The notes beneath the pieces were generated by a model that saw only the letters and a program-made list of their open reading frames with translations, made no database searches and was not told where the DNA came from. DNA of 64,000 bases, from assembly GCF_007971225.1 (NCBI RefSeq), contig NZ_CP042435.1, positions 1,426,001 to 1,490,000 of the forward strand, read 5' to 3'. Positions 1 to 64,000 of this stretch are shown here, in pieces; position 1 is the stretch's first letter; each line of letters opens with the position of its first letter. This DNA comes from Panacibacter ginsenosidivorans. Its GTDB lineage: Bacteria > Bacteroidota > Bacteroidia > Chitinophagales > Chitinophagaceae. The position numbers and the translations under genes are program-made.

Positions 1-1212
1 ATTATAGCAGGCGGTGGTATTGGAGGTCTGACAGCAGCGTTGCTTTTACGCAAAGCAGGCTTTGAAGTAAAAGTATTTGAATCGGTAAAAGAAGTAAAAC
101 CACTTGGTGTAGGCATAAATCTTTTACCACATTCCGTTACAGTGTTAAATGAATTAGGCCTCGTTCCAAAGCTTGCGCAAATTGCTGTATCATCTAAGGC
201 ATTGCTTTACTATAATAAGTTTGGCCAGAAATACTGGGAAGAACCACGTGGTCTATACGCAGGTTATAAAGTGCCGCAGTTTTCTATTCACCGCGGGAAA
301 TTTCAACAACTACTTTTTGAAGAAGCAAAAGCAGTAATTGGTAAAGAAAATATTTTCACCAATCATCACCTGCAATCGTTCAAGGAAGAAGATGATAAAA
401 TTATTGCCGGTTTTATCGATCATTCATTTAATGAATTTATTCATGAAGAAACCGGCGATGCATTGATCGGTGCAGATGGTATCCATTCCGTAGTAAGAAA
501 ATATTTTTATCCAAATGAAGGCGAGCCCAAGTTTACCGGCATTACACTCTGGCGTGCTGTTACAGAAACAACACCGAATTTTTTGAACAGCTCAATGGTA
601 ATGATCGGTAATACCATGCAAAAGTTTGTGGCTTATCCTATTCGTGAGGATGCAACATCTTCCACTATCAATTGGATCGCAGAAATAAAAAATGAAAACA
701 ATACAACGCCGCCAAAACGCGACTGGAACAAGAAAGTAAACAAAGAAGTTTTTCTTCCCGCATTTCGTTCATGGAAATTCGACTGGCTTGATATACCCGC
801 CTTAATCGAAGCCGCAGGTGATGTATTTGAATTCCCCATGATCGACCGCGATCCTTTGCCACGGTGGACTTTCGGAAGAATTACTTTGCTTGGTGATGCT
901 GCACATCCCATGTATCCCATTGGTTCCAATGGCGCATCGCAGGCCATTCTTGATGCAAAAGCTTTAACTGAAAATTTGATTGCAAATAATGATATACAAA
1001 AGGCATTGGTGGAATATGAAAGGATAAGGTTAGAACCTACTTCAAAAATTGTATTAAGCAATAGAGAAAACGGCCCAGATAAAATTATGGAGATCATGGA
1101 ACAAAGAGCACCAAACGGTTTTGAAAACCTTGATGATGTGATCTCTAAAGAAGAATTGCAGGAAGTAGCCAATCAATATAAAAAAATTGCAGGGTTTGAA
1201 AAGAAGGTGTAA
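1..1212 (+). CDS. FAD-dependent monooxygenase, 5' end cut by window edge
   Basis: The reading frame is open from the first base, so the start codon lies outside the window. The visible 403 residues show the flavoprotein hydroxylase pattern: a dinucleotide-binding GGGIGG at visible residues 4-9, a central GADGIHSVVR (about 157-166) and the FAD ribityl-binding GDAAHPMYPIGSNGASQ (about 298-314). This is the layout of class A aromatic-ring hydroxylases such as salicylate or hydroxybenzoate hydroxylases, which use NAD(P)H and O2. Downstream lie a DUF3237 protein, a CoA-transferase and a PcaB-like cycloisomerase in the same direction, which suggests aromatic-acid catabolism. The exact substrate cannot be read from the sequence; a kynurenine- or urate-type hydroxylase is also possible. 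Confidence 0.85.
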   Translation: MIAGGGIGGLTAALLLRKAGFEVKVFESVKEVKPLGVGINLLPHSVTVLNELGLVPKLAQIAVSSKALLYYNKFGQKYWEEPRGLYAGYKVPQFSIHRGKFQQLLFEEAKAVIGKENIFTNHHLQSFKEEDDKIIAGFIDHSFNEFIHEETGDALIGADGIHSVVRKYFYPNEGEPKFTGITLWRAVTETTPNFLNSSMVMIGNTMQKFVAYPIREDATSSTINWIAEIKNENNTTPPKRDWNKKVNKEVFLPAFRSWKFDWLDIPALIEAAGDVFEFPMIDRDPLPRWTFGRITLLGDAAHPMYPIGSNGASQAILDAKALTENLIANNDIQKALVEYERIRLEPTSKIVLSNRENGPDKIMEIMEQRAPNGFENLDDVISKEELQEVANQYKKIAGFEKKV

Positions 1213-1250
1213 GCAATGTTGTTACCAACAAATGCATGCTTGGCATCTTC

Positions 1251-1270
1251 GTTGCGTCGCATTACGTTCA
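1251..1270 (+). repeat. GTAC element copy 1 (forward, degenerate)
   Basis: GTTGCGTCGC is intact and the GTAC end has decayed. It lies 38 bases after the monooxygenase stop codon. Confidence 0.6.
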
Positions 1271-1347
1271 TCTGTTGAATAAATATGGAACTTTTATCGA
1301 AGCGTATTTTATTCAATTTTATGCTGGAACAAAATGCTTGGAACAAA

Positions 1348-1908
1348 ATGAAAAAAATAACAAGTATCATTATCTGCATTCTTGGATTATGTTGTTTTCC
1401 AACATTACTCTTTTCACAAACCGATAGTACCAAAAATACAATGCAAAACATGAATACTCCTCAACTTGAATTTGTATGTGAACTAACAGTAAATGTAGAT
1501 AAGCCGCAACAAGTGGGTGAAACAGGTCACGGAACAAGAAGAGTAATTCCACTGATGGGTGGCACGTTCAAAGGACCAAAGATGAACGGTATTATTTTAC
1601 CCGGCGGTGCAGATTGGCAGCTTATCAAAAAAGATGGAGTAGCAAATATTGATGCCCGTTACACCTTACAAACAGACGACAGTGTACTCATTTATATTTC
1701 TAACACCGGCATCAGGGTTGCATCAGAAGAAGTGTTAAAAAAATTATCTAACGGCGAACAGGTAGATCCAAATGCATATTATTTCAGAACGATTCCTGTA
1801 TTTGAAACATCTGTTGGCAAGTATGACTGGCTGATGAAATCAATATTTATAGCAAAAGGAATCAGAAATCCACACAACGTAATTATACAGGTTTGGAGAG
1901 TTGAATAA
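1348..1908 (+). CDS. Exported DUF3237 family protein
   Basis: The protein of about 186 residues starts at the ATG at 1348 because that Met begins a clean signal peptide (MKKITSIIICILGLCCF, cleavage near FSQ). Upstream in-frame Met codons would add a non-hydrophobic leader. The mature part has the DUF3237 hallmarks: GTRRVIPLMGGTFKGPKMNG, then ILPGGADWQ, a DARYTLQTDD strand and a late YYFRTIPVFET segment. DUF3237 proteins are small beta-barrels of unknown biochemical role often found near catabolic enzymes. An in-line position between the monooxygenase and the CoA-transferase suggests an accessory periplasmic function, but that is inference. The gene is bracketed by GTAC element copies 1 and 2. 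Confidence 0.8.
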   Translation: MKKITSIIICILGLCCFPTLLFSQTDSTKNTMQNMNTPQLEFVCELTVNVDKPQQVGETGHGTRRVIPLMGGTFKGPKMNGIILPGGADWQLIKKDGVANIDARYTLQTDDSVLIYISNTGIRVASEEVLKKLSNGEQVDPNAYYFRTIPVFETSVGKYDWLMKSIFIAKGIRNPHNVIIQVWRVE

Positions 1909-1918
1909 TATTGTTGCA

Positions 1919-1938
1919 GTACAAGTGAGTGACACAAC
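1919..1938 (-). repeat. GTAC element copy 2 (reverse, GTGAGTGACACAAC subfamily)
   Basis: An exact subfamily-B core. It lies 11 bases after the DUF3237 stop, with the A-rich outer side facing the CoA-transferase. Confidence 0.85.
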
Positions 1939-2030
1939 AAAAGTTTAATAGCAGTACAAAAGCTTAGTACAAAAAATAATCAGTATCATATGGATGGAGT
2001 TATCAAAATAATATTTCTAAACTTCTTAAG

Positions 2031-2076
2031 TCCCTTTAGGGATTTAGGGCAAAATTCCCCTTCAGGGGCTAGGGGC
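2031..2076 (+). repeat. Double G/C palindrome directly before a start codon
   Basis: Two related palindromes in tandem: TCCCTTTAGGGATTTAGGG (2031-2049) and CCCCTTCAGGGGCTAGGGGC (2057-2076). The start codon of the CoA-transferase follows two bases later. The same CCCCTTTAGGGG motif precedes the starts at 41780 and 45887, so this is a dispersed family. The hairpin could restrict ribosome access; that is inference. Confidence 0.75.
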
Positions 2077-2078
2077 TT

Positions 2079-3428
2079 ATGAAACAAGTACCGCAGATAT
2101 CAGTAGCAGAAGCTGCAGCATTAGTGAAAGAGGGAGACACGATTTTTGGCGGCGGCTTTGGCATGACGGGCAACCCCATTCATTTATTGCATGCACTGGC
2201 CGAAACAAAAACAAAAGACTTAACATTCATCGCCAATAACACTGGTGAACCAAATCTTGGTGGTGGCAGATTATTATTGAACGGGCAACTAAAAAAAATG
2301 ATCGGCTCATTTTTTACGAGTAATCCAGATGCAGTAAAAGCGGCACAAAACGGAACAATAGAATATGAATTATTACCGCAAGGCACGCTGGCCGAAGCCA
2401 TTCGTGCAGGCGGCGCAGGCATTGGCGGATTCTATACACCAACATCTGCAGGCACATTGATCGCGAAAGACAGAGAAACAAAAATGATTGATGGTGTTGA
2501 ACAGGTTTTTATAAAAGGTATCAGGGCAAATGTTGCATTCATACGTGCATGGAAAGCAGATACAGCGGGCAATCTAACATACCGGATGACGGAACAAAAT
2601 TTCAATCGTGCCATGGCAACGGCAGCAGATCTTGTTATTGCAGAAGCAGAAGAAATTGTTCCTGTCGGCAGCATTGAGCCAGAGCATGTACACACACCCG
2701 GATGTTATGTTGATTACCTGGTGCAGGCACATGTAACAGTTGAAGAGCTTGGTATTTCTGCATCGGTAGGCACTTCGAAGAAAACGGATGCTGCAAGAAA
2801 TAATATGGCGGCACGTGCATTTGCCGAATTAAAAAAAAATGAAGTGGTAAATCTTGGTATTGGTATCCCAACGCTGGTAGCAGATTTTATAAAGCCCGAA
2901 GATGGAATCATTTTACATACAGAGAATGGAATGCTTGGTGTGGGACCTTCGCCTGAAGATGGTGGCGGCGCAATGGATTACCCGGTAAATGCAGGAAAGA
3001 TCCCGGTGACTGCATTGCCCGGCAGCAGTTACTTTGACAGCGCTGATTCTTTTGCAATGATCCGTGGAGGTCATGTGGATGTTGCCATCATGGGAGGTTT
3101 GCAGGTGGATGAAAAAGCCAATCTCGCCAACTGGGCCGTTCCCGGCAAACCCTTGCTGGGCGTAGGCGGAGCAATGGACCTTGCTGCATGTGCAAAGAAA
3201 TTAATTATCGTTATGACGCATGCGAATAATGATGGTTCTGCAAAGATTGTTCCGTCATGCACATTGCCGTTAACAGCGTTCAATGTTGTTGATCTCATCA
3301 TTACAGAACTCGCTGTATTCAATTATAATAATGGTCAGTTAACATTGATTGAATTAATGCCCGGTGCAACATTAGAAGAAGTAAGAGCAAAAACAACTGC
3401 TAAATTCGAAGAGAATTTAAAAGTATAG
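2079..3428 (+). CDS. Fused 3-oxoacid/3-oxoadipate CoA-transferase (A and B subunits in one chain)
   Basis: At 449 residues this is a fusion of the two CoA-transferase family I subunits. The A half (about 1-220) has [10 protein letters not shown] near 24-33 and [13 protein letters not shown]. The B half (about 240-449) has the NLGIGIPT motif and the catalytic-glutamate motif TENGMLGVG near residue 280. The enzyme moves CoA from succinyl-CoA or acetyl-CoA to a 3-oxoacid via a glutamyl-CoA thioester. The neighbouring PcaB homologue makes 3-oxoadipate a plausible substrate (PcaI-PcaJ function), but acetoacetate (SCOT-type) cannot be excluded. Its start codon sits two bases behind a strong palindrome. 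Probably co-transcribed with the downstream cycloisomerase, although a GTAC element lies between. Confidence 0.88.
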
Positions 3429-3467
3429 TTTTATAAACCCCACTAAAGTTTATTAATTATGCTTTAC

Positions 3468-3486
3468 TTGCGTCGCACTCTTGTAC
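3468..3486 (+). repeat. GTAC element copy 3 (forward)
   Basis: TTGCGTCGCACTCTTGTAC, 39 bases after the CoA-transferase stop. Its TTG lies about 21 bases before TATCTTTG (3492-3499), so it could supply the -33 box of a Bacteroidota promoter. Confidence 0.85.
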
Positions 3487-3499
3487 ACTTATATCTTTG
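3468..3499 (+). promoter_or_regulatory. Possible promoter of the pcaB-like gene, overlapping a GTAC element
   Basis: TATCTTTG at 3492-3499 matches the Bacteroidota -7 consensus TAnnTTTG. A TTG 21 bases upstream falls inside GTAC element copy 3. The start codon used here is 42 bases further on. The match is good at -7 and weak at -33. Confidence 0.4.
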
Positions 3500-3541
3500 T
3501 GCGGCAATAAGAAGCTATCAATATTAATATCACAACAACAC

Positions 3542-4879
3542 ATGCAACGACTGTACGAAAATCTCTTCTATAATAAACAAGTAAATGAAATATTTACAAC
3601 AGAGTCGTTCATACGATACATGCTGCAGTTTGAAGCCGAATTGGCGAATGCACAGGCAAAACATAATTTAATTCCACCAACAGCAGCACAAATTATTGAA
3701 GAGAATTGTACTGTATCAAATATTAATATTGAAACTTTAATCTCAGAAGTTGCAGCAGGCGGTAATGCTGCCATCCCATTGATTAAACAACTTACACATG
3801 CAGTTAAAACAAAAGATACAGAAGCTGCCAAGTATGTTCACCTTGGCGCAACCAGCCAGGATGTGATTGATACAGCCATTACTTTGCAATTACGTGATGC
3901 TTTAAAGATTATTGAAAAAGATCTGCAACAACTCATCAATCAGCTTGTATCATTGATTGAAGTGCATCGCAACACTATTATGATTGGCCGTTCTTTTATG
4001 CAGCATGCAAGGCCTATTACTTTTGGGTTTAAAGTATCGTGCTGGCTGGATGGTTTATTACGATCGAAACAAAGAGTTGTAAAATTATTAGCAGAACAGT
4101 TGCCTTTGCAACTTGGTGGTGCAGTAGGCACTTTATCAGGTATGCAGGATAAAGGATTACAGGTTGCAGAAACAATGAGTGCATTACTGCGACTCAACAT
4201 ACCCGCAATTCCCTGGCATACACAACGTGACCGTTTTACCGAAACAGCTACAACACTTGGCATACTCAGCGGCAATATCGGTAAAATAGCAAAAGATATT
4301 AGTTTACTGATGCAAACAGAAATAGCGGAAGTATTTGAACCATCTGTTCCCGGTAAAGGTGGGTCTTCAACCATGCCACATAAAAGAAACCCTGTTGGCA
4401 GTATTGCAATACTTGCCAATACTCAACGCATACCTAACTTGGTTGCCACCATGCTCTCCTGCATGGTACAGGATCATGAAAGAGCAACAGGCAACTGGCA
4501 TGCAGAATGGGAAACACTGACCGATATAGTACAACTCACTGCAGGAACTGTTCACCAGGCATGTATTATTACAAATGGCCTGGAAGTAGATACAGCAAAA
4601 ATGTGCAGCAATATTGAACTAACCAATGGATTGATCTACGCAGAAAATATCTCACTTGCTTTGGCAGAACATATCGGCAAATCAGATGCGCATACATTAA
4701 TGGAAACACTTTGCAAAGAAGCAGTCGATCAAAAAATACATTTGAAGGAATTAGTTGAAAAAAATGATACCATATCCCGGTATCTTTCTTTAAATGACAT
4801 GCAACAACTATTTAGCTCTGACAATGCATTAGGTTTATGTAATGCATTCATAGATCGTGTTATTTCCCCATTAATTTAA
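3542..4879 (+). CDS. pcaB: PcaB-like 3-carboxy-cis,cis-muconate cycloisomerase
   Basis: The ATG at 3542 (MQRLYENLFYN) is chosen because the 15 upstream in-frame residues look non-coding and overlap the promoter region. The 445-residue protein belongs to the fumarase/aspartase superfamily: the signature GSSTMPHKRNP lies near residues 274-284, and the N-terminal FTTESFIRYMLQFEAELANAQA and HLGATSQDVIDTA segments are typical. PcaB performs the intramolecular lactonisation of 3-carboxymuconate in the protocatechuate branch of the beta-ketoadipate pathway. An adenylosuccinate lyase-like role is the main alternative, but HLGATSQDVIDT and the length favour PcaB. The CoA-transferase upstream would act later in the same pathway. 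The intermediate decarboxylase (PcaC) and hydrolase (PcaD) are not in the window. Confidence 0.82.
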   Translation: MQRLYENLFYNKQVNEIFTTESFIRYMLQFEAELANAQAKHNLIPPTAAQIIEENCTVSNINIETLISEVAAGGNAAIPLIKQLTHAVKTKDTEAAKYVHLGATSQDVIDTAITLQLRDALKIIEKDLQQLINQLVSLIEVHRNTIMIGRSFMQHARPITFGFKVSCWLDGLLRSKQRVVKLLAEQLPLQLGGAVGTLSGMQDKGLQVAETMSALLRLNIPAIPWHTQRDRFTETATTLGILSGNIGKIAKDISLLMQTEIAEVFEPSVPGKGGSSTMPHKRNPVGSIAILANTQRIPNLVATMLSCMVQDHERATGNWHAEWETLTDIVQLTAGTVHQACIITNGLEVDTAKMCSNIELTNGLIYAENISLALAEHIGKSDAHTLMETLCKEAVDQKIHLKELVEKNDTISRYLSLNDMQQLFSSDNALGLCNAFIDRVISPLI

Positions 4880-5364
4880 CCTAAAAATTACATGCCACAA
4901 GATGCATGCAATACATTATTACTGCTGCTTTTCTAACAAAAAGTACAAGTGTGCGACGCAACAGAAGCTCAATTTCAAGTTATAGCCGGATACATAAAAT
5001 TAAATGACTATAAAAGAAGATTTTAAATAACAGGTGATTTTAATTATCGCAATTATTAAGTAATAGGACTTATTTTCTATTTAAAGCAGACGTTTTTAAC
5101 CTGCTGTACTTTTAAACAGCTCATCTTTCAGAAAAAAGGAATGAGATAACCATACATAACATTCATGTTAATAGATTGCAGTTTGATCATAAAGAATTAA
5201 TATTACCTGTTTATGCTTCCTTAAAAAAAAGTGCTGTTCATTAAATTAAAATAACCATCTAACAATTTCTTCTTCTTCTCAAAACTTATTATTAAGTTTG
5301 AGAAAGTTTATCCACCCCCAAGAGAGTTACCCTATTTTTTTACTGTACACCACAATTAACTAAA
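4880..5364. other. Intergenic stretch of 485 bases
   Basis: It holds GTAC element copy 4 near its left end. The rest is AT-rich and probably carries the promoter of the giant gene at 5365; no confident promoter or ORF was recognised. Confidence 0.5.
4943..4962 (-). repeat. GTAC element copy 4 (reverse)
   Basis: Exact core GTACAAGTGTGCGACGCAAC, 63 bases after the pcaB-like stop. Confidence 0.9.
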
Positions 5365-8300
5365 ATGAAAACAAAATTCTACTTTCTATTGCTTGTCACG
5401 ATCACAACAATAGCTAATCAGACTCTGGCACAAACACTTGTAAAAAACATGAGTTCTACTAATGGCGATGTGTATGCCGTATACAAAAATGGCAGCAGTT
5501 ATTACCTGGGTGGCACTTTTAACTATGTAGGCTTAAATACCGGATATGGGGCGTTGACCAAATCAAACAATGACTACCCCAATATGGATTTTCCACAATT
5601 TAATGGCCAGGTATATACAATTATACCTGATGGAAATGGCGGATGGTATGCCGGAGGCTACTTTACAGTTGTTGGTGGCATATCGAAATCTTACCTCGTC
5701 CATATCAAATCAGACAACTCTGTTGATGCCAATTTCAATGGCAACTGTAACAATGTTGTACGGGCTATATTAAAAGTTGGCGGCAGGTTATACATTGGCG
5801 GTAGCTTTACAACAGTAAACGGAACGGCCCGATTATATGCGGCCGCGTTAAATTCTACTACAGGCGCACTGCTGAATGCATGGAATCCTGCACCAAATTC
5901 TACAGTTAATACTATTTCGGCATCATTTGGAACAGATACAACAATCTGGCTGGGTGGATATTTTACAACTATCAACGCTACTAATTTATCCAGACCTTAC
6001 CTCGCCAAAGTAAATACTACCAACGGTAATTTCATAAGTGGATCCTTAAGCGCCGATTATATAGTAAATAAGATAACAAAACGGGGTGATTCTGTTTTTG
6101 TTGCAGGAGACTTTTCACGATTGGGGTTGAAAACAGATTATCTTTCCACTATAACAGAAGGTAGCAGCAGTTCAAGTCAAACCATGCCCAATGCAAACGG
6201 ACGCATAAGTTGTATTATTTCTGATGGCACTGGTGGCTGGTATGTTGGAGGTCAGTTTACACAAATCGGAGGTGTCAGTAAAAATTATGTGGCGCATATT
6301 AAATCTGATAAAACAGTAGATGCAAGCTTTACGGCGTCTTGCAATTCTTATGTATTTGCAATGGTTAAAGATGGAACAAGGCTTTACCTGGGCGGTTATT
6401 TTACCACGGTTAATGGTACAACAAGAAATTATATTGCTGCTGTAAGTACCACAACTGGTGCCGTAGTAACTGGATGGGATGGGAATGCCAATTCTTACGT
6501 ATATACACTGGCAGTGAAAGGGACGGAGGCAGTGATAGCTGGTGGATATTTTACTGTTATGAAAGGTAAAAATGCTTACCACGTAGCAGCACTTTCAAAA
6601 ACAGACGGTACTCCGATTGGAGGATTACCAGGATATAATAATTATGTAAATAAAGTTGCAGTGAGAGGTGATTCTATTTTAACAGGAGGTGCCTATACAT
6701 ATTCTGGTTATTATTCGCCTTATTCAGCCAAAATGACCACAACATCAATAACTCAGGATCCAAATTTCCCTGCTACTAATGGGTTAATTTATTCTGTAGT
6801 TCCGGATGGCGCAGGTAATTATTATGTAGGAGGATCATTTACTACTATTGGTGGTGTAAACCAGGCCTATGTTGCAAAATTGAATTCATCTTTCCAGGTG
6901 TTAACGGGGTGGGCTCCTGCGGTAAACAACCAGGTACGTACAATGGTTCTGTCAGGTACCACACTATATATAGGCGGTTTGTTTAGTACTACAAATGCAG
7001 TCTCCCGGCCATACATTTCAGCATTAAGTACCGCTAATCCTGGTAGTAACAAAACATGGAACAGTTCTTTGAATAGTTATACATATTCGCTGGTAACGGA
7101 TGGTACAAGTATATATGCAGGTGGAATATTTACACTTGTCAATGGTTCAACTACCCGCAATCTTTTGGCAAAATTTGATTTAAGCGGAAACCTTAATGCA
7201 ACATGGAATCCTAATGCAACCGGTGGTGGTGGTTCGGTGGAAAAGCTTGCTATTTCAGGAACAAATATCCTTGCAGGCGGAAGTTTTACCACTATCGGAG
7301 GAGTAGCAAGAAATTATTTAGCTAAATTAAATAATACGAATGGGGCTGCTTCAAACTGGGCTACCGCAAACAGCTATGTTTTGGCTTTATATGCAGAGGG
7401 CACAACCTGTTATGTAGGAGGTTATTTTACCCAGCTTACCTCGCAGTCAGGATCGATCACTTCACGCAATTATCTTGGTGGAATTACTATCTCAAATGGC
7501 GCAATTAATGCCTTTAATCCGAATCCAAACAGCTATGTTTATACTATAGGTAAGTCTGGAACAAACTTATATTATGGTGGAACATTTACGACTGTTAATG
7601 GTACAGATCGAAAATATATTGCGGCTTCCAATACATCAACCAGTGCATTACAGACATGGAACCCTTCGGCAAACTATGTTGTAAATGCAATAAATATTGA
7701 TACTGCTAATAAAAATGTATTTATTGGTGGTAGCTTTTCAGGCTTCCAGGAAACCTCTCATACTTATGCATCAGTAATTAAATACGCTACAAAAGCTTTG
7801 CTTGGATGGAATCCTGTTTTGGACAATGCAGTTTATGATATTACTTACAATAAAAATAAAATTATCATTGGTGGCGCATTCCATACAGTTAATGGCTCGG
7901 CAAGAAACGGATTTGCAGCATTCGGTTTAACAGGCGCCTTATTGGGCACTAATCTTAACCTTACGAAGGGGGGATCGAGCAATGTCTCTGTATGGAGCTT
8001 ATTTGCTAATGATACTACAGTTTATGTAGGTGGAGATTTTGATAAAGCAGGTTCTGTTTTAAGAAATGATTTTGCTGAAGCAAAAATTATTACCGGAGCC
8101 GGCACCATTTTACCCACAAATCCTTTTGCAGATAATATTGTTTATGCGATAAATGTACAGGGAACTACTATTGTTTACGGAGGTGATTTTAGATTCAGCA
8201 ATTTTACAGGCAGAAATTATGTCGGTATAATTAGAAATTCTACCGGGGTTATACTTCCCTGGAATCCATCGCCAGATTCCTATGTCTTTGATGTTGCAGT

Positions 8301-9912
8301 AAATTATAACCGCATATTTTTAGTAGGGCAATTTGATAATGTAGCGGGGACGCCTCATCCGGGAGCCGCGGCATTTGGTTTAACGGGTAGCTTACTAGCA
8401 TGGGATCCGCAATTAACCAGAGCTGGATATGGAGTATATGCTGACCTGAATTCGGTTACTGCTGATTCAAATAATGTTTATCTCGGTGGCTATTTTGATC
8501 ATGCCCGTGGCCAGGTAAGAAATAATGCGGCGGCTGTTTCTGCAAGTACGGCAGCACTGCAAACCTGGGATCCCGGACCAGATTATATTGTGCGAGCTAT
8601 TGGTTTGAATGGAACTAATTTATTAGTTGGAGGTGATTTTAGTTTCTGCAAAGGCGCAAGCCGGCAATATCTTGCCAAAATTGATTCCGCAACAGGCCTT
8701 GTGAATACAACGTGGAATCCCGGAGCAAATGGATATGTATATGCTTTAAATGGAAATGGTTCGAATATTTATGTTGGAGGTAATTTTAGTCAGCTTGCCA
8801 CTGTTACCAGAACAAGTCTTGGCTCTGTAAGTGCCAGTACAGGTGCCGCCACTTCTTTTGATCCGGTGATACAATCGAACGGTGGCCAGGGTACTGTAAG
8901 TGCAATCGCTTTTGATTCTTCAAACTTTCTGTATGTAGGAGGTACATTTAATACAGCTAAAGGTACTACCCGTAATAACCTCGCTTCGTATACAACTGCG
9001 GGTGCAGGCACTTTGCGGACTTGGAATCCTGATGCCAACAACACTGTAAACAGCATAGCAATAAACAGCGCCACAATTTATGTAGGAGGAAATTTTACAA
9101 CCCTCAATGGCGGTACTATAAGAAATCATTTGGCATCTGTAAATACCACAACCGGTACATTACTTACATTTAACCCTGATATTAACAGTAATGTAAATGC
9201 GCTATCAATAAGCAATAATAATTTATATGTAGGGGGCCAGTTTACTTCTGTAAAAGGTGGCACAACTACCCGCAGTTATCTTGCAGCTTATACTTTATCA
9301 GCAGGCAATTTGACCGGGTGGAATCCGGTAGCAAACAGCTATATCTATGGTCTTGCTTCTGCAACAGATACGGTTTATCCAGGTGGATACCTTTACACAT
9401 TAAATGGAGTTACGCGTAACCATTTAGGTGCCGTTAGAGGTGCAGCCGGTACAGCAACTTTAGCTTTTGATCCTAACTTAAATTATTATGTCTGGGATAA
9501 TTTTATTGCCCGGCATGAATTATTAACAGGAGGCAATTTCACAACCGTAGGAGGCAATTTCCGCAGAGGTTTTGCAGTATTTAAATTGCCGGGTTCAGGG
9601 CCTTCCAGCAGCCTGTTCGCAACAGATAATAGTCAATTAAATAGCACACCATTACAAAAACAATTTGCGCTTTATCCAAATCCTGTTTCGTCTGGTACTG
9701 TTACGTTGCAATTGGGTAATGCCATTGCAGGAAAGTTCTCAGTAATTATTTCAGGCATGGATGGCAAAAAGGTCTATCAAAAATCGTTTGAAACTTTTAC
9801 CAAGAATGAGGTTATAACCATTTCAACTTTGAACTTGAAAAATGGTACTTATATAGTAAATGTTATTGGAGCACAAACAAACTGGAGCAATATGCTAATA
9901 ATTAGTAAATAG
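5365..9912 (+). CDS. Giant secreted beta-propeller-type repeat protein with T9SS sorting domain
   Basis: This 1515-residue protein opens with a signal peptide (MKTKFYFLLLVTITTIANQTLAQ). About 28 short repeats follow, each centred on a GG-x-F motif (for example GGYFTTVNG, GGSFTTIGG, GGDFSFCKG), with the consensus GG.FT..NG..R.Y.AA....TGA...WNP..N..V. This resembles delta-60/WD-like bladed repeats that fold into consecutive beta-propellers. The last ~80 residues (from FALYPNPVSSGTVTLQ to NMLIISK) are a Por-type type IX secretion C-terminal domain, so the protein is probably exported across the outer membrane and surface-attached or released. No catalytic motif was seen. A role in adhesion or binding is a guess. 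Single gene, flanked by GTAC copies 4 and 5. Confidence 0.88.
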   Translation: MKTKFYFLLLVTITTIANQTLAQTLVKNMSSTNGDVYAVYKNGSSYYLGGTFNYVGLNTGYGALTKSNNDYPNMDFPQFNGQVYTIIPDGNGGWYAGGYFTVVGGISKSYLVHIKSDNSVDANFNGNCNNVVRAILKVGGRLYIGGSFTTVNGTARLYAAALNSTTGALLNAWNPAPNSTVNTISASFGTDTTIWLGGYFTTINATNLSRPYLAKVNTTNGNFISGSLSADYIVNKITKRGDSVFVAGDFSRLGLKTDYLSTITEGSSSSSQTMPNANGRISCIISDGTGGWYVGGQFTQIGGVSKNYVAHIKSDKTVDASFTASCNSYVFAMVKDGTRLYLGGYFTTVNGTTRNYIAAVSTTTGAVVTGWDGNANSYVYTLAVKGTEAVIAGGYFTVMKGKNAYHVAALSKTDGTPIGGLPGYNNYVNKVAVRGDSILTGGAYTYSGYYSPYSAKMTTTSITQDPNFPATNGLIYSVVPDGAGNYYVGGSFTTIGGVNQAYVAKLNSSFQVLTGWAPAVNNQVRTMVLSGTTLYIGGLFSTTNAVSRPYISALSTANPGSNKTWNSSLNSYTYSLVTDGTSIYAGGIFTLVNGSTTRNLLAKFDLSGNLNATWNPNATGGGGSVEKLAISGTNILAGGSFTTIGGVARNYLAKLNNTNGAASNWATANSYVLALYAEGTTCYVGGYFTQLTSQSGSITSRNYLGGITISNGAINAFNPNPNSYVYTIGKSGTNLYYGGTFTTVNGTDRKYIAASNTSTSALQTWNPSANYVVNAINIDTANKNVFIGGSFSGFQETSHTYASVIKYATKALLGWNPVLDNAVYDITYNKNKIIIGGAFHTVNGSARNGFAAFGLTGALLGTNLNLTKGGSSNVSVWSLFANDTTVYVGGDFDKAGSVLRNDFAEAKIITGAGTILPTNPFADNIVYAINVQGTTIVYGGDFRFSNFTGRNYVGIIRNSTGVILPWNPSPDSYVFDVAVNYNRIFLVGQFDNVAGTPHPGAAAFGLTGSLLAWDPQLTRAGYGVYADLNSVTADSNNVYLGGYFDHARGQVRNNAAAVSASTAALQTWDPGPDYIVRAIGLNGTNLLVGGDFSFCKGASRQYLAKIDSATGLVNTTWNPGANGYVYALNGNGSNIYVGGNFSQLATVTRTSLGSVSASTGAATSFDPVIQSNGGQGTVSAIAFDSSNFLYVGGTFNTAKGTTRNNLASYTTAGAGTLRTWNPDANNTVNSIAINSATIYVGGNFTTLNGGTIRNHLASVNTTTGTLLTFNPDINSNVNALSISNNNLYVGGQFTSVKGGTTTRSYLAAYTLSAGNLTGWNPVANSYIYGLASATDTVYPGGYLYTLNGVTRNHLGAVRGAAGTATLAFDPNLNYYVWDNFIARHELLTGGNFTTVGGNFRRGFAVFKLPGSGPSSSLFATDNSQLNSTPLQKQFALYPNPVSSGTVTLQLGNAIAGKFSVIISGMDGKKVYQKSFETFTKNEVITISTLNLKNGTYIVNVIGAQTNWSNMLIISK

Positions 9913-9948
9913 TTTTTGAGCCAGGCTTTAGGTCTTGTGGCGTCGTTC

Positions 9949-9968
9949 CTTGCGTCGCACACTTGTAC
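9949..9968 (+). repeat. GTAC element copy 5 (forward)
   Basis: CTTGCGTCGCACACTTGTAC. The outer part TTTTTGAGCCAGGCTTT begins just after the giant gene's stop codon, so the full unit is about 55 bases. Confidence 0.9.
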
Positions 9969-10014
9969 ATAAGTTTTGCATGGCGTCCTAAACAAATTGA
10001 TCTGCCTGGCAACT

Positions 10015-10050
10015 AAAAAAGCACCTTACTGAAAAGTAAGGTGCTTTTTT
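10015..10050. terminator. Bidirectional intrinsic terminator
   Basis: GCACCTTACT and AGTAAGGTGC form a 10-bp stem around GAAA. It is preceded by six A and followed by six T, so it can work on both strands. Confidence 0.9.
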
Positions 10051-10323
10051 ATTACTGCCTGTTTGTAGAATTGTCTGTATGTAAAAATAAAAAAGCCAGA
10101 TCTAGACAGAACCGGCCGTTGCTAACCTATGAAAAACACCAAATTTATTTTAAAGTTTTGCTTACCTCACTTATACTTACTCACTTTGATAACACAAAAT
10201 AACAGCTAAAGTGACCCATGCAAAATAGAATAGCATATCTATCTTATGTAGAATTATTACTACTTGACATTAAGAATAGCTGATAATCTATATTTATTAT
10301 ACCCGCGCAAAAAAAGATTTACA

Positions 10324-10343
10324 GTACAAGTGTGCGACGCAAC
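10324..10343 (-). repeat. GTAC element copy 6 (reverse)
   Basis: Exact core. It is followed by an AGCCCGGCT palindrome and an A-run, upstream of the transporter gene. Inverted partner of copy 5. Confidence 0.9.
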
Positions 10344-10415
10344 GATGTTTACAAGCAGTTCTAAAGCCCGGCTCATAAAAAATAGCTGCCCCAAAAAATA
10401 AAAATCATTTTCTTT

Positions 10416-11336
10416 ATGACTCTTTTAAAATCATTTTCAAATAACAAATTTTCATTGAAAGCAACCGGCGTTAAACTTACTATAACAGGATTATGTTTTG
10501 CTATTCTATGGTCATCAGCTTCTGCTGCTACAAAAATTGGATTGGAATCCGCACAACCTTTTGTAATTGCCGTAACCCGATTTTTTATTGGTGGTGCTAT
10601 TATGTTATTTATTACGCATGTGCTGTTGAAAAAACGTTTACCAAAACAAAAAGAATGGAATCAACTTGCCATGTACGGTTTACTCAACATCAGCATTTAC
10701 CTTGGTTGCTATGTAATTGCCATGCAAAATGTTTCAGCCGGGTTAGGCTCTTTATCTGTAGGCACAAACCCTGTACTGATAAGCATTATAACTTCTATCT
10801 GGCTTAAGCAACCAGTTAAAGGAAATACCATTTTCAGTTTACTGCTTTGCACTGCAGGTATTGTAATTGCCGCTTACCCTTTATTGGAAAACAGTTACGC
10901 TACGCCAACGGGACTTATTATTCTTTCTATCAGTATGCTGTCTTATTCTGTCGGTGCTTTATATTTTTCTCAAAAAAAATGGAACGACCTGCATATACTT
11001 ACCATCAATGGATGGCAAACTTTATTGGGTGGCCTTTTTTTATTACCATTTCTTTTTATTTTCTATGACAAAACTAAAAACACTTATGATCTCAAGTGGA
11101 TTAGTTGTGTATTATGGTTAGCAATTCCTGTATCTATTGGTGCTGTTCAATTGTGGCTTTATTTATTAAGAAATAATCCTGTAAAAGCATCCTTCTGGTT
11201 ATTTCTCTGCCCGGCTTTTGGGTTTGTTATTGCAGCAATATTAATGAAAGAACCTATAAGCACTTATACATTTATTGGTGTAGCTTTTGTAATTGCAGGT
11301 CTATACCTGGTGCAAAAGAAAAAAGCAACAGTGTGA
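10416..11336 (+). CDS. EamA/DMT family inner-membrane transporter
   Basis: The 306-residue protein consists almost wholly of hydrophobic segments (about ten), in two halves of roughly five, as in the drug/metabolite transporter superfamily with duplicated EamA domains. Typical features are LWSSASAATKIGLESAQPF early in the first half, GLGSLSVGTNPVLISI, and a second-half VALNKEP-like stretch ILMKEPISTYTFIGVAFVIAGL. Such carriers export amino acids, nucleosides or metabolites; the substrate cannot be predicted. The stop codon lies in the loop of the terminator hairpin at 11321-11347, so translation and termination overlap. Confidence 0.85.
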   Translation: MTLLKSFSNNKFSLKATGVKLTITGLCFAILWSSASAATKIGLESAQPFVIAVTRFFIGGAIMLFITHVLLKKRLPKQKEWNQLAMYGLLNISIYLGCYVIAMQNVSAGLGSLSVGTNPVLISIITSIWLKQPVKGNTIFSLLLCTAGIVIAAYPLLENSYATPTGLIILSISMLSYSVGALYFSQKKWNDLHILTINGWQTLLGGLFLLPFLFIFYDKTKNTYDLKWISCVLWLAIPVSIGAVQLWLYLLRNNPVKASFWLFLCPAFGFVIAAILMKEPISTYTFIGVAFVIAGLYLVQKKKATV

Positions 11337-11347
11337 CTGTTGCTTTT
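11321..11347 (+). terminator. Terminator overlapping the stop codon of the DMT gene
   Basis: AAAAGCAACAG pairs with CTGTTGCTTTT around the loop TGTGA. The TGA stop at 11334-11336 is in the loop. It sits between convergent genes and can act in both directions. Confidence 0.8.
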
Positions 11348-11362
11348 AAAAAACATAATTTT

Positions 11363-12919
11363 TTATTTAGTGTTTCGCAACTTTTGCTGGTATTTATCAA
11401 TAAAATCAAACTCTGCTTTTACGGAAATAGGTTTTATCTTTTGTTCATCTGCATCTAAAACCATTATGGCATCTTTACCTGCATCAAACGAATCCCATCG
11501 CGGAAGCCCCGCTCCGTTTGGATTCCCGGTCGTTGCAAAATTTACCCAGTAAGAAGAGATAATATCTTCCAGCTGTTTATCGGCATCTGTCCATTGCAAA
11601 TTCCATGTATGTAAAGTATGTAATGCATAGGGTACTTCAGAAGTATGAAATGCACCCCACTTTTCTTCACCCGGTGATACATGATTGAATTGATACAAAT
11701 ACACTTTGTTTTTCCCTTTGCTGCTTTGCATGCGCGCCCATGTATATGCCTGCCATGCAAAAAGATTATCACGCCCTAAATTGAATGCTGATTTTTTTAT
11801 TTCTGCAGGTGTGTTGCCAGGAAATACTTTTAAAAATTCTGCAGACAAATCACCATACTGTTTTCCGGCATTTGCTTTATATTCATCGGGTGATGGGTCT
11901 TTACCAAAAGCAAAACCCTCATCACCATTCCAGCCTGTAAGCAGCGGCACATCATTTTGTTTTGATGCGTCAAAAATATTGTAAACACTAGTTGGTAAAA
12001 CATAACCGTCTATTACCGGGCCTGCAGAAAACGAAGCGGAGGCTTTTTGCAGATCTTCTGCGCTCATCTTTCTCATATCAGCAATTGAACTTGCTTTAAC
12101 AGCCTGCATGAATTTATTACCGTTTTCTTCTGCCGTATGCAATGTCAATGCTCTTCCATCGCTGTTGAACATGGCACCGCTCTCTCCTATCGCACGTTGA
12201 AACAATCCTTTTGCAACAGGCGAAGCCGTCAATGCATTTACGCTGAATGATCCTGCTGATTGCCCTGCAATAGTTACCCTTTCTGGATCTCCACCAAACG
12301 CAGCAATATTTTTTTTCACCCATTGCAACGCTGCGATCTGATCAAGGAATGCAAAATTGCCAGATGCTTTGCCATTAGATTCTTTTGTTAATTCAGGATG
12401 CGCCAAAAAACCAAACACACCCACACGATAATTAATGGATACAAATACCACTCCTTTCTTTGCTAAATTTTCTCCATCATAAATAGCACACGCACTGCCA
12501 CCTGATGTAAAACCACCACCATAAATCCAAACAATAACAGGTCTTTTGTCTTTTGAAGATTTTGCAGCTGTCCATACATTCAGATACAAGCAATCTTCGC
12601 TTATCGGTTGCTCCGGAATCAAAAACTCCGGCGTGTACATCATGAATGGTGTTGGTTTATTCTGCATGGGGCTTGCAGAAAAAGCATCACATTTTTTTAC
12701 ACCTTCCCATGCTGCAACAGGTTGCGGTGCTTTCCATCTTAACGCACCAACTGGCGGAGTCGCAAATGGTATTCCCTTAAATATATGAATACTATTGTCA
12801 GCATTCGCTGTGCCAGACACAAAACCTGCATTGGTTTTCACAATGTCAAGGTTTTCCTGTGCAGTTGCCTGCAGTGTTACTGCTGATAAAAATATTATTG
12901 AAACAAAATATTTTTTCAT
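11363..12919 (-). CDS. Secreted type-B carboxylesterase (para-nitrobenzyl esterase-like)
   Basis: The 518-residue protein has a signal peptide (MKKYFVSIIFLSAVTLQATAQ) and the carboxylesterase type B fold. Seen features are FKGIPFATPPVGALRWKAP, the EDCLYLNVW signature, the oxyanion motif YGGGF, the nucleophile elbow AGQSAGS (Ser near residue 220), an acid in GWNGDEG and the catalytic His in GAFHTSEVPY. It hydrolyses carboxylic esters. Its position beside other esterases and glycosidases suggests removal of ester decorations from plant-type polysaccharides or glycosides, which is inference. It is transcribed away from a GTAC element and converges with the DMT gene. Confidence 0.9.
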   Translation of the reverse strand: MKKYFVSIIFLSAVTLQATAQENLDIVKTNAGFVSGTANADNSIHIFKGIPFATPPVGALRWKAPQPVAAWEGVKKCDAFSASPMQNKPTPFMMYTPEFLIPEQPISEDCLYLNVWTAAKSSKDKRPVIVWIYGGGFTSGGSACAIYDGENLAKKGVVFVSINYRVGVFGFLAHPELTKESNGKASGNFAFLDQIAALQWVKKNIAAFGGDPERVTIAGQSAGSFSVNALTASPVAKGLFQRAIGESGAMFNSDGRALTLHTAEENGNKFMQAVKASSIADMRKMSAEDLQKASASFSAGPVIDGYVLPTSVYNIFDASKQNDVPLLTGWNGDEGFAFGKDPSPDEYKANAGKQYGDLSAEFLKVFPGNTPAEIKKSAFNLGRDNLFAWQAYTWARMQSSKGKNKVYLYQFNHVSPGEEKWGAFHTSEVPYALHTLHTWNLQWTDADKQLEDIISSYWVNFATTGNPNGAGLPRWDSFDAGKDAIMVLDADEQKIKPISVKAEFDFIDKYQQKLRNTK

Positions 12920-13024
12920 TATTCTTTTTATAATTGATTTTTTTACTGACCCGTACCGTTACTATTAAACATGGTTGCGTCAAACGCTTCAGTATTTTGT
13001 TCTTTGCTGAACATATAACAAAGT

Positions 13025-13044
13025 GTACAAGTGTGCGACGCAAC
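13025..13044 (-). repeat. GTAC element copy 7 (reverse)
   Basis: Exact core. Its A-rich outer end runs into the stop codon of the minus-strand gene at 13081. Confidence 0.9.
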
Positions 13045-13080
13045 AGATGATGCCACAACCACTAAAGATTGTAACAAAAA

Positions 13081-14667
13081 TTATTTCTGCTTCATTGCTT
13101 CAGCAATTGCTTTCTCTGCAAGCGGCTCCATTATTTTATAACCTGCAAGATTTGGATGTACACCGTCACCAGACAAATTCGCTGGCAAACCATTGCGTTC
13201 ATCTTTCATTGCACTGAAATAATCGAGATATACCACATTATTTTTTGCAGCATACTCCTTCAGCATGGCATTTAGCTTTACAACTTTTGGTGCAGGCTCC
13301 ATACCGGGATGCCATGGAAAATCAAATGCAGGCAAAACAGATGAAATAACAGGATGAATTTTATTTGCTTTGGCCAACTCAACCATGGAGACAATGTTGC
13401 CGAATGTTTCTTCGAGGGTCATTGGTCCTGTGTTTTGTGCAATATCATTAATACCTGCAAGAATCACTACCACAGCGGGTTTCAGGTCAATAACGTCAGG
13501 ACGGAAGCGGATCAGCATTTGTGGCGTTGTTTGCCCGCTGATTCCTCTATCAATATAATTTTTACCAGCAAAGAATGATGAGTCTGCGTTGATCCAGCCA
13601 TCAGTTATAGAATTGCCCATGAATACAACACGCGGCTTGGTTGAAGTAGTTGATGCAAGCGCTGTATTTGCATCTCTGTAGCGACCAAGATTTTGCCAGT
13701 CATTATGAAAGCGTTTTTCATTTTCTTTTTGCATGTCATCAAGCTGCCAGTCTGTAAATTTTTTCATCCAGTCTGGCTGATGCAACATTTTCAAATAACC
13801 ATTCAATCTAAGCCAATCGCCAAAACGATCGATCCATGTATCACTCGGCAGATGCTGCACACGCAAACCAAAACCATGATTGCCTGTTGAATAAATATGA
13901 AGCTCGGCAGAATGTTTTGATGCTAACCATTGCTGGTAAAGATTAATACTGTGTGGTGTTAGTTGAAAGCCATCATCTGTTGCTACTGTAATAAACATCG
14001 GTGGTGCATCTGCCGGTATATTATTAACCATTTCGGGTGGAAAAAAAGGATAGATAGGCGCAATAAAATCAGGCTTGTTTTCTGCAGTGTATCCAAATGC
14101 AGTTGATGCGGTAACAGTGCCGCCTGCCGAAAAACCAATGATGCCTATTTTATTTTTATCTATCCCAAATTCTGCAGCATGACTGCGTACATAAGCAATT
14201 GCATTCCTGCCATCTGCTACTGCAAGTGGTATATCTGCTTTCATTTCTGTTTCAAGTTCAGGCTTGCCTACCTTGCTCATGAACTCTGCTGCAGGATCGT
14301 TGGTAAGACAATGTATTAATCTGTATTTAAGAACAAAACAGGTAACGCCTTTTTTTACAAGCCACTTTGCCACATCATAACCTTCGCTGTTAATAGAAAG
14401 TGCATGAAACCCGCCGCCAGGACAAATAATAACCGCTGTACCTGTTGATTGCATTGAATCTGGTGCAAACACTGTAAGGGTAGGATGTGAAACATTATAT
14501 ACCACTTTTGTTTGCCAGATATTGCTATCATTCTCTGCTTCATTCCATGTCCAGCTTTCTGAACCCGGCGCAGCTCCGTTGTATAATTGAATTACTTTTT
14601 GCTGTGCGTGTGCAATAACAAAAATGAATAAACCAATAAAGAAGAATGGCAATGATCGTTTGAGCAT
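13081..14667 (-). CDS. Two-domain esterase: alpha/beta hydrolase fused to SGNH/GDSL hydrolase
   Basis: This 528-residue secreted protein (signal peptide near 1-22, ending AHAQQ) carries two unrelated esterase folds. Residues about 55-290 form an alpha/beta hydrolase with oxyanion motif CPGGGFH and nucleophile elbow GFSAGG; a catalytic His lies in STGNHGFGLR. Residues about 345-528 form an SGNH hydrolase: block I MGNSITDG, block II GISGQTT, block III GIND, block V GDGVHPN. Each half has a full set of catalytic residues. Such fusions are known among carbohydrate esterases acting on acetylated xylan or pectin. The GH3 gene upstream on the same strand supports that role. The substrate is not proven. 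Confidence 0.88.
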   Translation of the reverse strand: MLKRSLPFFFIGLFIFVIAHAQQKVIQLYNGAAPGSESWTWNEAENDSNIWQTKVVYNVSHPTLTVFAPDSMQSTGTAVIICPGGGFHALSINSEGYDVAKWLVKKGVTCFVLKYRLIHCLTNDPAAEFMSKVGKPELETEMKADIPLAVADGRNAIAYVRSHAAEFGIDKNKIGIIGFSAGGTVTASTAFGYTAENKPDFIAPIYPFFPPEMVNNIPADAPPMFITVATDDGFQLTPHSINLYQQWLASKHSAELHIYSTGNHGFGLRVQHLPSDTWIDRFGDWLRLNGYLKMLHQPDWMKKFTDWQLDDMQKENEKRFHNDWQNLGRYRDANTALASTTSTKPRVVFMGNSITDGWINADSSFFAGKNYIDRGISGQTTPQMLIRFRPDVIDLKPAVVVILAGINDIAQNTGPMTLEETFGNIVSMVELAKANKIHPVISSVLPAFDFPWHPGMEPAPKVVKLNAMLKEYAAKNNVVYLDYFSAMKDERNGLPANLSGDGVHPNLAGYKIMEPLAEKAIAEAMKQK

Positions 14668-14736
14668 ACTAAAATATTTTGAGGAATGAATATAAAAAAT
14701 TTTTTACCGGGCTTTTGTTTCTTTTTTCAACTTTAC

Positions 14737-14755
14737 TTGCGTCGCACTCTTGTGC
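14737..14755 (+). repeat. GTAC element copy 8 (forward)
   Basis: TTGCGTCGCACTCTTGTGC. It pairs with copy 9 to form a near-perfect inverted repeat with a 31-base spacer. Confidence 0.88.
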
Positions 14756-14786
14756 GCTTTATTCATAGTTGAGCAAAATACAGAAC

Positions 14787-14806
14787 GTACAAGAGTGCGA
14801 CGCAAC
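14787..14806 (-). repeat. GTAC element copy 9 (reverse)
   Basis: GTACAAGAGTGCGACGCAAC. The outer side merges into the 3' end of the GH3 gene. Confidence 0.9.
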
Positions 14807-14844
14807 GGAAGCTTCATGCATATTCTACTGTACGGCTAACAAAA

Positions 14845-17169
14845 TTATTTTACTTTATACTTTGTAGTTCTTGCATCTTTTATAACGCCTTTCCAGTTTA
14901 ATCCATAACCAAAATCATATACATTGCCCTGGCTGTCTTTATAACATTGCATATCGTGAGGTACATCTTCGTTTTGCTTTTCTACAACCTGCATATTGGC
15001 CGGCATTTGAAAAGGTAACAAGCCAGAGGGTTCTGCATTGCCGGTAAGTATATCAAGAATAGCCTGGGCCTGCACACCAAAATTTACAAGAATAGCATTT
15101 GCATCTTTTTCAAACTCTGAAAAAACCATCGGGTTGGATACATTAACAGAAACTATAACAGGCTTGCCTTTCATCTTTGTAAAAGTTTCTGTAACCATTG
15201 CAAGATCTGTTGTATTTATAGCCGTTACTGTTTTGCCTTTATAAGATCGGTTGGTAAATTTTTCAAACTTATCACCGCCTGCAATACTTGTTGCACGTGC
15301 ATCTGTTGCAGTGTAAGGGCCATACTGTAAACTAATTGGCAAATAACCATTGCCGCCTGCTTTTACATCATCAGCTTTGTAGCCCAGACCACTATTTGGG
15401 CTATTGATAAATACCAATGCATAATCTGCTTCATCAGGATTATCTGTAACGTTGAAATATTTTTTGATAATGTTCAAGCTGACAGGATAATCTAATTTTT
15501 CCGGTGTTTCCATACCTAAGAAATTTCTGCCGGCAGGTGTAAATTGTTTGGGCACATACACTGTTTTATTTTTTTGTAGCGGCAATACATTGTTTTTGTT
15601 TTTCAACAAAACCATTGACTTCAATTGAGCATCGTAACCAGCTTTCATAAATTCAGGATTACCTACGAGGCTCTTTGATATTTCAGGATCTACATAAGGG
15701 TTTTCAAATAATCCGGTTCTAAAAATATTTTTCAATAAACGTACAGCGGATTCTTCAAACCTTGCACGCATAAATTTTTCACCGTGTTCTCTTACACCTA
15801 TGTTGTATGCTTCTATAACCGGTGCTGCATCATTGTTTCCGCCAAACTGGTCAACACCCGCCATCAATATTTTATAATGCCGTTGTGCAAGTGTTAGTGA
15901 ATCTACTCCCCATGACTTTCCTGTTATAAAAATATCAACGGCTGTTTCATCACCTGTTACCAACCAGTCTGTGCAAACCACACCATCATAATGATATTTT
16001 TTTCTCAGCAGATCTGTGATGATATACGAGTTATAGTTATTAGCAACGTTCTCATGATTCTTTGTATCCTGGTTCCAGGATATAGTATAGTAAGGCATTA
16101 CAGCAGCAGCCATACCTGTTTTACCTTCGAGCTTGAATGCGCCTTCTGTAAAGGGAACCTGGTGTTGTGCAAAATTATTTCCAGGATACACTGCATATTT
16201 TCCAAAGCCATAGTGCGCATCTCTTCCACCTTCTCCGCTGCCGCCACCAGGCCAGTGTTTCACCATAGCATTTACACTATTATAGCCCCAGCCATCTTTT
16301 ATTTCTTTATCACCTGTTGATGTTTGAAAGCCATCGATATAAGCACGGGCCATATCAGCAGCGAGTTTTGGATCTTCGCCAAATGTGCCGCTGAAGCGAT
16401 TCCAGCGTGGTTCAGAAGCCATATCAATCTGTGGAGATAATGCAGTTGCAATACCCAATGCACGATATTCCTGTGCAGCAATGTGTCCAAACTGTTTTAC
16501 GACAGCAGGATCAAATGTTGCAGCCAAACCCAGTGACCCGGGCCACATTGAAATAGCACCACCGGCACCCGCATTGAACTCTGCATTGGCAATAGTTCCA
16601 TGACGAGGATCAGAACTGTTGTTTGCAGGAATACCCAGGCCAATACTTTCTGTAAGTGCCTGTACATTGTTATTCCATTCTGCTGCTACTTCAGGGCTTT
16701 TAACAGAAGTAACCAATACATGCCGAACATTATCTTTCGTTAGAAAAGTCTTTTGTTGGTCGCTGAGGTCTGACGCATTGGCACCACTTTCTGCAAACGA
16801 TTTACCATTATATGTGCCAGCGAAAGGACCTGTTGGCGCGGTGGGAATCGGCTGATGCCTGCTATATAACATAAGCCCGGCAATTTGCTCAACACTCATT
16901 TGAGACGCAAGGTCTTTTGCACGGACGTCTGCTGACAAACGCCAATCTTCATACTTATCCAGCTTACCATTTTTATTAAGGTCTTTAAATGCAAAGCCAT
17001 CAACGATAATAAGCTTTACACCTGAAGATGTTGAGTAGCCAAGTGTTTGCCCGTTCTTGTTGGTAACCGTACTAAGTGTGCCGTTAATTTTTTCACTCCA
17101 GTTTTGAGCGTGCAATAATGCAGCTTGCAAAACAAGACAAAGAGTGATGGACAGTTTTATTTTCCTCAT
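14845..17169 (-). CDS. Exported glycoside hydrolase family 3 (beta-glucosidase/xylosidase type)
   Basis: The 774-residue protein has a signal peptide (MRKIKLSITLCLVLQAALLHAQ). The GH3 (alpha/beta)8 domain (about 45-490) includes GLMLYSRHQP, NNSSDPRHGT, the KHWPGGGSGEGGRDAHY substrate-binding loop and the nucleophile motif GVVCTDW (Asp near residue 401). The alpha/beta sandwich domain follows (SMVLLKNKNNVLPL through GLLPFQMP). It ends near YDFGYGLNW without the fibronectin-III-like tail many GH3 enzymes carry. It removes terminal non-reducing beta-linked sugars. It is next to a GH-A-like lipoprotein and esterases. Interestingly, an orphan GH3 tail lies at 21904-22095, but it is clearly from another gene copy. 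Confidence 0.92.
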   Translation of the reverse strand: MRKIKLSITLCLVLQAALLHAQNWSEKINGTLSTVTNKNGQTLGYSTSSGVKLIIVDGFAFKDLNKNGKLDKYEDWRLSADVRAKDLASQMSVEQIAGLMLYSRHQPIPTAPTGPFAGTYNGKSFAESGANASDLSDQQKTFLTKDNVRHVLVTSVKSPEVAAEWNNNVQALTESIGLGIPANNSSDPRHGTIANAEFNAGAGGAISMWPGSLGLAATFDPAVVKQFGHIAAQEYRALGIATALSPQIDMASEPRWNRFSGTFGEDPKLAADMARAYIDGFQTSTGDKEIKDGWGYNSVNAMVKHWPGGGSGEGGRDAHYGFGKYAVYPGNNFAQHQVPFTEGAFKLEGKTGMAAAVMPYYTISWNQDTKNHENVANNYNSYIITDLLRKKYHYDGVVCTDWLVTGDETAVDIFITGKSWGVDSLTLAQRHYKILMAGVDQFGGNNDAAPVIEAYNIGVREHGEKFMRARFEESAVRLLKNIFRTGLFENPYVDPEISKSLVGNPEFMKAGYDAQLKSMVLLKNKNNVLPLQKNKTVYVPKQFTPAGRNFLGMETPEKLDYPVSLNIIKKYFNVTDNPDEADYALVFINSPNSGLGYKADDVKAGGNGYLPISLQYGPYTATDARATSIAGGDKFEKFTNRSYKGKTVTAINTTDLAMVTETFTKMKGKPVIVSVNVSNPMVFSEFEKDANAILVNFGVQAQAILDILTGNAEPSGLLPFQMPANMQVVEKQNEDVPHDMQCYKDSQGNVYDFGYGLNWKGVIKDARTTKYKVK

Positions 17170-17250
17170 AGCAATAGTTATAATTTTTTTATGTAGCCGA
17201 TTGTTGCATAAATAATATTAACTGTTACACATGTTAAGTTATGGGGTTGC

Positions 17251-18270
17251 TTATTTTTTGAATTCGGCAACGGCTTTCCCAAGCTCAGAAAGTGTACCAC
17301 CGCTATTTAATGCATCGCCGGCACTATTACTTCCGGCAGATCTAACTCCATTAAACGTGTCACCACTCCAAAACATATAAATAGGATAGTTTGCTTCCCT
17401 GGCCATTTTTAAATAACCCGTAATGAGTTGCGGGGTTACCCCCTTCATGCTTATTTCATTTGTCATTACAGCGTGTCCTGTATAATTACTTAACCATTTG
17501 CTAAGACTAACAAAGTCACTGATGTCTCGTTTGGATTTCTCAGGTTGAAATTTATGATGTATGTTAGTGGCATATACTTCATGTGTTCTTTCGAAGTCCA
17601 TTAATTGCCTTGTGTGCTCAACTCTTATATCGCCCGTAATTTTATCTTTCACAGCTTGTACTAATTGCAGATGCATAGCGCCACTTACCACTTTTATATG
17701 ATAAGGCTTTGCTATTTCTATGCACATACGCAACTCTTCCAGGTAGTTTTTGAAATCTCCTTTGTAGTATTTAAGATTGATAGGTTCATTTTCAATAACC
17801 GCAATAAAGTTATCAACACCAATATTGTTTTTTACATCTTCGCACAGTTGCTTAAATGCTTTTTTAAATTGTATCGTATCGGCCCCATGGAGATATTCAA
17901 CAATATTACTGCCGGAGGTATTTGTTGCATTCACATTCGTTACACAAATAAAACCTGCTTTGTGAAATTGAACTAATGGTTCGGGAAGTGATGTGTAAGT
18001 ATCCATTGAAATAGAAGATGGTCTTATGCAGGATAAGTGCATTTGCTTAGCCACATAAATTTGATTCTCGCTTTTATCGTGCTGAATTTTTGCGCCAAAA
18101 AGCGTTTTTCCTGAATAAGCCGTATCAGGCAGTGTTTGGTATCCGCCATCTCCTGTAGTCTTAGGTTTATCATCTGACAGGTTCTTCCTGTTAGCACAAC
18201 TTACCAGTGCAATACAAGTAACAATCGCAAGGGACGCAAGCAAGGAAATTGTAAAAAAGGTTCTTTTCAT
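17251..18270 (-). CDS. Lipoprotein with GH-A clan-like TIM-barrel (putative glycoside hydrolase)
   Basis: The 339-residue protein begins with a lipoprotein signal (hydrophobic run ending ALVSC, lipobox Cys near 25). The remainder has TIM-barrel features of clan GH-A: VIENEPIN with a candidate acid/base Glu near residue 163, and VMTNEIS with a candidate nucleophile Glu near 271, both at the ends of predicted strands. IYMFWSGDTF resembles the strand-8 aromatic motif. No specific GH family was recognised with confidence (GH5, GH39 or GH53-like are possible). Downstream lies the GH3 gene on the same strand, 81 bases away, so the two may be one operon. Confidence 0.7.
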   Translation of the reverse strand: MKRTFFTISLLASLAIVTCIALVSCANRKNLSDDKPKTTGDGGYQTLPDTAYSGKTLFGAKIQHDKSENQIYVAKQMHLSCIRPSSISMDTYTSLPEPLVQFHKAGFICVTNVNATNTSGSNIVEYLHGADTIQFKKAFKQLCEDVKNNIGVDNFIAVIENEPINLKYYKGDFKNYLEELRMCIEIAKPYHIKVVSGAMHLQLVQAVKDKITGDIRVEHTRQLMDFERTHEVYATNIHHKFQPEKSKRDISDFVSLSKWLSNYTGHAVMTNEISMKGVTPQLITGYLKMAREANYPIYMFWSGDTFNGVRSAGSNSAGDALNSGGTLSELGKAVAEFKK

Positions 18271-18366
18271 AGTTCCAAATTTTTTTTTACTGAATGGTCT
18301 TCAAATTTACGGTTAAGGCGGTTATTAGCCGTTTTAAACATTTTGTTGTTGCATAGAATTGTTGCA

Positions 18367-18386
18367 GTACAAGTGAGTGACACAAC
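18367..18386 (-). repeat. GTAC element copy 10 (reverse, GTGAGTGACACAAC subfamily)
   Basis: Exact subfamily-B core preceded by GTTGCA as in copy 2. It lies at the 3' end of the minus-strand isomerase gene. Confidence 0.9.
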
Positions 18387-18427
18387 AGTAGTACCATAGT
18401 AGCAATGAAGCTAAGTACATAAAACTA

Positions 18428-19342
18428 TTATCCAAGCATCCTGGTTAAATAGGCATAGCTTGCTGTAATGCTTGCCAGCGCATCTTTTGGCATATCGTGC
18501 TCTACAAAGAAATGTTTCATGCCTGCTGTGGAAGCAGCGTCGAATATGCGTTTATAATCGATGGTGCCACTGCCAACGGGAAGAATATCTTCTCTTGATG
18601 CATCAAGATCTTTTACATGCCATAATGGAAAGCGACCGGGATTTTGTTTGAACAACTCAACCGGATCTTTACCACCTTTTGTTGCCCATGCAAGATCAAG
18701 TTCCATCTGCATTTTTGTTTGAGACAGGAACATTTCATAAGGCACCTGCCCTTCTACTGTATGAAATTCTGCATCGTGATTGTGGTATGCAAAACCGATG
18801 CCTGCTTTCTTACAGGCTTCATCTGTTTTGTTCAGCACTTCAATAGAAGATTTTATATCATCAAGTGTATTGATAGGTGTGTTTGCACAAACCAAAAATT
18901 CAACGCCACCTTCTGCAGCTTCGTCAACAAGTTCCTGCGTATTATCTCTTAGGTTACGCATTGGCGGAATAACCAATGGCTTACCATCGGCACCGGTTGG
19001 CATCTTTGCACCAGGAGGCATTTTAAAAGGTGCACCTAACACATGATGCGATTTCCATGAAAGACCAATGCTTGTTAAGTATGCAGCAAACTCTTTTGGC
19101 TTCATACCATAATAGCCGTCTTTCTTGCTGAAGGCAGATTCAATTTCTTTATAGCCAACACCTGCAATTTTTTTCAATGTGCCTTCTACATCGTTATCTA
19201 TTTCGTTAAAGAAAGTAAATAACTGCAAGCCTATTGGATGCATAGCTTTTTCGCCAAAAAATGCTTTGGCAGTTCCCGTTAATGCCGTACCACCGAGTAC
19301 CAGTGCGCCGGAACTTTGCAAAAATTTTCTGCGGTTATACAT
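18428..19342 (-). CDS. Sugar phosphate isomerase/epimerase-like protein with Tat-type leader
   Basis: The 304-residue protein starts MYNRRKFLQSSGALVLGGTA, a twin-arginine-type export signal. The body is a xylose-isomerase-like TIM barrel (AP endonuclease 2 family): IGLQLFTFF, GYKEIE, the FAYHNHDAEF metal-site strand, MELDLAWA, LWHVKDLD and a final FVEHD. These acidic and His residues normally bind divalent metal. Many Bacteroidota homologues are annotated as sugar isomerase/epimerases or 3-keto-sugar hydratases. It fits with the surrounding glycan-processing genes. The exact reaction is unknown. Confidence 0.85.
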   Translation of the reverse strand: MYNRRKFLQSSGALVLGGTALTGTAKAFFGEKAMHPIGLQLFTFFNEIDNDVEGTLKKIAGVGYKEIESAFSKKDGYYGMKPKEFAAYLTSIGLSWKSHHVLGAPFKMPPGAKMPTGADGKPLVIPPMRNLRDNTQELVDEAAEGGVEFLVCANTPINTLDDIKSSIEVLNKTDEACKKAGIGFAYHNHDAEFHTVEGQVPYEMFLSQTKMQMELDLAWATKGGKDPVELFKQNPGRFPLWHVKDLDASREDILPVGSGTIDYKRIFDAASTAGMKHFFVEHDMPKDALASITASYAYLTRMLG

Positions 19343-19647
19343 GTCACTTGTGTTTTAGTATTTTAAAATTATATTAGTGTTGCCAGTTTAATTTATTTGG
19401 AGGGATATGTGGAGTTTAATTAGTTACAGAAACAATCAACAGCCAATAATCGCATCTACAAAAATAGCCCGGCAAAATATGCCGGGGCTATTGGTTGTTG
19501 GCTTAGAAAAATGTACCGGAATTTCTTATGTGCATTATAAACATATTTAGCAGGCAGCAATTATTCCGTAATCAATACGCAATGAAGATAATTATAAATT
19601 TTAATCCATAAATTTTATTTTGTGACTTAAATTTCTACTTTTAAGGT
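19343..19647. other. Divergent intergenic region
   Basis: It separates the minus-strand isomerase gene from the plus-strand regulator gene. It contains the hairpin at 19463-19492 and must hold both promoters. TACTTTTA just before 19648 resembles a -7 box. Confidence 0.45.
19463..19492. other. Stable hairpin in a divergent promoter region
   Basis: AATAGCCCGGC pairs with GCCGGGGCTATT (one extra G) around AAAATAT. There is no T-run, and both flanking genes point away, so it is unlikely to be a terminator. An operator or mRNA-leader structure is possible. Confidence 0.5.
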
Positions 19648-20427
19648 ATGATACCCGAGAACGAAACGATTGATTTTATAGAGAAAGGCCATAAGGAATT
19701 CCTCCATCATTTGTCTATTGACTGTGTGCTTTTTGGATACCATGAACACCAGTTAAAAGTGCTGCTTTTGAAATGGAAAGAATCAGATAAATGGTCGCTT
19801 GCCGGTGGCTTTATAAAACTGGAAGAAAATCTTTCAGAGGCAGCTACAAGAATTCTAAAAGAAAGAACCGGCCTTGATGAAATTTTTCTGCAACAGTTCC
19901 AAACTTTTGGTGAGCCAAAGCGCTCTCACAGAAGCAAGGCAGACATTGATCATCTTGAGACAATTACCAAAGGTTCTGTGCCCGCCGATCATTGGTTGCT
20001 GAAAAGAACTGTTTCTATCGGCTATTATGCGGTTACCGAATATTCGAAGGTAAACCCGCACCCTGACCCGCTTTCAGACAAGTGCGAATGGTGGGAAATT
20101 GATTCTGTGCCTAAACTTATTTTTGATCACAATTTTATTCTCGCAGAAGCGCTGAAAGCATTGCGCATGCAGATCTATCATCAACCAATTGGCTATAATT
20201 TATTGCCTGAAAAATTTACGTTGCCCGAGATTCATGATCTCTATGAAACCATTCTTGGCAAAGAATTGGACCGCAGAAATTTTGCTAAAAAACTCATCTC
20301 GCTTGGCCTTATAAAAAAACTGAATGAGCGCAGAAGTATTGGTGCGCATCGCTCTCCCTTCCTGTATAAATTTGACAAACGTAAATATGACAAGGCTTTG
20401 AAAGACGGAATTATATTAGCGTTCTAA
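19648..20427 (+). CDS. Nudix-type transcriptional regulator (NrtR/AraR-like)
   Basis: The 259-residue protein has an N-terminal Nudix domain (about 20-160) and a C-terminal winged-helix domain (about 165-259). The Nudix box reads GGFIKLEENLSEAAT then RILKERTGL. The REUXEE catalytic core is degraded to RILKER, so hydrolysis is unlikely and ligand sensing is expected. The DNA-binding part has FTLPEIHDLYETILGKELDRRNFAKK. In Bacteroidota, members of this family regulate pentose and other sugar genes or NAD metabolism. Position beside a sugar isomerase and an esterase supports sugar control. Target operators were not identified. Confidence 0.85.
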   Translation: MIPENETIDFIEKGHKEFLHHLSIDCVLFGYHEHQLKVLLLKWKESDKWSLAGGFIKLEENLSEAATRILKERTGLDEIFLQQFQTFGEPKRSHRSKADIDHLETITKGSVPADHWLLKRTVSIGYYAVTEYSKVNPHPDPLSDKCEWWEIDSVPKLIFDHNFILAEALKALRMQIYHQPIGYNLLPEKFTLPEIHDLYETILGKELDRRNFAKKLISLGLIKKLNERRSIGAHRSPFLYKFDKRKYDKALKDGIILAF

Positions 20428-20472
20428 AAGGAAGAATTTTTGTACCATGCTGCTTGTCTTTACTCATCGTTC

Positions 20473-20492
20473 CTTGCGTCGCACTCTTGTAC
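20473..20492 (+). repeat. GTAC element copy 11 (forward)
   Basis: CTTGCGTCGCACTCTTGTAC, 45 bases after the regulator's stop. It faces copy 12 between convergent genes. Confidence 0.9.
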
Positions 20493-20587
20493 TGCATTGC
20501 ATTTACCAACAAGTGAAAAGGCGAAAGTGAATAGTATGTTTTGACTTTTCACCTTTCACATCTGACCTGATGAATTCGGTTCTGCAC

Positions 20588-20607
20588 GTACAAGTGAGTG
20601 ACACAAC
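20588..20607 (-). repeat. GTAC element copy 12 (reverse, GTGAGTGACACAAC subfamily)
   Basis: Exact subfamily-B core near the 3' end of the minus-strand esterase gene. It forms a mixed-subfamily inverted pair with copy 11. Confidence 0.9.
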
Positions 20608-20648
20608 GAAGATGCTATGGAAAATAAAATGCCGGTCTCTAAAATTTT

Positions 20649-21803
20649 TTATTTAAATAACAATTGTGTAAATGCTTCCAGGTTTCTGCGCCACACCATC
20701 CAGGTATGTGCGCCGGTTGTTTCTACATTTTTGAAGTTGATATTTTGTTTGGCAAGCCAACTTTCAAAATCTTTATTGGAGAACAATAAAAAATCTGAGG
20801 TTCCGCAGGAGATCCAAAGCAATTTTATTTTATCATTTACTTTTTCGTTTATGCCGGGAAAATTATAATTGTACACAGCAGCATCTGTAGCTTGTTGGTT
20901 TGTAACCGGCATACCAGCACGGCCGGCACCACGATACATGATAAACGCGCTGCTAAAGCCGCCGATCCATTGAAACATGTTCGTGTTGTTAAGCCCTGCA
21001 TATACCGCTTCTGCACCACCCATTGAAAGGCCCGCAATAGCACGTTTGCTGCTTTCTTTTGAAGCATTATAATTTTTTTCAACCTGCGGCATTACTTCAT
21101 TAAGCAAACACTTTGTAAAGTTTTCGAACGACCCATCTCCTATCATTGTTTTAGGCACACCATAACCCAATGTATTTACGACGATCATTGGTTTTATTTT
21201 TACCTGTGCGATAAGATTGTCGAGAATAATATTTTCAAAACCAATTTGTGTCCATGCACGTGCATCATCACCTATGCCATGCAAAAGATATAACACAGGA
21301 TACGTTTCTTTTCTTTTTGCATCATAACCTGGCGGTGTGTACACGTAAAAGTCGCGCTGATCGCCTATTACAGCAGATTTGAAAAGATGTCTTGCAACAG
21401 CGCCATGCGGTACATCCTGCAGTTCCCAATTGTTTGGCGGTGTTGAAGGAACCACAACAAGGCTTTGCCCGTTACCGTAATATCCAAATTTAATAAGCGG
21501 GTTTGAAGGGTCTGTAACGGTAAAACTATCCACTATAAAGTTGTAGGCATATATATCTGGCTGCATAGCTGCAGCAGTTACGCTCCATATACCTTTTGCA
21601 TCTTTTTGCATGGCCTGCACCTTATTATTCAGTGAAAGCATTACTTTATTTGCATAAGGTGCACGAAGACGAAAAAGAATTGTACTGTCTTTTACTTCAG
21701 GTGGCAACGGCAATGTAAAAAGAGAAGGCCTTGCAGAACCATTTGTTTGTGCATTAACTACAGATATTTCAAAGAACAGAAAAAGGAAGAAGACATATTT
21801 CAT
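20649..21803 (-). CDS. Secreted CE1-like esterase with N-terminal E-set domain
   Basis: The 384-residue protein has a signal peptide (MKYVFFLFLFFEISVVNAQ). Residues about 30-120 look like a CBM48-like E-set immunoglobulin fold (FRLRAPYANKVMLSLNNKVQAM, GIWSVTAAAMQPDIYAYNF). Residues about 135-384 form an esterase D/CE1 alpha/beta hydrolase with YPVLYLLHGIGDD, nucleophile elbow GLSMGG (Ser near 258) and catalytic His in GAHTWMVWR. Feruloyl or acetyl xylan esterases of the Fae1/XynZ type have this layout. It probably releases ester groups from hemicellulose. It is convergent with the Nudix regulator. Confidence 0.88.
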   Translation of the reverse strand: MKYVFFLFLFFEISVVNAQTNGSARPSLFTLPLPPEVKDSTILFRLRAPYANKVMLSLNNKVQAMQKDAKGIWSVTAAAMQPDIYAYNFIVDSFTVTDPSNPLIKFGYYGNGQSLVVVPSTPPNNWELQDVPHGAVARHLFKSAVIGDQRDFYVYTPPGYDAKRKETYPVLYLLHGIGDDARAWTQIGFENIILDNLIAQVKIKPMIVVNTLGYGVPKTMIGDGSFENFTKCLLNEVMPQVEKNYNASKESSKRAIAGLSMGGAEAVYAGLNNTNMFQWIGGFSSAFIMYRGAGRAGMPVTNQQATDAAVYNYNFPGINEKVNDKIKLLWISCGTSDFLLFSNKDFESWLAKQNINFKNVETTGAHTWMVWRRNLEAFTQLLFK

Positions 21804-21903
21804 ACCAGGCTTTTTTAATTTTTCATTCCATATTGTAAAATGAAAATTACCTGATTTTGTTTATACCCCTTCTTCCTTTTTAACTTTTTACGGTTATAGT
21901 ATG

Positions 21904-22095
21904 TTATAAAAATTTCTTCAGCCCGTTAATGGAAACCTGTGGCATCAACACTCTATTATCTTTTTCCGTTACTATATCTTTGGCAAGATCGAAGGTTGCT
22001 GTTTGTTTTATATTTATTGAAGAAGCGCCGATCTTAACGGTATATGTTCCTGATTCAGCGATCCATAAAGTAGATGACGTATCAGCTTGCAGCAT
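21904..22095 (-). pseudogene. Orphan C-terminal fragment of a GH3 glycosidase
   Basis: The 63 residues read like the tail of the fibronectin-III-like domain of GH3 enzymes: TLWIAESGTYTVKIGASS, NIKQTATFDL, then a PQVSINGLK ending that is typical of family C-termini. No GH3 catalytic sequence lies upstream; instead GTAC element copy 13 begins about ten bases before the first Met and an in-frame stop lies just beyond. The fragment therefore looks like the remains of a GH3 gene whose 5' part was deleted at or near the repeat. Expression as a short protein is possible but unlikely. It is not the missing tail of the intact GH3 gene at 14845, which is 5 kb away. Confidence 0.72.
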
Positions 22096-22106
22096 TTTAT
22101 TCTAAA

Positions 22107-22126
22107 GTACAAGTGTGCGACGCAAC
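22107..22126 (-). repeat. GTAC element copy 13 (reverse)
   Basis: Exact core. It sits at the break of the GH3 remnant and about 35 bases from the 3' end of the gene at 22162. Confidence 0.9.
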
Positions 22127-22161
22127 GATGATGCACAAAGAACTTTAGCCGGGAACAAAAT

Positions 22162-22878
22162 CTATTTACCAGGCATATCAAAAATCTTTTCATCGACAGA
22201 TCCATTGATCTCAACTTTCTTTCTCGTTATATCTAAAGTAAATTGCCCCATATCTATGTTTACAGCGTATGGCATAAAAATGCCATAATCTGTTTTTTGA
22301 TAATCCGAAAGTGTAGTGATTACAGTTACTTCCTGGCCCATTGCCATACCCTTCTTCACAGTTTCAATAACATAATAGGTTGCAGGATCAATATAAAAAA
22401 CAGTTTCTGCATTGTACTTATTGGTGTATTTGATCTTATATGCATTTATTTCTCCTATTTTTTCCTGACCGATCAATTCTACTTTAGCGCCATTGGCTGC
22501 ATAATTTATCAAAGGATCGGGAAGATAAATGTCGTCTGATGCAATTTTGAAATCATCATCAGACATTGCTGTTGCATCAGAAGCACCTGCAAAAGGGTTG
22601 ATCATCCAGCCGCTTTTATCAGTTACTGCCTGTACAATGTTTTGCCCGTTAAAATCTGTTTCATTTTTGTAGCCTTTGCCAGCTATTACGGTTGTTTTTG
22701 TGGGTGCATCATTGCCCATAACGGCAGTACTGCTTTCTACATACAGAGAAGTTATTTTTGCTATGAGGTCTTTTCCGCCTACTGCATCAATATGTTTTGC
22801 AATTATTTCATCGGCAGTTTGTGCTTTGGCGATCGTTACAATAAAAAACGCGAATAAGGTGAGCAGGTAAGTTCTCAT
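22162..22878 (-). CDS. LolA-like exported protein
   Basis: The start at 22878 is preferred because MRTYLLTLFAFFIVTIAKAQ is a good signal peptide; an earlier Met would add 16 non-signal residues. The ~238-residue mature protein starts TADEIIAKHIDAVGGKDLIAKITSL, a segment shared by many Bacteroidota outer-membrane lipoprotein-sorting (LolA/LolB-fold) and insulinase-associated proteins. It continues with long alternating beta strands including VELIGQEKIGEINAYKIKYTNK and FYIDPATYYVIETV. A lipid- or hydrophobe-carrying half-barrel is likely. The partner is unknown. The TonB-type receptor gene lies upstream on the same strand, so joint transcription is possible. Confidence 0.75.
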   Translation of the reverse strand: MRTYLLTLFAFFIVTIAKAQTADEIIAKHIDAVGGKDLIAKITSLYVESSTAVMGNDAPTKTTVIAGKGYKNETDFNGQNIVQAVTDKSGWMINPFAGASDATAMSDDDFKIASDDIYLPDPLINYAANGAKVELIGQEKIGEINAYKIKYTNKYNAETVFYIDPATYYVIETVKKGMAMGQEVTVITTLSDYQKTDYGIFMPYAVNIDMGQFTLDITRKKVEINGSVDEKIFDMPGK

Positions 22879-23001
22879 TGATTTAATTTTTTGGAAATCT
22901 AATATAGCAAAACTGTTTGGATGCAAGATTTAAAAATAAGCGTGAACAATTTTTTTGCCCGAATTTGTTCCCAATTCATTTCATTCCCCACGCTTAATAT
23001 G

Positions 23002-25647
23002 TTATTGCATTCCCTGTGTAGCACCCTGCATACCTTCGCCCTGGCTCTTCATATTCTGGCGCTTGAATAAAGCCACATCCATTTTTCCAAAACGATACGT
23101 GAAATTCAACCGCACCATCTGTGGATTATTTAAGCGATAGTAATTCTGTGTAAAGTATTCGCTGTACGAATATTGATCCTGTTTACGTGTTTTAAAAATG
23201 TCGCTGATACTAAGTGTAATTGCAGCAGCATTGTTCTTAAGAAAAGTTTTCTTGAAAGCCATATCCACGCCCCAGAATGGTCTGATATAACCTTGTGATG
23301 AAGACTGTGCCTGCGACATTGGTGGCCCCATTTGACCTGTGTTATTATTCACAGGAAGGTTCGTTTTGCTTTGGTAGTCTCCACTTAACTGTATGGTAAA
23401 ATTCTTTGGCAATTTAAAGTTGTTATTGATCTTTCCAAACCAACTCCAGATTGCAGCCTGCGAAGTGCCATTGATATTATCTGTATTGATCTTAGAATTA
23501 TATATGTTTATATTGGCTGTAAGATCCCACCACTTTTTAAGATAGTTTACAGAAGTTGCTTCTGCACCATAACTGTAACTTGAATTAGCATTTACATAAG
23601 TACTGATAAGGTCTTCATTACCTGTAACAGGGTTAATAGATTTATCCAGGTAATTGGTGATCAGGTCTGTTGTTTGTTTAAAATAAATTGAAGTAAGAAT
23701 GGTATTATTTCCCTTCAATGTTTTTGTATAAGACATTTCGAGAGAGTTGGTAAACTCAGGCTTTAAATTCGGGTTTCCTTTTCTTATACTAAGACTGTCT
23801 GTATAATCAACATAAGGTATCAACTGAAAGAAATTTGGCCTTCTTACCCTGCGTGTATAACTCAACTGCACTTCCTGCTTATTTTTCAGTTTCTGACTAA
23901 AGAATACGGATGGAAATAAGCTCACAGGATATTTGTTACTGAATGTCTCTCCCGTATTACTCAGCTCACCTTTATAATTGGAGCTCTCTGCACGCAAACC
24001 AACTTTATACCCAAAATCCTTTATAGAACTTGTAAATGAAACATACGCTGCGTAAACATTATCGTGGTTGCTATAGTTATTGGTAGCAGAAGGTATCTTT
24101 ATAAATTCAGAACCTCCAACGCCCTGGATAAATGTTTCGTTATCGTTCTTAATCCTGTTCATTTGTGCACGTAACCCAGTTTCTAATTTTGTCTTATCAG
24201 TTATAGGTTTCACATAATCGGTCTGTAAAGTAAGAAACCTGTTGCCCCCGCTGCTGATCACTTGTTGCAATTGTGAACCACCAGCAATACCTCCTTCATA
24301 ATAATTGGTGGTGTACATAGAATTCCCTTCATTCTTACCATTAAAAAAGTTTCCGTCAACTGTTAGTTCCTCACCTGCTTTAGGAAAATTATATTTCATG
24401 CCACCCTGCAAACCTGTAGCGTTAAATTGTCTGGTGCTGTTTGAAAATCTTTGACTGTAACTGCTTGCCACAGCACCTGTTTTGAAAATACTATCGGTAG
24501 TAATATCAATAGTTTCGTTGGGCTTGAATTCACCATGCACCTTTATTACAGCAAGCGATAATGTAGTTCTGTTGGTAACAAAATAATCAAGCCCCACTCT
24601 GCCAAACATAAACCCACCATTGGTTTTATTAAGATTACTCTGGTAAACATGTGCCTGTGTATCGCCAAAATTTAAACGGTCAGTAGTGCCCGTTGTTCTG
24701 TTACGCATCTGGTTTACCATTACTGCAGCAGATAAATTTATTTTTCCCTCTCTTACATTAAAATTACCACCACCATTTACACCGCCACGCCTGTCAACAC
24801 CTGCCATCAGATTACCATTATAACCAGTCTTTTTATTTTTCTTCAAAACAATATTTAATATTCCGGCGTTACCACCAGAAGCATCATATTTTGCCGAAGG
24901 ATTTGTAATTACTTCTACACTTTCAATAGCATCTGCAGGTATCTGATCGAGTGATAAAGTTGTAGGCCGTCCATCAATATATATCTGTGGTGCGGCATTG
25001 CGCAGTTTTACATTACCATCAATATCTACCTGTAGTGATGGTACATTTTTCATCACATCCAAAGCTGTGCCACCGGCACTTACAATATTCTTGTCTACAT
25101 TAAATACTTTTTTATCAATATCCATTTTTAATGCTGAAGTAGATGCCGTAACTGTTACACCCGCAAGCTGTTTTTCATCTTGTACAAGAGATATATTGCC
25201 AAGGTCTTTATCTACATTGTTCAGCATATTGCTCATGCCACTCATTTGTTGTGTGGCGCCTGCACCGGGCTTTGTTGCATTAGGATCCATTTTCATTTGG
25301 AATGCAACGGCTTGCTCTACCGGTTTAAAACCTACAGCAGATATCTTTAATTTTAGCTGACCAAACAATGGAAGTTGCTCAAAGCTAAATTCACCATTTG
25401 CTTTAGTGGTCAGACCATTTAGCAATAATTCTTTTTTCTTTTTAGAAACGGTATCAAATTTTGTTTGCAGCAGCAATACAGAAACTTCACTAACCGGTTT
25501 GCCAAGGCTATCCACTATCTTACCATAGATATGACCAATATTCATTGCCTGTGCATTGCCTTTGCCTCCGGGTGCTGCACCAGGAAATTGTGCCATAAGA
25601 TCAGCAGTCACTATCATCGCACATACAACTAGTAAAAACCTTCTCAT
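23002..25647 (-). CDS. TonB-receptor-like outer-membrane protein with carboxypeptidase-regulatory domain
   Basis: The 881-residue protein has a signal peptide (MRRFLLVVCAMIVTADLMAQ), a CarboxypepD-regulatory-like beta sandwich (about 38-130: IYGKIVDSLGKPVSEVSVLLLQ), a plug-like region (TALDVMKNVPSLQVDIDGNVKLRNA through ESVEVITNPSAKYDASGG) and a large outer-membrane barrel (about 270-881). The barrel matches the OMP beta-barrel family 3 common in Bacteroidota, ending in YRLNNPQMVRLNFTYRFGK. There is no SusD partner and no TonB box was identified. It may import a metal, peptide or sugar; substrate unknown. A Gly/Gln-rich tail follows the last strand. Confidence 0.85.
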   Translation of the reverse strand: MRRFLLVVCAMIVTADLMAQFPGAAPGGKGNAQAMNIGHIYGKIVDSLGKPVSEVSVLLLQTKFDTVSKKKKELLLNGLTTKANGEFSFEQLPLFGQLKLKISAVGFKPVEQAVAFQMKMDPNATKPGAGATQQMSGMSNMLNNVDKDLGNISLVQDEKQLAGVTVTASTSALKMDIDKKVFNVDKNIVSAGGTALDVMKNVPSLQVDIDGNVKLRNAAPQIYIDGRPTTLSLDQIPADAIESVEVITNPSAKYDASGGNAGILNIVLKKNKKTGYNGNLMAGVDRRGGVNGGGNFNVREGKINLSAAVMVNQMRNRTTGTTDRLNFGDTQAHVYQSNLNKTNGGFMFGRVGLDYFVTNRTTLSLAVIKVHGEFKPNETIDITTDSIFKTGAVASSYSQRFSNSTRQFNATGLQGGMKYNFPKAGEELTVDGNFFNGKNEGNSMYTTNYYEGGIAGGSQLQQVISSGGNRFLTLQTDYVKPITDKTKLETGLRAQMNRIKNDNETFIQGVGGSEFIKIPSATNNYSNHDNVYAAYVSFTSSIKDFGYKVGLRAESSNYKGELSNTGETFSNKYPVSLFPSVFFSQKLKNKQEVQLSYTRRVRRPNFFQLIPYVDYTDSLSIRKGNPNLKPEFTNSLEMSYTKTLKGNNTILTSIYFKQTTDLITNYLDKSINPVTGNEDLISTYVNANSSYSYGAEATSVNYLKKWWDLTANINIYNSKINTDNINGTSQAAIWSWFGKINNNFKLPKNFTIQLSGDYQSKTNLPVNNNTGQMGPPMSQAQSSSQGYIRPFWGVDMAFKKTFLKNNAAAITLSISDIFKTRKQDQYSYSEYFTQNYYRLNNPQMVRLNFTYRFGKMDVALFKRQNMKSQGEGMQGATQGMQ

Positions 25648-25806
25648 AATTATTTTTTTGATGATGCAAAAGTATATTGCGTATAAATGACAGATTGTTC
25701 AAATGAGACAATGCCATAAAATGTTGCGACGAAAAGAAGAAAGTTAGTTTGAAAGAGAATACTAACAGCCGTTATGAGACCGGCTATGTATATGAATTAA
25801 TCTTCC

Positions 25807-25826
25807 GTTGCGTCGCACTCTTGTAC
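25807..25826 (+). repeat. GTAC element copy 14 (forward)
   Basis: Exact core GTTGCGTCGCACTCTTGTAC, between two minus-strand genes. An ACCGGCT palindrome remnant lies upstream. Confidence 0.9.
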
Positions 25827-25894
25827 GTTTATATAACAAGTGAGCAAATAAAAGCTGGACCAACAGTAATAAATTTAGATATTAAGTAAATAAC

Positions 25895-25923
25895 AAAAGG
25901 CTGTTGAAAAACAACAGCCTTTT
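25895..25923 (-). terminator. Terminator of the small OMP gene
   Basis: AAAAGGCTGTTG and CAACAGCCTTTT form a perfect 12-bp stem around five A. It lies 20 bases past the minus-strand stop at 25943. Confidence 0.88.
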
Positions 25924-25942
25924 ACATATACTATTTTCAATC

Positions 25943-26542
25943 TTAAAATCTTACCGCAGCACCTATCTGTACACCGGTATTTAACTTATACGCTTCTGAT
26001 GATTTTGTTACATCAACAAGGCCTTGTGTATACCTGCCGTATATACCAAAATGATCAGTAAAGTTTACGCCTAATCCTGCATTAACACCCAAATCAACTT
26101 TACGATATCCTCCATCTACTGCAATTTTATCCTCACCCGTCGGAGCGTTCTTTGTTTTTGAGTTTATCAATAAACCCACCTGCGGCCCCATTTCTACATA
26201 AAATCTTTTTGCAGGATAATATTGCATCATAAATGGCGCTTGTATATAATCAAGTGCCAAAACTCTTTTCTGGCCTTCATCTGTCATATACTTTTGTCCT
26301 TGTGCAGAGTACAATAATTCAGGTTGAAAGCACCAGTTTTTATTAATGGTATGATGAACAAATATACCTGCATGTGCTGTAACTCTTTGGTCACCTTCAA
26401 AGTTTGAAATACCTGTAAGACTAAGACCACCTTTAATACCCATTTTAGGCATTGTATAATGGCTTTTGCTATCCTGGGCATTCGATGTATTCATGATCAT
26501 AGCCAATGCAACTATTGATGCCCCTAACATAATTCTTTTCAT
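25943..26542 (-). CDS. Small outer-membrane beta-barrel protein (PorT/OmpX-like)
   Basis: The 199-residue protein has a signal peptide (MKRIMLGASIVALAMIMNTSNAQ) followed by alternating amphipathic strands: GIKGGLSLTGISNFEG, AGIFVHHTINKNWCFQPELLYSAQG, APFMMQYYPAKRFYVEMGPQVGLLI, VDLGVNAGLGVNFTDHFGIYGRYTQGL and a terminal TGVQIGAAVRF strand. This is the usual outer-membrane beta-barrel domain 2 pattern of about eight strands. Function is unknown; structural or porin-like roles are usual. It has its own terminator and is bracketed by GTAC copies 14 and 15. Confidence 0.85.
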   Translation of the reverse strand: MKRIMLGASIVALAMIMNTSNAQDSKSHYTMPKMGIKGGLSLTGISNFEGDQRVTAHAGIFVHHTINKNWCFQPELLYSAQGQKYMTDEGQKRVLALDYIQAPFMMQYYPAKRFYVEMGPQVGLLINSKTKNAPTGEDKIAVDGGYRKVDLGVNAGLGVNFTDHFGIYGRYTQGLVDVTKSSEAYKLNTGVQIGAAVRF

Positions 26543-26948
26543 AGATTCATTTTTTGATTCACATTATAAATTTTCAAACCCTGTGCCAGCAGTTAAAAGG
26601 TATGGTAAACATTTACCTTTATCTGCGCTATTCCCTTTGTGCATAATGGTTTTAGCAGTCACCCCTTAGCTATTTCAATTTCATAATTACTAGTGTTAAA
26701 TGTGGGGAATGTGAGGAAAGTAACGGACAGAATATTCATTTTTCAGCACAAAAATATACTTTGTGGCAAATATTGTTTTTACAAGCTCAATTAAGAGTAA
26801 AACGTACAAGTGAGTGACACAACAGGTGATGCCATGAAAAACACTTGCCAGTTCCAAAAAATTTCATACTCTTTTCTTAATAAACAGCTATAAATAATCG
26901 CCTGTTCAAAAATTTCTATTTCTTTGCGGGGAATCAAGCACGCATAAG
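26543..26948. other. Divergent intergenic region of 406 bases
   Basis: It holds the promoters of the OMP gene (minus) and ddl (plus) and GTAC element copy 15. No riboswitch-like structure was recognised. Confidence 0.45.
26804..26823 (-). repeat. GTAC element copy 15 (reverse, GTGAGTGACACAAC subfamily)
   Basis: Exact subfamily-B core followed by AGGTGATGCCATGAAAAAC, a downstream half almost identical to that of copy 25. Confidence 0.9.
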
Positions 26949-27932
26949 ATGAAAAAAAGAATTGCATTGGTTACCGGTGGATATAGTGGCGAGGCCCAGA
27001 TAAGTTATAAAAGCGCTATTACCGTTGCACAAAATGTGGACAGAGAAAAATTTGACCTTTATACAATTGATATATGCAAAGAAGGCTGGTTATATGATGA
27101 TGGCAAAGGCAATCGTACGCCTGTTGATATGAATGATTTTTCTATAAATTTTGATGGCAATAAGCTAACTTTTGATGCAGCTTTGATGTGCATTCACGGC
27201 AACCCCGGCGAAGATGGCAAACTGCAGGGCTATTTTGATATGCTGAAAATTCCTTACACCAGTTGCGATGCTGCAACCAGTGCCTTGACCTTTAATAAAA
27301 GGTATACAGTTGCGGTTGCAGCATTCAGTGGCATTCGTGTGGCCCGTTCTGTATTGCTTATAAAGAACAGGTTTACGAATCCTGAAGAAATCATTAATAA
27401 TTTACAGTTCCCTGTTTTTGTAAAACCCAATAACGGCGGATCGAGCATTGGGATGAGTAAAGTAAACAATGCATCGGAAGAACTAGGTGCAGCAATTGAG
27501 AAAGCATTTAATGAAGATGACCAGGTATTGGTGGAAGAATTTATACAAGGCCGAGAATTAACGATCGGTGTATTCAGAAAAAATAATGAAATCATTACAT
27601 TGCCGATGACAGAGATCATCTCTCAAAAAGAGTTCTTTGATTTTGAAGCAAAATACCTTGGTAAAAGTGAAGAAATAACACCTGCAGAGGTAGATGAAAC
27701 TGTTGCAGAAAAAATAAGAGCAGCAGCCAAAAAAATTTACCAGGTATTTAACTGTAAAGGTATTGTGAGAATTGATTTCATATACAATGAAAAAGCTGCG
27801 GAACCGTTTATGCTGGAGATCAATACCGTGCCGGGGCAAAGTGAAGCCAGTCTTGTGCCGCAACAGGTAAAAGCCATGGGCTGGACACTGAAAGAATTTT
27901 ATACAGCAGTAATTGAAGAAGCATTTGTGTAG
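26949..27932 (+). CDS. ddl: D-alanine--D-alanine ligase
   Basis: The 327-residue protein is an ATP-grasp ligase that joins two D-Ala for peptidoglycan synthesis in the cytoplasm. Visible signatures: N-terminal VTGGYSGEAQISYKSA, CIHGNPGEDGKLQGYFDML, central ATP-binding VKPNNGGSSIGMSKV, EEFIQGRELTIGV, and the C-terminal metal-binding FMLEINTVPGQSEASLVPQQ. Length matches the family (about 300-370). The next gene encodes a PASTA-domain membrane protein, a pairing often seen in Bacteroidota and consistent with cell-wall work. Confidence 0.95.
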   Translation: MKKRIALVTGGYSGEAQISYKSAITVAQNVDREKFDLYTIDICKEGWLYDDGKGNRTPVDMNDFSINFDGNKLTFDAALMCIHGNPGEDGKLQGYFDMLKIPYTSCDAATSALTFNKRYTVAVAAFSGIRVARSVLLIKNRFTNPEEIINNLQFPVFVKPNNGGSSIGMSKVNNASEELGAAIEKAFNEDDQVLVEEFIQGRELTIGVFRKNNEIITLPMTEIISQKEFFDFEAKYLGKSEEITPAEVDETVAEKIRAAAKKIYQVFNCKGIVRIDFIYNEKAAEPFMLEINTVPGQSEASLVPQQVKAMGWTLKEFYTAVIEEAFV

Positions 27933-28023
27933 TGATTTCGATATATGATGTTTGATTTCGGAATTGAAATAACAGATCGCCATTTTAGCAATATTCAAAC
28001 TTTACAATAACAAAATATATTTC

Positions 28024-28836
28024 GTGTTTAAATTCATCACACACAAATCTTTCCTGGTAAACCTGCTGGTAATAATATTGTTGGTGGGTATGCTGATCTT
28101 TTTATTTTTCAGTTTGCTTGGTGTACTTACCAATCACAATGAAACACAGAAGGTGCCCTCGGTTACAGGAAGAACTTATGATGAAGCAAAAAAGATACTC
28201 GAAGCTGCAGGTTTTGAAACAGGCATACAGGATTCTGTTTATGCAGATACGGCAAGGCCACTGCAGGTTATGCGCCAGTCACCCGATGTAGATGCGTCAG
28301 TAAAAGCAGGCAGAACAGTTTATTTAACTATAAACCGTGCAGTACCTCCACAGGTTGAAATGCCCGACCTGCGTGGCTTTTCCATCAAAAGTGCAACCCT
28401 GTATTTACAAAGCCTTGGTTTAAAAGTTGGCGATACAAGTTATGTGTACGATATAGCACGCAATGCAGTAAAAGAGCAATCATATAATGGCAAACCAATT
28501 ACACCAGGCACCAAAATAAATATGGGCAGCAGTATTAGTCTGGTTATTGGCAATGGTGTAAGCGATATTGAATTAGACGTGCCAAATCTTGTGGGTATGA
28601 CGGTGAATGATGCCCGTTCTTTGCTTAGCAGTTATAATATTGTGATGGGTGCTATCATTCCGCTTGACGCCGTATCTGATACCGCTAATGCTTTTGTGGT
28701 AAATCAAAAACCGATCGAGTTTAATACAGAAGCAGATGGCACCACCACAAAAAATAAAATAAGGCCCGGACAAATCATGGATATTTGGATCAGTAAGCAA
28801 AAGCTGGTAACAGCACCGCCTGAACAAGCTCAATAA
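28024..28836 (+). CDS. Membrane-anchored PASTA-domain protein
   Basis: The start appears to be GTG (28024) because no in-frame ATG precedes the transmembrane segment. The 270 residues comprise one N-terminal membrane helix (LLVIILLVGMLIFLFFSLLG) and three PASTA domains (about 42-108, 112-182, 188-260), each with the VPxxxGxxxxEA pattern (KVPSVTGRTYDEAKKILEAAG, EMPDLRGFSIKSATLYLQSLG, DVPNLVGMTVNDARSLLSS). PASTA domains bind peptidoglycan or muropeptides. There is no kinase or transpeptidase domain. Together with the adjacent ddl this suggests a cell-wall sensor or scaffold role. Confidence 0.88.
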   Translation: MFKFITHKSFLVNLLVIILLVGMLIFLFFSLLGVLTNHNETQKVPSVTGRTYDEAKKILEAAGFETGIQDSVYADTARPLQVMRQSPDVDASVKAGRTVYLTINRAVPPQVEMPDLRGFSIKSATLYLQSLGLKVGDTSYVYDIARNAVKEQSYNGKPITPGTKINMGSSISLVIGNGVSDIELDVPNLVGMTVNDARSLLSSYNIVMGAIIPLDAVSDTANAFVVNQKPIEFNTEADGTTTKNKIRPGQIMDIWISKQKLVTAPPEQAQ

Positions 28837-28861
28837 TTAATCACTATAAACTTTTTATACT

Positions 28862-29170
28862 ATGCAAACAACAACTGTCGAAGCATTAAAAGCCCGTTTA
28901 GATAATGGCGAAGTTGTAAACCTGCTTGATGTACGCGAAGATCATGAAAGAGCAGATTTTAATATTGGCGGCACACATATACCGCTTGGCAAAATACAAG
29001 CTATGCAGCTGGATGATATTGAAGACTGGAAAGATCAGGAAGTTATCGTTTATTGCCGCAGTGGCAACCGCAGTGGAATGGCCAGTTTATTTTTAGAGCA
29101 GGCAGGTTTTAAAAATCCGGTTAATCTTACAGGTGGCATGCTTGCCTGGCAGGAAAAATTTGGAAAATAA
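28862..29170 (+). CDS. Single-domain rhodanese-like protein
   Basis: The 102-residue cytoplasmic protein has LLDVREDHERADFNIGGTHIPLG and an active-site loop VYCRSGNRS with Cys near residue 65. These are diagnostic for rhodanese (sulfurtransferase) domains of the GlpE/PspE type. It follows the PASTA gene after 25 bases, so it is probably co-transcribed with ddl. A terminator follows at 29265. Confidence 0.92.
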   Translation: MQTTTVEALKARLDNGEVVNLLDVREDHERADFNIGGTHIPLGKIQAMQLDDIEDWKDQEVIVYCRSGNRSGMASLFLEQAGFKNPVNLTGGMLAWQEKFGK

Positions 29171-29209
29171 TTTTTTTTAGCCCGGCTATAAAGCATGCAT
29201 TAAACTTCC

Positions 29210-29229
29210 GTTGCGTCGCACTCTTGTAC
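29210..29229 (+). repeat. GTAC element copy 16 (forward)
   Basis: Exact core. The outer part TTTTTTTTAGCCCGGCT starts at the rhodanese stop codon. Confidence 0.92.
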
Positions 29230-29264
29230 ATGCTGTATTTTAATGAGCAATGCAAAAAATAAAT

Positions 29265-29298
29265 AAACCTGTTAGAGTTATAAAACCTAACAGGTTTT
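29265..29298 (+). terminator. Terminator after the ddl-PASTA-rhodanese unit
   Basis: AAACCTGTTAG pairs with CTAACAGGTTT (11 bp) followed by a T-rich end. Confidence 0.85.
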
Positions 29299-29366
29299 AT
29301 AATTAATACAGTTACTTATTTATACTTTATATTTTACAAACACTATTTACCTATATACTACAATAA

Positions 29367-30599
29367 GTGCATCCTAAAAGATTATTCATAAAAGATTTTT
29401 TATACAAGCTTCCGGAAGAAAGAATTGCTAAATATCCTTTACCACAAAGAGATGAAAGCAAGTTGCTGGTATATAAAGATCAATCAATAACAGAAGACAC
29501 TTACTACAATCTTGAAAAATATATTCCCGGAAACTCTTTACTTATTTTCAATAATACTAAAGTTGTAGAAGCAAGATTATTGTTTCAAAAATCAACCGGC
29601 AGTATTATAGAAATATTTTGTTTGGAACCTGCCGATATATATGCAGACATCACAACTGCTATGCTGCAAAAAGGTAAAGTACTATGGAAATGTTTGATAG
29701 GTGGTGCAAAAAAATGGAAGGACGAGCCGGTGATTAAAATAATCAAAAATGATTTGAAAGAATTTAAGTTTACTGCAAAGAAGATCGAAAAATTTACAGA
29801 CTATTTTTTAATAGCGTTCAGTTGGGATGACGATTCATTATCTTTTGCAGAAGTATTACATGCAGCGGGTTCTGTACCATTGCCACCCTATTTAAATCGA
29901 ACTGCAGAAGAAACTGACAAAGAAAGATATCAAACCATTTATGCAAAATATAATGGTTCTGTTGCAGCACCTACTGCAGGCTTGCATTTTACAGAAAGAT
30001 TGTTTCAAAAGCTTGATCAAAAAAATATCCAAAGAGATTTTGTTACACTCCATGTTGGTGCCGGTACATTCAAACCTGTAAAAGCAGCAATAATGGAAGA
30101 ACATGAAATGCATACAGAGTTTATTGATGTGCGTGCAGCATTGATTGAAAATATACTCCAGCATATTGATAAAACAGTTATAGCTGTAGGCACTACTTCT
30201 TTACGCACCATAGAAAGTTTGTACTGGCTTGGTGTAAAAACAATTTTAAACCCAACTATATATTTAGAAAGTTTGCAGGTTTATCAATGGGATGCTTATG
30301 ACGTAGATGCTGAAAATATTTCTGCCAAAGATGCGTTGCAAGCTTTATTACAATGGATGAAACAACACAATTTATCAAGCCTGATAACGAAAACGCAGAT
30401 CATCATTGCACCGGGTTACGCATTAAAAATTGCAAAAGCATTGATCACGAATTTTCATCAGCCGCAATCTACTCTGCTGCTATTGGTAGCTGCAATAATT
30501 GGTGATGACTGGAGAAGGGTTTACAATTATGCCCTGGAAAATAATTTTCGCTTTTTGAGTTATGGAGATGGTTGCTTGCTGTATCCAGTAGCAGTTTGA
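29367..30599 (+). CDS. queA: S-adenosylmethionine:tRNA ribosyltransferase-isomerase
   Basis: QueA transfers and isomerises the ribose of AdoMet onto 7-aminomethyl-7-deazaguanine at tRNA position 34, the penultimate step of queuosine synthesis. The 410-residue protein (GTG start at 29367) has PEERIAKYPLPQRDESKL, SLLIFNNTKVVEARLLFQK, VPLPPYLNR, the signature PTAGLHFTERL, VTLHVGAGTFKPVK, a VGTTSLRTIESLY segment and NFHQPQSTLL. It is longer than typical QueA (about 350). The Q-tRNA substrates include tRNA-His and tRNA-Asn, both of which occur in the array at 40.8 kb. Confidence 0.92.
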   Translation: MHPKRLFIKDFLYKLPEERIAKYPLPQRDESKLLVYKDQSITEDTYYNLEKYIPGNSLLIFNNTKVVEARLLFQKSTGSIIEIFCLEPADIYADITTAMLQKGKVLWKCLIGGAKKWKDEPVIKIIKNDLKEFKFTAKKIEKFTDYFLIAFSWDDDSLSFAEVLHAAGSVPLPPYLNRTAEETDKERYQTIYAKYNGSVAAPTAGLHFTERLFQKLDQKNIQRDFVTLHVGAGTFKPVKAAIMEEHEMHTEFIDVRAALIENILQHIDKTVIAVGTTSLRTIESLYWLGVKTILNPTIYLESLQVYQWDAYDVDAENISAKDALQALLQWMKQHNLSSLITKTQIIIAPGYALKIAKALITNFHQPQSTLLLLVAAIIGDDWRRVYNYALENNFRFLSYGDGCLLYPVAV

Positions 30600-30659
30600 T
30601 TACCGCAGAGGCGGAGAGACGCATAGAAATATTTCAGTTGATGAGAGAGAAGACAGAAA

Positions 30660-30679
30660 GTATAAGTGTGCGACGCAAC
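30660..30679 (-). repeat. GTAC element copy 17 (reverse)
   Basis: GTATAAGTGTGCGACGCAAC, one change in the GTAC end. It lies at the 3' end of the minus-strand histidine kinase gene. Confidence 0.88.
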
Positions 30680-30721
30680 GAAAGTTTATTACCTATTCTG
30701 TCGTTCGGCTCCTGAAAAACA

Positions 30722-32068
30722 CTATGCTTTTGCCAATGGCATTTCAATGGTAAACGTGCTGCCTTTACCTAAGGTGCTATCAACCCTTACACGGCCCTTA
30801 TGCACATCTACAATAGTTTTTACATAACTCATACCAAGGCCAAAACCTTTTACATTATGTATGTTTCCGGTGTGTGCACGGTAGAATTTTTCGAAGATGC
30901 GTTTGGTAGTTTCTTTGCTCATGCCAATGCCATTATCTTCAACCTGCATTACAAAAAATTTTGCTGAAGAATGCGTGGTAATTTTTAACTGGAGCGGATC
31001 TTTCTCTTTAGAATATTTTATAGCATTATCTATAAGGTTGGAAATAAGATTGGTAAAATGCGCTTCATCTGCATTGATAAGATCATCCTTTGCATTCAGC
31101 AAAAGTGTAGTTGCAGCACCCTTCTCCTGAAACTGAAGATTGAAGGTATCCAATACTTTCTGCAACAACATATGCACATGTACAGGTTTAATATTCATGC
31201 GTATATCCTGCCTGTCCATGAGCCCCGCCTGCAATATGGTTTCCACATGTTTACTCATGCGTTTGTTTTCATCCTTAATAATGCTGCTGAAGTACTCAAG
31301 TTTACTTCTGTCTGCCAGTACTTTTTCGTTTTTCATAGCATCAGTAGCAAGCGATATAGTAGCTAACGGAGTCTTTAACTCATGCGTCATATTATTAATA
31401 AAATCACTTTTGATCGCATTTAGTTTGCGCTGATTCAATATAGTTTTAACGGCAAGATAAAATGCCGCTATAATAATAATATTAAACAATGCCGCACCCA
31501 CAATTACCCAGGTAATAGAATGCCATACCTGCGTTTTAAAATCCGGCACTATAAGTATCAGGTGTTCGTAAGCCATAAGACCTTCCATGTCTGAACCACT
31601 TTCCGGTACTATAGCTATTTCTTCACGCCGGTTATGCACAGTATCCATCAGTTCTTTGAAGAAATTTGTTGACTGCAATTCTACTGCACGAAAATCTGTT
31701 GCATTAGAGGTGATGGCAAATTCAAAACGAAAATTTTTCAATTCTTCTTTATCAAATTCGCGGCGCAATGCAGAATCTATATCCTGCTCAGAATATCTTT
31801 CGGCAATCGTAGGCATTCGTGTTATGCCAAAGGAAAGATCATTTGGCATAAAGTTCAGGTCTCTCCGGTGCGGCAAACGCATCACCCTTCCTGCAAGTGT
31901 CTGCTGACCGATCTGTTCAGAAACGGAAACACCGGCCTTATCAACTTTATATAAAAAACGTTCGCCTTGTACTACTAATAAGTTCGACACCCATTGTACC
32001 TGTATAACAATAAGGCCAACAATAGACAACGCAATCAATACAACAATAATGGGGAAGATTTTCTTCAT
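30722..32068 (-). CDS. Membrane sensor histidine kinase
   Basis: Start at 32068 (MKKIFPIIVVLIALSIVGLI) chosen because it begins the first transmembrane helix. A second helix lies near 210-230 (VIVGAALFNIIIIAAFYLAV), enclosing a ~165-residue periplasmic sensor. The kinase core has H-box NNMTHELKTPLATIS with the phospho-accepting His, N-box LISNLIDNAIKYS, G1 EDNGIGMS and G2 GFGLGMSYV. It autophosphorylates and passes phosphate to a response regulator. No regulator gene is adjacent, so it is orphaned in this window. Divergent from yqgE; their 5' regions overlap slightly. Confidence 0.9.
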   Translation of the reverse strand: MKKIFPIIVVLIALSIVGLIVIQVQWVSNLLVVQGERFLYKVDKAGVSVSEQIGQQTLAGRVMRLPHRRDLNFMPNDLSFGITRMPTIAERYSEQDIDSALRREFDKEELKNFRFEFAITSNATDFRAVELQSTNFFKELMDTVHNRREEIAIVPESGSDMEGLMAYEHLILIVPDFKTQVWHSITWVIVGAALFNIIIIAAFYLAVKTILNQRKLNAIKSDFINNMTHELKTPLATISLATDAMKNEKVLADRSKLEYFSSIIKDENKRMSKHVETILQAGLMDRQDIRMNIKPVHVHMLLQKVLDTFNLQFQEKGAATTLLLNAKDDLINADEAHFTNLISNLIDNAIKYSKEKDPLQLKITTHSSAKFFVMQVEDNGIGMSKETTKRIFEKFYRAHTGNIHNVKGFGLGMSYVKTIVDVHKGRVRVDSTLGKGSTFTIEMPLAKA

Positions 32069-32195
32069 GCAGTTACAAATATATACATCCGTAGTAAAGA
32101 TGCACAAGTTTGGCGTTAATGTTTACCAGCTTTTTAACGCCAATGATTGTTTAAACAGCTATTTTGATTTATCAATAAAAATACTAAATTGTACT

Positions 32196-32747
32196 ATGGT
32201 TGAAATTGAAACAGGCACCATACTTATTGCTGATCCTTTTTTGAAAGATCCCAATTTCAAACGTACCGTTGTGTTTTTATGCGATCATGAACCTGCCGGC
32301 AGTTTTGGTTTTGTAATTAACCGTAAGCATAATACCATCCTCAGCGATTTGCTTCCTGATCTTTCCGGCTGCGATTTTCCGGTGTATTATGGCGGCCCTG
32401 TGCAAATGGATGCACTGCATTTTTTACACCAGCGCCCCGATATTATCAGCGATGGCATTGAAGTTGCCAATGGCATTTTCTGGGGTGGTAATTTTGAAAC
32501 CGTAAGCGTATTATTACAAAACAATACGCTTAAACAAAATCATATTCGCTTCTTTATCGGCTATAGTGGCTGGGGCGAAGGGCAATTACAGGATGAACTA
32601 AAAGAAAAAAGCTGGCTCACCACAAAAGGAAATAAAAAACTGGTTTTCCACCGCGACGAAAATCTTATCTGGCAGGATGCCATCAAACAAATTGGTGGCG
32701 ATTATGAGCAGATTATACATTATCCCATTGATCCTACATTGAATTAA
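32196..32747 (+). CDS. YqgE/AlgH family protein (DUF179)
   Basis: The ATG at 32196 (MVEIETGTILIADPFL) matches the usual YqgE start; the preceding 49 in-frame residues overlap the histidine-kinase 5' region and are not family-like. The 183-residue product has the diagnostic N-terminal GTILIADPFLKDPNFKRTVV, GSFGFVINRK, YYGGPVQMDALHFLHQ and FFIGYSGWGEGQLQDEL. The family is widespread, cytosolic and of unclear function (linked to alginate regulation and membrane stress in some species). Confidence 0.92.
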   Translation: MVEIETGTILIADPFLKDPNFKRTVVFLCDHEPAGSFGFVINRKHNTILSDLLPDLSGCDFPVYYGGPVQMDALHFLHQRPDIISDGIEVANGIFWGGNFETVSVLLQNNTLKQNHIRFFIGYSGWGEGQLQDELKEKSWLTTKGNKKLVFHRDENLIWQDAIKQIGGDYEQIIHYPIDPTLN

Positions 32748-32795
32748 TATTTTTCTTTTTTATGTGCCATACTGCAGTAATACTATGATGCTTCC

Positions 32796-32815
32796 GTTGC
32801 GTCGCACACTTGTAC
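32796..32815 (+). repeat. GTAC element copy 18 (forward)
   Basis: Exact core GTTGCGTCGCACACTTGTAC after the yqgE stop. Confidence 0.92.
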
Positions 32816-32913
32816 ATTCAGAAAAGTTTCAACAGTTCATACGTTTTTATGTTTACAAGTTCTGATGTACAGTTATTACCATGTAAAACTGATCAAAAAA
32901 GTTTCAACAGCTG

Positions 32914-32931
32914 AAAGGATTGCGACGCAAC
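32914..32931 (-). repeat. GTAC element copy 19 (reverse, degenerate)
   Basis: TGCGACGCAAC is intact but the GTACAAG end is lost. The downstream half (CTGATGCCATAAAAAACAAA) is typical. Inverted partner of copy 18. Confidence 0.7.
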
Positions 32932-33079
32932 AACTGATGCCATAAAAAACAAAAGTTGGTATCACAAAAACTTCTCCATTGTGTCATTTTTACCGTTTGC
33001 AAAATCTTTCTGTTAATTTGCCTCTTTCGGCCTATTTTTATAGCCATCATTTTAAAACCATCAAACGTCTTATCGCCAC

Positions 33080-36000
33080 ATGAAAAAATTTCTTCCATTA
33101 ATTGCACTGGCAACAATTGTGATACTGGCTACATCGTGTAGTAACAAAAGGAGCGGCAACCCACGCGTATTAGTATTTTCGAAAACAGCAGGTTTTCGGC
33201 ACGGCTCCATACCAAATGGCCAGGCAGCTATTATGAAACTGGGCCAGGAAAATGGCTTTGATGTAGATACTACAGAAGACGCTGATATGTTCAATGAAGA
33301 CTCATTGAAAAAATATGCTGCCGTTATTTTTCTAAGCACCACAGGCAATGTACTTGACTACAAACAGGAAGCCGCATTTGAAAGATATATTCAGGCTGGC
33401 GGAGGTTATATGGGTATTCATGCAGCCGCAGATTGTGAATATGACTGGGGCTGGTACGGCAGATTGGTTGGTGCATATTTTATAAGTCATCCCGGTATCA
33501 ACGATACTTTTCCTAATGTTCAGCAAGGTGTATTTAATGTAGTTGATCAAAGTATGGAAGCCACAAAAAATCTTCCTAAAGAATGGAAACGCACGGATGA
33601 ATTCTACAACTTTAAAAAGATAAGTAAAGACATCAAAGTGCTGATAACAATAGATGAAAAATCATATCATGGTGGCATAAACGGTGAAAATCATCCAATG
33701 TCGTGGTATCATGATTATGATGGCGGAAGAGCTTTTTATACCAACTTAGGTCACACACAGGAATCCTTTTCTGAAGACTTATACCTGAAACATATTTTAG
33801 GCGGTATTCAATATGCTATTGGCGATAATGCTGAGCTTGATTATTCAAAAGCGAAAACACAACTGCCTCCGGCTGAGGATCGCTTTACCAAAACACCATT
33901 GGTGCAGGGAGAATTTTTTGAACCAACAGAAATGACCATACTGCCCAACTTTGATATACTTGTTGGTCAGCGTCGTGGTGAGATCATGTTGTATAAAAAT
34001 GATACAAAGAAATTAAAACAGGCAGGTTATTTAAAAGTGTACTGGAAAACTGATAAGCCGGGTGTCAATGCAGAAGAAGGTTTATTGGGTATGCAAAAAG
34101 ACCCTCACTTTGCGCAAAATAACTGGGTTTATATATACTATAGCCCCGCCGATAGTTCTGTAAATCGTCTCTCAAGATTTACATTTAAAAATGATACCAT
34201 TGATAATGCAACAGAGAAAGTAATTCTTGAAGTAAAATCACAAAGAGATATTTGCTGCCATACCGGCGGTTCAATTGCATTTGGTCCCGATGGATTGCTT
34301 TATCTTTCAGCAGGTGACAACTCCACTCCTTTTGATGAACCCGGAGCACGTTTTGTAAACAGTGGCTACGGCCCGATGAATGATGAGCCCGGCCACATGC
34401 AATATGATGCAAGAAGAAGCTCCAGCAACACCAATGATCTGCGTGGGAAAATCTTACGCATCCGCGTAAAAGATGACGGCAGTTATGAAATACCTGATGG
34501 CAATTTATTTCCCAAAGGCACAGAAAAAACAAGACCTGAAATTTATGTAATGGGAGACAGGAATCCATATCGTATTTCTGTTGATCAGAAGAACAGTTAC
34601 CTCTATTGGGGTGAAGTTGGCCCTGATGCAAACAATGACAGCTTCGATACACGCGGCCCACGCGGTTATGACGAATTGAACCAGGCACGCAAAGCCGGTT
34701 ATTTTGGATGGCCGCTTTTTGTGGGTAATAATTATCCTTATCGTGCCTATAATTATGCTACAGGTGCCAGTGGCCCAGCATTCGATCCCCTGAAGCCAAT
34801 TAATGATTCAAGAAATAATACAGGTCTTAGAGAATTACCACCTGTATCACCAGCTTTTATCTGGTATCCTTATGGAAATTCTCCTGATTTTCCACAAGTG
34901 GGCAGCGGCGGCCGCAATGCAATGGCCGGACCGGTTTATTATACTGATATGTTTCCTGATTCTACAAGAATGCCGGATTATTACAATGGCAAACTATTTA
35001 TGTATGACTGGATACGTGGTTGGATAAAAGCGGTAACAATGTTACCCAATGGTGACTTCGATAAGATGGAACCATTTATGGAACATATCAAACTAAACAA
35101 TTGCATTGATATGGAAGTTGGTCCGGATGGAAGATTGTATTTATTGGAATATGGCACAGGTTGGTTCAGCAAAAACCCGGATGCTGGCTTATCACGTATT
35201 GACTATAATGGTGGCAACCGTGCACCGAAAGTAACAGCTATTAATGTTGATAAAACTTCAGGCGTGCTACCATTTGCAGTTAAGCTGAAAGTTAATGCAA
35301 TGGATCCTGAAAAAGATAAACTTACTTATAAATGGGATCTTGGTAATGGCACCACAAAAGAAACAACAGAGCCTTCTTTGGATTACAGTTATACAGCAGC
35401 CGGTGATTTTAAAATCACTGTTGATGTAAAAGATGCTACGGGTGCTGTTACCAAAAGTGATGCAGTAGATGTTTATGCAGGTAATGAAGCTCCGCAGGTA
35501 AGTATAGCATTAACATCAGGTAACAGATCATTCTACTTGCCCGGTGTGCCGATCAACTATAAGATCACTGTATCCGATCCGCATGATACTGCAAAGTTCG
35601 ATCCTGCAAATCTTTTTGTGTCCGTCGACTACGCACAAGGTTTTGATAAAGCAGCATCCACAATGGGTCACCAGCAAGGCGCCGCAACAGTAAGTGGTAA
35701 AAATCTTATGCTTTCTTTCGATTGTAAGAGTTGCCACAAAGAAGCTGAAACCTCTGTCGGTCCTGCATTTGTTCTGGTTGCCAAAAAATATGCTAAGGAT
35801 CCAAATGCCATGAGTTACCTCACCAATAAAATTATGAAAGGTGGTTCTGGCGTATGGGGTGAAGTTGCAATGGCAGCACATCCAACAATTCCGCAAAATG
35901 ATTTGCAGCAAATCGTAACATGGATCTTATCACTGGCTAATAAAGATGCAGCAAAAAAATCTTTACCTGCCGAAGGAACAATCACACCTGTTGCCAACCA

Positions 36001-36499
36001 GAAGCCTAATACAGTACTTGTTTTATCTGCGAGTTACACTGATAAAGGTGGCAACAATATCAAAGCCCTTACAGGCAGTAACAGTATTGCATTAGCAGGA
36101 AGCACAGTCGCATTCAAGGGTACTGAAAAAACACAGGGCTTTACCACCATGGCATATAATGGCATGAACATTATGCTTATTCCAGCAGGTGGTGGTTGGT
36201 TTGCTGTTGACAGTATTGATCTCAGCGGCGTAAGAAGTGTAACACTAACTGCAGGCTGGCAGGAAGCACCGAAATTTGGTTTCGATTTTGAAGTAAGGCT
36301 CGATGCACCTGCTGGTAAAGTAATTGGTACCGGAAGTCTTTTACCACCACAGGGTAAGGTACAGTTTGGTATGGTGCATATCGGTGTCGAAGCCGTAACA
36401 GATGGTAAGTTCCACACAGTATACATCACATGCAAACCAAAAAATGCTGCAGAAAAAGCGCAGGCAGGTATTATGAACATGCAATTTGGTGCAAAATAA
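33080..36499 (+). CDS. Multidomain lipoprotein: ThuA, PQQ-type sugar dehydrogenase, PKD, cytochrome c
   Basis: The 1139-residue protein begins with a lipobox (LATSC). Domains in order: ThuA-like (about 27-255; SKTAGFRHGSIPNGQAA, GGGYMGIHAAADCEYDW, HPMSWYHDYDGGRAFYTNLGH); glucose/sorbosone dehydrogenase-type six-bladed propeller (about 270-720; EGLLGMQKDP, HTGGSIAFGPDGLLYLSAGD, RDPNPYRISV-like); a PKD domain (about 730-810); a class I cytochrome c with CKSCH haem motif (about 870-955); and a C-terminal CBM6-like sandwich. It is probably a periplasmic or surface oxidase of sugars or polyols that passes electrons to its own haem. ThuA domains occur in trehalose and related sugar metabolism. Substrate unknown. 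Confidence 0.88.
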   Translation: MKKFLPLIALATIVILATSCSNKRSGNPRVLVFSKTAGFRHGSIPNGQAAIMKLGQENGFDVDTTEDADMFNEDSLKKYAAVIFLSTTGNVLDYKQEAAFERYIQAGGGYMGIHAAADCEYDWGWYGRLVGAYFISHPGINDTFPNVQQGVFNVVDQSMEATKNLPKEWKRTDEFYNFKKISKDIKVLITIDEKSYHGGINGENHPMSWYHDYDGGRAFYTNLGHTQESFSEDLYLKHILGGIQYAIGDNAELDYSKAKTQLPPAEDRFTKTPLVQGEFFEPTEMTILPNFDILVGQRRGEIMLYKNDTKKLKQAGYLKVYWKTDKPGVNAEEGLLGMQKDPHFAQNNWVYIYYSPADSSVNRLSRFTFKNDTIDNATEKVILEVKSQRDICCHTGGSIAFGPDGLLYLSAGDNSTPFDEPGARFVNSGYGPMNDEPGHMQYDARRSSSNTNDLRGKILRIRVKDDGSYEIPDGNLFPKGTEKTRPEIYVMGDRNPYRISVDQKNSYLYWGEVGPDANNDSFDTRGPRGYDELNQARKAGYFGWPLFVGNNYPYRAYNYATGASGPAFDPLKPINDSRNNTGLRELPPVSPAFIWYPYGNSPDFPQVGSGGRNAMAGPVYYTDMFPDSTRMPDYYNGKLFMYDWIRGWIKAVTMLPNGDFDKMEPFMEHIKLNNCIDMEVGPDGRLYLLEYGTGWFSKNPDAGLSRIDYNGGNRAPKVTAINVDKTSGVLPFAVKLKVNAMDPEKDKLTYKWDLGNGTTKETTEPSLDYSYTAAGDFKITVDVKDATGAVTKSDAVDVYAGNEAPQVSIALTSGNRSFYLPGVPINYKITVSDPHDTAKFDPANLFVSVDYAQGFDKAASTMGHQQGAATVSGKNLMLSFDCKSCHKEAETSVGPAFVLVAKKYAKDPNAMSYLTNKIMKGGSGVWGEVAMAAHPTIPQNDLQQIVTWILSLANKDAAKKSLPAEGTITPVANQKPNTVLVLSASYTDKGGNNIKALTGSNSIALAGSTVAFKGTEKTQGFTTMAYNGMNIMLIPAGGGWFAVDSIDLSGVRSVTLTAGWQEAPKFGFDFEVRLDAPAGKVIGTGSLLPPQGKVQFGMVHIGVEAVTDGKFHTVYITCKPKNAAEKAQAGIMNMQFGAK

Positions 36500-36546
36500 A
36501 AACTGAATTTTTTGAGCGGGAGCAATAGAATAAAAATTAAGATCCT

Positions 36547-36566
36547 GTTGCGTCGCACTCTTCAAC
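36547..36566 (+). repeat. GTAC element copy 20 (forward)
   Basis: GTTGCGTCGCACTCTTCAAC; the GTAC end is changed to CAAC. It lies between the multidomain gene's stop codon and its terminator. Confidence 0.82.
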
Positions 36567-36594
36567 TTTCTTAACATAATTGAACACTTTAAAT

Positions 36595-36630
36595 AATGCC
36601 TCACAAACTAATGTGAGGCATTTATTTTTT
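36595..36630 (+). terminator. Terminator after the ThuA/PQQ gene
   Basis: AATGCCTCACA pairs with TGTGAGGCATT (11 bp), followed by a T-rich tail. Confidence 0.88.
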
Positions 36631-36680
36631 ATGTCTTGCTGTAATTAAGTTTTTTGTACATTGTTACATAAACTCAAACT

Positions 36681-37511
36681 ATGGAAGGATTTGAAAATAT
36701 GAGTGATGAAGAAAAACTAAAAGCCGAAAACGATTTTCTTAAAATGAAAATGATGCTTGAACGCGGTGCTGAATTTGAAAAAACAGAAGAAGGAAATGAA
36801 TTATCAGCAGACATAGAGAACCAGTTTCTGCGCAATATTATGGAATTTGAAAAACAGTTCGATCAGCATAAGATCATTACCATTTTTGATAAAATAGGCA
36901 GACCCACACAATTCAAACCTGTAAATGAAATTCCTGATAATACAATGGAAGATGCATGGGATGAGCTATATAACTACATGCTCAATCATGGAATAGATCT
37001 TAGTGCAACCAACCCAAAAGTTACAGCAAGGGAATTATATCGTTTCGCAACAGAAGAACTATTCGATCATCAGACAGATGATATCAATATTCCAGGCATG
37101 ATCAGCGGCTTTATTTACGATGAATTTTATCCCGATTATGAATATGAGAATACAAATGCTGCATTGGAATGTATAAAACTTATTTTTGAAAAAGAGTTGG
37201 CAGAACATATACCAAATCTCGCAAAAAAAATAACGCTTAATAATCATAAAGAACTTTCGGCAGAAGCCTGTGCAGATATTATCAATCAATTCAAAGATGC
37301 GTTTAACGATATCGTATTACACAATGCAGAAGTCGCAAGTTGTACTATAGAAGAAACCACCTGCACCATAAAGGGAGCATATTCCGCAACGGGATTAATT
37401 GGCAGCGATAAGATAGATTGGAATGATTCGTGGACAGTAATCTTTCACTTTGATGATGATCTCGGCTATTGGGAAATTGTAACAGTGCTGATACAAAATA
37501 TAAATTTTTAA
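36681..37511 (+). CDS. Conserved hypothetical cytoplasmic protein
   Basis: The 276-residue acidic protein has no signal peptide or membrane segment. Residues 1-60 are strongly charged and helical (EEKLKAENDFLKMKMMLERG). The rest mixes helices with acidic stretches (FIYDEFYPDYEYENTNAA) and ends with beta strands (WTVIFHFDDDLGYWEIVTVLIQNINF), a pattern like the C-terminal part of NTF2-like or SMI1-type domains. I do not recognise the family. It stands alone after a terminator and before a small-ORF unit. Confidence 0.7.
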   Translation: MEGFENMSDEEKLKAENDFLKMKMMLERGAEFEKTEEGNELSADIENQFLRNIMEFEKQFDQHKIITIFDKIGRPTQFKPVNEIPDNTMEDAWDELYNYMLNHGIDLSATNPKVTARELYRFATEELFDHQTDDINIPGMISGFIYDEFYPDYEYENTNAALECIKLIFEKELAEHIPNLAKKITLNNHKELSAEACADIINQFKDAFNDIVLHNAEVASCTIEETTCTIKGAYSATGLIGSDKIDWNDSWTVIFHFDDDLGYWEIVTVLIQNINF

Positions 37512-37594
37512 AAATATTTTCTGCTGAAACATCAGTATTTACAGGCATTTCAGCCAACATGCAAAAATGCTGCAAAAAAATAGTTTAAAATAAA

Positions 37595-37627
37595 TTTGGT
37601 GTAATTGAAAAATTATTTACACTTTTG
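37595..37627 (+). promoter_or_regulatory. Bacteroidota-type promoter candidate before a 30-residue ORF
   Basis: TTTG (37595-37598), 19 bases, then TACACTTTTG (37618-37627), close to the TTTG-N19-TAnnTTTG consensus but with one extra base in the -7 box. The ORF starts 32 bases further on. Confidence 0.5.
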
Positions 37628-37659
37628 TATCACAAAAAATAACAAAACTTAAAGCAAAG

Positions 37660-37752
37660 ATGAAACCCGCAATGTTACATATTGAATCAAAAAGGTGGTT
37701 TAATCCCAGCGTGGATTATATCATCGGCGGGGCATCAGATGCTGTAAGTTAG
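37660..37752 (+). CDS. Possible 30-residue small protein between promoter and terminator
   Basis: The ORF reads MKPAMLHIESKRWFNPSVDY then IIGGASDAVS and stops. It has an A-rich leader (AAAGCAAAG before ATG), a promoter candidate 32 bases upstream and an intrinsic terminator 32 bases downstream, so a dedicated short transcript is likely. No family recognised. The alternative is that the transcript is a non-coding RNA and the ORF is accidental. The amphipathic middle and glycine pair do not suggest a membrane toxin. Confidence 0.4.
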   Translation: MKPAMLHIESKRWFNPSVDYIIGGASDAVS

Positions 37753-37783
37753 CCAAAACTAAAACTAACTGACCATATGAAAG

Positions 37784-37806
37784 CCCCGCACCAAGCGGGG
37801 TTTTTT
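37784..37806 (+). terminator. Terminator of the small-ORF unit
   Basis: CCCCGC pairs with GCGGGG around ACCAA, followed by six T. Confidence 0.88.
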
Positions 37807-37836
37807 GTTGCAACCAGTTCAACAATACATCCCGGA

Positions 37837-37989
37837 ATGAAGATCAGAGAACAGATACAGGTCAACGCTATCAACACAAACACAGGAGCATGTCGCAATC
37901 ATGTTCTTACCTGCATCAGTTCTTTCGATTTGAATTTTCAAACAATCATATTTCTATATAAACGACCGTGGTCTGTAACACAGTGCTGA
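37837..37989 (+). CDS. Very tentative 50-residue ORF between two terminators
   Basis: It starts MKIREQIQVNAINTNTG and contains two Cys. It lies between the terminators ending at 37806 and 38046. No promoter or family was recognised, and the segment may be only a leader or small RNA. Confidence 0.2.
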   Translation: MKIREQIQVNAINTNTGACRNHVLTCISSFDLNFQTIIFLYKRPWSVTQC

Positions 37990-38011
37990 TAAGTATTTCA
38001 GTATAGATACG

Positions 38012-38046
38012 AACCCGGTCAGGATAAAGCCTTACCGGGTTTTTTA
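38012..38046 (+). terminator. Intrinsic terminator before the gene at 38072
   Basis: AACCCGGTCAGG pairs with CCTTACCGGGTT with one mismatch, followed by a T-run. It closes a second short transcript unit. Confidence 0.82.
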
Positions 38047-38071
38047 TTGATGACAAATAAACGCGTACGCC

Positions 38072-38626
38072 ATGACACTCTTTTCGCCGTTGCTGATCTT
38101 TATACTCGTACGCTTTATTTTCATCATTGTAAAAGCCATGGAGGATTCGGCCCGTACAAGGAATGGTTATTACAACCCTGCAAAACGGAGGTATAAGATG
38201 AATTTTAGATTCTGTAGAAAAATAAACAGTTTAAGCATGTTGTTCAATGGGCATTACATTGACGCAAAAGCATTGTATGTTTTGCAGACCGGAAAAGTTC
38301 CTTGCATCACCTTCGTTGGTGAGTTGGATATAGAAAAAGCATTCGGCTACATCAAAGAAACTTTTAAAGACGATGTTAAACAGGTTTATCATCACTCTTA
38401 TTTCGATCATGACAAGAATGAAAATTTTTTCAATTCAATCATACTCATAATGCCAAATCAGAGAATGATAGAGTTGGGAAACAATTATTGTCATCTTTTA
38501 TATCATGTTGACGATCATCAGTGGATGCGCAACATATGTGAAGTGTTTAAAGATTTCAGATTGCCAGGAAATGCAAATGCAACAACAAAGGTTGTTGGTT
38601 TCGCACGACAGGCAGAGATGAATTAA
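38072..38626 (+). CDS. Hypothetical protein with one N-terminal membrane helix
   Basis: The 184-residue ORF starts with a hydrophobic helix (LFSPLLIFILVRFIFIIVKAM) and a basic stretch (NPAKRRYKMNFRFCRK). A soluble domain of about 130 residues follows (ALYVLQTGKVPCITFVGELDIEKAFGY, IILIMPNQRMIELGNNYCHLLY, HQWMRNICEVFKDFRLPG). A shorter soluble form could start at the Met at 38198. I do not recognise the family. It is followed by a terminator and lies between GTAC copies 20 and 21. Confidence 0.6.
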   Translation: MTLFSPLLIFILVRFIFIIVKAMEDSARTRNGYYNPAKRRYKMNFRFCRKINSLSMLFNGHYIDAKALYVLQTGKVPCITFVGELDIEKAFGYIKETFKDDVKQVYHHSYFDHDKNENFFNSIILIMPNQRMIELGNNYCHLLYHVDDHQWMRNICEVFKDFRLPGNANATTKVVGFARQAEMN

Positions 38627-38630
38627 CAAC

Positions 38631-38658
38631 AAGAATGGAGCAGCTTGCTCCATTCTTT
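38631..38658 (+). terminator. Terminator after the gene at 38072
   Basis: AAGAATGGAGC pairs with GCTCCATTCTT around AGCTT; the T-run is short. Confidence 0.75.
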
Positions 38659-38840
38659 CAAAAAATATTTTATGCGCAATCTTGTAATGAAATAGTAACT
38701 GATAAAAATCGTTCGCAGTAATTGTGAGCCGGGCAAAAGAACATAAAGAAAGGCAACGTAAACAACCATTGTAATTGGTTTCCGAAGAGAAGAAATTTCT
38801 CAGAATTAAATGTAAGGTTTCAACCCCAAACCCGTTGGAG

Positions 38841-38868
38841 TGTTGGGCTGTAAGATAACAGCTCAACA
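38841..38868. other. Hairpin upstream of GTAC element copy 21
   Basis: TGTTGGGCTGT pairs with ACAGCTCAACA (one G-U) around AAGATA. No T-run, so it is not a clear terminator. Confidence 0.5.
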
Positions 38869-38910
38869 AACTTCAACACAACATAAGCAAAGCTGAAAAG
38901 TGTTCCGAAC

Positions 38911-38930
38911 GTTGAAGTGAGTGACACAAC
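38911..38930 (-). repeat. GTAC element copy 21 (reverse, GTGAGTGACACAAC subfamily)
   Basis: GTTGAAGTGAGTGACACAAC; the GTAC end is altered to GTTG. It lies upstream of the MATE gene. Confidence 0.82.
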
Positions 38931-39078
38931 CTGCGATGCTATAAGAACAAAAGTTGAAAACCAATATAAAAAATTAAAACAACGGAGTGTATCTATGATT
39001 GGAATTGTAGTGATCAACAAAAGAAAAAGAAATACATTTAATTAACGGCTTCTTTATAAGAAGCAAAAACAATCAACA

Positions 39079-40497
39079 ATGTCGGAGCAAACATATACAG
39101 CAAAGAATATTTTTTCTTTCATAAAAAGGGCACTCACGGGGAGTGAGCATATGGATTATACAACGGGCAGTATACGGACTGCAGTGTTTATGCTTGCCAT
39201 ACCAATGATCCTTGAAATGAGCATGGAGAGTGTGTTTGCGTTGGTAGATCTTTTTTTCGTGGGGCATTTGCACAACAGTCAGCACACCTTGCAAACAGTA
39301 AGCTTAACGGAGAGTGTGCTCTCGATCATTTATGCATTGGCAATCGGTATAAGCATGGCAGCAACAGCAGTTGTAGCAAGACGCATTGGTGAAAAAAACC
39401 CGGAAGCTGCCGCAACAGCAGGTGTGCAGGCAATCTGGCTATCACTTGCATTAACGGCTGTGATAAGCATTGCAGGATTTATTTATGCGGAAGATATTTT
39501 ACGCATTATGGGTGCTGAAGGCGAGACCATTGCAATTGGTGTTACCTATACACGCATCATGATGGGTGGAAGTTTGGTGATCATGTTATTGTTTTTGATC
39601 AATGGAATTTTCCGTGGCGCAGGTGATGCATCAATGGCAATGAGAAGTTTGATGATCGCAAATATTTGCAACATCATACTTTGCCCTTTACTCATCAACG
39701 GGCTTGGACCAATACCTGCATTCGGTTTAAATGGTGCAGCAATGGCAACAACAATTGGTCGTGGTATTGGTGTAAGTTACCAGTTGTATCACTTGTTCAA
39801 AGGTGAGGGAACAATCAAAATTCACCGGAAGAATATTCATCTTGAATTTCCTGTCATCAAATCTTTGGTAAGCATTGCATCGCCAGGAACATTCCAGTTC
39901 ATCATTGGCTCCTGCAGTTGGATACTGCTTGCAAGGCTTGTGGCTGAAACCGGTCACAGTACTGCATCTGCGGGTTACCAGACTGCTATACGCGTAGTAA
40001 TATTTTTTATATTACCTGCATGGGGCTTAAGCAACGCAGCAGCAACATTGGTGGGGCAGAATCTTGGTGCAAAGCAACCTGAACGTGCGCAAGAATCTGT
40101 AATGAAAACGGCAAAGTATAGTGCCGTATTTATGGGCATCGTGTCGCTGATATTTTTGATAGGTGCAGAACCCATCTTAAGTATTTTCTCAAATGATAAA
40201 GCAGTACAGGATATTGCAGCAATGGCATTACGCATCATAACAACGGGTTATATTTTTTATGGCGTTGGTATGGTCATGATCAGTTCATTCAACGGCGCCG
40301 GCGATACATGGACACCAACATGGATCAATCTTTTTGGGTTCTGGCTTTTTCAAATACCACTGGCGTATTTGCTGGCAGATTATTTCAACATGGGTCCAAC
40401 AGGTGTATTCATCGCAATACCGGTAGCAGAAACGCTCATGGCAATTGCAGCGTACATCTTTTTTAAAAGAGGTAAATGGAAAACGGTGAGTGTGTAG
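39079..40497 (+). CDS. MATE family multidrug/metabolite exporter
   Basis: The 472-residue inner-membrane protein has about twelve hydrophobic segments in two homologous MatE halves. Characteristic parts are PMILEMSMESVFALVDLFFVGHL, GISMAATAVVARRIGEKNPEAA, RGAGDASMAMRS, and in the second half NAAATLVGQNLGAKQPERAQESV and SSFNGAGDTWTPTWINL. MATE carriers exchange Na+ or H+ for cationic drugs or metabolites; the substrate is unknown. A hydrophilic N-terminus of about 35 residues precedes the first helix. Bracketed by GTAC copies 21 and 22. Confidence 0.92.
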   Translation: MSEQTYTAKNIFSFIKRALTGSEHMDYTTGSIRTAVFMLAIPMILEMSMESVFALVDLFFVGHLHNSQHTLQTVSLTESVLSIIYALAIGISMAATAVVARRIGEKNPEAAATAGVQAIWLSLALTAVISIAGFIYAEDILRIMGAEGETIAIGVTYTRIMMGGSLVIMLLFLINGIFRGAGDASMAMRSLMIANICNIILCPLLINGLGPIPAFGLNGAAMATTIGRGIGVSYQLYHLFKGEGTIKIHRKNIHLEFPVIKSLVSIASPGTFQFIIGSCSWILLARLVAETGHSTASAGYQTAIRVVIFFILPAWGLSNAAATLVGQNLGAKQPERAQESVMKTAKYSAVFMGIVSLIFLIGAEPILSIFSNDKAVQDIAAMALRIITTGYIFYGVGMVMISSFNGAGDTWTPTWINLFGFWLFQIPLAYLLADYFNMGPTGVFIAIPVAETLMAIAAYIFFKRGKWKTVSV

Positions 40498-40556
40498 TGA
40501 ATGTGCAAATTAAAAGAATTATTATGAGCCAGACTTAAGAATAAACATTAGGCATC

Positions 40557-40576
40557 GTTGCGTCGCACTCTTGTAC
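40557..40576 (+). repeat. GTAC element copy 22 (forward)
   Basis: Exact core GTTGCGTCGCACTCTTGTAC preceded by ATGAGCCAGACTTAAG, between the MATE gene and the tRNA array. Confidence 0.92.
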
Positions 40577-40613
40577 TGTTGGAGTAATTATTCGACAAAA
40601 AACAAAATAAAAA

Positions 40614-40774
40614 TGTTGCAATTACAAAACATATCATTTAATAAACAAAGAATTGATCGTACAGAATCACTACCCATTCTCACAGGCAAGAGGTATGCGC
40701 ATAATGATGGTTTTGAGTTTTCGATAGAACTGCATACACATAAACGACCAGGCAGGTATAAAGATCTTTGCTGA
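40614..40774 (+). CDS. Possible small protein (about 53 residues) upstream of the tRNA array
   Basis: ORF from the ATG at 40614 (MLQLQNISFNKQRIDRTESL) to the stop at 40774, ending in a basic stretch (HTHKRPGRYKDLC). It has an A-rich leader and is followed 21 bases later by an intrinsic terminator, so it may be a free-standing small gene. A role as leader of the tRNA transcript is possible. No family recognised. Confidence 0.4.
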
Positions 40775-40795
40775 TGAATCAGCGGAGGAGGTATA

Positions 40796-40827
40796 GCCCG
40801 GTCAAATAAAATTGATCGGGCTTTTTT
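40796..40827 (+). terminator. Strong hairpin with T-run ending three bases before tRNA-His
   Basis: GCCCGGTCAA pairs with TTGATCGGGC (one G-U) and is followed by six T. It directly abuts the first tRNA gene, so either the array has its own start inside this element or it depends on read-through. Confidence 0.88.
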
Positions 40828-40829
40828 AT

Positions 40830-40903
40830 GTTGGCTTTAGCTTAACCGGTAAAGTGCCACACTGTGAATGTGGAGAACAGGGTTCAAGTCCCGGAGTCAA
40901 CCA
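40830..40903 (+). tRNA. tRNA-His(GTG), slightly degenerate
   Basis: The anticodon arm CCACA-CTGTGAA-TGTGG gives GTG (His). The first base G can act as the His-specific G-1 opposite C. The D-arm (GCTT...AAGT, loop AACCGGTA) is canonical. The T-stem CAGGG/CCCGG has an A-G clash or a bulged A, and the 3' side is one base short of the ideal, so it may be weak or decaying. It is the first gene of an eight-tRNA array. Confidence 0.8.
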
Positions 40904-40913
40904 ATAAAAATAA

Positions 40914-41007
40914 TGCGGCTTGGTGTAAGGGTAACATGCTCGTCTTCCTTTCTTTCTGGAAGGTAAACATAAGATGAATGTTTTCAATTCAAGTCTGAAA
41001 GTCGCAC
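40914..41007 (+). tRNA. tRNA-Gly(TCC)-like gene with ~23-nt insertion next to the anticodon
   Basis: The acceptor stem TGCGGCT/AGTCGCA is perfect and the D-arm (GTGT...ACAT) is typical of tRNA-Gly(TCC), as is GCTCGTCTTCC leading into the anticodon. The 3' anticodon strand does not follow. Instead about 23 bases intervene (TTTCTTTCTGGAAGGTAAAC...), after which ATGA can pair with TCGT. The T-loop TTCAAGT is present, but the 53-61 pair is A-C. Within the insertion GGAAG can pair with the anticodon CTTCC. It is either a tRNA with an intron-like insertion or a pseudogene. Total length is about 94 bases without a long variable arm. Confidence 0.6.
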
Positions 41008-41013
41008 TGCGAC

Positions 41014-41084
41014 TGGCTTATAGTTCAATGGAAGAATGCTGCGCTTCGAACGCAGAGACGAGAGTTCGAACCTTTCTAAGCCAA
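41014..41084 (+). tRNA. tRNA-Arg(TCG)
   Basis: Acceptor TGGCTTA/TAAGCCA, D-arm GTTC/GAAT with GG in the loop, anticodon arm CTGCG-CTTCGAA-CGCAG, T-arm GAGAG-TTCGAAC-CTTTC and discriminator A. CCA is not encoded. The folding is complete. Confidence 0.9.
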
Positions 41085-41090
41085 CTGTAC

Positions 41091-41162
41091 AGATGAATAG
41101 TTTAATGGAAAAACATCCCGCTTCTAACGGGAAGACTGAAAGTTCGATTCTTTCTTCATCTA
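41091..41162 (+). tRNA. tRNA-Arg(TCT)
   Basis: Acceptor AGATGAA/TTCATCT, anticodon arm TCCCG-CTTCTAA-CGGGA, T-arm GAAAG-TTCGATT-CTTTC, discriminator A. All stems pair. It is very AT-rich. Confidence 0.92.
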
Positions 41163-41170
41163 CAAAAAAT

Positions 41171-41245
41171 GATGACTTAGCTCAATTGGTTGAGAGCATT
41201 ACGCTGATACCGTAAAGATTGATGGTTCGAGTCCATCAGTCATCA
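41171..41245 (+). tRNA. tRNA-Ile(GAT)
   Basis: Acceptor GATGACT/AGTCATC, D-arm GCTC...GAGA, anticodon arm TTACG-CTGATAC-CGTAA, T-arm GATGG-TTCGAGT-CCATC, discriminator A. It is outside any rRNA operon, where tRNA-Ile(GAT) is usually found. Confidence 0.92.
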
Positions 41246-41250
41246 CAAAA

Positions 41251-41325
41251 TAGTTCGTAGCTCAACTGGACAAGAGTATCCGGCTTTTACCCGAAGGGTT
41301 GTGCGTTCGAGTTGCACCGGACTAA
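41251..41325 (+). tRNA. tRNA-Lys(TTT)
   Basis: Acceptor TAGTTCG/CGGACTA, anticodon loop CTTTTAC giving TTT, T-arm GTGCG-TTCGAGT-TGCAC. The anticodon stem TCCGG/CCGAA has one C-A mismatch. Confidence 0.88.
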
Positions 41326-41405
41326 CAAAAAAATTGTTTAATGATTTGTTCAATTCGATAATGAGGAAAAAAGAAATCAGTCAGCACAGATTATAAAATA
41401 AAAAT

Positions 41406-41477
41406 GGATGAGTAGCTCAACGACAGAGTAATGCCCTGTTAAGGCAAAGGTTGAAAGTTCAAATCTTTCTTCATCCG
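41406..41477 (+). tRNA. tRNA-Asn(GTT)
   Basis: Acceptor GGATGAG/TTCATCC, anticodon loop CTGTTAA giving GTT, T-arm GAAAG-TTCAAAT-CTTTC and discriminator G as usual for Asn. The D-loop reads AACGACA, so the second conserved G is replaced, and the outermost anticodon-stem pair is A-A. Confidence 0.85.
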
Positions 41478-41480
41478 CAA

Positions 41481-41583
41481 AATTGTCTGAACCAGGATTT
41501 ATGAGATTTAACTGATTTGCAGGATTAGTTTTTATCAAACAGGTTAATCAAAACAATCAGGTTAAAATCATGGTTCAGACAAT
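41481..41583. repeat. MITE-like ~100-bp inverted repeat, copy A
   Basis: ATTGTCTGAACC at the left end and GGTTCAGACAAT at the right end are perfect 12-bp inverted ends. The inside has short GATT and CAGG motifs. It sits between tRNA-Asn and tRNA-Phe. No ORF inside. Confidence 0.88.
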
Positions 41584-41585
41584 AT

Positions 41586-41657
41586 GGACGAATAGCTCCA
41601 ATGGCAGAGCATCACGTTGAAGTCGTGACAGTGTTGGTTCGAACCCAACTTCGTCCA
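41586..41657 (+). tRNA. tRNA-Phe(GAA)
   Basis: Acceptor GGACGAA/TTCGTCC, anticodon arm TCACG-TTGAAGT-CGTGA giving GAA, T-arm GTTGG-TTCGAAC-CCAAC, discriminator A. The D-loop seems to carry one extra C (GCTCCAATGG). Confidence 0.9.
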
Positions 41658-41680
41658 CAGATAAATTAATAACAGGAAGA

Positions 41681-41698
41681 TGAAGTGAGTGACACAAC
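41681..41698 (-). repeat. GTAC element copy 23 (reverse, GTGAGTGACACAAC subfamily)
   Basis: TGAAGTGAGTGACACAAC, GTAC end lost. The downstream half GCTATGTAAAACAAAAGCTG is typical. It closes the tRNA array and faces copy 22 across it. Confidence 0.82.
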
Positions 41699-41752
41699 GA
41701 AGATGCTATGTAAAACAAAAGCTGGCATCAAAAAATATTCTTTATAAAAACA

Positions 41753-41772
41753 CCCCTTTAGGGGATGGGGGC
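41753..41772 (+). repeat. CCCCTTTAGGGG palindrome before the DUF458 start codon
   Basis: CCCCTTTAGGGGATGGGGGC is identical to the copy at 45862-45881 before rtcB. The ATG inside it is an unlikely start because it is part of the repeat. Confidence 0.85.
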
Positions 41773-41779
41773 AATAACA

Positions 41780-42262
41780 ATGGAACAGCAACAATGGAGA
41801 AGGCTTGATGGAAGAAGGATCAAACTACCAATCGAAGAAGAAGTAAGACAGATGTTGATGAAAGAAAAAGAATTGGGATATCATTTGAAAGTTTGCATCG
41901 GTACCGATAGCCAACGCAAAGGAAAAGAGATTGAATTTGCTACGGTGATCGTTTTCATCCGCAAAGGCAAAGGTGGTTTCATGTACATACACAACGAAAC
42001 AACCAAAAGAAAAATGGCGATAAAAGAAAGAATGCTGGAAGAAGTTGCCAGGAGCATTGACATTGCTTTCAGGTTGTGTGATCTGTTCATTGCATTCAAT
42101 ATCGATATGGAAGTGCATGCGGATATCAACACCAATCCAAACTTTAAAAGTAATGATGCTTTGAAAGAAGCGATGGGCTACATTATGGGGATGGGTTTTG
42201 TTTTCAAAGCAAAACCATATGCATTTGCAAGCTCAAGCTGTGCGAATAAGATAGTGCAATAA
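41780..42262 (+). CDS. RNase H-like DUF458/YkuK family protein
   Basis: The ATG at 41780 (MEQQQWRRLDGRR) is taken as start because an earlier ATG lies within a dispersed palindrome. The ~160-residue protein has the DUF458 layout: LKVCIGTDSQRKG (first acidic strand), FATVIVFIRKGKGG, KERMLEEVARSIDIAFRL, and VHADINTNPNFKSNDALKEAMGYIMGMGF with Asp/Asn in the RNase H-like metal site. The family (Bacillus YkuK) has an RNase H fold; its nucleic-acid substrate is unknown. Its position directly after a tRNA array suggests an RNA-related role, which is inference. Confidence 0.85.
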   Translation: MEQQQWRRLDGRRIKLPIEEEVRQMLMKEKELGYHLKVCIGTDSQRKGKEIEFATVIVFIRKGKGGFMYIHNETTKRKMAIKERMLEEVARSIDIAFRLCDLFIAFNIDMEVHADINTNPNFKSNDALKEAMGYIMGMGFVFKAKPYAFASSSCANKIVQ

Positions 42263-42355
42263 GTTCTGAACAAGGATTTGGAGAGATTAAGAAGGATGAC
42301 AGGAAATAAAACTAATGCCATTCGGCTTCAATGTCTCTCCGGATCTTAGTTTAAT
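42262..42355. repeat. Degenerate copy D of the MITE-like repeat
   Basis: AGTTCTGAACAAGGATTTGG followed by GAGATTAAG resembles the left end of the ATTGTCTGAACC family. The right end is not clear. Confidence 0.45.
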
Positions 42356-42411
42356 ATTCAGCTGCATCAAACTTTCATTTACAAAAAATGTTATGAAAGA
42401 AAATTTTTCCT

Positions 42412-43932
42412 GTGATCGCAGCAATAGTATTTCCGCACCAGTTATTCAAACAGCATCCGGCGTTGGACAAAGCAAACAAAGTTTACCTGGTTGAAGAATG
42501 GCTTTTTTTTAAACAATACAAATTTCATAAACAAAAGATTGTGTTGCACAGGGCAAGCATGCAATTCTACAGATCATGGCTAGAAGAAAATGGATATATA
42601 GTTGAATACATAGAGAGTACAAATGCACACGCAGAAGTAAGAAAACTTATTGCACATCTTTCAAAACAGGGAGTAACAGAAATTCATAATGCAGATGTGG
42701 TTGATGACTGGTTAAGAAAAAGATTTCAACATGCATGTAAGAAACATGCAATAGAAACCGTGGAACATGAAACACCCATGTTTCTCAATACGCTTAACGG
42801 CGTAAGTAAGTTCTTTGAAAACAGGAAAACATATTTTCAAACAGATTTTTATATTAAGCAACGCAAACAACGAAACATTTTGATTGAAGCAAACAATCAG
42901 CCTGCTGGCGGTAAGTGGAGTTTTGATGCAGAGAATCGTTTAAAGTTCCCAAAAAATGAAAAGCTTCCTGCATACAATTTTCCAAAAGAAAACAAGTATG
43001 TAAAAGAGGCGAGAAGTTATGTTGTAAAATATTTCAGTCACCATTATGGCTTAGCGGATGCACCTTTTAATACGGTAAACAGTTTTTATCCTGTAACATT
43101 TACAGAGGCTGAAAAATGGTTGCACGGTTTTTTGTTAGAGCGTTTACCAAACTTTGGAAAGTATGAAGATGCGATGGTTGCAAACCAAAGTATTTTATAC
43201 CACAGTGTGCTTTCGCCGTTGTTAAATATTGGCTTGATCACTCCACAGCAGGTAATAGATGAAACATTGAAAATTTATCAGCGGCAAAAGTTACCGTTGA
43301 ATTCTGTGGAAGGTTTTATAAGGCAAATTATTGGCTGGCGCGACTTTATACGCATCGTGTATGAACGCGAAGGAAGAAAACAACGCACCACAAATTATTG
43401 GGGCTTTACAAGAAAAATTCCTGCATCATTCTGGAAAGGTGAAACAGGTATTGTGCCGGTTGATAATGTTATAAATCATGTGTTGCAAAATGCGTACTCA
43501 CATCATATAGAGCGATTGATGGTGCTCGGAAATTTTATGCTGCTCTGTGAGTTTGACCCAAATGATGTTTACAAGTGGTTCATGGAAATGTACATTGATG
43601 CATACGATTGGGTGATGGTGCCAAATGTGTATGGAATGACGCAGTTCGCAGATGGCGGTCTTATAACCACAAAGCCTTACATCAGCGGAAGCAATTACAT
43701 TTTAAAAATGAGCGACTATAAAAATGCAAAAGCTGTCAACGAGCATACATGGCAGGAAATATGGGATGGTTTATTCTGGCGTTTCATGCATGTGCACAGC
43801 AATTATTTTCAAAGCAATCCGCGCATTGGCATGCTGTTAAAGACCTTCCAAAAAATGCCCGCAGAAAAGCGCAATCAACATCTGCAGGTTGCAGAAGATT
43901 TTTTGCAACTGCTGGATGCCCGGAATAAATAA
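42412..43932 (+). CDS. Photolyase/cryptochrome of the prokaryotic (6-4)/PhrB type, lacking most FeS cysteines
   Basis: The GTG at 42412 (MIAAIVFPHQLFKQHPAL) is the first possible start in frame; a stop codon lies just upstream. The 506-residue protein has the N-terminal deoxyribodipyrimidine-photolyase-related domain (about 1-200) and the FAD-binding helical domain (about 220-506) with EGFIRQIIGWRDFIR, YWGFTRKIP, ERLMVLGNFMLL, WVMVPNVYGMTQFADGGL and TTKPYISGSNYILKMSDY. It repairs UV photoproducts or acts as a blue-light receptor. After MSDY the family normally has three Cys ligands of a 4Fe-4S cluster; here the stretch is KNAKAVNEHTWQEIWDG, without Cys. One Cys (near 379) may match the fourth ligand. 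Confidence 0.9.
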   Translation: MIAAIVFPHQLFKQHPALDKANKVYLVEEWLFFKQYKFHKQKIVLHRASMQFYRSWLEENGYIVEYIESTNAHAEVRKLIAHLSKQGVTEIHNADVVDDWLRKRFQHACKKHAIETVEHETPMFLNTLNGVSKFFENRKTYFQTDFYIKQRKQRNILIEANNQPAGGKWSFDAENRLKFPKNEKLPAYNFPKENKYVKEARSYVVKYFSHHYGLADAPFNTVNSFYPVTFTEAEKWLHGFLLERLPNFGKYEDAMVANQSILYHSVLSPLLNIGLITPQQVIDETLKIYQRQKLPLNSVEGFIRQIIGWRDFIRIVYEREGRKQRTTNYWGFTRKIPASFWKGETGIVPVDNVINHVLQNAYSHHIERLMVLGNFMLLCEFDPNDVYKWFMEMYIDAYDWVMVPNVYGMTQFADGGLITTKPYISGSNYILKMSDYKNAKAVNEHTWQEIWDGLFWRFMHVHSNYFQSNPRIGMLLKTFQKMPAEKRNQHLQVAEDFLQLLDARNK

Positions 43933-43970
43933 TTTTTTTGAGCCATGCTTTTGAATAAGCATTAAGCATC

Positions 43971-43990
43971 GTTGCGTCGCACTCTTGTAG
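43971..43990 (+). repeat. GTAC element copy 24 (forward)
   Basis: GTTGCGTCGCACTCTTGTAG after the photolyase stop, with outer part TTTTTTTGAGCCATGCTTT. Confidence 0.9.
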
Positions 43991-44010
43991 GTCTTACGCT
44001 TTATTGAGCA

Positions 44011-44110
44011 ATTGTCTGAACCATGATTTAGGGAGATTAATAGATTTACAGGATAAATCTTTACAATCTCCTTAATCCATCAAATCCCTTCAAATCCCCG
44101 TTCAGACGAT
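44011..44110. repeat. MITE-like ~100-bp inverted repeat, copy B
   Basis: Left end ATTGTCTGAACC, right end GTTCAGACGAT. The interior has GATTTACAGGAT and AATCTCCTTAATCC motifs. It lies between GTAC element 24 and the ABC gene. Confidence 0.85.
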
Positions 44111-44123
44111 GTATTTTTGATGC

Positions 44124-45077
44124 ATGGCATTACTCGAAGTACAACATATAAGCAAACACATAGCAGGCAATTTGATTGTTGACGATATAAATTTCAAACA
44201 GGGAGCATTACAAAAGGTTGCTATTGCAGGAGAATCTGGTGCAGGTAAAACAACATTATTAAAAATAATTTCTGGACATGCACAGGCAGATAGTGGAACA
44301 GTTTTATTCAATGGCAAAAGAGTAATTGGACCGGAAGAAAAATTATTACCGGGACATAAAGAGATCGCTTATTTATCACAGGAGCACGACTTGCTGCATA
44401 ATTACAAAGTAGAAGAATTGGTATGGTTTGAAAACCAGTTAACACATGATGAAGCGGCAACATTATTTGAAATATGTCAGATTGATCATTTGCTGAAACG
44501 TAAAACAGACCAGCTTTCCGGTGGGGAGAAACAACGCATTGCTTTATGCATGCTGCTGATAAAATCTCCAAAGATGCTGATACTGGATGAACCGTTCTCC
44601 AATCTTGACCCAATACATACAGATATTTTAAAAGCTGTATTGGAAGATATTACGGGGAGATTGCAGATAACATGTATGCTTACATCGCACGACCCGCATG
44701 ATACACTTTCCTGGGCAGATGAAGTAATTGTGATGAAGGAAGGAAAAATCATTCAGCAGGGAACACCGCAAACAATTTATCACAAGCCGGTGAATGAATA
44801 TGTGGCAGGTATGTTTGGAAAATATAATTTATTAAACCCGGAACAGGCTGCATTGTTTGGTATTGAAGCAAATGGTAAAAATGTAATGCTGCGACCAGAA
44901 GAATTTGTTATCAGCACAAATGCAAAGGAAGCTGTAAAAGGAATTATACAAAAGATTAGTTTCTGGGGAAGCTTTTACGAAGCAGAAGTGTTGGTGAATG
45001 ATGTAAAGATTGTCGTAAGGATGATGAGGAATGAGTGGAAGGTTGGGGAGGAAGTTTGTGTGAATGTGAATAAATGA
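44124..45077 (+). CDS. ABC transporter ATP-binding protein with TOBE-like domain (orphan)
   Basis: The 317-residue protein has a complete nucleotide-binding domain: Walker A GESGAGKTT, Q-loop YLSQEHDLL, signature LSGGEKQR, Walker B MLILDEP, D-loop SNLD and switch His in TSHDPHD. Residues about 240-317 form a TOBE-like beta domain (KNVMLRPEEFVIS, FWGSFYEAEVLVNDVKIVV), as in importers for sulfate, iron, molybdate or polyamines. No permease or binding protein gene is next to it; its partners must be elsewhere. It converges with a toxin-antitoxin pair. Confidence 0.9.
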   Translation: MALLEVQHISKHIAGNLIVDDINFKQGALQKVAIAGESGAGKTTLLKIISGHAQADSGTVLFNGKRVIGPEEKLLPGHKEIAYLSQEHDLLHNYKVEELVWFENQLTHDEAATLFEICQIDHLLKRKTDQLSGGEKQRIALCMLLIKSPKMLILDEPFSNLDPIHTDILKAVLEDITGRLQITCMLTSHDPHDTLSWADEVIVMKEGKIIQQGTPQTIYHKPVNEYVAGMFGKYNLLNPEQAALFGIEANGKNVMLRPEEFVISTNAKEAVKGIIQKISFWGSFYEAEVLVNDVKIVVRMMRNEWKVGEEVCVNVNK

Positions 45078-45081
45078 TTAT

Positions 45082-45387
45082 TTATTTTTTATCACCATGC
45101 TTTTTTGATGGATGCTTCTTGCCATGATGTACAGCAATTATTTCGACAGTATTGCCATTGATCCTGTAAACAACAAGATAAGGAAAGCGATGAATAAGGA
45201 AATCTCTTAGTTCTTTTCGTTCATCAATAAAACTGTAGTGTTCGGGATTGTTGGATATTTTCTGGTAAGCTGTTTCAAGTTCTTTTAAAAGCTCTTCACC
45301 GAGACCGATGCGTTGTTCTTCATACCAGGTGTAGGCTTCGTATTCGTCGTTGTGCGCAAAAGGAGTAATTACAATTGTATGCGCCAT
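45082..45387 (-). CDS. ParE/RelE-type toxin
   Basis: The 101-residue protein has the ParE/RelE pattern: VITPFAHNDEYEAYTWYEEQR, LGEELLKELETAYQKI, NPEHYSF, RKELRDFLIHRFPYLVVYRI and a final IIAVHHGKKHP. ParE toxins poison gyrase and RelE toxins cut mRNA on the ribosome; the sequence does not decide between them. The start codon lies one base after the antitoxin stop codon, so the pair is translationally coupled. Confidence 0.85.
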   Translation of the reverse strand: MAHTIVITPFAHNDEYEAYTWYEEQRIGLGEELLKELETAYQKISNNPEHYSFIDERKELRDFLIHRFPYLVVYRINGNTVEIIAVHHGKKHPSKKHGDKK

Positions 45388-45388
45388 A

Positions 45389-45616
45389 TTATTTTTGTTT
45401 GTTACGGATCATAGCATGAGATTCTTCAACAGAATATCCTTTGCTTCCATCTGTTTCAAACATGGTGATGCGTTCGTAAAATGAATCGAAATCTTCTTTC
45501 GTATACTTGTTTTCAACAGAAGAAGATTCCAATACCTGCAACACAGCATCGAGTTGTGTATCACTGGCTTTATCAATCAGTTTATGAATTTGATCGCGTA
45601 TTTCGGAATTAACCAT
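45389..45616 (-). CDS. Antitoxin partner of the ParE/RelE toxin
   Basis: The start at 45616 (MVNSEIRDQIHKLIDKASD) is favoured because upstream in-frame residues look non-coding. The 75-residue acidic protein has a helical N-terminus and a disordered-looking C-terminus (EESHAMIRNKQK), as in antitoxins that wrap RelE/ParE toxins. No ribbon-helix-helix motif is obvious; it resembles addiction-module components of unknown fold. Confidence 0.75.
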   Translation of the reverse strand: MVNSEIRDQIHKLIDKASDTQLDAVLQVLESSSVENKYTKEDFDSFYERITMFETDGSKGYSVEESHAMIRNKQK

Positions 45617-45782
45617 ACAATGAATTTTAGAAAATAGTATTCTACAAATGCAATTTACAAAAAAAACTAAACCCAAAGGAGGCTGCTATGCGTGTACTAT
45701 CATACCGGTCAATCAAAAGATATTGACCTGAGTTCAAAACCAAGTTAGAGAAAGTGTTTCGTTGTGCATCACTGTTCCGAAC

Positions 45783-45802
45783 GTACAAGTGAGTGACACA
45801 AC
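45783..45802 (-). repeat. GTAC element copy 25 (reverse, GTGAGTGACACAAC subfamily)
   Basis: Exact subfamily-B core upstream of rtcB, followed by GGTGATGCCATGAAA and GCTGGCATCA. Confidence 0.92.
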
Positions 45803-45861
45803 AGGTGATGCCATGAAATACTATCGCTGGCATCATAAAAATTAATAAACAAAAATTTACT

Positions 45862-45881
45862 CCCCTTTAGGGGATGGGGGC
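45862..45881 (+). repeat. CCCCTTTAGGGG palindrome before the rtcB start codon
   Basis: CCCCTTTAGGGGATGGGGGC, identical to the copy at 41753-41772. The rtcB ATG is six bases further on. Confidence 0.85.
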
Positions 45882-45886
45882 ATAAT

Positions 45887-47350
45887 ATGGGAAAGTTAAA
45901 AATAACAGCCAAAGAATTGCGTGCAATCGGCTATCCCGAAAGCCCGGTGATTCCTGTGGCGATGAATGTGATGGAAAAAAATTATAAACATCACACAAAG
46001 GAGGAAGCGATGGAGATTTTAAAAGCAGTGCTTGCTGCGCCGGTGGAATATGCCAACGATGCAATGTTGGCGCTGATTGCAGAAAAATTACTGCCTAAAG
46101 CCCTCTCCTTTGGAGAGGGTTTGGGTGAGGTCTCTTTGAACAAAGAAGGCGTCCATTTCAACATATTTGGTGCAGATCATATTGAACAAGGTGCATTGCA
46201 TCAAATGTATGCAGCAGCAAAATTACCGGTAGCAGTTGCCGGTGCATTAATGCCCGATGCCCATCACGGTTATGGTTTGCCGATAGGCGGTGTACTGGCA
46301 ACAGAAAATGCGGTGATACCGTACGGCGTTGGTGTTGACATTGGCTGCCGTATGTGCCTGAGCATTTTTGATATCGATACAAAAGACCTTACGCAACGTG
46401 AAGCATTCTTTGTGCGTGAGCTCGGCGAAGCAACTTTGTTTGGCAGCGGTGCACAGTTTCAGCAATCGCCGGATCATGAAGTGATGGACAACAAATTATT
46501 TTTTGAAATGCCATTATTGAAAGGTTTGCATACACGTGCATGGAAACAGTTGGGATCATCAGGAAGTGGTAATCACTTTGCAGAGTTTGGCATTATTGAA
46601 ATTGATGAAACAGATGCTGTGTTGAATGTGCCTGCAGGAAAATATGTTGGCTTTGTAACGCATAGCGGTTCACGTGCATTGGGTGCAAACATTGCCAATC
46701 ATTACACACGACTGGCAATCAGCAAACGACGTTTGCCGCAGGAAGCAAAACATCTTGCATGGCTTACGATGGATGAAGCGGAAGGCATGGAATACTGGCT
46801 GGCTATGAATTTGGCGGGTGATTATGCAAGCGCTTGTCACCACGTGATACATGAAAAGATTGCAAAGCAGTTGGGTCGCAAGCCAATGAAGATGGTGGAG
46901 AACCATCACAACTTTGCATGGAAAGAAATCCATGATGGCAAGAAAGTAATCGTGCATCGCAAAGGTGCCACGCCTGCGGGTAAAGATGTGCTGGGTATTA
47001 TTCCCGGCAGTATGACGGCACCTGGCTTTATTGTAAAAGGCAAAGGTTCAGCGGCGAGCATCAACTCCGCATCGCATGGTGCCGGCAGAAAGATGAGTCG
47101 TACACAAGCCATGGCAAACATTACGCACAATGCATTGAAAGAAGAACTCGCCAAACACAATGTAAAATTGCTCGGCGGCGGTTTGGATGAAGCGCCTTTT
47201 GCATACAAGGATATTGAAGTCGTAATGCAATCGCAGAAAGCATTGGTTGATGTGGTGGGCAAGTTCACGCCAAAGATTGTAAAGATGTGTGGTGCGGAAA
47301 CCAATAGAACAAGAAAGGCGGGTAAGAGAGATGCGGTGGAAGGAGAATAA
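45887..47350 (+). CDS. rtcB: RtcB RNA ligase
   Basis: The 487-residue protein joins RNA 2',3'-cyclic phosphate or 3'-phosphate ends to 5'-OH ends with GTP and Mn2+. Seen motifs: ALMPDAHHGYGLPIGGVLA, GVDIGCRM with the metal-binding Cys near residue 155, GSSGSGNHFAEFG, FVTHSGSRALG, ENHHNFAW and SHGAGRKMSR with the catalytic His near 396. Residues about 72-83 (ALSFGEGLGEVS) are encoded by a dispersed palindromic repeat inserted in frame. In bacteria RtcB repairs cleaved tRNA or rRNA. KptA and a DUF4062-TPR gene follow; eight tRNA genes lie 4 kb upstream. Its start codon sits behind a strong palindrome. Confidence 0.95.
   Translation: MGKLKITAKELRAIGYPESPVIPVAMNVMEKNYKHHTKEEAMEILKAVLAAPVEYANDAMLALIAEKLLPKALSFGEGLGEVSLNKEGVHFNIFGADHIEQGALHQMYAAAKLPVAVAGALMPDAHHGYGLPIGGVLATENAVIPYGVGVDIGCRMCLSIFDIDTKDLTQREAFFVRELGEATLFGSGAQFQQSPDHEVMDNKLFFEMPLLKGLHTRAWKQLGSSGSGNHFAEFGIIEIDETDAVLNVPAGKYVGFVTHSGSRALGANIANHYTRLAISKRRLPQEAKHLAWLTMDEAEGMEYWLAMNLAGDYASACHHVIHEKIAKQLGRKPMKMVENHHNFAWKEIHDGKKVIVHRKGATPAGKDVLGIIPGSMTAPGFIVKGKGSAASINSASHGAGRKMSRTQAMANITHNALKEELAKHNVKLLGGGLDEAPFAYKDIEVVMQSQKALVDVVGKFTPKIVKMCGAETNRTRKAGKRDAVEGE
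46101..46135 (+). repeat. Palindromic repeat inserted in frame inside rtcB
   Basis: CCCTCTCCTTTGGAGAGGG (46101-46119) is a perfect 8-bp inverted repeat around TTT, followed by TTTGGGTGAGGTCTC. It adds about 12 residues (ALSFGEGLGEVS) between the N-terminal helix region and VHFNIFGADHIEQG without shifting the frame. Confidence 0.75.
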
Positions 47351-47440
47351 TTGTCTGAACCGGGATTTGTTGGATGATAAGAATTACAGGATGATTTTAA
47401 AATCGTGCTAATCCTTTAATCTTATAAATATTGGTTCAGC
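47350..47440. repeat. MITE-like inverted repeat, copy C
   Basis: ATTGTCTGAACCGGGATTTG at the left, TTGGTTCAGC at the right. The left end overlaps the last base of rtcB. Confidence 0.8.
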
Positions 47441-47479
47441 CTTTTTATGTACTTAGCTGTAGTGGTACTATTGAGCATA

Positions 47480-47499
47480 GTTGCGTCGCACACTGGAGC
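47480..47499 (+). repeat. GTAC element copy 26 (forward, altered GTAC end)
   Basis: GTTGCGTCGCACACTGGAGC. It lies after rtcB and 12 bases before the stop codon of the convergent DUF4062-TPR gene. Confidence 0.82.
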
Positions 47500-47510
47500 G
47501 GTTGGATTAT

Positions 47511-49397
47511 CTATATAGCTTGTTTTACAAGTCGAATATTTTTCTCCGCATTTTGAATATCCTGGTGATTTGAAGGCAAAAACTTTTTAAAAATCTCAAG
47601 ACTTTTCTGGTAACAATCAATGGCTTTATTATAAATATCTTTATTATAATAAGCAACACCTAGGTTATTATAATCAATCGCGATGTCTGGGTGGTCATCT
47701 CCATAATATTCAGTATCTATTTCCAAAGCTTTTTTATGATACTCGATTGCTTTATCATAATCTCCTTTGTTACTATATGCCAAGCCAAGATTATTATAAC
47801 GGGTTGCAATTTTTTGATGCATTTCGCCATGATATTTTCGATCGATCTTTAAAGCCTTTTTATGATACTCGATTGCCTTATCATAATCTCCAATACTGTT
47901 GTACGCCGATCCAAGGTTATTATAATCAATGGCAATTTCCGGAGAATCATCGTCATAAAATTTCAAATTTATTTCTAAAGCCTTTTTATGATACTCGATT
48001 GATTTTTTATACGCCCCAATGTTATGATAAGCTGAACCTATATTATTATAATCTGTAGCAATATCTGTTGATTCTTCACCATAAAGTTTTAAATTAATTT
48101 TCGAGGATTTCTCATAATATTGAATAGCCCTTTCATATTCTCCCTTACCATTAAAAGCTAACCCAAGATTATTATACCCATTAGCTATTTCCTCTGAATT
48201 TTCGTCATAGTTAGCCTGATTGATTTTTAAAGCCTTTTCATGATATTGAATTGCTTTCTTATACTCGGCTTTACAGTAGTAAGCAAGACCTATATTACTA
48301 TAATAAATTGCAACATCAGGATGCTTGTCGTCATGATACTCAAGTGCAATATCCAAAGCCTTCTTATAATATTTAATAGCCTTTTCGAATAGCCCTAAAT
48401 CGTATGCAATAATTCCTGCCTCATTTTGGTAATCGCTATTATCAGGGTTTACCTTTATAGATAACTCGTAATAATCCAACGCTTCTGTATATTGCAATTG
48501 AAGCTTCTTAATTTTTGCTAGTTCATAAAATGTAGAAGCAGTGTCATTAATTCTTTCTTTAGCACTTTGTTTTAAATAACTTTCTGCTTCTTCATAGTTT
48601 CCTCTTTCAACCTCTTCAAGCGCTTTAGCTTTTAGCTTATCATTTACTTTTTGAGATCCTAATTGCAATTCTAATTTTTGTTTATACTGTGCCAATTGAT
48701 TTATTATTTCCTGGCTTTGATACAATTCAGTTCTTATACTTTCTTTTTCTTGTGTTAATTTCTCTATTTGTAATTGTATTTGCCGGTCATTAGACTTGTT
48801 GTTTCCAGCTCTCAACTCTTTTATTTCATTATCTTTTTCTCCAAGCATTCTTATTAATTCAAGATTCGACTGTGAAAGCGTACTTACAGTTTCGTCAGTT
48901 CTTTTTACATAAGTTATATGATAGGCTTCAGAGAAAAAAAGATTCAGGTTATCTGATATTAATAATTCAAAATCTATAAGATTTTTATATTCTTTATAAA
49001 GTACAGTATCTGTTAAGCTTTCTTTGAATTCTAAAACTTCGCTAAAAGATTGCAACGTTTCCCGTTTTGGTGTAAAGCCATCCTTAAAATATGCAAATAT
49101 TTTTTTATTCAGATTCGTAGCGATTTCGAACTCCTCTCTTGTATACTTTCCAATCCGAGAATAAAATAAAAAGATTACCAATTGACATTCTTCTAGTGTT
49201 TTATTTATACCAGCTTGAATATTTTCGTATCCAGGAAAATTACCTTGAACTATATCATACTCCCATTCAACAGGCTCAAGGTCGAGATGCTTATGATTTT
49301 TTCGGATTTTATTAATAATCAAAATACATTTCTCTCTTTCTTCTTTTAATTCAGCTGAAGAAGCAATAAATATCTTTATGTTGGTTTTTTGAGACAC
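47511..49397 (-). CDS. DUF4062 - coiled coil - TPR protein (candidate defence or signalling sensor)
   Basis: The 628-residue cytoplasmic protein has an N-terminal DUF4062 domain (about 5-130: IKIFIASSAELKEEREKC, ILIINKIRKNH, LVIFLFYSRIG, TREEFEIA), which has a TIR/SEFIR-like fold by family knowledge. A charged coiled coil follows (about 170-265, Gln/Glu/Lys-rich). Residues about 330-628 contain seven 42-residue TPR units of kinesin-light-chain type (AIEYHKKALEI...DYNNLGSAYNSIGDYDK), very similar to each other. DUF4062-TPR proteins resemble NLR-like sensors in bacterial conflict systems. It is divergent from kptA with only 47 bases between, so the two may share control. Its DNA looks AT-richer than its neighbours. 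Confidence 0.85.
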   Translation of the reverse strand: MSQKTNIKIFIASSAELKEEREKCILIINKIRKNHKHLDLEPVEWEYDIVQGNFPGYENIQAGINKTLEECQLVIFLFYSRIGKYTREEFEIATNLNKKIFAYFKDGFTPKRETLQSFSEVLEFKESLTDTVLYKEYKNLIDFELLISDNLNLFFSEAYHITYVKRTDETVSTLSQSNLELIRMLGEKDNEIKELRAGNNKSNDRQIQLQIEKLTQEKESIRTELYQSQEIINQLAQYKQKLELQLGSQKVNDKLKAKALEEVERGNYEEAESYLKQSAKERINDTASTFYELAKIKKLQLQYTEALDYYELSIKVNPDNSDYQNEAGIIAYDLGLFEKAIKYYKKALDIALEYHDDKHPDVAIYYSNIGLAYYCKAEYKKAIQYHEKALKINQANYDENSEEIANGYNNLGLAFNGKGEYERAIQYYEKSSKINLKLYGEESTDIATDYNNIGSAYHNIGAYKKSIEYHKKALEINLKFYDDDSPEIAIDYNNLGSAYNSIGDYDKAIEYHKKALKIDRKYHGEMHQKIATRYNNLGLAYSNKGDYDKAIEYHKKALEIDTEYYGDDHPDIAIDYNNLGVAYYNKDIYNKAIDCYQKSLEIFKKFLPSNHQDIQNAEKNIRLVKQAI

Positions 49398-49444
49398 AAG
49401 TTTTGTTTACTTTAAAAATATAAAAAACTTTTATTCAAAAATCA

Positions 49445-49990
49445 ATGCTCTCTGAAAAAGAAAATACAAAACTAAGTAAACTCCTCTCTTACATTCTTCG
49501 CCACAAACCAGAAGAATATGGAATTGAATTAGGTGAAAACGGCTACACAAATGTTGATGAACTCATCACCAAGCTAAATGCACACAACGAAAACATCAGC
49601 TTCGAAATATTGCAACACATTGTAGATACCAACAACAAAAAGCGTTTTGCATTTAATGAAGATCTAACCAAAATAAGAGCAAGCCAGGGTCATTCAGTTG
49701 ATGTAGAACTGGGTTATACAGAACAACAACCGCCGGAGATTTTATACCACGGAACAGTAGAAAAATTTCTTATAGCCATTATGAAAGATGGCTTGCAAAA
49801 AATGAAACGTCATCATGTGCATTTAAGCGCAGATAAAACAATCGCAACAAAAGTTGCAGAACGCAGAGGCAAACCAATTATATTAGAAATAAAAGCTGCT
49901 GAAATGTTTGCTGCAGGTTATACATTTTATCATTCAGATAATGGCGTTTGGTTAACAGACCATGTGCCTGTTGAGTTTATTGAGTCGTGA
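49445..49990 (+). CDS. kptA: KptA/Tpt1 RNA 2'-phosphotransferase
   Basis: The 181-residue protein has all Tpt1/KptA signatures: LSKLLSYILRHKPEEYGIELGENGY (winged-helix N-lobe), RFAFNEDLTKIRASQGHS, LYHGT, HHVHLSADKTIATKVAERRGKP and NGVWLTDHVPVEFI. The enzyme uses NAD+ to remove an internal RNA 2'-phosphate (making ADP-ribose 1'',2''-cyclic phosphate); some members ADP-ribosylate RNA or DNA 5'-phosphate ends. Bacterial substrates are uncertain since RtcB sealing leaves no 2'-phosphate. It lies beside a DUF4062-TPR gene and 2.1 kb from rtcB. Confidence 0.95.
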   Translation: MLSEKENTKLSKLLSYILRHKPEEYGIELGENGYTNVDELITKLNAHNENISFEILQHIVDTNNKKRFAFNEDLTKIRASQGHSVDVELGYTEQQPPEILYHGTVEKFLIAIMKDGLQKMKRHHVHLSADKTIATKVAERRGKPIILEIKAAEMFAAGYTFYHSDNGVWLTDHVPVEFIES

Positions 49991-50008
49991 TAAACTGCTG
50001 TATAAAAA

Positions 50009-50323
50009 TTATTCTTCGTCCTGAATCATTCCGGCAAGCACATTATTAATAAATGGCACAAAACCTTCCGGTCCCGTTGCATAATCTTTCATATGAATAG
50101 TCACCGTATCACTTGTACTAAAAATATAGCGAACGATATCAAGTCGTTTTTCAAGCTCAATACCTGCGCCCATGATAACTGTATCAATTACTTTATTATG
50201 TTTAAAAACTTCCTGTACAGTTGCTATATCATGCGCAACAAAATAATGTACATCTTTCTTTACCAGTTTTTCAGGAGATGGAATGTTTACAAGTAATTTT
50301 CCTATTAGCAAAATGTTCTTCAT
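50009..50323 (-). CDS. Small hypothetical protein, convergent with kptA
   Basis: The 104-residue protein begins MKNILLIGKLLVNIPSPEKL with alternating strands and helices (VHYFVAHDIATVQEVF, VIDTVIMGAGIELEKRLDIV, TVTIHMKDY). It resembles a small Rossmann-like or receiver-type fold, but no catalytic motif is obvious. Its stop lies 18 bases after the kptA stop. Family not recognised. Confidence 0.7.
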   Translation of the reverse strand: MKNILLIGKLLVNIPSPEKLVKKDVHYFVAHDIATVQEVFKHNKVIDTVIMGAGIELEKRLDIVRYIFSTSDTVTIHMKDYATGPEGFVPFINNVLAGMIQDEE

Positions 50324-50407
50324 AAATTATAGTTGGTTGATGACGTCATTTAAAGGTCTTTATAAAGTTAGAGCCAAAATACAAATATGCTGCTTAAAGA
50401 TTCCCAG

Positions 50408-50427
50408 GCACAAGTGCGCGACGCAAC
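50408..50427 (-). repeat. GTAC element copy 27 (reverse)
   Basis: GCACAAGTGCGCGACGCAAC, two changes. It lies at the 3' side of the EcsC gene. Confidence 0.85.
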
Positions 50428-50467
50428 GAAGAATAATTGAAATGCAAAAGTTGGGTAAATAAAATGG

Positions 50468-51181
50468 TTATAACAATCGCATTCTGTAAGCATTCATAGC
50501 TGTTTTGCCGAGCTTTTTTATAAGCCTGTAATTAACCACAATACCAACAGGTGCACCTATTATGGGAATTAACTGCGCCATCTTTGCAAGGTCAATATAA
50601 TCGCGGTATTCCTGCTGAAATGTACGCCAGTCATATTGATTAATATCATCCGGTAATTGTTGCGCATGTTCTTTCCAGTTCTCCATTTTTAAATACACAT
50701 TGCGTCTTTCTTCCTGGCTGCTGAACGCAAGTTGCATAATGTATAAAATAAATATGCGCTCTTTATAATCTTTGGTATCAAAGCCGTAAAGGGCGGCAAT
50801 ATCAAACAACAATTTCAATTTGATGCCAACCAGCAAAGGAAAATCTGCAAGCCCAAGCAGGATGCCGCCGGCACCAGTTATGCCACCTTCTGCAGCCGCG
50901 GTAGTTCTGTACATCTTTATGCGTTCCAGCACAGCTTTTTCTTTTATTTCCAGGCTATCTTCTGTGTTAGGTTTTGAAGTTGTAATGCCGGCTCCAAACA
51001 AAACTACCCTTACCATTTGTTTAATGGCAACAGTAATAGCTTTATGCACTTTTTCGGGAAGCAGGCTGTTCATTTTTGTTTGCAGTTTTTTAGCCAGCCT
51101 GTTTGTAAAAGACGGCTTACGCTGCATTTCCTTTTGCCAGCTTTTTAATTCTTGCAATGGATGTATATTATAGGTTTGCAT
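50468..51181 (-). CDS. EcsC family protein
   Basis: The 237-residue protein matches the EcsC family: basic helical N-terminus, AAAEGGITGAGGILLGLADFPLLVGIKLKLLFDIAALYG (amphipathic membrane segment), LYIMQLAFSSQEERR and a C-terminal LIPIIGAPVGIVVNYRLIKKLGKTAMNAYR. The family is named after the third gene of the Bacillus ecs locus. Its biochemical role is unknown; it is peripheral or membrane-inserted. No ecsA or ecsB homologue is adjacent. Confidence 0.9.
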   Translation of the reverse strand: MQTYNIHPLQELKSWQKEMQRKPSFTNRLAKKLQTKMNSLLPEKVHKAITVAIKQMVRVVLFGAGITTSKPNTEDSLEIKEKAVLERIKMYRTTAAAEGGITGAGGILLGLADFPLLVGIKLKLLFDIAALYGFDTKDYKERIFILYIMQLAFSSQEERRNVYLKMENWKEHAQQLPDDINQYDWRTFQQEYRDYIDLAKMAQLIPIIGAPVGIVVNYRLIKKLGKTAMNAYRMRLL

Positions 51182-51274
51182 TAGTGTGAAATTAATCTAA
51201 AAAAAATGCCAAACATGGCTTGCCTGTATGTATGCCTATTTATGTACTTAGCTGCATTGCTACTATTAAGTATC

Positions 51275-51294
51275 GTTGTGTCACTCACTTGTAC
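51275..51294 (+). repeat. GTAC element copy 28 (forward, GTGAGTGACACAAC subfamily)
   Basis: Exact GTTGTGTCACTCACTTGTAC, upstream of the EcsC gene. Together with copy 29 (other subfamily) it makes an imperfect inverted pair with a 24-base spacer. Confidence 0.92.
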
Positions 51295-51318
51295 ACTTTG
51301 TTCAATATTGAGCTGAAC

Positions 51319-51338
51319 GTACAAGAGTGCGACGCAAC
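51319..51338 (-). repeat. GTAC element copy 29 (reverse)
   Basis: Exact GTACAAGAGTGCGACGCAAC. Confidence 0.92.
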
Positions 51339-51376
51339 AACCGATGCCAAAAGTTTCTGCAATTGGGTACATAAAA

Positions 51377-51422
51377 AAATCACTTATCTATTCCCGTGAT
51401 GCCTGAGAACGATAAGTGATTT
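51377..51422 (-). terminator. Terminator for the minus-strand gene at 51529
   Basis: AAATCACTTATC and GATAAGTGATTT form a perfect 12-bp stem with a long loop. A run of A on the plus strand gives the T-run on the minus strand. Confidence 0.82.
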
Positions 51423-51528
51423 ATATATGAAGTACGAGAATTGTAACTCACCGGTTTTACGTTACCCCCTGAATGGTGCACGTATAAACAGGATACTGCT
51501 GCAAATTGAACCAGTTTGAAAGACTTAC

Positions 51529-51804
51529 TTATCCAATTCGTGGAGTAAAGTTAACTTCTATAAATGCGTTTACATCTGTAAACTCCTGGCCCTTTTCCCG
51601 GAGTTTTTTAATTGCGTCTCTTAAAGAATTCTGCAATTGAATGATACGCTTTTCTGAATGCTTAATATCTTCCTCTGAAAGGTGTACCGTTCTTATTTTT
51701 TCTTCATGAAAAGCTATTTTTACTTTTACTACCGCAGTAAGCAGGTTCTCCGCATCTTGCAAATTAAAACGTCCGCTGATTAATTGTATTTCCATTTTTT
51801 GCAT
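51529..51804 (-). CDS. Small hypothetical helical protein, downstream of IDH
   Basis: The 91-residue protein (MQKMEIQLISGRFNLQDAEN) is rich in charged helix (AFHEEKIRTVHLSEEDIKHS, LQNSLRDAIKKLREKG). It follows the isocitrate dehydrogenase stop by 17 bases on the same strand, so it is in the same operon. Family not recognised. Confidence 0.65.
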   Translation of the reverse strand: MQKMEIQLISGRFNLQDAENLLTAVVKVKIAFHEEKIRTVHLSEEDIKHSEKRIIQLQNSLRDAIKKLREKGQEFTDVNAFIEVNFTPRIG

Positions 51805-51821
51805 TATTAATTGATAAGAAT

Positions 51822-53258
51822 TTATTGTCCCTGTGCAGCTGTGAAAGCCGGCTCGCCGTCGAAACGGTAAAGGTTTTCAGTTTTAATAATATCAAGATTG
51901 GCGTTGTGTAGTTTTAATTGCAGTTCTATAGCATGGCTGAAATTCAGGATTTTGTTATCTGTTGCTTTAAACCTGCAGCGCCAGTGATCTGTGCAGAAAG
52001 TTTCCGGAAAGCCATTGGGCCATACTTTGGTACCACGATTAGTGATCATACTTAAATGAAGATGACCATTTGTATATTGCTGAATAGATTTAGCTATTTC
52101 TTCTGCAGTGGTGCCTGTTGCCTGCAGGAACACATCTATGCCTACTAATTCTTTTTTTGCCTTGGGTTGGGCTGAAACCTGTATGTTGAAATTTGAAATG
52201 GAAGATGAATATGCAACCGGCTTTAGTTGCGTAGGTTGCTGGCCTAATCTGTCAATTACAGCATCTGCAAACTCTTTTGTTCCAAGTTTTTCTTTTGATG
52301 TTCCTTCTTTGTATATGTCGTAAGTATGTATTCCTTCTTCCAGCGTCTTAAGCCAGGCATTCTGTATTTTTTCTGCAACATCTTTCTGTCCGATATGCAC
52401 CAGCATCTGAATGGCTCCCAGCAATAGGCCCGAAGGATTAGCTTTATTAGCTCCTGCAATCCTTGGAGCCGAACCATGAATTGCTTCAAACATGGCGAAG
52501 CCATCACCTATATTGGCACTTCCGGCCAGCCCAACAGAACCGGTTATTTGCGCAGCTACATCGCTCAGAATATCGCCATACAAATTTGGCATTACTATTA
52601 CATCGAATACTTCCGGTGTATCTGCCAGCTTTGCAGCACCAATATCAACGATCCAGTGTTCCTTTTGAATATCCGGGTATTCCTCCCCTACTTCTTCAAA
52701 TACCTTATGAAAAAGCCCATCCGTCATTTTCATAATATTGTCTTTTGTAAAGCAGGTAACTTTCTTTCTGTTATACGCCTTTGCATATTCAAAAGCATAG
52801 CGGATGATTTTTTCCGTTCCGGGCCTGGAGATGAGTTTTAAACATTGATAAACCTCATCTGTCTGACGATGTTCTATTCCTGCATAAAGGTCTTCCTCAT
52901 TCTCGCGGATGATAACAACATCCATCACAGGATGCTTTGTTTGTACAAAGGGATGATAAGATACACAGGGACGTACGTTGGCAAATAAGCCCAGTACTTT
53001 TCTTGTGGTTACATTCAGGCTTTTGAAACCCCCGCCCTGCGGCGTGGTAATGGGTGCTTTTAAAAAAACTTTTGTTCTTCTCAGCGAATCCCACGCTTCT
53101 GCGGCTATTCCAGCCTGGTTTCCCTGGAGATAAATTTTTTCACCAATCTCGATCTCTTCAATATCAAGCTGTGCACCTGCAGCTTCAAGAATACGTAAGG
53201 TGGCATCCATTATTTCCGGCCCGATGCCATCTCCTTTTGCAATTGTAATTTTTGTCAT
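51822..53258 (-). CDS. icd: NADP-dependent isocitrate dehydrogenase, Thermus-type with C-terminal extension
   Basis: The start at 53258 (MTKITIAKGDGIGPEIM) directly opens the dehydrogenase fold; six extra upstream residues are dispensable. The 478-residue protein has GGGFKSLNVTTRK (Ser of the isocitrate phosphate/substrate loop), LFANVRPCVSYHPF, IIRENEEDLYAGIEHRQT, ITCFTKDNIM-like and the NAD(P)-binding SAPRIAGANKANPSG. A ~130-residue C-terminal extension after the core (SNFNIQVSAQPKAKKELV onward) matches the longer Thermus-type IDH. It makes 2-oxoglutarate in the TCA cycle. A LysR regulator is divergent. Confidence 0.9.
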   Translation of the reverse strand: MTKITIAKGDGIGPEIMDATLRILEAAGAQLDIEEIEIGEKIYLQGNQAGIAAEAWDSLRRTKVFLKAPITTPQGGGFKSLNVTTRKVLGLFANVRPCVSYHPFVQTKHPVMDVVIIRENEEDLYAGIEHRQTDEVYQCLKLISRPGTEKIIRYAFEYAKAYNRKKVTCFTKDNIMKMTDGLFHKVFEEVGEEYPDIQKEHWIVDIGAAKLADTPEVFDVIVMPNLYGDILSDVAAQITGSVGLAGSANIGDGFAMFEAIHGSAPRIAGANKANPSGLLLGAIQMLVHIGQKDVAEKIQNAWLKTLEEGIHTYDIYKEGTSKEKLGTKEFADAVIDRLGQQPTQLKPVAYSSSISNFNIQVSAQPKAKKELVGIDVFLQATGTTAEEIAKSIQQYTNGHLHLSMITNRGTKVWPNGFPETFCTDHWRCRFKATDNKILNFSHAIELQLKLHNANLDIIKTENLYRFDGEPAFTAAQGQ

Positions 53259-53303
53259 TCTTTTTTGTTTATGCAAAAATCAAAAGGTTTTTTCATAAGT
53301 ATT

Positions 53304-53333
53304 TATTTATATTTGATATGCTATGTATAAATA
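53304..53333. promoter_or_regulatory. LysR-type operator between icd and its divergent regulator
   Basis: TATTTATA (53304-53311) and TATAAATA (53326-53333) are exact inverted repeats separated by 14 bases. They overlap TATATTTG, a -7-like box, and lie just before the LysR start codon. This is the expected site for a LysR tetramer. Confidence 0.6.
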
Positions 53334-53339
53334 ATTTTT

Positions 53340-54266
53340 ATGAATTTTACACTCAATCAGCTGAGAATATTTGTCGCAGTAGTTGACAAAAAAAGTATTA
53401 CAAAGGCATCGGAAGAACTTCACATGACACAGCCCGCAGTATCCATTCAGATAAGCAATCTTCAAAGTCAGTTTGATATTCCGTTAATTGAAGTAATAGC
53501 AAGAAAGGTATATGTAACAGAGTTTGGAATGGAGTTATATAAACTGGCTGTAACTACCCTGGAACATGTAAATTCGATACATTATAAGACCCACAGTTTT
53601 CGCGGCTTGCTTTCAGGAAAATTAAGGGTTTCTGTTGTATCAACCGGAAAATATATAATGCCGTATTACCTGAAAGATTTCCTGAAGGAAAATCCCAAGA
53701 TTGACCTGATGATAGATGTGACCAATAAGTCAAAAGTGATTGAAAGCCTTGAGAAAAATGAGGTAGATTTTTGCCTGGTATCTGTATTGCCTAAACATAT
53801 TGATCTTGAAGAAGAAATACTATTGCCCAATAAACTGGTACTAACAGCATCTGCGGAAACAGACATAAAGGTAAAAAGCCGCTTACACAAATCCGTTTTT
53901 AGTGATCTTCCGTTAATATTCAGGGAAGAGGGTTCAGGAACAAGGGAAACGATGCAAAAATATTTTGAAAAAGCTGGTATTATACCCAAAGTAAAACTGG
54001 AATTAACATCCAGTGAAGCAGTAAAACAAGCTGTAATTGCGGGGCTTGGCTATTCTATATTACCAGTGCTGAGTTTAAAGAATGAATTAAAACTAAAAAG
54101 CATAAAAATTATTCCTGTGCAAGGCTTGCCATTAAAATCTAACTGGCGTTTGATCTGGCTTAGGCAAAAGAAATTTTCTACAGTAGCACAATCCTACCTG
54201 GATTTTATAAGAAAACAAAAGCCCGATATTTATAAAAATTATTTTTCCTGGACAGAAGCATATTGA
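53340..54266 (+). CDS. LysR family transcriptional regulator
   Basis: The 308-residue protein has the N-terminal helix-turn-helix (LNQLRIFVAVVDKKSITKASEELHMTQPAVSIQISNLQ) and a periplasmic-binding-like effector domain (about 90-300: KLRVSVVSTGKYIMPYYL, EKNEVDFCLVSVLP, EEGSGTRETMQKYF, AGLGYSILPVLSL). It resembles CysB/CbbR-type members. Divergent transcription from icd, with an inverted-repeat operator between, suggests control of icd in response to a metabolite. The effector is unknown. Confidence 0.92.
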   Translation: MNFTLNQLRIFVAVVDKKSITKASEELHMTQPAVSIQISNLQSQFDIPLIEVIARKVYVTEFGMELYKLAVTTLEHVNSIHYKTHSFRGLLSGKLRVSVVSTGKYIMPYYLKDFLKENPKIDLMIDVTNKSKVIESLEKNEVDFCLVSVLPKHIDLEEEILLPNKLVLTASAETDIKVKSRLHKSVFSDLPLIFREEGSGTRETMQKYFEKAGIIPKVKLELTSSEAVKQAVIAGLGYSILPVLSLKNELKLKSIKIIPVQGLPLKSNWRLIWLRQKKFSTVAQSYLDFIRKQKPDIYKNYFSWTEAY

Positions 54267-54379
54267 CGTTTATCGGATTATGAAAAATACAAAACATATT
54301 GCCCGAAAATTTGGCACTATACATTTGTTGTTTAGCAACAGGATTTTAATCACTTGAAATTGCTGCTTTCTAACCTTGA

Positions 54380-54399
54380 GTACAAGTGTGCGACGCAAC
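54380..54399 (-). repeat. GTAC element copy 30 (reverse)
   Basis: Exact core between the convergent LysR gene and the OMP gene at 54506. Confidence 0.92.
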
Positions 54400-54437
54400 A
54401 GGCGATGCAAGAAGTTGCTCCAGCTGGGCTCACAAAA

Positions 54438-54484
54438 AAATCACTCATCAATTCCCATGCATGCATGAGAACGACAAGTGATTT
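54438..54484 (-). terminator. Terminator for the minus-strand gene at 54506
   Basis: AAATCACT and AGTGATTT are paired, with weaker pairing inside. The A-run lies on the plus strand. Sequence and spacing from element 30 parallel the unit at 51377. Confidence 0.72.
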
Positions 54485-54505
54485 ATATACAACGAGTGAG
54501 ACGAG

Positions 54506-55183
54506 CTATTTACCCAATTTCACATTTACGCCCAGTTGCGCATAGAAAGGAACAAGTGGCGCATCGGAAAATGTTTGCGTTGTTATTTTTCCTGCTTTTA
54601 AGTACACATCGAATTTCTGCTGCGAGTATCCTGTTTGAATACCGTAATAAAAATTGCCGCCGGTTGAGGGTTCATACCAGCCATCCTGTATATCGGGGTA
54701 ATTTTCTTTTTCGAGATCGGAGTTTTTGAAATGCGTTACGATCGCTTTATCGAAACCAACTTCACCGGCAACAAACCAATGTGTTTTATAATAACCAACA
54801 ATTCCGGAGAGATCGCTTCCAAAATTCAGCAGCGTGGCATAGTCATTTTCATATCTTCTGAATACACCCTGGATCTTCGTGGTAAAGTGTACGTTGTCTA
54901 ATTGCAGCCAGCGGATCTGCGCACCAATTTTTGCTTTGTAATCATCGGTTAAATTATTGCCGGAAGGAACCGAGAACTCTGTGTTCAGCACAATTGGCAA
55001 TTTTGATCTCAATTGGTAGCCGTAACCAATACCATAGGAAAGCGAATAGTCAACGCCGGCATTTACATTGATAATATTTTTTTGTTTTTTGCTCAGGTTA
55101 GCCCAGTTAATGGTTTGTGCTTTTGACAAAAGGGCGATGAATAATACGGTGGTTAGCAAAAAAAACTTTTTGGCATTTTTCAT
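54506..55183 (-). CDS. Exported beta-barrel-like hypothetical protein
   Basis: The 225-residue protein has a signal peptide (MKNAKKFFLLTTVLFIALLSKAQ) and alternating amphipathic strands: IINVNAGVDYSLSYGIGYGY, LPIVLNTEFSVPSG, FTTKIQGVFRRYEND, GIVGYYKTHWFVAGEVGFD, NFYYGIQTGYSQQKFDVYLKAGK and a final LGVNVKLGK. This points to an outer-membrane barrel of 10-12 strands. Its start lies one base after the stop of the hydrolase gene upstream, so the two are translationally coupled. Confidence 0.78.
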   Translation of the reverse strand: MKNAKKFFLLTTVLFIALLSKAQTINWANLSKKQKNIINVNAGVDYSLSYGIGYGYQLRSKLPIVLNTEFSVPSGNNLTDDYKAKIGAQIRWLQLDNVHFTTKIQGVFRRYENDYATLLNFGSDLSGIVGYYKTHWFVAGEVGFDKAIVTHFKNSDLEKENYPDIQDGWYEPSTGGNFYYGIQTGYSQQKFDVYLKAGKITTQTFSDAPLVPFYAQLGVNVKLGK

Positions 55184-55184
55184 T

Positions 55185-56177
55185 TCAAAGTGAGTTTAAA
55201 TAGGTTAAAGCTATTGGAAAAAAGTTGTTCCATCCTGCGGAGAAGCTGATGAAGTCATGACCTGCATTGTTGATCTTTTCAAGCTGAACATTTGGGTATG
55301 CCGATGATACTTTCTGCGCATAAGCCTGTCCATAAGCTTTGTTGCGTTCGCTGTAACAAAAGAGTACAGGTGTTGTGAATTGATGCAGGTTTGTTGTAAA
55401 ATCAGGTTTTTCCTTTTCGCCAAGATCAAATAATGCACGGTTCACAACTGCACCTGCACGCCAGTATGGCAATAAGCCCTCATTGCCAATTGGGCTGTCC
55501 GGCGATGCATCGGAAGCAGAAAGTAACCCAAGCTTGTAGTCGAGTATGGCCTGGTCTTTATCACTGCCCGTAAGAAACTGGTCGAGGTAAGTTGCATCGT
55601 TCAGGGTTTCGCTGGAGAGCCTGTAATCCTGTGAACGGTTTACATAGTCCATGATATCCTGCCAGGTAAAACCGCCGGGTTCTCCCATCACCACACCGTT
55701 TATCGCAGCGGGATACTTGTTGACATATGCGGTCGCCAGTATGGCACCCCACGAATGCCCCAGCAAAAAAACCTTTTGTGCAGCCGATGTTCTGTAGTGG
55801 GCAATTACAGCACCGAGATCATCGAGCATTAATTGAATGGAATAGCTGTCTTTGCTAAAACGCTGCGACAAGCCGGAACCCCGCTGATCATAAAATACCA
55901 CATAGTAACCCTCATTTGCAAATGCTTTACAATTGAGCAGGTAGCGGTAATCATTCCCGGGGCCGCCATGTAAGATCACCAGCATTTTGTTTTTAGGGTC
56001 GCCAAAAGTTTCGGCATGAAACATGGCACCGCTTACCGTAACGGATGAAAGAGATGCATCATTCACCACGGTTTTCGGAACCAGGTTACCCTCATCATTA
56101 ACCTGTAGTTCTTTTTTACAGGAGAAAAAAAGAAACAGTAATGGAATCGTCCAGAATAAATTTTGTCTTCGTTTCAT
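55185..56177 (-). CDS. Lipoprotein alpha/beta hydrolase, proline iminopeptidase-like
   Basis: The start at 56177 (MKRRQNLFWTIPLLFLFFSC) gives a lipobox. The ~330-residue protein has HGGPG oxyanion motif, FYDQRGSGLS, nucleophile elbow GHSWGA and catalytic His in NNAGHDF. This pattern is shared by proline iminopeptidases and related hydrolases of the S33 family, which trim N-terminal Pro or hydrolyse small esters/amides. It sits in the outer membrane or periplasm by its lipid anchor. The downstream OMP-like gene is coupled to it. Confidence 0.87.
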   Translation of the reverse strand: MKRRQNLFWTIPLLFLFFSCKKELQVNDEGNLVPKTVVNDASLSSVTVSGAMFHAETFGDPKNKMLVILHGGPGNDYRYLLNCKAFANEGYYVVFYDQRGSGLSQRFSKDSYSIQLMLDDLGAVIAHYRTSAAQKVFLLGHSWGAILATAYVNKYPAAINGVVMGEPGGFTWQDIMDYVNRSQDYRLSSETLNDATYLDQFLTGSDKDQAILDYKLGLLSASDASPDSPIGNEGLLPYWRAGAVVNRALFDLGEKEKPDFTTNLHQFTTPVLFCYSERNKAYGQAYAQKVSSAYPNVQLEKINNAGHDFISFSAGWNNFFPIALTYLNSL

Positions 56178-56345
56178 TGTATAAATTTTTTCGTCCTGCA
56201 AATATGAATCTATCACACAGCCTTATCGCTCCATTTTGTAAGGTGGCACCTGATAACAAGGTGTTTTGAGGTGCCATTTGTCAGGCACATGACAATAGCG
56301 CCGTGATTTTTTTGGTGCCGGCTTTTGTAACGCCGGTTGAGCATT

Positions 56346-56365
56346 GTTGCGTCGCACTCTTGTAC
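56346..56365 (+). repeat. GTAC element copy 31 (forward)
   Basis: Exact core. A GCCGGCTTTTGTAACGCCGG hairpin lies just upstream, an expanded form of the outer AGCCnGGCT palindrome. Confidence 0.9.
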
Positions 56366-56407
56366 GGCAACGCCTTGAGCGGCAGCATTAACAAATCGAT
56401 AAGAATT

Positions 56408-57607
56408 TTAGCCCAGCTCAATTTCTGATTGAGAAAGATATTCTGTTGGAGATAGACCAACAGCTTTTTTGAAGTTCCGGTTAAAGGCTGTCTTGGAATT
56501 GAATCCACATTTAAAAGCAAGGGAAAGCAGGGTATATTTTTTACTGTCGGGTTGTTGGGTTATCCGTTTAAATTCTTCAATACGCAGGTTGTTGATATAA
56601 TCATAAAAATTTTTGTGCTCAAAAGAATTAATGACCTGTGAGAGCGTATTAGGATGGATTGATAGTTTTTGTGCAAGTTCTCCAAGGGTAAGTTCCGGGT
56701 CCTTGAAAAGTTGTTCATCTGACATAATGCGTTCCAGATCATCATGAATTTTTTCAGCATCTTCATCTGTTAAAGATGATTTCTTATATTTTACTTTTTC
56801 GTTTGATTCAATGGCTTCGTTTGAATCATGATCCGTTTCCAAAGAAATAGCTTCTGAAGATGTCACAGGATTTATAATTTCATTTACCGTTTCTGTATTT
56901 AGTTGTTGCTTCGCAACGATGGAATTATCTTCCTGCAAGACCGGGTTACTAAACACACCAACCTGTTTAATACCGAAGTAGCCAAGAAAAAATACATACA
57001 CAACTACTGCTGTATAAATATAATCATCATCTAAACCCACAATAATAATTATCCATATAACAGAAGTGCCATAAATAAGATATCGAAGCCAGTTGAGGTT
57101 GATTTTTTCTGTGTCAGAAAACTGGCTTTCTATATTCTTTTTGTGCTTGCGTAAAAGATAAAAGCTCAAAATAACATATACTATGCCTGAAAGCATTATG
57201 GCCGGAATTAAGATAACTGCAAGCCATTCATAACCCTGCCCCTGGTGGTTGTACACATCAATTTTTCTTTCCGGTGGCATGAGAAAAAAGGGCATCATTA
57301 ATCCATACAGGATCACCACGGGAATAAAATGCAGGAGACTAACTTTTGTAACTTTTTTTGCACTTGTTAAAGCCAATGTGTACAGGAACAAAAACGGTCC
57401 GTGTACAAGCGGCAAACCTTTCTCTACACCAAGCAGGTAAGGGAACTGCGTATAATCTTTTGTAACAAAGAGGTAAAACAGAACAAGGTGCAGGCCTGTA
57501 AAAAACAACCAGGCCGCTAAAATCTTATCAGCCTGCGATTTTCTTTTCTTGCTTATCAAAACAATAAAAAGAAAAATGGTAATAAAAATGCCTGCTAAAT
57601 ATATCAT
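56408..57607 (-). CDS. Membrane-bound AraC family regulator
   Basis: The 399-residue protein has about seven N-terminal transmembrane helices (1-230), a Glu/Ser-rich linker (about 235-285) and a C-terminal AraC helix-turn-helix pair (about 290-399: LTLGELAQKLSIHPNTLSQ, EEFKRITQ, YTLLSLAFKCGFNSKTAFNR, NFKKAVGLSPTEY). Such regulators sense a signal in the membrane and act on nearby promoters. Flanked by the OMP/hydrolase unit (same strand) and an esterase gene (divergent). Target unknown. Confidence 0.9.
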   Translation of the reverse strand: MIYLAGIFITIFLFIVLISKKRKSQADKILAAWLFFTGLHLVLFYLFVTKDYTQFPYLLGVEKGLPLVHGPFLFLYTLALTSAKKVTKVSLLHFIPVVILYGLMMPFFLMPPERKIDVYNHQGQGYEWLAVILIPAIMLSGIVYVILSFYLLRKHKKNIESQFSDTEKINLNWLRYLIYGTSVIWIIIIVGLDDDYIYTAVVVYVFFLGYFGIKQVGVFSNPVLQEDNSIVAKQQLNTETVNEIINPVTSSEAISLETDHDSNEAIESNEKVKYKKSSLTDEDAEKIHDDLERIMSDEQLFKDPELTLGELAQKLSIHPNTLSQVINSFEHKNFYDYINNLRIEEFKRITQQPDSKKYTLLSLAFKCGFNSKTAFNRNFKKAVGLSPTEYLSQSEIELG

Positions 57608-57747
57608 GCTTTTACCCGGGGTTATTTCTTTTTTGCACTTTACTCATAAAAGCTTTTAGTTTACAGATCCGTTTGCCATTGGTAAAGTTAAATACCAGCG
57701 GTCCAATTTCGAAAAGTCTGCTGTATAAGCCGCCAAAAAAGGTTTGC

Positions 57748-57766
57748 GTTCAGGTGTGCAACGCAG
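57748..57766 (-). repeat. GTAC element copy 32 (reverse, degenerate)
   Basis: GTTCAGGTGTGCAACGCAGG. The ends and the palindrome are decayed, but the downstream half with CGAAGTATCATCG and GCTCATAAAAAAT is typical. Confidence 0.55.
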
Positions 57767-57862
57767 GCGAAGTATCATCGTTCTACCAAATCCCCGCTCA
57801 TAAAAAATATAAAAAGGATTCTGATTACTGCTTATCTTTCATACCATGCTTAATACAATTTT

Positions 57863-59326
57863 ATGAGAAAGTTAATACCATTGTTGTTATTGATCTTTGT
57901 AACAGTATCTGTAACAGCACAAAAATTTAAGATCAGTTATCCGGCCGCAGCATATAACGGGCCATTTACCGGCAAGGTTTTTTTATACATGAGCAAGGAT
58001 AACAAAGAGCCCAGGAATGCGGTTGTAGGAATACAGTTTTTCCCGTGTTTTTCGCTCGATGTAAAAAATGTTACGCCCGGTACCAGTATAGTAATTGATG
58101 ATAAAGCACTCTCCTACCCGGTTCCATTATCAGATATTGAAAGAGGAAATTATTTTGTACAGGCTGTGTGGGACAGGGATCTCGGCGGCCGTGCCATTGC
58201 AGCAAGTCCCGGCAACATGTATTCAAAAACGATACAATGTAATCTAACAAAAGACTATACAAAAACATACAGCATTGTTTGCGACCAGGTTATCCCACAA
58301 CCGGAGTTTAAAGAAACTGAATTTGTAAAAGAATTAAAAGCGCCTTCTGCATTGTTATCTGCTTTTCATAAAAAAAGTATGACAGTTGATGCGGCCGTAA
58401 CATTGCCTCCAAACTATTACACAGAACCTATGCGTAAATTTCCTGTAGTGTTTTATGTGTTTGGTTATGGCGGCGATTATCATCGTTTCTCAGGAGATAC
58501 AAGTTTCAGAAGTTCCCCTGTGGATAGTATTCCTTGTATTACAGTTTTCCTTGATGGAAATTGTCCGCTTGGTCATTGCGTGTATGCAAATAGCGATAAC
58601 AACGGTCCTTGGGGAGATGCATTGGTAAAAGAATTTATTCCATTGCTTGAAAGTAAGTTTCGTTGCAACGGAGCTCGTTTATTAAGAGGTCATAGCAGCG
58701 GCGGCTGGACAGTATTATGGCTGCAAACTCAATACCCATCAATATTTGCGGGCTGCTGGTCAAGTTCCCCCGATCCTGTTGATTTCAGAAGTTTTCAAAA
58801 GGTAAACCTGTATGATGGTGACAATATGTTTTATGCTAAAGATAGCAGTTTACATTTGGTAGCAACGGTTGCAGGATTTTTTCCATGGGCCAGTCAGAAG
58901 CAGGCTTATCAAATGGAGAATATTATTTATCGTGGTGAACAGATGCATTCCTTTGATGCAGTATTTAGTGGTAAAGGGGCAGATGGAAACCCGGAAAGAA
59001 TTTGTGATGCGGCAACAGGTGTAGTAAATAAAAATACGCTGGAACACTGGAAGCATTATGATATTTCACTGAACCTGCGCACCAATTGGAATACTTTAAA
59101 ATCAGACCTTGAAGGCAAAATAAGAGTGAGTGTTGGTGAGCAGGACAATTTCTTATTGAATGATGCAGTGCACATACTTGATGGAGAAATGCAAAAGCTA
59201 AACAGCAAATTTGTTTTTGGTTATTACCCCGGTGATCATTTTACTGTTTCTACACCTGAATACAGGAAAGCCGGTTCTGCGTTTCTTGCAGAAAAATATT
59301 TGGAGTGGCAAAAGCAGCATCCATAA
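57863..59326 (+). CDS. Secreted esterase (CE1/Fes-like alpha/beta hydrolase)
   Basis: The 487-residue protein has a signal peptide (MRKLIPLLLLIFVTVSVTAQ), an N-terminal beta-rich domain (about 25-165; FTGKVFLYMSKDN, RGNYFVQAVWDRDLGG) and a catalytic domain (about 180-487) with FPVVFYVFGYGG, nucleophile elbow GHSSGGW and a late His in YPGDHFTV. The oxyanion region has FGYGG where CE1 esterases have HGxGG. It may act on polysaccharide esters, siderophore esters or a peptide. Divergent from the AraC gene. Confidence 0.8.
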   Translation: MRKLIPLLLLIFVTVSVTAQKFKISYPAAAYNGPFTGKVFLYMSKDNKEPRNAVVGIQFFPCFSLDVKNVTPGTSIVIDDKALSYPVPLSDIERGNYFVQAVWDRDLGGRAIAASPGNMYSKTIQCNLTKDYTKTYSIVCDQVIPQPEFKETEFVKELKAPSALLSAFHKKSMTVDAAVTLPPNYYTEPMRKFPVVFYVFGYGGDYHRFSGDTSFRSSPVDSIPCITVFLDGNCPLGHCVYANSDNNGPWGDALVKEFIPLLESKFRCNGARLLRGHSSGGWTVLWLQTQYPSIFAGCWSSSPDPVDFRSFQKVNLYDGDNMFYAKDSSLHLVATVAGFFPWASQKQAYQMENIIYRGEQMHSFDAVFSGKGADGNPERICDAATGVVNKNTLEHWKHYDISLNLRTNWNTLKSDLEGKIRVSVGEQDNFLLNDAVHILDGEMQKLNSKFVFGYYPGDHFTVSTPEYRKAGSAFLAEKYLEWQKQHP

Positions 59327-59352
59327 TTAAATTTGCCGCCATTAAGGCTATA

Positions 59353-59372
59353 GTACAAGTGTGCGACGCAAT
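59353..59372 (-). repeat. GTAC element copy 33 (reverse)
   Basis: GTACAAGTGTGCGACGCAAT at the 3' end of the DUF3857 gene, between convergent genes. Confidence 0.9.
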
Positions 59373-59409
59373 AAAAGCTTAATACTTTTTCTAAGCATGG
59401 CACAAAAAA

Positions 59410-61458
59410 TTATTGGCTTATTTTCTTAAGCACAATCTGCTCACTTTCTTTTTTTAGCACATAAGAATAAAAATCTCTTAAAGCGCTATAATTGTCTGCA
59501 TCATAGATTGCTTTATTGATCTTTAGCCTGCATTTTAGTTGTATCCTGTTTCCGCTTTGATCGAGCAGGTATTCAAACATGCCTGCATCGTTGCCTAATT
59601 TAATTCTTGCGGACTTTGGTATTTCTTCTATTCTATACCCTTTTGGTATTTCCATATTAACCAGTAAAAGATCATCCGGGCAGTAAGGCATTTCGATGGG
59701 AAATAATCTTGCTTCTTCACTTTTAAACGAATTCTCTTTTAATTCCTGTCCAAACATAGGGTTCAGGTAGATTACATCGTCATTGTTATAGTTATAGGTA
59801 ATATTATATCTTATGGCAATTGGTGCATCATAGTTGTTCAAAGAATCGATATTGCAATTATCAATTTTTATATCGGAACCATAAGCCTTTTCCAGCTCTT
59901 TAAAATAATCTTCCCTTTTCTGTTTTGAAAGTTGCTGTCTTAAATTCATTGATGCGTCATCACCAAGTGTAGATAAAAACGTTCCTGAAATACTGTTGCC
60001 AGACTGACTATTTGCAAGAAAGATTGTTTTAACGGAAAATTCTTTTAGGGAATCGGGAGTAAATTTTAAGGTAGCTGTATCAGTACTTATTACCCTTGCA
60101 AGGCCATTAAAACATTCTTTTGACAATTTATTAAACCCTAAATAACGGTTACTTGCATCGAGATAAAAAGATGAATCATTAAGGATAGTTCTGCAAATAA
60201 CATAATTATACCTGCTTAATAATGGGTACACAGGATGCACTACTCCATGGTCTCTTGTACTGAGTATTACAGGGTCTGCTCTTACACCCGCCTGTTTAAG
60301 CATTGCAGTAAGCAATAAATTAATATCGCTGACTGATCCCTTTTTATTTTTATAAATATTTCTAAGTGTTGCATCCAGTGATAAATAAATACCATTGTTT
60401 CCGGTACAGGTAAAATTGTCCCGCACAAAAGCGAAAATAGTTCTTGCTTTTGCTGCATTATTCATAGTGCTGTCAAGAAAAGTATTTAGCTCATTTACCA
60501 ACCATTTACTATCATCAAATTGACGGGCAAAATCATAGCTTTCTAAAAATTCTTTACTAACGGTAAGCCAGTCCTGCATCTTATTTTCGGGTGGATCTGT
60601 AAACCTGTACTGCGAGAGTTGAAATTCTATTTCAGATACATAATTCCTGTTTGTAGAAACCATGCTTTCTTCCTTTAAAGCCGGAACATCTTTAATAACC
60701 CATCTGTTAACCAAAACATCTGCGTTTACACTATAAACGTCCGGAGTAATACTGCCATAAGATCCTTTTTTCCAGGCAAGATCTTCGATGCGGTATACTT
60801 TGGCTTCTCTACTTTTCTCATTGATAAAAAATGGGTTGTAACCTTTGGATAAAGCGATGTAAGTAAAACAGTCAGGTATCTTTACTTTGTACTCGCTCCA
60901 CAAGCAGGGATATTTTCCCTGAAAATACCAGGGCTGCAGGTTGAATATAAAATCTGACTTAATAGTATAGGAATATTCAATGACTGAGCCTGCTTTTATT
61001 GCAGGCATTGTAAATTTTTTTTCTAACCAGTTTTTGTCAATTCTGTTTTCAAAGACGGATTTTGTATCGAGTTTTGTTTCTGCTATTTTTCCATTCTCGA
61101 GGTTATAAGTAGATCCCTTAAGATCTAAAAGCACTTCCTTATCTTTTGTATCCTGGTAATAGCCATTATCCTTAAACAATAAAATACTTACATTACCTGC
61201 ATCTAAACCATTTTGATTGATGATCTTAATTCTTCTTATCCTTTTATATACAAGTGTAAACCACCCGGTATTATTTCCTTCAAATTCAGAACTGCCTATA
61301 TCTGCAATTACCACTGCATTGGCGTTAGAATCTACTACCGGTGAGTTGATAATAAAATCAGCTGCTATTATTTTTCCAAATTTTATGTTGCTTTTATCCT
61401 GCGCATCTGCTGCTACGCTGGCAATAATGCTGATAAGCAGTAAAGAATATCTTCTCAT
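59410..61458 (-). CDS. DUF3857 and transglutaminase-like domain protein
   Basis: The 682-residue exported protein (signal MRRYSLLLISIIASVAADAQ) has a DUF3857 domain (about 60-255; KRIRRIKIINQNG, AIKAGSVIEYSYTIKSDFIFNLQPWYFQG) and a transglutaminase-like cysteine-protease-fold domain (about 290-440; FAFVRDNFTCTGN, GSVSDINLLLTAMLKQAGV, VHPVYPLLSRYNYVICR). In the transglutaminase core the usual nucleophile GxCxx is replaced by GSVSD, so it may be inactive. The C-terminus is beta-rich. Bacteroidota carry many copies; function unknown. Confidence 0.87.
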   Translation of the reverse strand: MRRYSLLLISIIASVAADAQDKSNIKFGKIIAADFIINSPVVDSNANAVVIADIGSSEFEGNNTGWFTLVYKRIRRIKIINQNGLDAGNVSILLFKDNGYYQDTKDKEVLLDLKGSTYNLENGKIAETKLDTKSVFENRIDKNWLEKKFTMPAIKAGSVIEYSYTIKSDFIFNLQPWYFQGKYPCLWSEYKVKIPDCFTYIALSKGYNPFFINEKSREAKVYRIEDLAWKKGSYGSITPDVYSVNADVLVNRWVIKDVPALKEESMVSTNRNYVSEIEFQLSQYRFTDPPENKMQDWLTVSKEFLESYDFARQFDDSKWLVNELNTFLDSTMNNAAKARTIFAFVRDNFTCTGNNGIYLSLDATLRNIYKNKKGSVSDINLLLTAMLKQAGVRADPVILSTRDHGVVHPVYPLLSRYNYVICRTILNDSSFYLDASNRYLGFNKLSKECFNGLARVISTDTATLKFTPDSLKEFSVKTIFLANSQSGNSISGTFLSTLGDDASMNLRQQLSKQKREDYFKELEKAYGSDIKIDNCNIDSLNNYDAPIAIRYNITYNYNNDDVIYLNPMFGQELKENSFKSEEARLFPIEMPYCPDDLLLVNMEIPKGYRIEEIPKSARIKLGNDAGMFEYLLDQSGNRIQLKCRLKINKAIYDADNYSALRDFYSYVLKKESEQIVLKKISQ

Positions 61459-61784
61459 TTTTTAAAAGGGTTTAGTACAATAAGACAATGCATATTAATA
61501 TTACTGACGATAGGCCGAAGATAAAAAATTTCAGAAAATACAGGTGAATAATATAAGACAGGATGCTGAGAAAAGCTTAGTGAAGCATTGCCGCCATGCA
61601 TTAAACAGTAGAAGTGTGCGACGTAACAAAAGTCTAACAGAGTTCAGTTGCCCGGCCCATACTTATATATGTTTCTATCTACGCCTGGGTTGCAGACATA
61701 TACATGATAAAACAGCACTTGAAGTTTATATTATTTCTAATATTAAATATATTTTGTATATTCAGAAGCAAATACCGGCCCAAC
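61459..61784. other. Divergent intergenic region of 326 bases
   Basis: It contains GTAC element copy 34 and the promoters of the DUF3857 gene and the multicopper oxidase gene. No other structure was identified. Confidence 0.45.
61608..61627 (-). repeat. GTAC element copy 34 (reverse)
   Basis: GTAGAAGTGTGCGACGTAAC, two changes from the core. It lies upstream of the oxidase gene. Confidence 0.85.
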
Positions 61785-63755
61785 ATGAAACAACTCACAT
61801 TCCTGACAGGATGTTGCCTGTTCTTGTTTTTCCTGAATGCTTTTATATTAAACAATAATACTATCTCAACTTTCCAAAAGCAAAATATTATCGCATGCGG
61901 TCCATTAACCACAGGAAATATAACAGGCAAATTTGATGGTACGCAAGAAATCGCTATTAACGACAATCGTAAAACAGCAGGCGAACTGCGCAACGGTGTA
62001 CTGTTTTTAAAACTTGAAACCCGCATAGGTAACTGGTATCCTGAAACGCATGAAGGAGATCCTTTGCAGGTATGTGCATTTGCAGAAACAGGTAAAACTT
62101 TACAATTGCCGGGTCCACTTATCCGTGTTCCGGAAGGCGCCATCATCAACGCTGAAATTCATAATTCCATTCCCGGCCCCCCTTTAGTGCTGCATGGTTT
62201 TTATTCACGTCCCGGTAATGAAAAAGATAGTGTGAAAATTGCTTTTAATGAAACATATAAAGTACAGTTCAAAGCAGGCAAGGCCGGTACTTATATGTAT
62301 TGGGCCAGTGATGGAAGTGTAAGAACACCCTTCAATAATTTACCCTTTCTAAATGACAGCCAGCTTTTTGGTGCATTCATAGTTGATGCACCTAATATAA
62401 TTGCCGACCCGCAGGAAAGAATATTTATAATAGGTCTGTGGAATGATACGACAAAGACAGGAGAGTATACAAACGACCGTGAAGAACTTGCCATTAATGG
62501 GCTTACCTGGCCTTTTACAGAGCGGCTTATTTATCCAAAAGATGTGCCTGTTCACTGGAGAGTAATAAATGCAAGTAACCAGGACCATCCTATGCACCTG
62601 CACGGCTTTTTTTATACTGTGAACAGCCGTGGCAATGAAGAAGCAGATACTATTTACAAAGAACAGGATCGTTATCTTTCTGTAACAGAATTGTTGAAAC
62701 CGCATCAAACTATTGCGTTTACATGGACACCAGACAGGGAAGGAAACTGGTTGTTTCATTGCCATACCCTTTTTCATTTAATGGCAGGCAGCTTCCTGAG
62801 AAAGATGCCTGAGATGACGGATCAGGAAATGACCGATATAAACACACATGCTGCAAAAGGGATGGGAGGATTGATCATGGGTATTTCGATACTGCCGTCA
62901 ATAAATGAAGTGAAGAAAGCGCCTGATGAAAAAATTGCTGAACGCGAATTGACAATGATCATCAAAGAAAAAAAGAACTACTACGATACATTAAATGGCT
63001 ATGGATTTGTATTGCGCGAAGGCAACGCTTCGACAGATACAAGTGGAAGTATTCCCGGTCCGTCCATTATCCTTGAACGTGACAAACCGGTAGCCATTAA
63101 GATCATTAATCATTTGCATGAACCAACCACTATACACTGGCACGGGCTTGAGATTGAGAGTTATTATGATGGCGTTTCCGGCTGGGGAAACAGGGGTAAA
63201 GAATTGGCACCAATGATCATGCCCGGCGATTCATTTGTGGTGCATATGACACCTCCCCGTGCCGGCACTTTTTATTATCATACACATATGCACAACTTCC
63301 AGGTGTTTGAAGGATTGTATGGGGCTTTCATTGTTACAGAACCGAATGAAAAATACAATAGCACAACAGATAAGGTTTTTCTTTTCAGCCAGGATATCAC
63401 TGCCGTATTTACGGAAGGCCATTTACTCTTAAATGGAAAATCACGCACAGATACGATGACATTGCATCCGGGGAAAAACTACCGCTTCAGGTTTATAAAT
63501 ACAACTGGCTACTTAACAGATCTAAACGTTTCCATTTTACTAAATGATGTTCCCGTTAATTGGCGTGCCTTTGCAAAAGACGGAGCCTATCTTCCAACTG
63601 ACCTGCAAATAATAAAACCTGCCAAAGACGAATGCATAACGGTAGGCCAAACAAGGGATTTTGAATTTGATCCGGAAAAGAAAGGTGATTATGTATTTGC
63701 AGTAAAAGACTTTACAGATTCTATCGTTTTAAGAAAGGTGTTGCGCGTACAATAA
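61785..63755 (+). CDS. Multicopper oxidase with permuted domain order
   Basis: The start at 61785 (MKQLTFLTGCCLFLFFLNAFIL) opens a signal-like segment; earlier Met codons give a second hydrophobic segment. In the ~656-residue protein the copper motifs occur in unusual order. First comes a degenerate cupredoxin (GPLIRVPEGAIINAEIHN), then the normally C-terminal type-1/trinuclear motifs HPMHLHG (about 268) and HCHTLFH (about 325). The normally N-terminal motifs HWHG (about 451) and HTHMH (about 498) follow, then a beta-rich end domain. All eight trinuclear-site motif His groups are present. It probably oxidises metals or phenolics in the periplasm. Confidence 0.88.
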   Translation: MKQLTFLTGCCLFLFFLNAFILNNNTISTFQKQNIIACGPLTTGNITGKFDGTQEIAINDNRKTAGELRNGVLFLKLETRIGNWYPETHEGDPLQVCAFAETGKTLQLPGPLIRVPEGAIINAEIHNSIPGPPLVLHGFYSRPGNEKDSVKIAFNETYKVQFKAGKAGTYMYWASDGSVRTPFNNLPFLNDSQLFGAFIVDAPNIIADPQERIFIIGLWNDTTKTGEYTNDREELAINGLTWPFTERLIYPKDVPVHWRVINASNQDHPMHLHGFFYTVNSRGNEEADTIYKEQDRYLSVTELLKPHQTIAFTWTPDREGNWLFHCHTLFHLMAGSFLRKMPEMTDQEMTDINTHAAKGMGGLIMGISILPSINEVKKAPDEKIAERELTMIIKEKKNYYDTLNGYGFVLREGNASTDTSGSIPGPSIILERDKPVAIKIINHLHEPTTIHWHGLEIESYYDGVSGWGNRGKELAPMIMPGDSFVVHMTPPRAGTFYYHTHMHNFQVFEGLYGAFIVTEPNEKYNSTTDKVFLFSQDITAVFTEGHLLLNGKSRTDTMTLHPGKNYRFRFINTTGYLTDLNVSILLNDVPVNWRAFAKDGAYLPTDLQIIKPAKDECITVGQTRDFEFDPEKKGDYVFAVKDFTDSIVLRKVLRVQ

Positions 63756-63804
63756 ATGTATTTTGATGTTTTTGAGCCCTGCCTTTATGTTTTAATTAAG
63801 CATC

Positions 63805-63824
63805 GTTGCGTCGCACACTTGTAC
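63805..63824 (+). repeat. GTAC element copy 35 (forward)
   Basis: Exact core GTTGCGTCGCACACTTGTAC after the oxidase stop, with outer part TTTTTGAGCCCTGCCTTTA. Confidence 0.92.
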
Positions 63825-63922
63825 GCTTTATTTATTATGCATCATTATGCAGTGCAATAAAAATTTTTTTACTCCATGTTCCTGTTCTGAGTTTTAATTT
63901 AAGGTGCTATAAAATTCTTTTT

Positions 63923-63942
63923 GTACAAGAGTGCGACGCAAC
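63923..63942 (-). repeat. GTAC element copy 36 (reverse)
   Basis: Exact GTACAAGAGTGCGACGCAAC, inverted partner of copy 35, followed by GTCGATGCCATAAAATAC. The next gene lies beyond the window. Confidence 0.92.
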
Positions 63943-64000
63943 AGTCGATGCCATAAAATACAATAGCTGGCGCCCCAATTAATTATAAACAATCTTCCTG

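Follow-up and report, generated by a model that had tools for sequence, protein, structure and literature searches.

Element X, a 94-nt tRNA-like RNA gene at positions 40914–41007 of the window (the whole 64,000-nt stretch of DNA analysed), is almost certainly a conserved, folded RNA and not a tRNA-Gly. It is a tRNA-derived RNA in which the anticodon loop is replaced by a longer arm, comprising a 6–7-bp stem, a 3′ bulge and a second hairpin with a UUUCU loop. X sits in a tRNA array behind a leader that resembles a ribosome-read attenuator. Our best reading is that these elements form a back-up operon that would answer tRNA shortage, like the trn/RtcB/slipin regulon of Anabaena but under attenuator control. 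The conservation, fold and array position of X, together with the leader ORF and its geometry, are evident in the sequences themselves. The complete proposal, an attenuated back-up operon carrying X as an unspliced, non-decoding tRNA mimic and perhaps a decoy, is put forward tentatively, with slightly less than an even chance of holding as a whole. All coordinates are window positions on the forward strand.

A covariance model places X exactly at 40914–41007 (contig 1466914–1467007), which confirms the extent given by an earlier sequence-only reading that had described a tRNA-Gly(UCC) gene with an intron-like insertion beside the anticodon. ARAGORN and Rfam, run over the window, both skip the element and identify the genes on either side of it, tRNA-His(GUG) (40830–40902) and tRNA-Arg(UCG) (41014–41085). 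The perfect acceptor stem, the D arm and the T loop recognised earlier are present: the acceptor stem has 7 bp (TGCGGCT/AGTCGCA, U1–A72) with U8 and a C at position 73, the D arm has the stem GTGT/ACAT and GG in its loop, and the T arm has a 5-bp stem with one mismatch (A53–C61) and TTC in its loop. The mismatch is specific to the window, and 21 of the 22 distinct aligned X have G–C there. The anticodon stem is TCGTC/GATGA, and between its strands lie TT, the hairpin CCTTTC-TTTCT-GGAAGG and then TAAACATAA. TCGTCTT does pair with AAGATGA, as had been proposed, to form an extended anticodon stem (5′ strand, positions 27–33, 40940–40946; 3′ strand, 40971–40977) supported by covariation. The proposed pairing of CTTCC with GGAAG is better read as a 6-bp hairpin (40947–40963) with the apical loop UUUCU, which is obtained in a single-sequence fold of the window's X and is backed by compensatory changes. 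A conserved 3′ bulge, UAAACAU (40964–40970; consensus in the alignment about UAARYAK), follows. Folded alone, the window's X RNA forms the acceptor stem and the long anticodon arm, and normal D and T arms do not form. At its 3′ end the insert reads CAT-AA-GATGA, which is an anticodon of the methionine type; the anticodon TCC of the sequence-only reading was therefore a misreading.

The same insertion recurs in relatives. The sister genome G001, of the same genus, has X at the same place, 81% identical. A 181-base query matched 55/394 family genomes, many through tRNA-His alone, and a covariance model derived from 23 sequences detected X in 27 of the 394 (13 genera, 78–109 bits) under strict filters that may lose weak matches. 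X scores at least 78 bits; the next match, an intact array tRNA, reaches 55.6 bits, and no others exceed 56. A pattern scan of a named genome collection returned 30 records with X, all under Bacteroidota names: 26 are Chitinophagaceae or its genera (Niabella, Ferruginibacter, Terrimonas, Lacibacter, Foetidibacter), and four bear broader names only. The exact pattern had no match in viral contigs.

Across the 22 distinct aligned X, 96.4% of 637 cells are paired, compared with 88.9% in shuffles. None of 500 shuffles reaches this paired fraction or the count of two-sided pair changes, and these counts are not probabilities because related sequences are not independent. Sliding the partner strands lowers pairing to 37–48%. 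Both sides have changed in 16 of the 29 base pairs, inserted hairpin included (anticodon stem and extension 6/7, inserted hairpin 4/6, acceptor 4/7, T stem 2/5, D stem 0/4). The inserted hairpin is 97.7% paired, its apical loop is UUUCU in 19/22 sequences (the others have UUCCU or UUAAU, and one has no loop), and the one-sided 7–8-nt bulge and 6-bp hairpin with a 5-nt loop occur in 22/23 aligned X. Length is 94–95 nt in 21/22 distinct rows. Positions 32 and 38 pair in all 22 (TA 15, CG 7), positions 33 and 37 are UA in 10 and CC in 12, and position 73 is C in 21. A wider set of 37 distinct X was selected by a pattern in which part of the hairpin is preset (purines on the 3′ strand, TT..T in the loop), and figures for the loop and hairpin therefore come from the 22-sequence alignment; positions 32, 33, 37, 38 and 73 and the anticodon stem were left free. 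In the wider set, 32–38 is paired in 37/37 (TA 26, CG 10, TG 1), 33–37 is UA in 16, CC in 19 and other in 2, and all but one have C at position 73 (36/37), that one being L072, with a repeat in the T arm. These 37 X have 24 distinct anticodon stems, with a mean of 4.8 of 5 pairs kept. The structured anticodon-loop insertion first recognised in the window is conserved, as judged by covariation in 22 distinct sequences, and is neither chance nor decay.

The window array consists of seven ordinary tRNAs and X, and ends at 41658. It begins with tRNA-His(GUG), and tRNA-Arg(UCG) is followed by tRNA-Arg(UCU) (41091–41163), tRNA-Ile(GAU) (41171–41246), tRNA-Lys(UUU) (41251–41326), tRNA-Asn(GUU) (41406–41478) and tRNA-Phe(GAA) (41586–41658), all identified by ARAGORN and Rfam. 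X adjoins other tRNAs in 30/30 named loci and directly follows tRNA-His in 26, a count that includes L066, in which ARAGORN mistook X itself for an Arg tRNA; X has a different neighbour in L079, L081 and L083, and the L084 sequence begins at X. The order across loci is approximately Pro-Ala-Glu-Asp-Gln-His-X-Arg-Leu-Met-Ile-Val-Lys-Asn-Tyr-Ser-Cys-Phe-Trp, with many losses and changes, and an ordinary Gly(UCC) is present in some arrays. X was not found in 367/394 genomes and arrays without X exist, so the operon does not need it.

With 150 of 301 candidates scored, at least 38 tRNA genes, serving 19 amino acids and including Gly(UCC), lie outside the array in the window's genome. Five of the seven array tRNAs (His, Arg(UCU), Lys, Asn and Phe) have a second gene with the same anticodon, and other Arg genes exist elsewhere in the genome beside the array Arg(UCG). 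The array reads as a spare tRNA set, with duplication claimed for these five and not for every member. Among the same 150 of 301 candidates, neither a tRNA-Ile nor a tRNA-Ala(UGC) was seen outside the array; genes for both are usual in rRNA operons. Because no Ile gene was seen there, the array may be only partly spare, and the array Ile(GAU) would be the genome's only one if the absence is real.

Several features of the arrays stand apart. Among the 30 named loci, array tRNA-Glu frequently has U37 (CT-TTC-TA in 4/9) and array tRNA-Asp has U37 in 8/13 (TT-GTC-TA or TG), while A stands there in the housekeeping copies that the window's genome carries. A palindromic repeat of ~20 nt (CCTGCCTGCCGGCAGGCAGG type) lies between positions 53 and 54, at the T-loop start, in a number of array tRNAs (Gln, Lys, Asn, Cys and Arg), and one X (L072) carries it too; sites include L052 1395–1489, 1736–1828 and 1916–2008, and further ones in L070, L080 and L148. 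It looks like a mobile repeat entering tRNA T arms. In sister genome G001 (L033), ARAGORN finds His and Phe only; X lies between them, as does a degraded Arg-like stretch. As only these two tRNAs remain around X and the leader ORF is truncated, X appears to have outlived most of its tRNA neighbours there. A phage origin was rejected: seven phage records match only single array tRNAs, over at most 7% of the query.

The array is preceded by a leader with the layout of an attenuator. A 53-codon leader ORF (40613–40774) contains 18 of the 20 amino acids and ends ...HKRPGRYKDLC, and a terminator (40795–40827), made of region 3 (40796–40803), region 4 (40814–40821) and a T run, stands just before tRNA-His. 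The antiterminator strand, region 2 (CGACCAGGC, 40745–40753), lies inside the ORF as Arg-Pro codons (CGA CCG) and could base-pair with region 3, the terminator's 5′ arm; across the leaders, region 2 starts 18–30 nt before the ORF stop. In the window, the antiterminator folds with −24.6 kcal/mol (z −4.1) and the terminator with −17.7 kcal/mol (z −5.2). In the aligned leaders, the terminator is paired in 98.6% of cells and region 2:3 in 94.2%. Covariation at region 2:3 is weak (one pair changed on both sides) and adds little because region 2 is nearly invariant.

This arrangement recurs ahead of the array in 23 distinct loci recovered by a weak profile search (E up to 0.01); 22 of them contain X, and L054 does not. 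In these loci, the frame upstream of region 2 is open for 22–82 codons, with a median of 49 compared with 7 in the other two frames. Using a covariance model built partly from the same X genomes, a leader match at E ≤ 1e-4 falls within 1.5 kb upstream of X in 23/27 of them, and G281, G308, G357 and G378 give no match at this threshold and distance. A promoter scan returned fewer sites than shuffles give. The sequence displays two features of an attenuator, a short conserved leader ORF and a terminator with a mutually exclusive antiterminator, and an attenuated back-up operon is probable on this evidence. Our confidence is lowered because no Ile(GAU) was seen outside the array with 150 of 301 candidates scored.

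The composition of the leader peptide is unusual. All 20 amino acids occur in 11 of 23 leader peptides, compared with 0.47 expected from base-shuffled frames, and the mean number of amino-acid kinds is 18.96, compared with 17.1 (0/5000 shuffled means as high), counted over the last 50 codons or fewer and among related genera that are not independent. Relative to the real proteins of the same loci, the leaders are enriched in Cys (3.9-fold), His (2.3-fold) and Met (2-fold) and depleted in Ala, Val, Gly and Glu. Incomplete leaders include that of the window (no Val or Trp), that of L056 (16 kinds) and the truncated leader of sister genome G001. In trp- and his-type attenuators, a stall in the leader ORF decides between antiterminator and terminator, and the regulatory codons are those of the amino acid concerned; the leaders here differ in holding up to all 20 amino acids and in having region 2 inside the ORF. 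We consider it an even call whether the leader peptide evolved as a roll-call of every amino acid, such that loss of any charged tRNA would stall the ribosome and release spare tRNAs, the nuclease-soaking mimic X and RNA-repair enzymes. If so, RNA and a ribosome alone would make up a general sensor of tRNA sufficiency.

Genes for RNA-related proteins accompany the array. A YkuK-type RNase H-like protein (Pfam PF04308, 41765–42262) follows it in the window and lies downstream of the array in 20/30 named loci; eight of the ten negative loci have little sequence after the array, and L068 and L071 are negative although more than 5 kb follows. An RtcB RNA ligase (Pfam PF01139) is encoded at 45887–47350, and this proximity, already pointed out in the window, recurs: in 17/27 X genomes, RtcB lies downstream on the contig and strand of X, no more than about 12 kb away; it is elsewhere in seven (G231, G238, G276, G308, G357, G358, G378), and its linkage is undecided in three fragmented ones (G141, G166, G207). 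RtcB is present in 27/27 X genomes, compared with 20/27 hand-chosen genomes without X. KptA, once suggested as a splicing partner, occurs in 12/27 genomes with X and 12/27 without, and its presence near X is incidental. PADLOC has no family for YkuK, RtcB, KptA, ORF 38072 or slipin; its matches are TPR for 47511–49397 and weak AAA matches, and nothing else.

We propose that the back-up tRNA operon would normally be held off by the transcription terminator. The leader ORF, about 50 codons long and containing nearly every amino acid, would be translated first. A ribosome that runs through the leader would cover region 2 and let the terminator form, and a ribosome that stalls for lack of a charged tRNA would leave region 2 to pair with region 3, so that the operon is read through. 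Read-through would yield the spare tRNAs, X, YkuK and often RtcB. X would be kept unspliced, would not decode and would most likely serve as bait or mimic for anticodon-loop enzymes, either nucleases or the operon's own repair proteins. We infer here the expression of the operon, the action of the switch, the presence of YkuK and RtcB on a shared transcript, and the binding partners of X.

As for the identity of X, tRNA-Gly(UCC) was rejected: the aligned anticodon region is mostly CAU or UAG, the body is on average nearest the array tRNA-Met(CAU) (0.72 over 13 loci; next Asp, 0.68), and an intact tRNA-Gly(UCC) exists elsewhere in the genome. By locus, tRNA-Met is nearest in 9 of the 29 loci compared (one of the 30 was skipped) and other tRNAs, chiefly Asp and Gln, in 20. 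The sequence-only reading had coupled the finding of such an intact gene with decay of the locus in relatives; general decay is not seen, and X is worn or shortened only in the single lineages G308 and G357. These lineages, the A53–C61 mismatch and the sister genome in which ARAGORN finds only two tRNAs around X would fit a decaying duplicate tRNA with an old insertion, the pseudogene that had been suspected from the weak T stem. We regard that explanation as very improbable: X is found in 27 genomes of 13 genera, its length is nearly constant (94–95 in 21/22 rows), and the varied anticodon stems (24 distinct, 4.8 of 5 pairs kept) and the two-sided changes in a hairpin that stays 97.7% paired already contradict it. 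A more serious alternative is an intron-containing precursor, in which an enzyme would cut out ~21 nt between U33 and C34 and RtcB would join the halves; removal of 40947–40967 would give the window's X the anticodon loop UUCAUAA of a Met or Ile tRNA. The insert ends in CAU-AA in 13/37 distinct X, which would leave a perfect Met-type loop (UU-CAU-AA), U33 and A37 are both kept in 16/37 (13 with CAU; 10/22 aligned), the body is nearest tRNA-Met on average, and RtcB is in every X genome and linked in 17. Splicing is nonetheless quite unlikely. C33 occurs in 20/37 distinct X (12/22 aligned), and 18 of these 20 have UAG-C in place of CAU-A (18 of the 24 X without CAU-AA), and therefore no single splice rule yields a sound anticodon loop. 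Position 73 is C in 36/37 X compared with A in the array tRNA-Met of L045 and L055, and RtcB also occurs in 20/27 genomes without X. The window's genome has no match to the tRNA-splicing endonuclease PF01974 at E ≤ 1, in a search that was positive in 5/14 controls. A bulge–helix–bulge (BHB) motif has two 3-nt bulges around a 4-bp helix, and X has instead a single 7–8-nt bulge on one side and a 6-bp hairpin with a 5-nt loop. The archaeal or eukaryotic type of intron, as first suspected, shares with X a structured insertion in the anticodon loop (PMC4090602), but position, geometry and enzyme do not fit. A group I intron was also rejected, the insert being about 21–23 nt with no Rfam group I match at E ≤ 1. 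As no endonuclease was found, no BHB is formed and C33 occurs in 20/37, we hold that the functional form of X is likely the unspliced one.

Among roles for X, we rank a decoy first, with modest confidence, a protein-binding RNA second and a spliced tRNA third. A decoy for anticodon-cutting enzymes is a tentative assignment, consistent with retention of the bases of the tRNA elbow and with the 32–38 pair kept in all 22 aligned X; the arm also seems too long to fit the ribosomal A site. In an alternative reading, the hairpin is a 5-bp stem closed by the 7-base loop CUUUCUG, equal in size to an anticodon stem-loop and sharing CUUUC with tRNA-Glu. Of 38 tRNAs in the window's genome, the one whose stem-loop comes nearest to it is tRNA-Glu(UUC) (11.9 of 17 positions on average). 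The hairpin stems do not change in step with the tRNA-Glu stems of their genomes, which weakens the decoy idea in its Glu-mimic form and leaves Glu-anticodon mimicry by the stem unsupported. Mimicry of the anti-Shine–Dalgarno sequence by the pyrimidine-rich strand of the hairpin was dropped, as CCUCC is not kept. Alternatively, X might have a structural or regulatory role through binding to one of the regulon's proteins (YkuK, the AAA protein, RtcB or other), with a tRNA-like body and a protein-binding stem as in Y RNA. Sequence conservation of the bulge and apical loop beyond the need of tRNA folding, and the recurrent company of YkuK and RtcB, speak for such a role; we still find it doubtful, since arrays with YkuK and RtcB occur where no X was found (for example, G126 and G149) and the genome has no Ro60 (TROVE) gene over cut-off. 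A bacterial Y RNA in the strict sense was rejected on the same search, whose two sub-threshold matches have E 0.11 and 0.21. X is a conserved tRNA with its anticodon loop turned into a longer arm, and is a ready probe for whatever attacks or handles anticodon loops in these bacteria.

The arrangement resembles the Anabaena trn/TrcR system, in which a second tRNA array beside the housekeeping set shares a regulon with RtcB, slipin and an AAA ATPase (PMC10272220); in gene content the two systems are closely parallel. There, translation-targeting antibiotics switch on an otherwise silent operon of 26 tRNAs, and RtcB, slipin and the AAA ATPase also rise in a mutant of the TrcR repressor (PMC10272220). 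The Anabaena operon is normally silent and stress-induced, as the back-up operon here would be; the former is controlled by the DNA-binding repressor TrcR, whereas the leader here points to a ribosome-read attenuator; and the available part of that account mentions no X-like element (PMC10272220). Mycobacterial tRNA array units likewise cluster spare tRNAs and are thought to be anti-defence, but are described in genomes, phages and plasmids, whereas the present array is a chromosomal operon with conserved neighbours and a leader (PMC12803027). Phage tRNAs that evade anticodon nucleases replace cut tRNAs and have altered anticodon loops (PMC10264068, PMC11555353); the spare set here is a bacterial operon, and its loop changes (U37 in array tRNA-Glu) are suggestive only. 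In the Salmonella RNA repair operon, RtcB expression is coupled to tRNA damage, a likeness to the present case, but through the protein activator RtcR (PMC7790460). The top-ranked results of an open-licence literature search included no account of X, of comparable arrays in Chitinophagaceae or of a tRNA array preceded by an attenuator. In the literature covered, the cyanobacterial operon is the sole spare bacterial tRNA array with an experimental link to stress. In the present case, many members of a single family carry an array, RNA-repair genes and a leader, and the hypothesis is directly testable because the composition of the leader peptide states in sequence what would be sensed.

The leader type extends beyond the arrays. 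Its covariance model matches 63/394 family genomes at E ≤ 1e-6 (hand count) and 96 at 1e-4, and family counts use the stricter threshold because matches near 1e-4 are unreliable. In a class-wide sample of 395 genomes, some of the family included, the window's genome alone passes 1e-6; at ~1e-4, matches appear in 15 genomes outside the family. We inspected 20 further sites and the window's second leader, a hand-chosen and not random set mostly away from arrays. The leader precedes YkuK, with or without a few tRNAs, in L160, L163, L168, L169, L170, L172 and L174. It stands before an AAA ATPase and then RtcB in L164, before tRNAs, AAA and RtcB in L171, before a 105-aa RtcB remnant in L173, and before AAA proteins behind another gene in L159, L161 and L167. 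Further sites precede Band_7/slipin followed by tRNAs and YkuK (L175), MATE and an array (L165), two tRNAs (L162) and genes without evident relation (L156, L158, L166), and the match of L157 seems to be a false one. Pfam confirms AAA in L159, L164 and L167 and Band_7 in L175. The common leader type suggests that the RtcB, slipin and AAA genes may be under shared control.

The second leader of the same type in the window (37837–38045) has a 50-codon ORF with Lys-Arg-Pro, followed by a terminator, and precedes an ORF at 38072–38626. This ORF has no Pfam match, and its relatives make up the N-terminal portion of an AAA ATPase encoded close to leaders of this kind (L159, L161, L164, L167). Two attenuator-like leaders stand in tandem before it (37660–38045). 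The first has a 30-codon ORF (37660–37752) and then a GCCCCGC terminator to about 37806, and a weak Rfam Trp_leader match (E 0.38) lies at 37719–37808.
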